This document shows, one piece after another, positions 1-27,232 of a stretch of DNA of 27,232 bases. This stretch comes from a virus. The notes under the pieces are model-generated. The model was not told the origin of the DNA. It was given only the letters and a program-made list of their open reading frames with translations, and did not search any database. Both the position numbers and the translations under genes were made by a program. The stretch covers positions 1 through 27,232 of IMG/VR virus record IMGVR_UViG_3300021090_000092; one strand, given 5' to 3'. Each line of letters starts with the position of its first letter. The stretch's first letter is position 1.

Positions 1-1
1 C

Positions 2-679
2 AAGGGCACCTGGTCGGTCGTGGCCGACCCGGCCCATTCCGGCAAGCGGGCGATCGCCTCGACCATCGACACCAAGAGCGGATCGGCCGGCGTCCGCTGG
101 CCCTATCGCGTGCTGCCAGCCCAGCCGGGCGGCACGATGCCCGCGAGCGGCGTCGGCAAGCCGGCCCAATCGCTGCCAACCGCGGCGTATTACTCGTTTT
201 GGTTCCGCTTCAAGGCCCCGTTCGGCAAAGACCCGGCCTGGTACATGCTCCAGCAGTGGAAGACGGCCGGCAAGCAAGCCGGCTGGAGCGATCCGGTCTG
301 GAGCGTGAACCCGGTGAGGGACCTCGACGGCAAGCACCGGCTCTCGTTGTGGTGCTTCGTCGGCTCGAACGGCAAATACAACAACAACGGCAACGGCTTC
401 AGCGGCGTCAGCGCCCAGACGTTCGACCCGCTGGCGTGGAATCACGTCGAAACGTATTACCGGCACGCACGGGACAAGACGGGTGAGATCACGGTCTGGC
501 TCAATGGCACGCTGGCGATCAGTCGCACGAACGTGATTACCGAATACGCCTATCCGATCCCGAGCGGTTGGGACTGGCGGCAATACGCGGTCAACGCTTA
601 CGGCGAGGGCGTGACGCCCAACCCGCACACGATGTACCTCGACGATGCGGCCGTCTCGACGATCCCGCTGGGGCACTGA
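2..679 (+). CDS. Polysaccharide lyase / LamG-like protein, 5' partial
   Basis: The frame is open to the left edge, so the true start lies outside the window; a GTG at 20 is only an internal candidate. About 225 residues are visible. Alternating beta-strand-like segments rich in Trp and Tyr (FWFRFKAPF, WYMLQQWKTAG, WNHVETYYRHARDKTGEITVWLNG, then a C-terminal MYLDDAAVS) match the concanavalin A-like jelly-roll seen in heparin-lyase-type polysaccharide lyases and LamG domains. Many phages carry such domains on tail appendages, where they bind or cut surface polysaccharide. The next genes are small membrane proteins and the other end of the window is tail genes, so a tail enzyme is plausible. Enzymatic activity is inferred; a simple carbohydrate-binding role is equally possible. 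Confidence 0.6.
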   Translation, partial: KGTWSVVADPAHSGKRAIASTIDTKSGSAGVRWPYRVLPAQPGGTMPASGVGKPAQSLPTAAYYSFWFRFKAPFGKDPAWYMLQQWKTAGKQAGWSDPVWSVNPVRDLDGKHRLSLWCFVGSNGKYNNNGNGFSGVSAQTFDPLAWNHVETYYRHARDKTGEITVWLNGTLAISRTNVITEYAYPIPSGWDWRQYAVNAYGEGVTPNPHTMYLDDAAVSTIPLGH

Positions 680-719
680 CAATTCACAAAGCCGCGACCG
701 TTGGTCGGGGAGGAACAAC

Positions 720-1052
720 ATGCTCTATCACAGACAAGCAAAGAAGCGTGGTCGCAAGTTGGCGAGGATGCTCCGCGACTCGATCGCCTGGCGGGACGAA
801 CCTCTGGGCCCGATCCTAATCGGCACCTGCTGGTGGGAGATCGTCCCGCACGAGCCGCTCGACGGGATCACGGAATTGCGGAGGGGCGACTACGCCGTCA
901 CGATTCAGCCCTCGAAGCAACTGCCGGCAGTGCGAATGTTCGATCGCTGCCGGCTGTCGTTTCGGGGGGCCGACGTTTGGCTGCCGCTCATTCAGAGGCT
1001 CCGGCTCAAGAATGCGGTGCGGCTGTACATGGCGGTCCTGGCTACGTTGTAA
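720..1052 (+). CDS. Hypothetical protein, 110 aa
   Basis: I do not recognise this protein. The ATG at 720 follows a good ribosome binding site (GGGGAGG at about 706-712), which decides the start over an upstream in-frame ATG at 645 inside the previous gene. The N-terminus is strongly basic (KKRGRKLARMLR), the middle is mixed and contains a CWW motif, and the C-terminus is leucine/arginine rich. A small hairpin (CGACC/GGTCG, about 696-708) lies just before the binding site. Overlapping ORFs in the other frames have shadow-like Arg/Ala composition. Confidence 0.6.
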   Translation: MLYHRQAKKRGRKLARMLRDSIAWRDEPLGPILIGTCWWEIVPHEPLDGITELRRGDYAVTIQPSKQLPAVRMFDRCRLSFRGADVWLPLIQRLRLKNAVRLYMAVLATL

Positions 1053-1108
1053 TCGCGGCGCGAACGGTCGCGTCCGTCGGTGCGGCCATTGCCGCGGGGA
1101 GAGGCGTA

Positions 1109-1561
1109 ATGACGGTCGCGGAGTTCAAGTCGAAGGCGCACGAGGTGGTGCAGGAGGGAGTTGGCCAGTTGGTCACGACCCTAAAAGTATTCGGCGGCCT
1201 CGGCGTGACCGGGCTCGTGCTGTTTATTTTGTACGTCGTCATCACGCAGACAGGCCCCGAGCAGTTCAAGGCCTCCGATCAACGAATGCAACTGTCGATC
1301 GAGGCGCTTCGCCAATCCCACGAAAAGGTAGCCGAGCGAAACGCCGCAGCGTTCGAGAAGACTTTCGGCGAGCTATGCGTCGAAATGCAAAAAGACCGCG
1401 AGTCGATTAGCAGCGACAACGAGGCAATCCGCGACACGATCAGCAAGGAACTGCAAGAAGGGAACCGAACGCAGAAACGGCTGTTTGAGAGACTGATCGG
1501 GTTGCAGGTCGAGGAAATGAAAGAAACGTCGCCGCAGCCCGCGGCGCCCGCCACTCACTAA
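1109..1561 (+). CDS. Membrane-anchored coiled-coil protein (spanin-like form)
   Basis: The 150-residue protein starts at an ATG preceded by GGGGAGAGG. It has a short cytoplasmic head, one clear transmembrane helix at about residues 28-47 (GLGVTGLVLFILYVVI), then a long charged helical stretch (about 50-140) predicted to form a coiled coil, and a short Pro/Ala end. A single-pass protein with a long periplasmic coiled coil resembles phage spanins and some holin-associated proteins, but no signature residue proves that. It sits in a series of small membrane protein genes, which supports a late envelope or lysis role. The function is inferred from shape and position only. Confidence 0.65.
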   Translation: MTVAEFKSKAHEVVQEGVGQLVTTLKVFGGLGVTGLVLFILYVVITQTGPEQFKASDQRMQLSIEALRQSHEKVAERNAAAFEKTFGELCVEMQKDRESISSDNEAIRDTISKELQEGNRTQKRLFERLIGLQVEEMKETSPQPAAPATH

Positions 1562-1577
1562 AGGAGAAATAAACGCC

Positions 1578-1982
1578 ATGACTGATCAAGCCAACACCGA
1601 ATCGTGCCCTTGCCCAGACGAGTTGCAACGAGAGGTGCAAACCGTCGTCGACGAGTCAGTCTCGCATCTCGCGGTCGGCGGCAGTGCCTCAAGCGGCGTC
1701 GCCAATTTGATCGCGCTCATCACCTCGTTGGTGGCGAAGTTTGGCGCGTTGATCCCGGCCGAAACGCTCAAGGCAATCGTGGGCACGGTGTTCGACAACA
1801 CGGTGGCAAAACTTGATTGGCCTTTTGTGGACGGCGTCGACGAAGCCTCGCTCAAGCTGGCCACGCGGGCCATGCTCTTGAATCTGATCGACTCGCTACT
1901 CGTGCCGACGACGCAATCCAAGGTGGCACTCAACTCAGCTATGGCCAAGGCGGACGAGCTGCGGGCAAGTCTGCCGGCGTAG
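1578..1982 (+). CDS. Hypothetical protein, 134 aa
   Basis: A strong AAAGGAGA site lies before the ATG, 16 bases after the previous stop. The N-terminus has a CPCP motif, then amphipathic helices with a moderately hydrophobic segment (about residues 39-60, GVANLIALITSLVAKFGALI) that could associate with membrane. The rest is helical, with conserved-looking DWPFVDGVDEASLKLA. I do not recognise a family. The neighbours are small phage-type membrane proteins. Confidence 0.65.
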   Translation: MTDQANTESCPCPDELQREVQTVVDESVSHLAVGGSASSGVANLIALITSLVAKFGALIPAETLKAIVGTVFDNTVAKLDWPFVDGVDEASLKLATRAMLLNLIDSLLVPTTQSKVALNSAMAKADELRASLPA

Positions 1983-2011
1983 GCGGCTGCCTCTGCCCAG
2001 GACTGGGATTG

Positions 2012-2110
2012 ATGATGCTGATAATCGGATGCGTTGTGGGAGGGATCGTAATTGGCGTCGTTGGCACTTTTATCTTCGTCGAGATAAGCGCGAACGTCGG
2101 CCGTTGGTAG
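2012..2110 (+). CDS. Small membrane protein, DUF3789-like, 32 aa
   Basis: This very short frame starts at tandem ATGs (2012, 2015) and encodes MMLIIGCVVGGIVIGVVGTF followed by a short polar tail. It is nearly all one glycine-rich transmembrane helix. Size and composition resemble the small phage proteins grouped as DUF3789. A weak GGGA-type binding site precedes it. Very short ORFs are risky calls, but the hydrophobic pattern and its position between other membrane proteins support it. Confidence 0.45.
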   Translation: MMLIIGCVVGGIVIGVVGTFIFVEISANVGRW

Positions 2111-2172
2111 TGGCATAACGATACGGGTTCCCCTTCTGTGTCGAGAAGTGGGGCCAGAAAGGTAGGAAGAGC

Positions 2173-2388
2173 ATGCACGACGTGAATGGGCATCCGCTCA
2201 AGGTGGGCGACAAGGTATTGATCCCCGCCGAGATCACGGAATTGCAGAGTGGCGCGGAAGATTATTGCAACGTGTCCGTCGAGACAACGCTCGGACGTCG
2301 GCCGGATGGCAGCAAGGAACGAATCTCGGCGATCAACACCGGCGTGCTCGTCAAAGTCAGTGGCGGCGACGTGAGCCTGGGGCTTTAG
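2173..2388 (+). CDS. Small hypothetical phage protein, 71 aa
   Basis: The ATG follows GGTAGGAAGAG. The protein opens with a phrase typical of small phage proteins (MHDVNGHPLKVGDKVLIPAE), followed by short beta-strand-like segments (YCNVSVETTLG, NTGVLVKVSG). It looks like a small SH3-like beta barrel. No function can be assigned. Confidence 0.65.
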   Translation: MHDVNGHPLKVGDKVLIPAEITELQSGAEDYCNVSVETTLGRRPDGSKERISAINTGVLVKVSGGDVSLGL

Positions 2389-2436
2389 GTTGAGCATTTT
2401 GTCGAGTCGGCCGTTGGTAGCAGAGAAGAGGAGCCC

Positions 2437-2634
2437 GTGTTTTGGATCGCACTAGAAGTTACGAAGTGGGTACTGATGGCGATCGGACTTTGGTACGTGC
2501 TCGTGATCTTGGGAGTGTTCGCGCTGTGTTGGTCCGAGGGGAAAACGCCCAAGCCGAAACCTATGAGTGATGACGACGCTGGCGAGGAATTGATCGACCA
2601 AATGGTCGACGGCCGCAATCAAGATTGGGATTAA
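2437..2634 (+). CDS. Single-pass membrane protein, 65 aa
   Basis: A GTG start follows GAAGAGGAG. A transmembrane helix spans about residues 9-31 (TKWVLMAIGLWYVLVILGVF), followed by a basic linker (KTPKPKP) and an acidic tail. The stop is directly followed by the next ATG (TAAATG), indicating translational coupling. Its form fits a small phage membrane protein, but no family is recognised. Confidence 0.55.
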   Translation: MFWIALEVTKWVLMAIGLWYVLVILGVFALCWSEGKTPKPKPMSDDDAGEELIDQMVDGRNQDWD

Positions 2635-2910
2635 ATGTTGGCCTCAAGCGATCCGCTGAACCTCGTGCTCGTGACCGTCTGGTCGCTGGCGTGCTTCTCG
2701 GCCGGCACGTTCGGCTGGGTGGCCTACGTGTGGTGGAAGTGCAAGCCGAACGATTCGATCAGCAAGACGATCGCCCGCTGGTCGTTGCAACATCAGGACT
2801 TGTTTCGGATCGCCTTGCTCAGTGGCTTGATGGCCGGCTTTGCGATCGGGACCGTCACCGGTTTTTTCCTGGCGCATTTTACATGGCCTGTCGAGATCGT
2901 GGCTCCATGA
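2635..2910 (+). CDS. Two-helix membrane protein, holin-like topology
   Basis: The 91-residue protein begins at the ATG that abuts the previous stop codon. It has two hydrophobic helices (about 9-34, LVLVTVWSLACFSAGTFGWV; and about 60-81, LLSGLMAGFAIGTVTGFFL) joined by a positively charged loop. Small size and two transmembrane helices match the class II holin pattern. Holins are too diverse in sequence to confirm by eye. The stop overlaps the next start (ATGA at 2907). Confidence 0.55.
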   Translation: MLASSDPLNLVLVTVWSLACFSAGTFGWVAYVWWKCKPNDSISKTIARWSLQHQDLFRIALLSGLMAGFAIGTVTGFFLAHFTWPVEIVAP

Positions 2911-3116
2911 GCGAAACAAAATCCAAACGCGACCAACCGAAACGCAAGCCGGCGAAGCGCCTGTTTTCGTTCAAGCGATTCATGGCCGAGCCGCTCACTG
3001 CGGAGCACAAACAAATGTTGAGCCAAGGCGACCCGCGATTCAGTCACAACTTCAACTCGCTCCTGGACGCGCCGCTGGGCGACGGCACGGCGCGAGACGC
3101 GATTCGACTGGGGTGA
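2907..3116 (+). CDS. Small basic hypothetical protein, 69 aa
   Basis: The start overlaps the previous stop in an ATGA, which sets the start codon. The N-terminal 25 residues are very basic (SKRDQPKRKPAKR), followed by a mixed soluble segment. It lacks a membrane helix, unlike its neighbours. No family is recognised. Confidence 0.5.
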   Translation: MSETKSKRDQPKRKPAKRLFSFKRFMAEPLTAEHKQMLSQGDPRFSHNFNSLLDAPLGDGTARDAIRLG

Positions 3117-3120
3117 AGAC

Positions 3121-3222
3121 ATGACGACATTCGCACTGGTGATCGCTGGCATTTACGTGGTTGGTTTTTACCTGCTGTGGGGCTCGGTCGTGGTTCGGAG
3201 GTGCGATGAGCATCGTGCATGA
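3121..3222 (+). CDS. Very small membrane protein, 33 aa
   Basis: This short frame starts four bases after the previous stop. It encodes one hydrophobic helix (TFALVIAGIYVVGFYLLWGS) followed by a basic, charged tail (VVRRCDEHRA). It overlaps the start of the next gene by 17 bases. The GGAGG that serves the next gene lies inside its coding end. A single-helix peptide of this kind is common in phage late regions, but the call rests only on hydrophobicity and packing. Confidence 0.4.
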   Translation: MTTFALVIAGIYVVGFYLLWGSVVVRRCDEHRA

Positions 3223-3487
3223 AAAGCTGACTGCGTTCCTCGCCAGGCTTGACACGAACGATCGGCAGCGAGCCGTCGACGCGCTCGTGTCGTTTTATGA
3301 CGAATACGTTACCTCGATCCCGCTCGTTCCGGATAAGTGGGGTAAGAAAACCGGTCGGCCGCATGTCGTGAAAGCTGTTGAAAAGCTGGTCGCGGACTGG
3401 TGTGGTCAACCGCCAGCGTCCGTCGGCGAGGCGATTGGCCAGATGCAGGCCGCTGTCTTCGGCGGCATCGCACAAGAAGGAGACTGA
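3206..3487 (+). CDS. Hypothetical protein, 93 aa
   Basis: The ATG at 3206 follows a strong GGAGG (about 3197-3201) and is preferred over an upstream in-frame ATG at 3161. The protein is soluble and helical and ends in QEGD. No motif is recognised. The following gene begins two bases after the stop with a GTG, so the pair is probably cotranslated. Confidence 0.6.
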   Translation: MSIVHEKLTAFLARLDTNDRQRAVDALVSFYDEYVTSIPLVPDKWGKKTGRPHVVKAVEKLVADWCGQPPASVGEAIGQMQAAVFGGIAQEGD

Positions 3488-3489
3488 TC

Positions 3490-3822
3490 GTGGACTCTCA
3501 AACCGTGGAATGGATCTTCGCCAACTGGCAAGACGTGGGCATTGGCGGCATCGTGCTGGCCCTCTTGTACAGCTACCGTCGCAAGCTGCTTTCCTTCGTG
3601 GGCAGTGGCACGTCGACCACCGCCAAGACGCCCGACGACGTGATGGGCGCGCACGTCGTGAATCTCTTCGCCATCCGCGGGCTGTTGAGCCAGGCGGGCA
3701 ACGTCGAGGCCGTCGCTGCAATTGATGGGCTGGTGTTGCCCGGGCTGGGCAAGGCCCCCGACGCGATCAAAGCCCTCCAGGACAAAGAAGCTGCCGACGC
3801 TGCCGCCAAGAAAACCGCATGA
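3490..3822 (+). CDS. Membrane-anchored hypothetical protein, 110 aa
   Basis: A GTG start is preceded by AAGAAGGAG at about 3473-3482. A short hydrophobic helix lies near the N-terminus (about residues 16-29, VGIGGIVLALLYSY), then a basic cluster (RRK) and an Ala/Gly-rich helical body. The end is low-complexity Ala/Lys and overlaps the next start (ATGA at 3819). It has the shape of a small phage membrane protein of unknown role. Confidence 0.55.
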   Translation: MDSQTVEWIFANWQDVGIGGIVLALLYSYRRKLLSFVGSGTSTTAKTPDDVMGAHVVNLFAIRGLLSQAGNVEAVAAIDGLVLPGLGKAPDAIKALQDKEAADAAAKKTA

Positions 3823-4223
3823 AGCCCCTCGACAAAGCCCTCTGGGTCGCCCTGTTCGCCCTGGTGGCGCTGCGCGTCACGGGTGGCGGGTCGCTGGTCG
3901 GCCCGAGCGTGCCCGATCAACTGCGGATCGTGATCGTGCGGGAGAGCGGAGACACGACGGCCGAGCTCGCGCGGACGATCAACGCGCTGCGGAATGGCCC
4001 GGCCGCCGCGTACCTCAAATCGAAAAACCACCGGCTCGACGTGCTCGACGACGACGCGGTCGACGAGAACGGCAAGTCCGTGGTCGACCCGGCCTGGATC
4101 AGCGGCGTCGGCTTGCCGGTGATCGTGCTGTTGGACGGAAAGACGGGCAAGCTCGTCGATCATCAGCCATTGCCGCTCGACGCGGACGCGGTGCTGACCT
4201 GGTTGAAGAATAAAGGGGCATGA
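3819..4223 (+). CDS. Membrane-anchored thioredoxin-fold-like protein lacking CXXC
   Basis: The 134-residue protein starts in an ATGA overlap. An N-terminal hydrophobic segment (about 7-21) acts as a signal anchor. The remainder follows a thioredoxin-like order: a strand (LRIVIVRESGD), a long helix, a second strand region, then a GLPVIVLLDGKTG segment whose Pro falls where thioredoxins have the cis-proline, and a final helix ending in WLKNKG. At the active-site position there is Ser-Gly-Asp-Thr instead of CXXC, and there is no cysteine in the protein, so it cannot do thiol exchange. The fold is inferred from pattern. A true CXXC thioredoxin is encoded at 6156. Confidence 0.5.
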   Translation: MKPLDKALWVALFALVALRVTGGGSLVGPSVPDQLRIVIVRESGDTTAELARTINALRNGPAAAYLKSKNHRLDVLDDDAVDENGKSVVDPAWISGVGLPVIVLLDGKTGKLVDHQPLPLDADAVLTWLKNKGA

Positions 4224-4233
4224 CGACACTACT

Positions 4234-4413
4234 ATGCGGTTTTCACTTCGCGAAATGATGGCCATGACTACCGGGTTTTGCCTCGGCCTCGGCGGCGCGT
4301 TGTGCGTCAACCAGATCGTGCCGGTTCACATTTTTGGACTTTGTGTTGCGGTCGGCGGGTTGGTCGCCGGGCTGACGCTTGGAATTGGATTGATCTCACT
4401 TTATTTCGGTTAA
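4234..4413 (+). CDS. Two-helix small membrane protein (holin candidate), 59 aa
   Basis: From the ATG at 4234 to the TAA at 4411 the frame encodes a short basic head (MRFSLRE) and then almost continuous hydrophobic sequence with a polar break (CVNQIVPVH) between two helices (about 9-24 and 31-58). It ends three bases before the start of the cysteine peptidase gene. A holin directly upstream of a lytic enzyme is a classic phage arrangement. Here the enzyme is a protease, so the role is inferred. Internal ATGs at residues 8, 9 and 11 could give shorter products, as dual-start holins do. Confidence 0.55.
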   Translation: MRFSLREMMAMTTGFCLGLGGALCVNQIVPVHIFGLCVAVGGLVAGLTLGIGLISLYFG

Positions 4414-4416
4414 CGA

Positions 4417-5220
4417 ATGGCCAAGCGATCTTTCATCGACGTCGACTTTTCCCAGCAGCCGGAGTTCACATTCGGCGACCTGGGCGTCCGTGCGTTCGAT
4501 GCGCGGAAGTTCGCCTCCTACGCCGACGAGGCTCCGGTCTACAGCCAGAAGGATTGGCCGGACATGGCCGGTGCAATGGCCAGAGCGGGTGGCGGGTGCT
4601 CGCAGCTCGTGACTCGGATCTACAATCAGAAGCAAGAGGGCTCGTGCGTCTCGAACGCTTGCTCGCAGGCCAACGAGATCGTCCAGGCCGTCCAGTTCGG
4701 CAAGGACCGCGTCGTGCACCTCTCGGCGATCTCGCTCTACAAGCGGATCGGCAGCTCGGCACAGAGTGGGGCCAGCGTCTCGGACGGGCTCGAGGAGATG
4801 GCCGACGAGGGCGTGCTGCCGCTCGACGACGAGGCCAACAAGGCCCGCTTCAAGCACACCATGCCGAACACCGGCTTCAAGACGCCGTATCCCGACGGCT
4901 GGGAAGAGACGGCCAGACAGTTCCGGGCGCACGAATGGCTCGTGGTGAACGCCGTCGACGAGCTCGTTAGCGCGCTCTTCAACCAGCAGCCGGTCGTCGT
5001 CGGGCGGAGCGGGCACAGCATCGTTTATGTGGAGCCACAATACGTGGATGGGAAGCTAGTCGTGTGTTACGCAAACTCGTGGTCGATGGACTGGGGGTCG
5101 CCGATGGCAGGATTCGATGGCGGCTTCGGATTTGATTCGGCAAAACTCATTCGGGCTTCGTCGAACTGGGCTTTTGCTTTGCGCTCCGTCGTCGTCCCGT
5201 CTTTCCAAGTGGCGAAGTGA
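4417..5220 (+). CDS. Papain-like cysteine peptidase (peptidase C1 fold)
   Basis: The 267-residue protein shows the papain signature in order: Gln71 with Cys77 in QKQEGSCVSNAC (the Gln six residues before Cys matches the oxyanion-hole Gln of papain), His200 in SGHSIVYV, and Asn220 in YANSWSMDWG followed by a Gly-rich GFDGGFGF. It has no signal peptide and no pro-region of normal length, so it would need a holin-like partner or virion packaging to reach its target. It follows a two-helix membrane protein by three bases. Phage lytic enzymes usually attack peptidoglycan, and I see no such hydrolase here, so this peptidase is a candidate lysis or envelope-opening enzyme. Processing of virion proteins is an alternative. 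Confidence 0.8.
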   Translation: MAKRSFIDVDFSQQPEFTFGDLGVRAFDARKFASYADEAPVYSQKDWPDMAGAMARAGGGCSQLVTRIYNQKQEGSCVSNACSQANEIVQAVQFGKDRVVHLSAISLYKRIGSSAQSGASVSDGLEEMADEGVLPLDDEANKARFKHTMPNTGFKTPYPDGWEETARQFRAHEWLVVNAVDELVSALFNQQPVVVGRSGHSIVYVEPQYVDGKLVVCYANSWSMDWGSPMAGFDGGFGFDSAKLIRASSNWAFALRSVVVPSFQVAK

Positions 5221-5857
5221 TCGCCTTTTCAAATGTCCAACCACAAACATCAATTCGAGAACACAACGTATCGAAGCTGATTCCGACCAGCTTTGCCCAA
5301 TCAGTAAGGATCAGCGTTTTTCCGTCATGTGTATAGTACCGATTACTTTTCTGGTTTCGAGCCTGAACGTCCTTCGTCGCCCAGCGACAGTTGGCGGGAT
5401 AGCCGTTCTGTTTGCATTCATCGCACTTGCCACAAGTGTAGCCTCCGCTCGATTCAATGCGATCGATGGAGTGCTCGGTCGTCGGGGCGTCTCCCATGTC
5501 GACGAGGAAAGCGTTACTGGAAGTTCGCCACCGCTCACAAACAAATACACCGACAGCGCCGTAACTCGGAAAGCTGATCGTTTTGGCGTTGTAGCAGCGA
5601 GAGAGCATCGTCTGCCAAATTCCGTACTCGCGCTTTTGAGACCATCCGTTTGTACATTTGCAGGGCTTGCCGACGAATCCTTTCAGACTGTGGGCATAGA
5701 CGGGCCGCTCCAAACCACAGACGACGCAGCGGCACACCCAAAAACGTCTCGACTTGGTGTTTGTCTGCTGCATGTACGTCGACAGCAGCAGCAACGTACC
5801 AACGTGATCGCCGACTTGAAGATTCGCGGCGCAGAAGATAGCTTGAAGCTCAGCCAT
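5147..5857 (-). CDS. HNH-type phage endonuclease-like protein with zinc-finger-like N-terminus
   Basis: This is the only leftward gene. The ATG (complement of 5855-5857) is preceded by GAGGAGG on the minus strand. The 236-residue protein has an N-terminal Cys cluster (C42, C44, C47, C66, C68), then the phage mobile-nuclease core: YGIWQTMLSRCYN (79-90), YGAVGVFVCERWR (99-111), EHSIDRI (128-134) and NCRWATKDVQARNQ (156-169). A helix-turn-helix-like DWAKLVGISFDTL lies near the C-terminus. A short Cys-rich insert (CGKCDEC) sits before NCRWA. Such genes are commonly free-standing homing or HNH-like endonucleases. The segment is visibly more AT-rich than its surroundings, and its 3' end overlaps the peptidase gene by 74 bases, both consistent with insertion. 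Confidence 0.75.
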   Translation of the reverse strand: MAELQAIFCAANLQVGDHVGTLLLLSTYMQQTNTKSRRFWVCRCVVCGLERPVYAHSLKGFVGKPCKCTNGWSQKREYGIWQTMLSRCYNAKTISFPSYGAVGVFVCERWRTSSNAFLVDMGDAPTTEHSIDRIESSGGYTCGKCDECKQNGYPANCRWATKDVQARNQKSNRYYTHDGKTLILTDWAKLVGISFDTLCSRIDVCGWTFEKAITSPLGKTGRRRSAKQKPSSTKPE

Positions 5858-5890
5858 GATGCGACCTCCTCAGTAGGTTGCTTGTGGTCA

Positions 5891-5923
5891 GAGCCGCCAG
5901 GCGTTCACGCGCCTGTGCGGCTC
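5891..5923. other. Strong stem-loop upstream of the HNH gene
   Basis: GAGCCGCCAGGCG (5891-5903) pairs with CGCCTGTGCGGCTC (5910-5923), leaving one bulged T and a six-base loop. It sits between the minus-strand HNH gene and the next rightward gene. On the plus strand it is followed by CGTTTCATTGT, a weak U-tract, so it could be a modest terminator. On the minus strand it lies in the HNH leader. Confidence 0.55.
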
Positions 5924-5958
5924 GTTTCATTGTACGCCTGTACCCTGGCGGTGCAACC

Positions 5959-6159
5959 ATGATCTTCGGCTACGTCCCACATACCGAACCGCTCAAGTGG
6001 CTCATTGCGATCAACGGCTCGAAGGAGTTCGCCGCGACGGTGGTTGAGACCGCTTGGATAAGCGGCAAGTACACCGTCGGCGAGATCCAGGCGATCGCCG
6101 AGGAATTTAGGATCGACGGCTGGACGCGCGAGACGTGGTGCAAGGGGACAACTGCGTGA
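5959..6159 (+). CDS. Hypothetical protein, 66 aa
   Basis: The ATG at 5959 follows only a weak binding site (GGCGGTG). The protein contains an amphipathic helix, a short EIQAIAEEFRIDGWTRETW helix and a single Cys near the end. It overlaps the next gene by a GTGA. It resumes the rightward late operon after the minus-strand insertion. No family is recognised. Confidence 0.5.
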   Translation: MIFGYVPHTEPLKWLIAINGSKEFAATVVETAWISGKYTVGEIQAIAEEFRIDGWTRETWCKGTTA

Positions 6160-6779
6160 AAGACGCCATCGACATCGTGATCTTGGGCGCCGCGGCCTGG
6201 TTCGGCCTGCTGGTGGGCGGCGCGCTGGTGAGCCGCGTGACGGAGGACGCCACGATGGAAGCCGAAGATAAATACCGAACCGTCGCCGACGACACAGTTG
6301 CCGACGACATTGAACAGAGCGAGCCGATGCGGCTGCCGCCCGTCGTGCCTGCTCCACAGTCACCGGCTCCGCGCGTGGCCCCTTCTCAACCGCCTGATCA
6401 GAGGGCCACGCCGGGGCCGGTTTCAAAGCCAACGAATCGCTGGGACCGCACGATGGCGGAGGCGATCACCGACGCGAACGCCCGCGGCGTCCCGGTGCTG
6501 GTGTTGTTCAGCGGACCGGGTTGCCCGAATTGCGAATTGGTCAAGCGGAACGTGCTGACCGACAAGGCAGTGCAGCGCGAGCTGGCCGACTACGCCGTGG
6601 TTGCGGTCGACGGCGAACGCGAGCCGCTCTTGGCCGACAAGTTCGAGGTGACTGAGTACCCGCTGGCGTTCCTGTATTTTCCGGCCAGCGGCGTGGCGCT
6701 GCCGTTCGTGCCGTCGACCGTCCCAAATCACTTTTTGACCGACCTGCGTTTCACCCTCAACCTCAAAGCAAAGGACTAG
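6156..6779 (+). CDS. Membrane-anchored thioredoxin-like protein (CPNC)
   Basis: A GTG start overlaps the previous stop (GTGA); an upstream in-frame ATG at 6135 is less likely. The 207-residue protein has an N-terminal transmembrane helix (about 7-26), a Pro-rich linker (about 58-93, probably extended) and a C-terminal thioredoxin domain. The redox motif is FSGPGCPNCELVK with Cys123 and Cys126, and the cis-proline is Pro169 in TEYPLAFLYF. The layout places the redox domain outside the membrane. Related proteins reduce or isomerise disulfides in the cell envelope. In a phage late operon it could act on virion Cys-rich proteins or on a disulfide-rich host surface; both are inference. Confidence 0.75.
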   Translation: MKDAIDIVILGAAAWFGLLVGGALVSRVTEDATMEAEDKYRTVADDTVADDIEQSEPMRLPPVVPAPQSPAPRVAPSQPPDQRATPGPVSKPTNRWDRTMAEAITDANARGVPVLVLFSGPGCPNCELVKRNVLTDKAVQRELADYAVVAVDGEREPLLADKFEVTEYPLAFLYFPASGVALPFVPSTVPNHFLTDLRFTLNLKAKD

Positions 6780-6781
6780 CC

Positions 6782-7324
6782 ATGAAGCCGATTCGATTTG
6801 TCGCCGCTCTCGTCGCGGCCGTGATGATGATCGTCCAGCCGCCGTTCTCCCAGAGTGCCAGTGCCCAGTGCGCCAGTTGCCAGCGCGGCCAGCGATTCAA
6901 TCGCACCCGCAACACAACCGCCGAGCAGTCGGCCGAACGCGACGGCGTGTTCGCCCGCCCTTTATTCGCGGGCCGCCCGCGGGATGGCGGATTGTTCCGC
7001 CGCGCGAGCTTCCGCAGCGGTGGATCGTCTGGCGGCACATACGAAGCGTCGTGTGGCCGGGCGAGCGAAGCGGGCTGTGGACAGGCTGCCGAGGCCGGCT
7101 GTGGCGCGCAAGGCGAGCCGGAAGACCCTGCGGACTATGGCGACTCGTCGTCGCGCGAGATTCACGTCGACCGGATCATCAATTCGCAAGCCGCCTGGCA
7201 GCCGCCGATACCGATCCGCGTCGAGCGGGTGCGACTGCCGCAGCAGTTGGCCGGGCCGGTGCGCGTGATCCGCATCGTCAAAATCGAACCGAGTTACATG
7301 CCGCCGATCGCCGCGGCGTTCTGA
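6782..7324 (+). CDS. Secreted Cys-containing hypothetical protein, 180 aa
   Basis: The ATG lies two bases after the previous stop. A clear signal peptide (about residues 1-29, hydrophobic core FVAALVAAVMMIV, cleavage near SAQC) is followed by CASC and an Arg-rich region. Next comes a short repeat with spaced cysteines (EASCGR, EAGCGQ, EAGCGA at about 87-107) and a C-terminal part with beta-like VIRIVKIEPSYMPP. No family is recognised. Its position directly after the thioredoxin suggests a thiol-containing partner, but this is speculative. Confidence 0.65.
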   Translation: MKPIRFVAALVAAVMMIVQPPFSQSASAQCASCQRGQRFNRTRNTTAEQSAERDGVFARPLFAGRPRDGGLFRRASFRSGGSSGGTYEASCGRASEAGCGQAAEAGCGAQGEPEDPADYGDSSSREIHVDRIINSQAAWQPPIPIRVERVRLPQQLAGPVRVIRIVKIEPSYMPPIAAAF

Positions 7325-7342
7325 TTCACCTTTCGCCGAGCC

Positions 7343-7406
7343 GGGTGGCGCGTCGACCGTCTTGTTTTCCGCCCGCAAAACAGCGCTCGGCGCGTCACCC
7401 ATTTTT
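7343..7406 (+). terminator. Possible intrinsic terminator
   Basis: GGGTGGCGCG (7343-7352) pairs with CGCGTCACCC (7391-7400) with one G-U pair, and GTTTT/AAAAC (7364-7368 with 7377-7381) forms an inner stem. A five-T run follows at 7402-7406. The loop is long for a standard terminator, so the call is tentative. It lies in the 96-base gap between genes, one of the few real gaps here. Confidence 0.35.
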
Positions 7407-7420
7407 GCCAAGAGCCAGCC

Positions 7421-7780
7421 ATGCCGATGCCCGACGCACAATTCGAGGCCGTCCAGGATCGCTACCGCGAAGGCATACGCGGCCACGCATTCAGCGGCTG
7501 GCGCGAGCGGGCCCTCGATCGCAACCGGTCGCGTGTCCACTTCGATCGCGGCTGGGAATTCATGCTCGTGCATCGGCCTGCGATGGCGACCGAGGCCGAT
7601 CGGGAGTTGGCCAGCAGCACGCTCGCGGACTACTTGAAGGCGGAGCGAGACCGGACGGTCGCCAGCGAGAACGAGAAGTTCGGCTTCATCCCGATGTTCG
7701 TGTTTGCGATCGTCCTGAAAGTGATCGTCTCGATTCTGATCGACATGTGGCTGTTGCAAGCGAGCGAGACAACGAAATGA
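7421..7780 (+). CDS. C-terminally membrane-anchored hypothetical protein, 119 aa
   Basis: The start at 7421 has only a weak purine-rich binding site (CAAGAG). The first 80 residues are charged and helical. A hydrophobic helix near the C-terminus (about 91-111, FIPMFVFAIVLKVIVSILIDM) would anchor it. The stop overlaps the start of the fibre gene (ATGA at 7777). No family is recognised. Confidence 0.55.
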   Translation: MPMPDAQFEAVQDRYREGIRGHAFSGWRERALDRNRSRVHFDRGWEFMLVHRPAMATEADRELASSTLADYLKAERDRTVASENEKFGFIPMFVFAIVLKVIVSILIDMWLLQASETTK

Positions 7781-9537
7781 AACGATTCAAGGCTGTAGTT
7801 TTGGCGTGTTGTTTCGCCGCGTTCGCTGGCGACGCGCTCTTTGCACCCGTGCCGGCGTTCGGTCAGAGCGAGTCCCACGTAAACTTCGTGCCGGTCGGAC
7901 CTGTACACCTGGTCAAACCCAACGGCTCAGTGCGCGCGTTTAAGCCGGGGGCGAACACGGATGCGGCGCGGGGTGCGGCGTTGCTGCAAGCTGTCGCGGC
8001 AGCCGTCGATGGCGATGTCCTGAAGCTGGGCCCGGGGACATTTCAGCTTGGACCGGATGATCCAAGTGTTGACTGTTCCGGTCTCGGAACGAAAACGGTG
8101 CATTTGATTGGCAGCGGCATGGATACAACGAGAATCGAACGTGTTACAGCGCCCGATTCACTGGGGGCGGCGGTGGTTCGAGCCGGAAATGCAGACTGGA
8201 GAATGTCACGGCTAACGATCGGTTACGGCAACCCTTATGACGGCGATAGCCCACCTATTTTGCCGCTGGGTGCTACGGATTGCAATGGCTTTCGGATCGA
8301 CTCGTGCCGAATTCAGGGGCACGTCGACGCGGTTCTCTTTGGCAGCGGAATTGACGGGCTCTTTGAGTTCATCGACTGTGATATTTTCAGCAACTTCGAC
8401 GCAATCATTTCCGGAACGTCTAGCGGCAGCCCCACGCTACGAATTGTCGGCTGTACGGTTTTGAGCGATGGCACCGCGGTTGGCGATGCCGTGAGCTGTG
8501 TTAAACCAGGCGCCGGGTTCGACGCGATCGAAATCATTGACTCTTCTCTTGTCGGCAGGGACGGCGGCGCGTCGTCGTCAGTCGTGGGGGTACAGATTAG
8601 TGCAGGGCAAGTTCTCACTCTTTTGGGATCGACGATCAGCACAGGTGGCGCTGGACTGACGCATAACGACATTGTCAACAGCAGCGGCACGGTCAACGTC
8701 GATGCGGCGACGCAATACGATCCGGCCAAAACAACTGGGACCATCACCAAGCTCCCGCTCTATGGCACCACCCCCACGACGACAGGCTTGGCGGCCGTCG
8801 GCGCGAGCGATGCCGCCGCATTGCGTAACGCGGCTGGGGCGACGACGGGTGTTTTCCCGGTGGCGAGCGGAGGCACTGGTGTTGGTACGCTGACGGGTAT
8901 TGCCAAGGGCAACGGCACGGGTGCATTCACGGCCGCTGCAGCTGGCACGGATTATCAGGGCGTCGACGCCGAGCTCACGTCGATCGCCGGACTGACTTCG
9001 GCCGCCGATCGCGTGCCGTACTACACCGGCTCTGGCACAGCGGCACTGGCCACTTACACCGCAGCGGCCCGGGCGCTCGACGACGACGCCGACGCAGCGG
9101 CTCAGCGACGCACGCTCGGTATTGTCGTTCCCGTTCCAGTCACTACGGGCTCTGTGTTCAGCCCAGCCGATGGCGCGACGTATTTCTTCGGCCAGTTTTT
9201 GCAGGCTTCCAATTTCAGCACGTCGGCCACGTTCTTTCGCATTTACTTGCCGGCCGGCAGGATCGTCGGCTTCAAGGGGATGATTTACTCGGGCAACGGC
9301 AGCGCCTCGAACAACGCTTCGACGCTCTACGTGCGGATTAACAACACGACCGATAGCCAGGTTAGCGACGCGATCGTATTTCCGGCCACCGGAGCCACAC
9401 CCGCAGTGATCGACGTGAGCGGTCTCACGATCGACATTGCGGCCGGAGACTACATCGAAATGAAGCTGGTCTGCCCGACCTGGGCGACCAACCCGACGAA
9501 TGGTGCGATCCTCGGTTCGGTATTGTTTCAGCAATAG
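7777..9537 (+). CDS. Tail fibre / right-handed beta-helix protein with signal peptide
   Basis: The 586-residue protein starts in an ATGA overlap. Residues 1-30 look like a signal peptide (FKAVVLACCFAAFAG, then APVPAFGQ). Residues of about 65-310 are beta-helix-like: a pectate-lyase-type opening (ALLQAVAAAVDGDVLKLGPGTF) and repeating short strands (NGFRIDSCRIQG, GLFEFIDCDIFSN, TLRIVGCTVLS, AIEIIDSSLVG). A phage fibre segment follows (VASGGTG, DAELTSIAGL, VPYYTGSGTAALATYT, DDADAAAQRRTLG), and then a jelly-roll-like C-terminal domain. This is the usual plan of tail spikes or fibres that bind the host surface. The signal peptide is odd for a virion protein. Confidence 0.75.
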   Translation: MKRFKAVVLACCFAAFAGDALFAPVPAFGQSESHVNFVPVGPVHLVKPNGSVRAFKPGANTDAARGAALLQAVAAAVDGDVLKLGPGTFQLGPDDPSVDCSGLGTKTVHLIGSGMDTTRIERVTAPDSLGAAVVRAGNADWRMSRLTIGYGNPYDGDSPPILPLGATDCNGFRIDSCRIQGHVDAVLFGSGIDGLFEFIDCDIFSNFDAIISGTSSGSPTLRIVGCTVLSDGTAVGDAVSCVKPGAGFDAIEIIDSSLVGRDGGASSSVVGVQISAGQVLTLLGSTISTGGAGLTHNDIVNSSGTVNVDAATQYDPAKTTGTITKLPLYGTTPTTTGLAAVGASDAAALRNAAGATTGVFPVASGGTGVGTLTGIAKGNGTGAFTAAAAGTDYQGVDAELTSIAGLTSAADRVPYYTGSGTAALATYTAAARALDDDADAAAQRRTLGIVVPVPVTTGSVFSPADGATYFFGQFLQASNFSTSATFFRIYLPAGRIVGFKGMIYSGNGSASNNASTLYVRINNTTDSQVSDAIVFPATGATPAVIDVSGLTIDIAAGDYIEMKLVCPTWATNPTNGAILGSVLFQQ

Positions 9538-9539
9538 CT

Positions 9540-10682
9540 ATGTCTAACGAGCTCCACCTTAACGACGCTTCGCTCACCGGCTCGACGCTGTACGTCGTGG
9601 TCTGGAACGAGGCGGGCCAGGCGTGGACGGGGGCCGCGTTCGCCACCTACACCACGACCCGCGCCGACTTCGACATTGCGGCCACGGAGATCAGCGGCAC
9701 GGGCTATTGGCGGGTGAGCTTCCCGGGCACGGCCGGCTATCGACGGTGGGCTTGGTTTTTGCAGGCGGGCGGTGCGCCGAGCCACGCGGACGACGTCAAG
9801 CTGGTCGAAGGCACTGGCTATTGGGACGGCACGAACGTCGTGGCGCAGGGGAGCTTGTTGGGCAATGTCGGCGGCAGCGTCGGCTCGCTGGCCACGCAGG
9901 CCAAGGCGGACGTCAACGCCGAGGTCGATCAGGCGCTAGCTGATTACGATGCGCCTACCAACGCCGAAATGGTGGCCCGCACGCTGGCGGCAGCGAGCTA
10001 CGCCACGGCCGCCGGCGTCCAGGCCGGGCTCGACGCGATCAACCAGTCGGCCTCGCGGCGAGTTCAGCTCACCGTGCTCGAACAATTCGAGAGGCCTGAG
10101 AGTGGCAGCACGGCATTCTCGATTCTGTTGCGGACGTTTGATGGCGACGGGGCCGACGTCAACGCCGATTCGACGCCGACACTCGCCGCGACGGGAAGCG
10201 TGAGCGGCAGCCTGGCGGCCAATCTCTCGGCGGCATCGAATCCGGGCGGCGTTACGGGTCTGTACCTGTGGACGTACACGGTCGCCAACAATGCCACGCT
10301 TGAGCAGATCGCTTGGAGTGCTTCGGCGACGATCGGAGGCAGCGCGTTCAGCATCCCGCGACTCTCGCTGGTCTGCGACTTCGTGGCAGCGACGTGGACC
10401 ACGACGGACCGGTCGATGCTGGAAAACATCGCAGACCTGGCTACCCTTGCCGAAGCCTCTGCGACGAACGCTTCATTGCAAACGTCGGAAATCCAAATCA
10501 CGCTCGGCACGCCGGCCGACACGATCGCGGCGGACATCGCCGCCAGCGGCGGTGGCCCGGATCTGACACCGACCGGTGAAGGAAATTACCAGACTTTTTT
10601 CAACAATGGCGGCGTGGTGGCGGCCGACACGATCGCCAACCTCACGGCTCCCAGACAAATCACGATTCAAGTTGGAAATTAG
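9540..10682 (+). CDS. Probable tail fibre or adhesin-like structural protein, 380 aa
   Basis: The ATG lies two bases after the fibre stop. The first 90 residues form a beta-rich domain (STLYVVVWNEAGQAWTG, GYWRVSFPGTAG). A short helical linker (NAEVDQALADYDAPTNAEMVARTL) of a kind seen in phage fibres and baseplate-associated proteins follows, then a second beta domain (about 175-285) and a low-complexity tail. No enzyme motif is visible. Position after a fibre gene and before packaging genes suggests a virion appendage. The exact role is unknown. Confidence 0.5.
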   Translation: MSNELHLNDASLTGSTLYVVVWNEAGQAWTGAAFATYTTTRADFDIAATEISGTGYWRVSFPGTAGYRRWAWFLQAGGAPSHADDVKLVEGTGYWDGTNVVAQGSLLGNVGGSVGSLATQAKADVNAEVDQALADYDAPTNAEMVARTLAAASYATAAGVQAGLDAINQSASRRVQLTVLEQFERPESGSTAFSILLRTFDGDGADVNADSTPTLAATGSVSGSLAANLSAASNPGGVTGLYLWTYTVANNATLEQIAWSASATIGGSAFSIPRLSLVCDFVAATWTTTDRSMLENIADLATLAEASATNASLQTSEIQITLGTPADTIAADIAASGGGPDLTPTGEGNYQTFFNNGGVVAADTIANLTAPRQITIQVGN

Positions 10683-10700
10683 GATGGCAAGGTCACTAGG

Positions 10701-11129
10701 ATGGCTACGGATGACGAACAGGTCGAACCACCGCGCGAGCCGGAGATTTTCTCCGACCCTCGGCATCGTCGCGCCGACGCGCGGATGTTCGCAAGCGCGG
10801 TCGAGAAGGGGTGGCTCAAAGACCGGTTCCCCACGCGAGCCACGAAGGGAGAGATCGAGCGTCAGTCTGCTGGGCGCGAGGCCGGTCGCACGGTGATCGA
10901 GCTGGCGATCATCGCAACCACCGAGTTGCTGGTGAGCGCCGATGAGCGATGTAAGGCAACGGGGGCCCGCGTGGCAGTCGCGATGGAACGATTGAACCAA
11001 GTCGATCAGTTGCACGCGCTCAAGAGTGGCAGTGACCCCTCGGTGCCGCAACCGACGACTCGGACGCCAGACCAAATAGTATTGCTGATGGACGGCACGA
11101 TTCCACTACCCGAAAACAAAGCGAGTTAG
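10701..11129 (+). CDS. Hypothetical protein upstream of terminase, 142 aa
   Basis: The ATG at 10701 follows AAGGTCACTAGG, a modest binding site. The protein is helical, with a region (about 30-105: FASAVEKGWLKDRFP through VAVAMERLNQVDQLHALK) that resembles a type of small protein I associate with the position before terminase in planctomycete prophages. It could be a terminase small subunit or DNA-binding accessory. A second candidate for that role is at 11394. The family recollection is from memory and needs a search. Confidence 0.5.
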   Translation: MATDDEQVEPPREPEIFSDPRHRRADARMFASAVEKGWLKDRFPTRATKGEIERQSAGREAGRTVIELAIIATTELLVSADERCKATGARVAVAMERLNQVDQLHALKSGSDPSVPQPTTRTPDQIVLLMDGTIPLPENKAS

Positions 11130-11131
11130 TC

Positions 11132-11443
11132 ATGCAGACGATTGAATTGATCGGCGAAAAGAGCGTTATTTCGATTGACTGCGCCGAGCCGGTGACGTCG
11201 GACGTCATCGCCCACAACGGCCTGATGTTCGTGCCGTCGAAGAAAAACAAGAGCCAGTGGAAGCTCGCCAACGTGAGCCAGAGCTACGAGCTCGGCAGAT
11301 CGCGGCGGATTACGAACGCGCCGCCGGCCGAGGAGCCGGTCGGAGAAGCGCCCCCGACCGCACCGGAAACAAACGACCCAACTACAACCGACGATGTCGC
11401 GCAGAAAGCCGATGGCCAAGCCAACGACACCGCAGCAGTTTGA
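11132..11443 (+). CDS. Hypothetical protein, 103 aa
   Basis: It begins two bases after the previous stop. The first 55 residues are beta-rich (IELIGEKSVISIDC, GLMFVPSKKNKSQWKLANVS). The rest is a Pro/Thr/Asp-rich disordered tail. It overlaps the following small gene. The order and size fit phage packaging-region accessory proteins, but nothing more specific can be said. Confidence 0.5.
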   Translation: MQTIELIGEKSVISIDCAEPVTSDVIAHNGLMFVPSKKNKSQWKLANVSQSYELGRSRRITNAPPAEEPVGEAPPTAPETNDPTTTDDVAQKADGQANDTAAV

Positions 11444-11585
11444 ACACGCCAGCCGGCTGTCACGCGATCAAGCGATCGCCGACCTGCCGCGTGGCGCGCT
11501 CGTGATCGCACGGCGCACCGGATTGTCCGAAAGCACCGTGCGAAAGATTCTCAAGGGAACCATGCCGCGACCGGCTGACAAATGA
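11394..11585 (+). CDS. Small helix-turn-helix protein, candidate small terminase subunit
   Basis: The 63-residue product (start at 11394, or 11412 for 57 residues) is basic at both ends. It contains a clear helix-turn-helix, LVIARRTGLSESTVRKILKG (about residues 36-55). The stop overlaps the terminase large start (ATGA at 11582). Small HTH proteins immediately before the large terminase gene often recognise the packaging site. A small repressor is an alternative. It overlaps the preceding gene by 50 bases in a different frame, which is unusual but tolerable in packed phage operons. Confidence 0.5.
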   Translation: MSRRKPMAKPTTPQQFEHASRLSRDQAIADLPRGALVIARRTGLSESTVRKILKGTMPRPADK

Positions 11586-12922
11586 TCGCCACCGACGAAC
11601 AACACGCTGCCGAACCGACGATCACCAATCGTTGGTTTCCGCTGCGCCATCATCCGGTGCAAAGCGCTGCCTGGCGAACGTCGGCTCGTTTCGTGACGTT
11701 GCCGTGCGGCAGGATGTCTGGCAAGAGCGAGCTGGCCAAAAGGCGCCTCGTGCGATTCCTGCCCGTCGATCTCGGCTGGCCGGTCACGCGCTATCGGTTC
11801 ATCGCCCCGACCGGACCGCAGGCCAAGGAAATCGCTTGGAACGATCTCAAGAATTTGACGCCTCGCAGTTGGCTGCTCGGCTTGCCGCGGGAAACCGACA
11901 TGTTGATCCGCTGCCAATTCGCCTCGCACATTGCCGAGCTGCGGGTGATTGGAATGGACCGGCCGCAACGTGCCGAGGGGAGCCCGCTTGACGGCGTGGT
12001 GTCGGACGAAAGCTCCGACCAGAAGTCGAACCTGGAGCTGTCGGTCCGCCCGGCGCTCGACGCTCGCAACGGCTGGTGGTGGCAGATCGGCATTCCCAAG
12101 CGGCAGGGAATTGGCGCGCGGAAGTATCGGGAGAATTGCGAACGCGGCATGGCGGGCGAAGCGGGCTGGGCCAACTACGCTTGGCCATCGTGGGACATCC
12201 TGCCGGCGGAAGTGATCGAAGCCGCGCGGCACGACATGGACGCGAAGGACTTCAACGAGCAGTACGGCGCCGTCTGGGAGTCGATCGGAGGGGCTGCCTT
12301 TCACGAGTTCGACGAACGGGTCCACGTCCGGCAGGTGCTCTACGATCCGATGCGGCCGATCCTCGTCGGCGCCGACTTCAACGTCGACCCGATGGCGTGG
12401 GTGCTCGGCCAGACGACGCCGGACGGCAAAGAGTTGCAAATCTTCGACGAGATTTGGCTCCGCGACACGAACACGATCAAGACGCTCGACGTGCTGTGGG
12501 GCCGCTACGGCTCGCAGCACAAGGGCGGCTGGGTGTTTCACGGCGACGCCTCGGGGCACAGCCGGCAAACTTCGGCATCCTACAGCGACTACGCGCACGT
12601 CATTTCCGACGCCCGCTACAAAGCGAAAACTCTCTGGCCAACCAGTCATCCGGCGATCAAGGACCGGCTGTCGAGCTGCAACGCGATGTTTCGCAACGCG
12701 GCCGGCGCCGTGCGGCTGCACATTGACCCGCGGTGCATCAATCTGATCGACGACCTGCGCAATCGCGGCTTGGACCGTAACGGCTTGCTCATCAACGCCG
12801 ACAAGGACAGTGGTGGGCACGCCACCGACGCGCTCGGCTACTTGATCCACTATCGGTGGCCATCGACTCGGCTCGAGCCGCGGGGCTCGGCGCCGATCGG
12901 CATTTTCCACGGGAGCGATTGA
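11582..12922 (+). CDS. Terminase large subunit
   Basis: The 446-residue protein is the DNA packaging motor with ATPase and nuclease halves. The Walker A loop is GRMSGKS (43-49), Walker B is GVVSDE (138-143, acidic pair Asp142/Glu143), and the C-terminal nuclease shows GADFNVDP (Asp265), HGDASG (Asp322) and HATDALGY (Asp416), the RNase H-like acidic set. Length is typical for a compact terminase. It is preceded by a HTH gene and followed two bases later by the portal gene, the standard phage order. The ATPase would act at the portal vertex and the nuclease would cut concatemers. Confidence 0.9.
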   Translation: MIATDEQHAAEPTITNRWFPLRHHPVQSAAWRTSARFVTLPCGRMSGKSELAKRRLVRFLPVDLGWPVTRYRFIAPTGPQAKEIAWNDLKNLTPRSWLLGLPRETDMLIRCQFASHIAELRVIGMDRPQRAEGSPLDGVVSDESSDQKSNLELSVRPALDARNGWWWQIGIPKRQGIGARKYRENCERGMAGEAGWANYAWPSWDILPAEVIEAARHDMDAKDFNEQYGAVWESIGGAAFHEFDERVHVRQVLYDPMRPILVGADFNVDPMAWVLGQTTPDGKELQIFDEIWLRDTNTIKTLDVLWGRYGSQHKGGWVFHGDASGHSRQTSASYSDYAHVISDARYKAKTLWPTSHPAIKDRLSSCNAMFRNAAGAVRLHIDPRCINLIDDLRNRGLDRNGLLINADKDSGGHATDALGYLIHYRWPSTRLEPRGSAPIGIFHGSD

Positions 12923-12924
12923 CG

Positions 12925-14226
12925 ATGGCCACCGCCAAAACACCTGCGCAAGTCATCGTCGATTACACGACGGGCGAGCTCGAACCGTCGAGCAAGCTGA
13001 CGTTCGCCAAGATCCGCAAGATGCGGCGCGACCCGACGATCGCGCTCTGCCGCCGGTTCGGACCAGCGCCGATCCTGGCGAGCACCTGGAGCGTCGAGGG
13101 CGACGACGAGGACCAGACGTTTTTCCTCGAAAGCCAGTTCCTCGCGCTACGCACGCCTTTCCTGCGGACTGCGCTCCTGGGCGAGTTCGACTTTGGCTGG
13201 AAGCCTTACGAGCTCGTGTTCGATCTGGCCGACTTCGAGTTTCCAGACGGCCGCGTGGAGAAGCTCAATGTCATCAAGAAGGTGAAGCCGCTCCGCAACG
13301 ACGACACGAAGGCCCGTTACGACAAAGACACCGGCGATTTCCTCGGATTCTCCCACACCAGCCAGTACACTGGCGAGCAAATCTTCATCGACGCCGAGCA
13401 TTCGCTGTTTGTCAACTTCGACGACGAAGGACTGGGCAACTACGCCGAAGGCACGATGCACGTCGTCGAAGCGGTCTACGATGCATGGAACGACGCGAAC
13501 GACGGCGCAGCCCGGTACGACAAGAAGATGGCCGGCATGTTCCTGGTCGTGTACTACCCGGTCGGCGAGACGAAGTTCAAAGGCACCGTCACCGACAACG
13601 CGACGATCGCCGAGGAAATCATCAAGGCGATCAAATCGAGCGGGGCGGTTTCCATCCCCGTCGACGTGCAAGACCTCGTCAGCGATCTACAAAAGCACAG
13701 TTCCGGGTGGAAAATCGAGTTTCTCGACCCGCAGGCCAAGCAATCGTCGTTCGTCGACCGCCAAAAGTACCTCGACGCGCTCAAGGCCCGGGCGGCTGGG
13801 CTCCCCGAGCGGTCGATTCTCGAGGGTGAGTTCGGCACGAAGGCAGAGGCCGGCATTCACGCGAGCGCCGCACTGCTCACGATCCACCTCAAGCACGAGA
13901 ACATCACCGAATTGATGAACGCTGGGCCGGTCAACCGGCTGCTCACGGCGAATTGGGGAAAGCCGGACACCGCCTGGCTCAAGGCAATGCCGCTCACCGA
14001 CGAGAAGGCGGCCGTGTTCAAGGAAGTGCTGCTGGCGATGATGGCCGACGTCGCAGCAGGGCCGGACATTGCCGACAAGATCGACGCCGAGGCGCTGGTG
14101 AACGCCGTGGGGCTGCCGGTGCGGACGGCCGAACAGGGCGACGAGTTGCAGCCGACCGCCGCGACAGTTCCCATCGATCCAGCACAGCAGGCAACGCCAC
14201 GATCCGTCTCGATCCAGGTAGCTTGA
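12925..14226 (+). CDS. Portal protein, Mu gp29-like (DUF935-type)
   Basis: The 433-residue protein starts at the ATG just after the terminase stop. It shows the portal pattern of Mu gp29-like proteins: an N-terminal region with IRKMRRDPTIALCRRFGPAPILASTWSVE-like sequence (about 30-58), a central FDFGWKPYELVFDLADF segment, a stretch of alternating strands and long helices, and a C-terminal acidic, Pro/Ala-rich tail. It would form the dodecameric ring through which DNA is packaged and the tail attached. Start choice is supported by position rather than a strong binding site; an in-frame ATG upstream at 12856 would overlap the terminase by 67 bases. Confidence 0.8.
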   Translation: MATAKTPAQVIVDYTTGELEPSSKLTFAKIRKMRRDPTIALCRRFGPAPILASTWSVEGDDEDQTFFLESQFLALRTPFLRTALLGEFDFGWKPYELVFDLADFEFPDGRVEKLNVIKKVKPLRNDDTKARYDKDTGDFLGFSHTSQYTGEQIFIDAEHSLFVNFDDEGLGNYAEGTMHVVEAVYDAWNDANDGAARYDKKMAGMFLVVYYPVGETKFKGTVTDNATIAEEIIKAIKSSGAVSIPVDVQDLVSDLQKHSSGWKIEFLDPQAKQSSFVDRQKYLDALKARAAGLPERSILEGEFGTKAEAGIHASAALLTIHLKHENITELMNAGPVNRLLTANWGKPDTAWLKAMPLTDEKAAVFKEVLLAMMADVAAGPDIADKIDAEALVNAVGLPVRTAEQGDELQPTAATVPIDPAQQATPRSVSIQVA

Positions 14227-14233
14227 GGAAAGC

Positions 14234-15244
14234 ATGGCACTTATTTCTATCAATTGGCTGGTAGCCGGCGTGCCGACGAACGCTTTTTCGGTCGAGTTCG
14301 GCGACTCGAGCGACGTGCCGGTCGGCACGTTCGGCGTGCGGCGCACCGACACCAGTCAAGAGCTGGTCATTGCCGGCGTCGCGCTCGACAATCCGGCCAC
14401 CGGCGAGTATGAGTACGACGTCACGGAGCCGTCGACTGGCCTCATCTACGAGTATTGGGCGTCGGTCGTCGACGAAGAGGGCGATCCGCCAGTCGTGCTG
14501 CACGGCTACGTGACCGGCACGGGTGAAACCGGGATCACGAAGGTCTTGCAATTCGTCGCGGTGGCGGACGGTGCGCCGTTGGTGCTCTCGCCCGCGGCAA
14601 AGCTCTCCAACCCATCCGGCACGTTCGGCGTGCGGCGGATGGACACCGACGCACAGGTCGTCTCGGACGCGACCGCCTACACGCACCTGGGCGGCGGGCA
14701 GTACAACTACGGATTTCTGGCCACCGAAGGCGTCGACTATCGGTACTACGTCGAGGCGGTAGTCGGCAGCGTGACGTACCACCTGCCGCGCACGACGGCG
14801 CTCATCAGCTCGGCGGCGCTCGCCATCGGGCGGTATACCGACTCGCACCGGATCGAGACCACATTCGGCGTCGACAACGTGCACAAGTGGTGCTCGATCG
14901 ACGATCACGACGACGCGGTCGACTACGCGCTGCGGATGTACCAGTTGATTGCCGCGGCCGAAGCGGAGATCGACGACGTGCTGCGCGGGAGCGCGGTGAG
15001 TGTTCCGCTCACCACGACCATCCCGTCGATCGTGACGGAGATCGCCACGGCGCTGGCCGCGGTGCGAATGTACGAGGCGCGGGGAGTCGTCGACTTCAAC
15101 ACCGAGACCGGCCAACCTCAGCATCGCTTGCAGTATCAAAAGAAAGAGGCGTGGAAGCGATTGGCCATGCTCAAGGCCGGACAGTTGCGGCTCGACGGCG
15201 AGACGGTCCAGCGGCATCCCGAGGTGGTGTGCGACGATGACTAA
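14234..15244 (+). CDS. Two Ig-like repeats fused to a Mu gp36-like connector domain
   Basis: The 336-residue protein begins after TTGAGGAAAGC. Residues about 1-100 and 105-185 are two related beta-rich repeats sharing VGTFGVRRTDT / SGTFGVRRMDT and EYDVTEP..YEYWASV / YNYGFLA..YRYYVEAV. The rest (about 195-325) is helical and resembles Mu gp36 (DUF1320-type): IGRYTDSHRIETTFG, DDAVDYALRMYQLIAAAEAEIDDVLRG, then LTTTIPSIVTEIATALAAVRMYEAR. Gp36-like proteins join head and tail. The added Ig-like repeats are unusual. The end overlaps the next gene by eight bases. Confidence 0.6.
   Translation: MALISINWLVAGVPTNAFSVEFGDSSDVPVGTFGVRRTDTSQELVIAGVALDNPATGEYEYDVTEPSTGLIYEYWASVVDEEGDPPVVLHGYVTGTGETGITKVLQFVAVADGAPLVLSPAAKLSNPSGTFGVRRMDTDAQVVSDATAYTHLGGGQYNYGFLATEGVDYRYYVEAVVGSVTYHLPRTTALISSAALAIGRYTDSHRIETTFGVDNVHKWCSIDDHDDAVDYALRMYQLIAAAEAEIDDVLRGSAVSVPLTTTIPSIVTEIATALAAVRMYEARGVVDFNTETGQPQHRLQYQKKEAWKRLAMLKAGQLRLDGETVQRHPEVVCDDD
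14324..14637 (+). repeat. Direct repeat of 20 bp marking an internal duplication
   Basis: An identical 20-base stretch beginning GGCACGTTCGG and ending GTGCGGCG occurs at 14324-14343 and 14618-14637, 294 bases apart. It encodes the shared GTFGVRR of the two Ig-like repeats. Conservation at DNA level suggests a fairly recent or maintained domain duplication. Confidence 0.7.
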
Positions 15245-16067
15245 CATCCGCGCGCAGGCACAAAAACAAGAACGGCAACTTCGCCAGCTTGAATCGCTCG
15301 GCGACAACGTCGTGCGCGCGTTCGTCGCCGACTTCCAGCGGCGGGCGATAGCAGCAGTCAAGAGCGGCGGCAAAGTAAAACTCACCGCCGCTGAGCGCGA
15401 GACGATCGTCGGTGAGTTGGCGGACCTGATGCTCTTGGGCTTCGTGCGTCGCTACCGGCAGGAGAAGCGCGAACTTGGCATCGAACTCTCGCTGTCGTTT
15501 TCGAAAGAAGTCTCGAAGCTGGCCAAGGGTTTTGACCTCGACCTCGGCAGCATCCGCGATTCGTTCGTCAAGGTCGCGCGGAAACGGACGGTCGAATCGG
15601 TCGTCTCGATCGAGACTCGGATCAACCAAGAACTGGCTCGCGTCACGGCCCGTCAACAGCCGACGGCGATCGCCACGCGCGAGATGCGTCGGCGGCTGTC
15701 GGAAATGGGGCTCGCGGCGCAGCGGCCGGCGCTCGTCGAGACGTTGGTCAGGACTCACGCTCAGATCGCCTACTCGGCGGCTCAAAGCAAGCTGGACAGC
15801 GACGATCCAGACGGCATCATTTGGGGTTACACTTTGTCGATCGTGGGTGACGACCGCACAAGCGACATTTGCATCCAACCGGGCGTCGACGGCTTCACCG
15901 CGCCGAAGGACGATCCGCTGTGGGACATTTGGACACCGCCGCTGCATTGGAATTGTCGCACGCAAAAAATCGCCATCACTCGCCCGGCGGAGAAAACCAA
16001 GCTGCCACGCGGCGCCAAGGTCGGCGACGGATTCGACTTCAATCCAGGGAAGCTCCTGGCTGCTTAG
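15237..16067 (+). CDS. Head morphogenesis protein, Mu gpF-like
   Basis: The 276-residue protein has a helical N-terminal half rich in basic residues. The C-terminal Mu F signature follows: VRTHAQIAYSAAQ (171-183), GDDRTSDIC (204-212) and PLHWNCRT (235-242), with Asp205/206, Arg207, Cys212, His237, Asn239 and Cys240 visible. Proteins with this Mu F / SPP1 gp7-like domain are minor head proteins linked to the portal and required for proper head assembly or ejection. Gene order portal, connector, F, protease is that of Mu-like phages. Confidence 0.85.
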   Translation: MTNIRAQAQKQERQLRQLESLGDNVVRAFVADFQRRAIAAVKSGGKVKLTAAERETIVGELADLMLLGFVRRYRQEKRELGIELSLSFSKEVSKLAKGFDLDLGSIRDSFVKVARKRTVESVVSIETRINQELARVTARQQPTAIATREMRRRLSEMGLAAQRPALVETLVRTHAQIAYSAAQSKLDSDDPDGIIWGYTLSIVGDDRTSDICIQPGVDGFTAPKDDPLWDIWTPPLHWNCRTQKIAITRPAEKTKLPRGAKVGDGFDFNPGKLLAA

Positions 16068-16082
16068 AAAGGACGCAAACCC

Positions 16083-17240
16083 ATGCCCGCAAACAAGAAA
16101 CGTGCTGTCCGCCGCGCCGAGAAATTTCGCGGCTGGCTCCTGCTGGACGGTAAGAACCGGCTGCTCTATCGGAAGGAAGTGATTTACGAGGGCGACTGGG
16201 GCAAGTTAAATTCTCGGGGAGATGGTATTGCGTTTGCGATTGCACGGGATACGCTGAGTCACTGGCAACAATCGCTGGCAGAAATGCGAGCGGCTGGAAT
16301 CAAGAGTCCGTTCACCACGTCGCATGAAAATTGGGAGAGCACCGAAGATCGTCTAGGCGAAGTCATCAACGCCGAGGTCAGTGAAAACGACAACGGCAAG
16401 CCTTCGCTTTATCTGGACATTCTGTTCGACGACGAGAAATCTCGCGACATCGGTCTCAAGGGCGACGTCAGCATCGGTTCACCGCCCGTCTGGTACGACG
16501 GACGAAAACGCAAGTGGGTCTACCCGCTCCAGCACGTCGCAAGCACGAACGCTCCGGTAATCCCTGGCCTCGAAACTTGGCAAGCCATCGCCGCCGCTTT
16601 TGGCGAGCGCAAATCAAATAAGGGTTCCATCATGGACCTCGAAATGCTGATCGAACTCATGGGCCTCACCGACGCTGCCGCGACGGCCGAAAGCGACGAC
16701 GAGAAAATCGGGCTCATCAAGGCGAAGATCGCCGAGTGGACCGGCGGCACGCCGAAGCCCGACGCCGAAGGCAATCCCAAGCCGGCCGCGGTTGCCGCGA
16801 GCCAAAGCACGCCGGCACCTGCCTCCGCTGCCACGTCGGCCGTCCCGCAGGCCAAGAAAGTCACCGTCGCCTTCAGCCACGCCCACCCGGTGCTGGTGAA
16901 GACGGTCCGCGACGCCCGCGTGGCGACGCTTGACGCCCTGGTCGCGCAGAACGTGATCTCGCCGGCCATCAAGAAAGAGCTGGTATTGTCGCACTGCACA
17001 GACGATGGAATCAAGCTCGAACTGTCGCACGCCGCGGACGATAGCGCCGGTGGCGCCGCCTTCGACGAAGCGATCAAGTTGGTGAAGCTCGTCGCCAAGG
17101 ACAGACCGCTCAAGTCGAGCGGGCGATCTGCCGCCGGCGAGCAAACCGACGACCAGGTTCTCGAACTGTCGCACGGTCTCGAAGCCAACTCGTTCGAAAA
17201 GAGTTGCGAGAATCGTGCCAAGGAAATGGCTGGAGTTTAG
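16083..17240 (+). CDS. Prohead protease with C-terminal scaffold (Mu gpI-like)
   Basis: The 385-residue protein starts after AAAGGACG. The N-terminal 170 residues match assemblin-type (Mu I, herpes S21-like) prohead proteases: TTSHENWE with likely catalytic His81, GDVSIGSPPVW with the likely nucleophile Ser130, and LQHVASTNAPVIPGLETW with a second His151. From about residue 184 the protein becomes a helical, Pro/Ala-linked scaffold-like tail. Near the end are four similar LSH-type words (FSHA, VLSHC, LELSHA, LELSHG) that could be protease sites. Cleavage of scaffold and other head proteins is the expected role. A nested start inside the gene is listed separately. Confidence 0.75.
   Translation: MPANKKRAVRRAEKFRGWLLLDGKNRLLYRKEVIYEGDWGKLNSRGDGIAFAIARDTLSHWQQSLAEMRAAGIKSPFTTSHENWESTEDRLGEVINAEVSENDNGKPSLYLDILFDDEKSRDIGLKGDVSIGSPPVWYDGRKRKWVYPLQHVASTNAPVIPGLETWQAIAAAFGERKSNKGSIMDLEMLIELMGLTDAAATAESDDEKIGLIKAKIAEWTGGTPKPDAEGNPKPAAVAASQSTPAPASAATSAVPQAKKVTVAFSHAHPVLVKTVRDARVATLDALVAQNVISPAIKKELVLSHCTDDGIKLELSHAADDSAGGAAFDEAIKLVKLVAKDRPLKSSGRSAAGEQTDDQVLELSHGLEANSFEKSCENRAKEMAGV
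16632..17240 (+). CDS. Candidate nested scaffold protein, in frame within the protease gene
   Basis: An in-frame ATG at 16632 is preceded by AAATAAGGG (about 16616-16624), a reasonable binding site. It falls exactly at the boundary where the protease domain ends and the scaffold-like region begins. The product would be 202 residues. Lambda C/Nu3 and Mu I/Z use the same arrangement to make scaffold in excess of protease. The nested product is inferred from sequence position. Confidence 0.45.
   Translation: MDLEMLIELMGLTDAAATAESDDEKIGLIKAKIAEWTGGTPKPDAEGNPKPAAVAASQSTPAPASAATSAVPQAKKVTVAFSHAHPVLVKTVRDARVATLDALVAQNVISPAIKKELVLSHCTDDGIKLELSHAADDSAGGAAFDEAIKLVKLVAKDRPLKSSGRSAAGEQTDDQVLELSHGLEANSFEKSCENRAKEMAGV
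17016..17175 (+). repeat. 16-bp direct repeat encoding LELSH
   Basis: CTCGAACTGTCGCACG occurs at 17016-17031 and again at 17160-17175. It encodes LELSHA and LELSHG in the scaffold tail. The spacing is 144 bases, so both copies are in frame. Confidence 0.6.
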
Positions 17241-17350
17241 TACCGAATCACTTTCAACAAAGGGCCGTGCGTCGATCGTGCGGCTGCTGAATCGGAGCTG
17301 GAGCCGGACTAATTACCCGGCGAGAAGGCTCAACACTTCGCTGCCCGTTG

Positions 17351-17387
17351 AGGGGTCGCGCGATAAGCGCTGGCCCCTTTTTATTTG
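17351..17387 (+). terminator. Intrinsic-terminator-like hairpin between scaffold and decoration genes
   Basis: AGGGGTC followed by GCGC pairs with GCGC, one bulged T, then GGCCCCT (17351-17378), with loop GATAA. TTTTTATTT follows (about 17378-17386). The stem is GC-rich and the U-tract good. It lies about 20 bases before the decoration gene ATG, leaving almost no space for a new promoter, so partial readthrough or RNA processing is likelier than full termination. Confidence 0.65.
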
Positions 17388-17407
17388 CGCACCGCAGCGA
17401 GGTTGCC

Positions 17408-17806
17408 ATGACGTCACCGATTCTCGAAAAGAAAAAGGTTGAGGATCTCATTCTGGCCGAATGGGACCAACGCTATTCGCGCCGCGACGCCACGCTGATC
17501 GGAGTCGGCGCGGCCGGCTCGCAGAATTTCGTCATCGGCCAGATTCTCAAAACCTCTTCGGCGAACTACACGCCGGCGGTAGCCGGAGACACGACGGGCG
17601 TCCACGCCGTGCTGCTCACGGACGTCACGGTACTCGACGACGCGACGGCGAAGGTGGCGATCCTGGTCAGCGGGCCCGTGATCGTCAACGGCAACGAACT
17701 GGTGTCGCCCGCCACGACCAATCTCGCCGCCCAAAAAACGGCGCTCGAAGCCCTCGGCATTCACATCGTCACCGAGCCGACAACGACCAGCGAAGGCGGC
17801 GCTTAG
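17408..17806 (+). CDS. Head decoration protein, lambda gpD-like
   Basis: The ATG at 17408 follows GCGAGGTTGCC; an upstream in-frame ATG at 17348 would place the terminator hairpin inside the gene and is rejected. The 132-residue product has the pattern of lambda D-like head stabilisers: an N-terminal arm, LIGVGAAGSQNFVIGQIL, AVLLTDVTVLDDATAKVAILVSG, and a C-terminal ALGIHIV strand. Such proteins bind as trimers on the expanded capsid. It precedes the capsid gene, as in lambda. The 167-base gap before it (17241-17407) holds the hairpin listed separately and no other feature I can support. Confidence 0.8.
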   Translation: MTSPILEKKKVEDLILAEWDQRYSRRDATLIGVGAAGSQNFVIGQILKTSSANYTPAVAGDTTGVHAVLLTDVTVLDDATAKVAILVSGPVIVNGNELVSPATTNLAAQKTALEALGIHIVTEPTTTSEGGA

Positions 17807-17869
17807 TCGGTCGCCGACAACACGTTCAATCGATTCGAAAAATTCCACTCTCATTTGTGAGACGAAGCC

Positions 17870-18493
17870 ATGCTTGCACTAAACGCCATCGCCGCTTTCG
17901 GTCGCGGGAAGGCCAGTATCGCCTTCGGGACGCGAATCCGCGTGCTCGTGCCCGGCGATCCGCACGGGTTCACGTACCTGACGTTCGTGCGCTACACGGC
18001 CGCCGGCACGGCCCACACGCTCACGATGATGCGAGGTCAGACCCACGCCAAGGCCGCTGCCGCTGCCGCCGCTGCCGCCGTGGCGGTCGTGGTCGACACC
18101 GCCATGCTGGACGGGGCCGGCAACGCACTCGCCGCGAACGATCTCGTGGCCATCGAGCTCGACGACGGTTCGTGGCACCTCGGCATCGTCGACACGAGCG
18201 GCTGGGACGCTGGGACGAAGACGATCACGCTCACCTCCGGCACGGCGATTCCCGCCGGCCGCAGTGTGCTGCTCGGCGGAGCGGTCGTTTCCTACGGAAT
18301 TGCCGGCGACGCGAACCACGCCAACTTCACGCTCACAGGCACGGCGAGCGTATCGTCGAACTTCCCGGCCGTGGCCAACGCCGGGCCGCTCTGCAAGAGC
18401 CCGTACCGCAACTCGCCGATCATCGTCGATTCGGACAACGCGACCGCGACCGGAACCATCGAGGGCGTCTCGGCAGTTTACGCACAGCGCTAA
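17870..18493 (+). CDS. Probable virion protein of unknown function, 207 aa
   Basis: The gene lies between the decoration and major capsid genes. Residues of about 60-77 are an alanine/valine run (KAAAAAAAAAVAVVV) encoded by a GCC/GCT-rich tract. The rest is beta-rich, with ELDDGSWHLGIVDTSGWD, TKTITLTSGTAIPAGR and ANFTLTGTASVSSNF segments. A second decoration, head fibre or capsid-associated protein is plausible from position and composition. No family is recognised. Confidence 0.5.
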   Translation: MLALNAIAAFGRGKASIAFGTRIRVLVPGDPHGFTYLTFVRYTAAGTAHTLTMMRGQTHAKAAAAAAAAAVAVVVDTAMLDGAGNALAANDLVAIELDDGSWHLGIVDTSGWDAGTKTITLTSGTAIPAGRSVLLGGAVVSYGIAGDANHANFTLTGTASVSSNFPAVANAGPLCKSPYRNSPIIVDSDNATATGTIEGVSAVYAQR

Positions 18494-18554
18494 CAGTTCG
18501 CGGAGTCGATCTCGCAACCAATTCACTTTCGCACGTTTTCACGGAGTCGGTTCC

Positions 18555-19595
18555 ATGCCAAATATCCTCGACGTTTTCAACGGCGACGCCTACCAGACCG
18601 TGAGTCTGACCAAGGGCATACTGAAACTGCCGTACAAGCCGGGGCGGCTCGGGGCGAGCGGTTTGTTCCAGGTCGAAGGGATCGATACCTGGGCGGTGGC
18701 GCTGGAATACAAAGCGGGTAAGATCTCGCTGATCCCAACGTCGACCCGCGGGAGCGGCGCGGCGAGCGCTCTTCCGTCGGAGCGTGGCAAGCTCTACACG
18801 TTCAGCGTGCCACACCTCCAACTTGGCGGGTCGGTGACGGCCGCCGAGTGTGGGCGCCGCGAGTTCGGCAGTGCCGATCGCATCGAGTCGATCAACAAGA
18901 TCATCCAGGACAAGGGCCTGCGGCTGCGCAACAATCACGAAGCCACGGCCGAGTATCATCGCATCGGCGCGATCCAGGGCAACATCAAGGACGCCGATGG
19001 CTCGACGAGCATCGTCAACCTGTTCACGACGTTCAGCATCAGCCAAGAGACGGTCGACTTCGCGCTCGACGACGACTTGACCGAGGTCAAGCTCAAGTGC
19101 GAAGCGGTTCGGCGGATCATCGAGGGCAAGCTCGGCGGCCGGACGCACTCTGGAATCGTGGCCCAAGTCGGCAACGGTTTCTGGGATTCGCTGATCATTC
19201 ACCCGCAGGTCAAGAAAGCCTACGAACGAATGCAGGAGGGTAAATTCCTCCGCGAGAACCAACGCACGGCCATCGACGTCGCCGAGGTTCTATTCTGCGG
19301 GATCCTATTTCAGAATTACCGCGGCAAGATCGGCACCGTCGACTTCATCGCCAACGCCGAGGCCAACTTCTACCCGACCGGCGTGCAGGATTTGTTCATT
19401 GAGCACTACGGGCCGGCGAACTTCGTCGAGACGATTGGCACGACCGGCAAGCCGTTCTATCTGAAGCAAGAGCGGATGAAGTTCGACATGGGCGTCGAGC
19501 TCTACAGCCAATCGAATCCGTGCGTAATTTGCGCGGAGCCGGAGTTGCTGGTGAAGGGCACGACGGCGCTGGCGGCCGAAGTCGCAGCAGCGTAG
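18555..19595 (+). CDS. Major capsid protein, lambda gpE-like
   Basis: The 346-residue protein has the lambda E-type pattern. An N-terminal MPNILDVFNGDAYQTVSLTK arm is followed by LPYKPGRLGASGLFQVEGIDTWAVALEYK, a mid-region ending in VKLKCEAVRRIIEGKL, then HSGIVAQVGNGFWDSLIIHPQVKKAYERMQEG, and C-terminal GTTGKPFYLKQERMKFDMGVELYSQSNPCVICAEPELL. It would self-assemble into the HK97-fold shell. The binding site is a CACGGAG just upstream. A strong terminator follows the gene, fitting heavy expression. Confidence 0.88.
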   Translation: MPNILDVFNGDAYQTVSLTKGILKLPYKPGRLGASGLFQVEGIDTWAVALEYKAGKISLIPTSTRGSGAASALPSERGKLYTFSVPHLQLGGSVTAAECGRREFGSADRIESINKIIQDKGLRLRNNHEATAEYHRIGAIQGNIKDADGSTSIVNLFTTFSISQETVDFALDDDLTEVKLKCEAVRRIIEGKLGGRTHSGIVAQVGNGFWDSLIIHPQVKKAYERMQEGKFLRENQRTAIDVAEVLFCGILFQNYRGKIGTVDFIANAEANFYPTGVQDLFIEHYGPANFVETIGTTGKPFYLKQERMKFDMGVELYSQSNPCVICAEPELLVKGTTALAAEVAAA

Positions 19596-19624
19596 TCCGC
19601 AAGCGAGCGGTGAATTGAATCAAT

Positions 19625-19659
19625 GAGCCGCTGCCGTGTGATGCGGCAGCGGCTTTTTT
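19625..19659 (+). terminator. Strong intrinsic terminator after the capsid gene
   Basis: AGCCGCTGCCG (19626-19636) and CGGCAGCGGCT (19644-19654) form a perfect 11-bp GC-rich stem with a seven-base loop, directly followed by TTTTT. It is the best terminator in the window. The next gene starts 14 bases later, so downstream tail genes depend on readthrough, antitermination or processing. Confidence 0.85.
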
Positions 19660-19672
19660 GTTGGTGAGACGC

Positions 19673-20323
19673 ATGGCGAACGCAATCACAGTTGATGTCG
19701 ACGTGCCGGGCCTTGCTGGCATGGCACGCATGTTTGGCAACAAGAAGCTCGCTGATCGCATCGGTGCGGCCTGGTCGAAGATTTACACTTCTTGGACCCA
19801 ACAGCGTTTCGTGCTGTTTAGCCGCGGCGGCGGCGATTGGCCTGGTCTCAGTCCATCGACGCTGAAAAAAAGACGGGGGAAGGCTGGGGCCGCCATCTTG
19901 CGCGATACCGGGCTATTGTTCGCCGCGCTCAATGGCATCGCGGGAAAGGTCTTCAACGTTGTCTGGGTTGCAGACGGACAGAGCAAGAGAGTCGGGCTCA
20001 CGGCGACTCTGACCTCGTCGCAATCCTACCGAAATGGCCCAAGCATCGGGCAAGTTGCGAAGTATCACCAAGATGGCGGCGGCCGGCTGCCGCAGAGGGT
20101 GATTCTCGCCCAGATCGAACCGAATTACCAGATCGTCGACACCTCGCTATTGCAGCAGTTCGTGAACCCATTTTCCGAATCAATTTCTGCCGAACTGACC
20201 AGGGTCGCAAATGATCGAAGCGGTTACAACGCCTCGCTTCAAATGCGACGAGCGGCTTCCGTTTGCCTGGTTCAGGCACTCGTGGCGGGGGCCAAGCGCG
20301 GGCGAAATATCACCTCTCAATAA
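19673..20323 (+). CDS. Tail completion / virion morphogenesis protein (P2 gpS, Mu G-like)
   Basis: The 216-residue protein starts after TTGGTGAGA. It shows the family pattern: FSRGGGDWPGLSPSTLKKRRGKAGAAILRDTGLLFAALNG (about 50-90) and GPSIGQVAKYHQDGGGRLPQRVIL (about 120-145), with the typical Trp-x-x-Leu, Leu-x-x-Thr-Gly and Gln-Arg motifs. Family members complete the tail end that attaches to the head. Position right after the capsid gene is standard. Confidence 0.7.
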   Translation: MANAITVDVDVPGLAGMARMFGNKKLADRIGAAWSKIYTSWTQQRFVLFSRGGGDWPGLSPSTLKKRRGKAGAAILRDTGLLFAALNGIAGKVFNVVWVADGQSKRVGLTATLTSSQSYRNGPSIGQVAKYHQDGGGRLPQRVILAQIEPNYQIVDTSLLQQFVNPFSESISAELTRVANDRSGYNASLQMRRAASVCLVQALVAGAKRGRNITSQ

Positions 20324-20329
20324 GCCAAC

Positions 20330-20689
20330 ATGGCCGTAACCCCGATCACCGCCGTTGCCATCCCGCACACGAATGCGGGTTACAACCTGACCGACAGCGC
20401 CGCGTTCACGACGCTCGGCGCCGGCTCGGGAAACGGCGTCGAGTTCGCATACGCGGACGCCGCGATCGTGGTGCTCAAGAACGATACCGGAGGTGCGGCG
20501 ACGTTCACGCTCAAGGCGTCTCTCGGCAGCGGCTTCACCGCCTACGGGGCGGCGCTTACCAATCCGACCATTGCCGTGGCAACCGGCAAGACGTACCTGT
20601 TGCGCCTCGACGGCGTGTTCCGAGACAGCGCCGGCAAGGTCACGATCGAGTGCAGCGTCGCGGGGAAGGTGTTGGTGCTCACGCCATGA
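20330..20689 (+). CDS. Hypothetical protein, 119 aa (beta-rich)
   Basis: The start follows a stretch without a strong binding site. The protein is beta-rich, with regular repeats (AVTPITAVAIPHTNAG, AAIVVLKNDTGGAATFTLKASLG, KVTIECSVAGKVLVLTP), and looks like a compact jelly-roll or Ig-like domain. Its position among head-tail joining genes suggests a connector or stabilising virion protein. The stop overlaps the next start (ATGATGA). Confidence 0.5.
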   Translation: MAVTPITAVAIPHTNAGYNLTDSAAFTTLGAGSGNGVEFAYADAAIVVLKNDTGGAATFTLKASLGSGFTAYGAALTNPTIAVATGKTYLLRLDGVFRDSAGKVTIECSVAGKVLVLTP

Positions 20690-21216
20690 TGAAAGACCCG
20701 CTCTCGCTGGCACAGGAAACGCTCGAGCGCTACTTCGAGCAATCGATCGGCATGCGCCGTGCGATGGGGCTGGCGATCAAGAACGTCGACGCCTACACGA
20801 AGGCCCGCGGCACGAAAGCTGTCGACGTCAATTCCGAGAGCGACACGCCGTCGATCCACCTCGTGCCAACTGCCATGCCGTCGAACATCAACTTCGCCAG
20901 CAATTGTTGTTCGCTCGACTACAACTTGCGCGTGATGATCAACACCGGAGACGTGCGGGTGGACTACAAACTGCTGCCTATTTGCTGGGCGATCTACGCA
21001 GCGATGGTTGCGGCAGTCGACGACAGCTCGCTCTTAGATTTGGCGTGGGAGGGGCAGCAGTTCATTAAGAACTTCACGCTCTCGAACACGCAATCGATCA
21101 TCAGCGATCCGACGCAGAATCTTGGCATCGTGGGCTGGGTCGGGATTGTTGACCTTACGCTGCACATGATTTTCCCGCGAACGCTCGTTAAACAGTTCCA
21201 CACGGGAGGCGCCTAG
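20686..21216 (+). CDS. Hypothetical protein at tail terminator position, 176 aa
   Basis: The 176-residue frame starts at a tandem ATG overlapping the previous stop. It has a helical N-terminus (LSLAQETLERYFEQSIGMRRAMG), a middle of mixed strands and helices with CCSLDYNLRVMINTGDVRVDYKLLP, and a C-terminal VGIVDLTLHMIFPRTL. Being directly before the probable major tail protein, a tail terminator or connector role is the positional guess. No family is recognised. Confidence 0.5.
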   Translation: MMKDPLSLAQETLERYFEQSIGMRRAMGLAIKNVDAYTKARGTKAVDVNSESDTPSIHLVPTAMPSNINFASNCCSLDYNLRVMINTGDVRVDYKLLPICWAIYAAMVAAVDDSSLLDLAWEGQQFIKNFTLSNTQSIISDPTQNLGIVGWVGIVDLTLHMIFPRTLVKQFHTGGA

Positions 21217-21218
21217 CC

Positions 21219-22046
21219 ATGCCGATTTATAATGGAAAAAATGCGTACGTCGACGACGTTCCTTGCGTCCAAACCTGGTCGGCCTCGCTTGCGACGACTC
21301 ATCAGCGGCACAGCTCGTCGTGCATCGCAGGCGCCACCAACTCGCCACCTGGCATCAAGAACTGGTCGGGCCAAATCACCGGCCTTGGTGACTTCCCATC
21401 AATCGTGATCCCGTCGCTGTCGCCGCTCACGTTCCTGGGCGTCATCAACAACACCGGCGGCTCGCTCAAGAGTCTCAACGGCAGCGTGTTCATCGAATCG
21501 CTCACGATCGACATCAATAAAGCCACCTACGCGCCGATCAGTTGGACGGCGACGTTCGGGGCGCATGGCGATCTCGTCGAAGCGGCCACCGGCGCTGCCG
21601 ACTCGGTCGTCTCGGAAGCGCCCAACGGCAAAGACCTGGCGATCACGATCGTGGCGACGCCGATCACGCAGGCGATCCAGACGGCGCAGCTCGTCTTCCG
21701 CCGGCCGTCGACGACCTACGTCGACGCGGGGCTCACGTACCGGACGCCCGGCAACCTCGAAGCCGACATCAACTTTGCGGTGCTGGAGTCGGCGCTCGAA
21801 GTCGCTGCCTACGCGCCCAATGCGCTGTCGCTGGTGAAGATTTTCACGACGGCGACCAAGTATTGGGAGTTCTCGAAGATCCGCTTCGGCGGTAAATCGA
21901 ACTTCGTCGTCGACCGCACGAGTAACAACGTGCTCGGCTACACCGTCAACGGCATGTGGAACGCGATCGAGGGCACGACGGAGGGGTGGATCGCGTTCTT
22001 CAACGGTTCGACCTACGAGACGGCGATTTACGGAACGGCACCCTAG
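21219..22046 (+). CDS. Probable major tail (tube) protein, 275 aa
   Basis: The protein has alternating beta-strand-like segments throughout (SWTATFGAHGDLVEAATG, LAITIVATPITQAIQTAQLVFRR, ADINFAVLESALEV, WIAFFNGSTYETAIYG). The position, directly before a frameshift tail assembly chaperone and tape measure, is that of the major tail protein in siphophages. It is 275 residues long, within the range for such proteins with an added domain. The assignment is mainly by position. Confidence 0.6.
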   Translation: MPIYNGKNAYVDDVPCVQTWSASLATTHQRHSSSCIAGATNSPPGIKNWSGQITGLGDFPSIVIPSLSPLTFLGVINNTGGSLKSLNGSVFIESLTIDINKATYAPISWTATFGAHGDLVEAATGAADSVVSEAPNGKDLAITIVATPITQAIQTAQLVFRRPSTTYVDAGLTYRTPGNLEADINFAVLESALEVAAYAPNALSLVKIFTTATKYWEFSKIRFGGKSNFVVDRTSNNVLGYTVNGMWNAIEGTTEGWIAFFNGSTYETAIYGTAP

Positions 22047-22059
22047 TTAGCGAGCCAGC

Positions 22060-22563
22060 ATGTCCCTGCCAGTCACGATTGAAGGTCAGAAGCTGTTCGT
22101 CACGCTCCCGTCGGCGACGGACCTCAACAATTTCCAGCAGCTTTTGCAGACGGAATATCGGCGGCGGATGTTCGCCGCGATGCCGACCGGCCTGCCAGAC
22201 GACGAGTTCAAGCGCTGGATTCGCGTCATCAATGAAGAAGCCGCGGAGATCAACCCGTTCAAGAATCTACGCGCACTGGCGAATTCTGCCGACGGCGCAG
22301 CACTGTTTTACCACGCGCTCTTGCGCCACGAGAATCCGAACGTGACTCTCGACTTTGTCGCGGAGCTGGTGTCTCGCGGCGTCGAAGGCAAGCCGGCGGC
22401 GATGGAAGGCTTGCGCGAGATTCGGACAGCGTTCGAGTCGCTGCTGGAAGCAAAAAAAAACGACCAGCAGCCCAAACCGCCAGTCCCGGTGGAAACTCAG
22501 CCGACTCCGGGGCCTGCGACTTCCCCGCCGTCTACCGAAAGCTCACCGAGCGGTACGGGCTAA
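22060..22563 (+). CDS. Tail assembly chaperone, short (zero-frame) product
   Basis: The 167-residue protein has a helical core (LNNFQQLLQTEYRRRMFAAM, AEINPFKNLRALANSADGAALFYHALLRHEN). After the slippery run at 22452-22461 it continues as a low-complexity Pro/Thr/Ser tail (KPPVPVETQPTPGPATSPPS). A short product with an uninformative tail, followed by a -1 frame with a real domain, is the lambda G / GT design. It lies directly before the tape measure, as expected of the tail chaperone. Confidence 0.7.
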   Translation: MSLPVTIEGQKLFVTLPSATDLNNFQQLLQTEYRRRMFAAMPTGLPDDEFKRWIRVINEEAAEINPFKNLRALANSADGAALFYHALLRHENPNVTLDFVAELVSRGVEGKPAAMEGLREIRTAFESLLEAKKNDQQPKPPVPVETQPTPGPATSPPSTESSPSGTG

Positions 22564-22688
22564 CGCTCGGCGACATCGACCACATGCCGATCGACGTGCT
22601 CGAAGAGTACATCACCGGTAGCCAGCCCGACACGATTACTTTTGCCAACGAAGCACAGTTGATGCGATGGCTTCAGACGTCCAAGTAA
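22060..22688 (+). CDS. Tail assembly chaperone, -1 frameshift fusion product
   Basis: The zero frame is read from 22060 through the AAC codon at 22459-22461. A -1 slip on AAAAAAC then continues from 22461 to a stop at 22686-22688, giving about 209 residues. The -1 extension is 75 residues and has a coherent domain: DFPAVYRKLTERYGLTLGDIDHMPIDVLEEYITG and FANEAQLMRWLQTSK. This resembles the C-terminal T-type part of tail chaperones that recruits the tape measure. It overlaps the tape measure start by 22 bases. The frameshift is inferred from sequence. Confidence 0.6.
22452..22461 (+). promoter_or_regulatory. Candidate -1 ribosomal frameshift slippery site (A9C)
   Basis: Nine A followed by C lie in the codons GCA AAA AAA AAC of the chaperone gene. 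Two overlapping heptamers (A AAA AAA and A AAA AAC) allow both tRNAs to re-pair after a -1 slip. A hairpin (CAG-CCCGG with CCGGG-CTG, 22481-22516) lies downstream, at about 20 bases a larger spacing than usual. Confidence 0.7.
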
Positions 22689-23080
22689 AATTCGGCGGCG
22701 ACTTTAACGAGCTCAAGCAATCGCTTGCAGCGATGGAGGGTCACGTCCAGAGTTGGGGCTCGAACATCCGCACGATCGCGGTTGGTGCGTTCGGCGTTTT
22801 TGCAGGCCGTGAGTTGATCCAGGCGGGCGTCGGGTTCGTCAATGCGGCCCGGGAGGCGGCGGAGGTCGACGCCAAGCTCGCGGCCGTCCTGGAGGCCACG
22901 GGACACGCCGCTGGCTTCACGGCCGATGAACTGGAGAAGATGGCGAAGGGCTTGCAGTCGATCACCAAGTTCGACGACGACGTGATCAAAGGCGCCCAGA
23001 CGATCCTCGCCACGTTCACAAACATTCGCACAGACGAGTTCCAAAGGCCGACATGGCGACCATCATGGGTGGCGACGTGA
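22667..23080 (+). CDS. Tape measure protein, N-terminal part (frameshifted)
   Basis: The 137-residue frame starts inside the end of the chaperone -1 frame. It has the N-terminal tape-measure pattern (SDVQVKFGGDFNELKQSLAAMEGHV, then EAAEVDAKLAAVLEATGHAAGF and DDDVIKGAQTILATFTNIRTDEFQ). The last 11 residues (RPTWRPSWVAT) break this pattern: the continuation lies in the -1 frame, where KADMATIMGGDVKSAAEQLGKALDAP follows from 23044. The two frames together give about 569 residues. The break is at TTCCAAAGG (23039-23047), where one extra A would restore the reading frame. Confidence 0.75.
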   Translation: MASDVQVKFGGDFNELKQSLAAMEGHVQSWGSNIRTIAVGAFGVFAGRELIQAGVGFVNAAREAAEVDAKLAAVLEATGHAAGFTADELEKMAKGLQSITKFDDDVIKGAQTILATFTNIRTDEFQRPTWRPSWVAT

Positions 23081-24375
23081 AAAGTGCCGCCGAGCAGCTC
23101 GGCAAGGCTCTCGATGCGCCGATTCAGGGCATCATGCTATTGGGTCGCTCTGGTGTCAAGTTCACCGAACAGCAGCAGGAAATGATCGAGGCGATGGTCC
23201 GATCGGGCGACGTTATCGGTGCCCAAAACGCGATCATGGACAAGCTGGCGTCGAAGGTCGGTGGCGCAGCCGAAGCGGCCGGCAGTGCGGCTGGTGGTGG
23301 ATTCGCCGAATTTGATCACGTCGTCAATGACATCAAGGAGGCGATCGGCGGCGGTCTCTTGGTCGTGATCGACGAGCTGCTGCCGAAGCTGGTCGACGGC
23401 GCCGATTTGGTGCTCGAATGGGCTGAGAGTTTCGAGGCAATGGGCCCGGCGATCGCGGACTCTGTTTCGCTATGGATGGGTCGCCTCGAATCTGCCGGTG
23501 AGTTGGCAGGCGCCGTGTTCGGATTCATGTTTGACATCGGGGCGGAGGCATTCACGGGCCTGCAAAAATTGGCCGTTGGCATGTTCACGGCCTTCGACGT
23601 CGGCTGGAAAAATCTGCCGGGGATCGCTTCGCTCGCCTGGGATTCCGTTCACCTTGCCGCCGTGACAGTGTTCGAGGATTTGACTTTCTTTTTCACCGAC
23701 ACGGCGCCGACGCTGTTCAACTTCTTTGCGGACAACTGGCGTGAAATCTTCACGGACATTGCTAACTTCACGGGCACCGTGCTCGAAAACATGTTCGACA
23801 ATGTTGAGACGTTTTTCAAGGCCGTGTGGGAGTGGCTCAACGGCAACGAGGCTTCGTTCGAGTTCAAAGCATTGACGGAAGGCTTTGAGGCATCGCTCAA
23901 GGAACTACCGAAGATCGCCGAACGCGAACTCACTGGGTTGGAAAAAACTTTGCAGGGAAAAATCGGCTTGCAGGCGGCCGGCATCCTCGGAAATTTCCAG
24001 AGCGAGCTCGAAAAGAATCTGGCAGCCGCTGGACTGAGCGACGTGAATCGGCCATCTGGGCGCGCGCCAAAAGCGGAAGGCGCAGCCGCTACGAAGCGCG
24101 AGCGCGAGAACTTCGCACCGAAAGAGAGCGGCGGCGACAAAGACAAGGAATTCAAGTCCGAGTTCGAAGACCTCGGCAGTCTCTTCAAACGCATCCAGTC
24201 GTCGGCCGCGTCGGGCGGCTCGCCCGAGTTGAAGGCCGCCGAGAAAACGGCAGAGGCAACTGAAAAGACGGCAGCAGCGGCGGAAGAAACCAAGAACACG
24301 AACAAGGAGATCGCAGCAGAAATGCGAGCCTTCAATGCGCGGGTGAATTTCGGTGGGAACCCGGCTTTGGGGTAA
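23053..24375 (+). CDS. Tape measure protein, main part (frameshifted)
   Basis: This open frame has 440 residues from ATG 23053, but coding-like sequence in this frame begins at about 23044. The opening MATIMGGDVKSAAEQLGKALDAPIQGIMLLGRSGVKFTEQQQEMIEAM is a conserved tape-measure motif. A Gly/Ala hinge, hydrophobic helices (about 120-210) and a coiled-coil-like Ala/Glu/Lys end (about 385-425) follow. Tape measures set tail length and help in DNA ejection; the combined length of about 569 residues implies a short to medium tail. If the frameshift is real and not bypassed, a working tail may need translation restart at 23053. Confidence 0.75.
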   Translation: MATIMGGDVKSAAEQLGKALDAPIQGIMLLGRSGVKFTEQQQEMIEAMVRSGDVIGAQNAIMDKLASKVGGAAEAAGSAAGGGFAEFDHVVNDIKEAIGGGLLVVIDELLPKLVDGADLVLEWAESFEAMGPAIADSVSLWMGRLESAGELAGAVFGFMFDIGAEAFTGLQKLAVGMFTAFDVGWKNLPGIASLAWDSVHLAAVTVFEDLTFFFTDTAPTLFNFFADNWREIFTDIANFTGTVLENMFDNVETFFKAVWEWLNGNEASFEFKALTEGFEASLKELPKIAERELTGLEKTLQGKIGLQAAGILGNFQSELEKNLAAAGLSDVNRPSGRAPKAEGAAATKRERENFAPKESGGDKDKEFKSEFEDLGSLFKRIQSSAASGGSPELKAAEKTAEATEKTAAAAEETKNTNKEIAAEMRAFNARVNFGGNPALG

Positions 24376-24381
24376 ATAAAA

Positions 24382-25203
24382 ATGCCGACTTGGCTAACAC
24401 CAACCAGTCCCGACCACGGCCTCGACGAGCCGGTCGAAATGCACCTCGGTCAGAGCGATTCGTTCTCGGACGATGCGTTCGAGACGACGGTCCAGCTCAA
24501 ATGTCGCTGGGATCAGAAGATCGCGGTGATGAACAACATGCTGATCGGCCCCAGCGAGTGGCCGTACCTGCCGGGCCAAGGCATCTACGCCTCACGCGCG
24601 TCGAGCGTGCCGTTTCCAGGCGAGACCGGCACGCGCTCCGGCGCGGCGAATCAGTTCTATACCTATGACTTCGCGCTCGTGACCGTCGCCTTCGAGCCGC
24701 TGTCGATCTCGGGTGGCGAGAACCCCACGTTCTTTAGCGAGTCGATCGAGCCGTCGGCTGAATTCATCACGATTCCGCACACGAAGTTTGTTTGGGGGAC
24801 AGGAATCGGAACCGATCTCAAGCCGGAAGAGGCACCCGGCAAGGTCCTGATCGGCTTCGATTACGTGGTTACTCTCTTCAACGTCGTGAGCGTGCCGAGC
24901 TGGGTGCTGACGCTGGTCGGTTGCTGCAACAGTGCAGCGGTGACGTCGCCCTCCCTGGGCTTCACATTTCCGCTGCAGACGCTGCTCTTCAATCCGCCGA
25001 AGATCAGCCGCACGGTGGCGCTCGGCGGCAGCAACCGCTATCAAATCTCGACGCGGTACACCTACCGACGCGACGGCTGGAACAAATTCTGGCGCGCTGA
25101 ATCAAATCCGCCAGCATTTGAGAGCATGTATCACAAAGACCTCCCTGGCGACGTGATCTATCTCAATTATCCGACCGCCGACTTCTCCGGGGCGATTCCG
25201 TGA
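24382..25203 (+). CDS. Hypothetical distal-tail-position protein, 273 aa
   Basis: It starts six bases after the tape measure stop. The protein is mostly beta-rich, with conserved-looking TYDFALVTVAFEPLSISGG, GKVLIGFDYVVTLFNVVSVPSWVLTLVG, and SNRYQISTRYTYRRDGWNKFWR near the end. A CC pair is at about 178. The gene after the tape measure is normally a distal tail or hub component, so that is the positional guess. I recognise no family motif. It overlaps the next gene by one base. Confidence 0.5.
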   Translation: MPTWLTPTSPDHGLDEPVEMHLGQSDSFSDDAFETTVQLKCRWDQKIAVMNNMLIGPSEWPYLPGQGIYASRASSVPFPGETGTRSGAANQFYTYDFALVTVAFEPLSISGGENPTFFSESIEPSAEFITIPHTKFVWGTGIGTDLKPEEAPGKVLIGFDYVVTLFNVVSVPSWVLTLVGCCNSAAVTSPSLGFTFPLQTLLFNPPKISRTVALGGSNRYQISTRYTYRRDGWNKFWRAESNPPAFESMYHKDLPGDVIYLNYPTADFSGAIP

Positions 25204-25622
25204 TGGGTCTGAACAGCGACAACGTGCCGACGTTCAGCAAAGGCGAGAGCGTAGGCGCGCCAGAGTTTCGGCAAAAGCTGAATCAGCTCGGCGACGCGGC
25301 CCGCCGCAGCATCGGCCAGCCCGGGTCGTTCCAGTCGGGCGGCGTGAATGTGCAGCGGCGGACGGGCGGGGGCGGTGGCAGCAGTTTGCGCACCGGCCGC
25401 TGTACGGTGACGATCACCGCACAGGCTAGTTGGGCACTGATAGACGCCGGCGACGGCTACGTGCAATTCTTCAACGACGACGCCTCGCACGATGGCGACG
25501 AAGTGCTGGTCAAGAATCGGCACAACACCGCCGTGGCCATCGGGTCGTCGGTCACAGTCGACATGGCCAAGAGTCCGCCAGAGGTCGTGAGCGCCGTCTG
25601 CGAAACTCTGGCCGACCCGTAG
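25203..25622 (+). CDS. Hypothetical tail-region protein, 139 aa
   Basis: Start at ATG 25203, with a GTG at 25200 as an alternative. The first 60 residues are Gly/Ser/Arg-rich (GGVNVQRRTGGGGGSSLRTG). The rest is a small beta domain (CTVTITAQASWALIDAGDGYVQFFNDD, DEVLVKNRHNTAVAIGSSVTVDM). It may be a small tail tip or baseplate component. The identity is unknown. Confidence 0.5.
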   Translation: MGLNSDNVPTFSKGESVGAPEFRQKLNQLGDAARRSIGQPGSFQSGGVNVQRRTGGGGGSSLRTGRCTVTITAQASWALIDAGDGYVQFFNDDASHDGDEVLVKNRHNTAVAIGSSVTVDMAKSPPEVVSAVCETLADP

Positions 25623-25634
25623 GAGCCACCATCA

Positions 25635-27232
25635 ATGCCGTTCAAAATTGGCGGCGGTTGCCGGTGCGACTCCAGTTGCGCTGCGCTGTGCGAGTTTTTC
25701 GAGACGCACGTCATCAGCGCGTTGATCGAAAACGTCCGGACTTACGTCGCTGAGTTCATTGATCCGGATACTGACTGGTTCTTGCTGACCGATGTCGATC
25801 CGACAGCGCCCGATTGTTGCGGCGAGTGGAGCTGCGAGCACAACCTCAGCAAGCTCGCGCAGGTCGGCTGCTGCGGGTTCAAGTTCTGTTGGGTGCACTT
25901 CTGCAACTTCGAGTGCTATCCCGTGGCGGCCAGCAGCGAGTGCGAGTGTGGCGAAGCTAATCTTTTGACTGGCTGCATGTCGACTCACATCGAGTTGTCG
26001 TACAACCACGACGGCAGCGACGCCGACTGCGACGCGGATGGAACGTGGAAGCTGCGGATTGCCTGTCACCTCGGCGCCACCGACGGCACCGGCGCGGAAG
26101 CCGGCGAGCTGATCCGCGGCGTCATCTTCGAGGAAGACGGCATCACGCTTGCCGAGCTTATCGACACATCGCCATTGTTCAGCCGCGAGTTCAACATTCC
26201 GCATCCAGTTGAGCCAGCCACCGACTATGACTTGGGCACGGCCTATTGCGGCGGTCGACCTGACACCCAAGGAACTTTCAAGTTCCGATTCGTCGATGAC
26301 CCCGGGCCGTCGCCCGGCGATCTGTGTGAGACGATCACCGCGGCCATCGCAGAGAATTGTAGCGACCTCCGAATCGATCCGGTCTTCCTGCAAAGTTGCA
26401 ACTGCGGGGGCCAGTTCGGCGCGAACGACGGTCAGAACCCTGGGTCAGTCGGCCTATTGCACATCAGTGGTTTTTCCGACCACGAGTGCGACAATGGCGT
26501 GAGTATCCTGTTGGCCAATATGAACGGCGGATGGGGCGGGTTTTTTACAACCGTCGACGGCTCGTCTTGGAGCGGCGTCGGGTTTCTGGGCGACGAAGAA
26601 GACATCGGCGACCCGGGCGAGTTGGTCTACACGAAATACGACGGCGTTGATCTGGAGGTCTCTGCGTGGTGCTGGAAACTGACCTGCGTTGTGAATTGTT
26701 CGTATAGCGCTTGCGGCACGAACGCAGACGGCAGCACGCTCGACGGTGGCGGGATCACACTCTTCATCCAATGGTATAACCACCTCCTCGATCGTTGGAA
26801 CCACGTCGACGATGCTCCACCTTGGGGCGGGAATCTCTTCCTGGGCGCGATGGACAGCCGCTGCGCTAGCGGAACCTGCGGCGGCTCGGTCTGCGGCACG
26901 AACGAAGTCGACCTCGACGCAGACGGCCTGGGGTGTGAGGGGGCCGGCGAGGGATCGGAGAGTTTTACTCTCTCAGGGACTCATAGTTGGGAGGCGCAAG
27001 CAACTGAAGTGACGGCAGTCTGCTGGGGCGGTGGAGCCAGCGGCGGCAGTGGCGGTGGCATTACATCCGGCGGCGGTGGCGGCGGCGGTGGCGGGCGCAG
27101 CGAGAAGTTAATCACAGTCACGCCTGGAAATAGCTACACCGTTACGGTTGGCGCGCGGGGCGTCGGTGCTAGTGATGCTGATGGTCAGAATGGCGGCGAC
27201 TCGTGGTTCATTTCGTCGGGGACCGTCCTGGC
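25635..27232 (+). CDS. Very Cys-rich tail-tip or fibre protein, 3' partial
   Basis: From the ATG at 25635 (weak GGAGCC upstream) the frame stays open through the right edge, about 532 residues. I count 32 cysteines, clustered at the start (CRCDSSCAALC, CCGEWSC, CCGFKFCWVHFCNFEC, CECG) and repeated later (CNCGG, WCWKLTCVVNCSYSAC, CASGTCGGSVCG). The C-terminal visible part is a glycine-rich fibre domain: ESFTLSGTHSWEAQATEVTAVCWGGG, then an extended Gly/Ser run, then EKLITVTPGNSYTVTVG and NGGDSWF. That domain is well known in phage tail fibres. The Cys-rich region has no family I recognise. It probably folds with many disulfides or bound metals. Confidence 0.7.
   Translation, partial: MPFKIGGGCRCDSSCAALCEFFETHVISALIENVRTYVAEFIDPDTDWFLLTDVDPTAPDCCGEWSCEHNLSKLAQVGCCGFKFCWVHFCNFECYPVAASSECECGEANLLTGCMSTHIELSYNHDGSDADCDADGTWKLRIACHLGATDGTGAEAGELIRGVIFEEDGITLAELIDTSPLFSREFNIPHPVEPATDYDLGTAYCGGRPDTQGTFKFRFVDDPGPSPGDLCETITAAIAENCSDLRIDPVFLQSCNCGGQFGANDGQNPGSVGLLHISGFSDHECDNGVSILLANMNGGWGGFFTTVDGSSWSGVGFLGDEEDIGDPGELVYTKYDGVDLEVSAWCWKLTCVVNCSYSACGTNADGSTLDGGGITLFIQWYNHLLDRWNHVDDAPPWGGNLFLGAMDSRCASGTCGGSVCGTNEVDLDADGLGCEGAGEGSESFTLSGTHSWEAQATEVTAVCWGGGASGGSGGGITSGGGGGGGGGRSEKLITVTPGNSYTVTVGARGVGASDADGQNGGDSWFISSGTVL

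Follow-up and report, generated by a model that had tools for sequence, protein, structure and literature searches.

In phage lambda, whose slip heptamer is G GGA AAG, the tail assembly chaperone is made in two forms, G as the main product and the frameshifted G-T as the minor one. Both attach to the tape measure protein, with T recruiting tail tube subunits (PMC5009743). According to PMC5009743 (citing Xu, Hendrix and Duda 2004) and of PMC10885494 on the SEA-PHAGES set, the frameshift is conserved among the tail chaperones of dsDNA phages, as a -1 shift and in some as -2 or +1, despite low sequence similarity. The average distance from heptamer to 0-frame stop is 26 and 36 nt in the known sets (PMC10885494). 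Here, we describe a locus of an uncultivated phage in which a comparable pair of chaperones is very probably produced from a run of nine A residues.

Results

A G-like gene with a slippery run upstream of the tape measure gene

The sequence analyzed is the 27,232-base IMG/VR virus record IMGVR_UViG_3300021090_000092, taken at its full length and hereafter called the window. The G ORF sits between a tail-tube-like gene and the tape measure ATG, that is, the window has G/T in the same interval as lambda (Table 1). The upstream gene has a homologue in the same place in one relative (L002; 25% identity, E 3e-15), and further homologues, also in the same place, were found in five other relatives. 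Judging from this position, its product is probably the tail tube (major tail) protein. Farther upstream, the major capsid protein (18528-19595) belongs to the Phage_cap_E family (PF03864, E 1e-72). The downstream tape measure gene is split in two (22667-23080 and 23053-24375) by a frame change near 23040-23052, where approximately 16 nt seem to be missing relative to L002 and L014, either through an assembly error or through real damage.

Table 1. Features of the G/T locus and its neighbors, in window coordinates
Feature	Positions	Strand	Evidence
Probable tail tube (major tail) gene, upstream of G	21219..22046	+	Homologues in same place in relatives; position suggests tube function
G-like tail assembly chaperone, 0 frame, 167 aa plus stop	22060..22563	+	ORF; relatives' G profile; predicted fold
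Slippery run A9C with in-phase A AAA AAA (22452-22458) and A AAA AAC (22455-22461)	22452..22461	+	Sequence; heptamers at the matching site of five relatives
-1 frame extension, 75 codons plus TAA, putative G-T fusion of ~209 aa	22461..22688	+	Open frame; G+C by codon position
0-frame tail past slip site, low complexity, dual-coding with T start	22464..22563	+	Alignment of relatives' tails
Conserved T-like domain	22518..22685	+	Invariant residues across seven sequences; T profile
Tape measure gene start, overlapping T stop	22667..23080	+	PHROGs tail length tape measure, E 1e-8

In the 0 frame, positions 22450-22464 read GCA AAA AAA AAC GAC, with both overlapping heptamers of the run in phase, and the A9 tract is the longest homopolymer anywhere in the window. 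Past the slip site, the 0 frame continues for 34 codons rich in proline, threonine and serine, up to a TAA at 22561-22563. The -1 frame stays open for its 75 codons; it runs across the tape measure ATG at 22667 and ends with the TAA at 22686-22688. These observations bear out an earlier note on this DNA, which had described the A9C run with its two heptamers, a low-complexity 0-frame tail and a -1 frame ending just past the tape measure start; its coordinates and counts were all correct.

Across long ORFs of the window and its relatives, the rate of in-phase slippery heptamers is 0.00065 per codon, or about 1 per 1,500 codons, which gives a chance expectation of approximately 0.026 per 40-codon C-terminus. 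That the window and five of the six distinct relatives all carry such a heptamer towards the C-terminus of G is more than chance would provide. The open -1 frame by itself is weak evidence, because 36% of 75-codon stretches in the -1 frame of long ORFs in this GC-rich window are likewise open. After the 0-frame stop at 22563, the -1 phase has a G+C by codon position (0.54/0.37/0.78) similar to that of the body of G (0.63/0.39/0.75); within the overlap (22462-22560), the same measure favored neither frame. The heptamer and the 0-frame stop are 99 nt apart, an unusually long distance. As for the 0-frame tail, those of the aligned relatives vary in length and sequence, and on this alignment it is probably not conserved.

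The junction of G and T in uncultivated relatives

Relatives of the window were reached only through a capsid protein search and an alignment of the tail tube protein. Six distinct uncultivated relatives were used (L002, L004, L006, L007, L013, and L015). Near-copies of L015 (L014 and L016-L018) were counted once with it, and four further contigs were left out: L003 ends before the tail genes, L005 and L009 carry different genes after the capsid, and L008 is a near-copy of L007 that ends before G. No relatives were returned by single-protein scans of viral_contigs with G, the -1 extension or the tail tube protein, by scans of genome_contigs with G-T and the capsid protein, or by tblastn of G, the tail tube protein (from the window and L006) and the portal protein against phages. 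Among approximately 50,000 phage records, there was no relative of the window's G or tail tube protein. The window's capsid protein is 38% identical to that of Wolbachia phage WO; its tail tube and portal genes are without a match in the phage collection.

The order tail tube, G, T, tape measure was found in all six distinct relatives, and L002, L004, L006 and L007 share the longer order capsid, neck gene, a gene of ~180 aa, tail tube, G, T and tape measure. T lies in the -1 frame relative to G in every relative except L013. At the junction, an in-phase heptamer is located 4 to 6 codons before the G stop in four of them, as C CCA AAA in L002 and L006 and as A AAA AAC in L004 and L007; in L015 it is A AAA AAG, 23 codons before the stop. 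The A runs are therein A6 (L007 and L015) or part of CCCA4 (L002 and L006). In L007, the -1 frame becomes open only a single codon ahead of the heptamer, and the overlap thus consists almost of the slip site alone. In the sixth relative, L013 (5187-5811), the T homologue instead occupies the +1/-2 frame relative to G, with CCCAAAAAC at the junction in another phase. This could be a change of shift direction, as known for tail chaperones (PMC5009743), or a base error in the contig.

Two observations had been named beforehand as evidence against frameshifting, namely, relatives that retain the 0-frame tail but have no open -1 frame, and homologues without the A run. In the relatives, a second frame is open and encodes a homologous T. 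As for the run, the in-phase heptamer is kept in five of six relatives, but the A tract itself is not always retained, C CCA AAA taking its place in L002 and L006.

A domain in the -1 frame is homologous to the relatives' T

A T profile was built from the T domains of the six relatives, with the window excluded, and searched against every six-frame stretch of the window. The -1 stretch at 22236-22685 was the only significant match (E 2.3e-6; next, 0.98). In the same six-frame test, a profile of the six relatives' G sequences matched 22051-22560 (E 1.5e-5; next, 3). In the alignment of the seven T sequences, five positions (Y, Y, I, F, and W) never vary.

Between 22236 and 22584, the window's T frame contains no ATG, GTG or TTG, and homology to T starts at approximately 22518. 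A canonical internal start therefore cannot yield the whole T domain, since the first one (22584) lies inside it and the first helix would be lost. Similarly, the first canonical start in the T frame of L015 (5433) is inside the T domain. In L002, L006 and L007, the G stop overlaps an ATGA or GTGA whose start codon is in the T frame; in L004, an ATG follows 33 nt after the G stop. In these four phages, T may be synthesized separately, in addition.

Neither G nor T matched the Pfam and PHROG chaperone families. The predicted G model contains two strands plus helices (mean pLDDT, 79). Over its residues 1 to 135, the HK97 tail assembly chaperone 2ob9 aligns with a Z score of 4.7 and an rmsd of 3.6 over 83 residues, a score tied with those of unrelated helical proteins, and the predicted model is thus only suggestive of a shared fold. 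A Foldseek search of G against the PDB gave no significant match, and a PDB sequence search with the G profile returned nothing meaningful. In BFVD, the best matches of G are unnamed phage proteins, with named chaperones appearing only at E 0.07 or worse. For T, four short helices are predicted at a pLDDT of only ~55 to 75 (mean, 61), too uncertain for a structure search.

RNA structure around the slip site

The earlier note had also described a distant downstream hairpin and, with it, a stimulator that may differ. RNA downstream of the window's slip site is no stabler than shuffled sequence (z of 0.18 for 22462-22530 and -0.14 for 22462-22560), and this candidate was dropped.

Two other structures were observed. 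In L007, a strong predicted RNA structure (10848-10930; z of -3.6) directly follows A AAA AAC and is a candidate stimulator in that phage. In the window, a perfect 8-bp stem (22440-22447/22464-22471; GCTGCTGG / CCAGCAGC) holds the A9 run in a 16-nt loop. About 1.4% of window positions have such an enclosing stem and none of the relatives do; we treat it as a curiosity.

Discussion

Programmed -1 ribosomal frameshifting as the probable source of G-T

We consider it highly likely that programmed -1 ribosomal frameshifting at this locus yields a pair of tail chaperones like lambda G and G-T. Most ribosomes would stay in the 0 frame and produce G (167 aa). At A AAA AAC, or at A AAA AAA three bases before it, a minority would move back by one base and finish G-T in the -1 frame. 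By analogy with lambda, G may coat the tape measure protein and T may recruit tail tube subunits.

This reading is supported by a slippery run that is in phase, by homology of both G and T, and by the -1 arrangement kept in relatives. An open frame alone means little in a GC-rich window; the decisive part is comparative, and it is the T homology, the frame and the heptamers of the relatives that back the lambda-like frameshift proposed earlier. Against frameshifting stand the lack of a match to Pfam or PHROG chaperones, downstream RNA no stabler than chance, the 99-nt distance to the stop, the other frame of T in L013 and the possible T starts in L002, L004, L006 and L007. That the ribosome rather than RNA polymerase slips, and that it probably does so at low efficiency, is what we infer.

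Of the other explanations, we regard as unlikely, yet as the main rival, that RNA polymerase slips on A9 and adds one A to some mRNAs, from which ordinary translation then gives G-T. An ancestral ribosomal site would in that case have grown to A9, the fusion now arising partly or wholly from polymerase slippage. Both mechanisms reach the same frame, and the longest homopolymer of the window has the length, nine or more A or T, at which transcriptional slippage becomes effective in many bacteria (PMC1088944). However, the short runs of the relatives, A6 or CCCA4, fall below this length, which favors ribosomal over polymerase slippage and points to a ribosomal mechanism in the ancestor; known G/GT cases are also ribosomal (PMC5009743). 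The two kinds of slipping could operate together in the window. If polymerase slippage were true, the need for a nearby 0-frame stop would be relaxed, which could explain the long 0-frame tail, and the perfect 8-bp stem might modulate slippage. A switch moved by A9 from ribosome to RNA polymerase would then be a new route to a conserved product ratio.

It is quite improbable that an assembly or sequencing artefact, or a mutation, has shortened a true run of ten A residues and that G-T is one uninterrupted protein. Homopolymer runs are prone to error, and this record also has a break in its tape measure gene near 23040; but G and T are in different frames in six relatives, with heptamers at the junction in five, and all would have to share the error. 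Slightly less credible still is the notion that T is a separate protein, made without any fusion by reinitiation or from its own start after G. The start codons at or after the G stop in L002, L004, L006 and L007 would suit it, but in the window and L015 the first canonical start of the T frame lies inside the T domain, and the in-phase heptamers would be left unexplained. Finally, that the -1 frame is open by chance and untranslated has a negligible probability, despite the many open stretches of this length in the window's long ORFs, given that the encoded domain is homologous to T of the relatives and that, beyond the 0-frame stop, G+C by codon position resembles that of coding sequence.

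Programmed ribosomal frameshifting at this site would add an uncultivated tailed phage group to those that keep the G/GT frameshift. Within the group, the slip heptamer varies among A AAA AAC, A AAA AAG and C CCA AAA with the arrangement unchanged. Gene callers would annotate the 167-aa product alone and miss the T domain.

Comparison with known systems

Like lambda gpG/gpGT, the window has its chaperone between the major tail protein and tape measure genes, a C-terminal T in the -1 frame and an in-phase XXXYYYZ heptamer towards the end of G. It differs in that its heptamer is A AAA AAC, with the 0-frame stop 99 nt downstream, and in that searches of the family libraries gave no similarity. 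What it shares with lambda is the arrangement. The HK97 chaperone 2ob9 aligns with the predicted G model, yet at 13% identity and with a score shared by unrelated helical proteins. As in the frameshifted tail chaperones of other dsDNA phages, the frameshift appears to be kept in the window despite low similarity, whereas the slip site is farther from the 0-frame stop than the averages reported for the known sets (PMC10885494). The locus is probably a solid, if unremarkable, case of a device familiar from lambda and other long-tailed phages.
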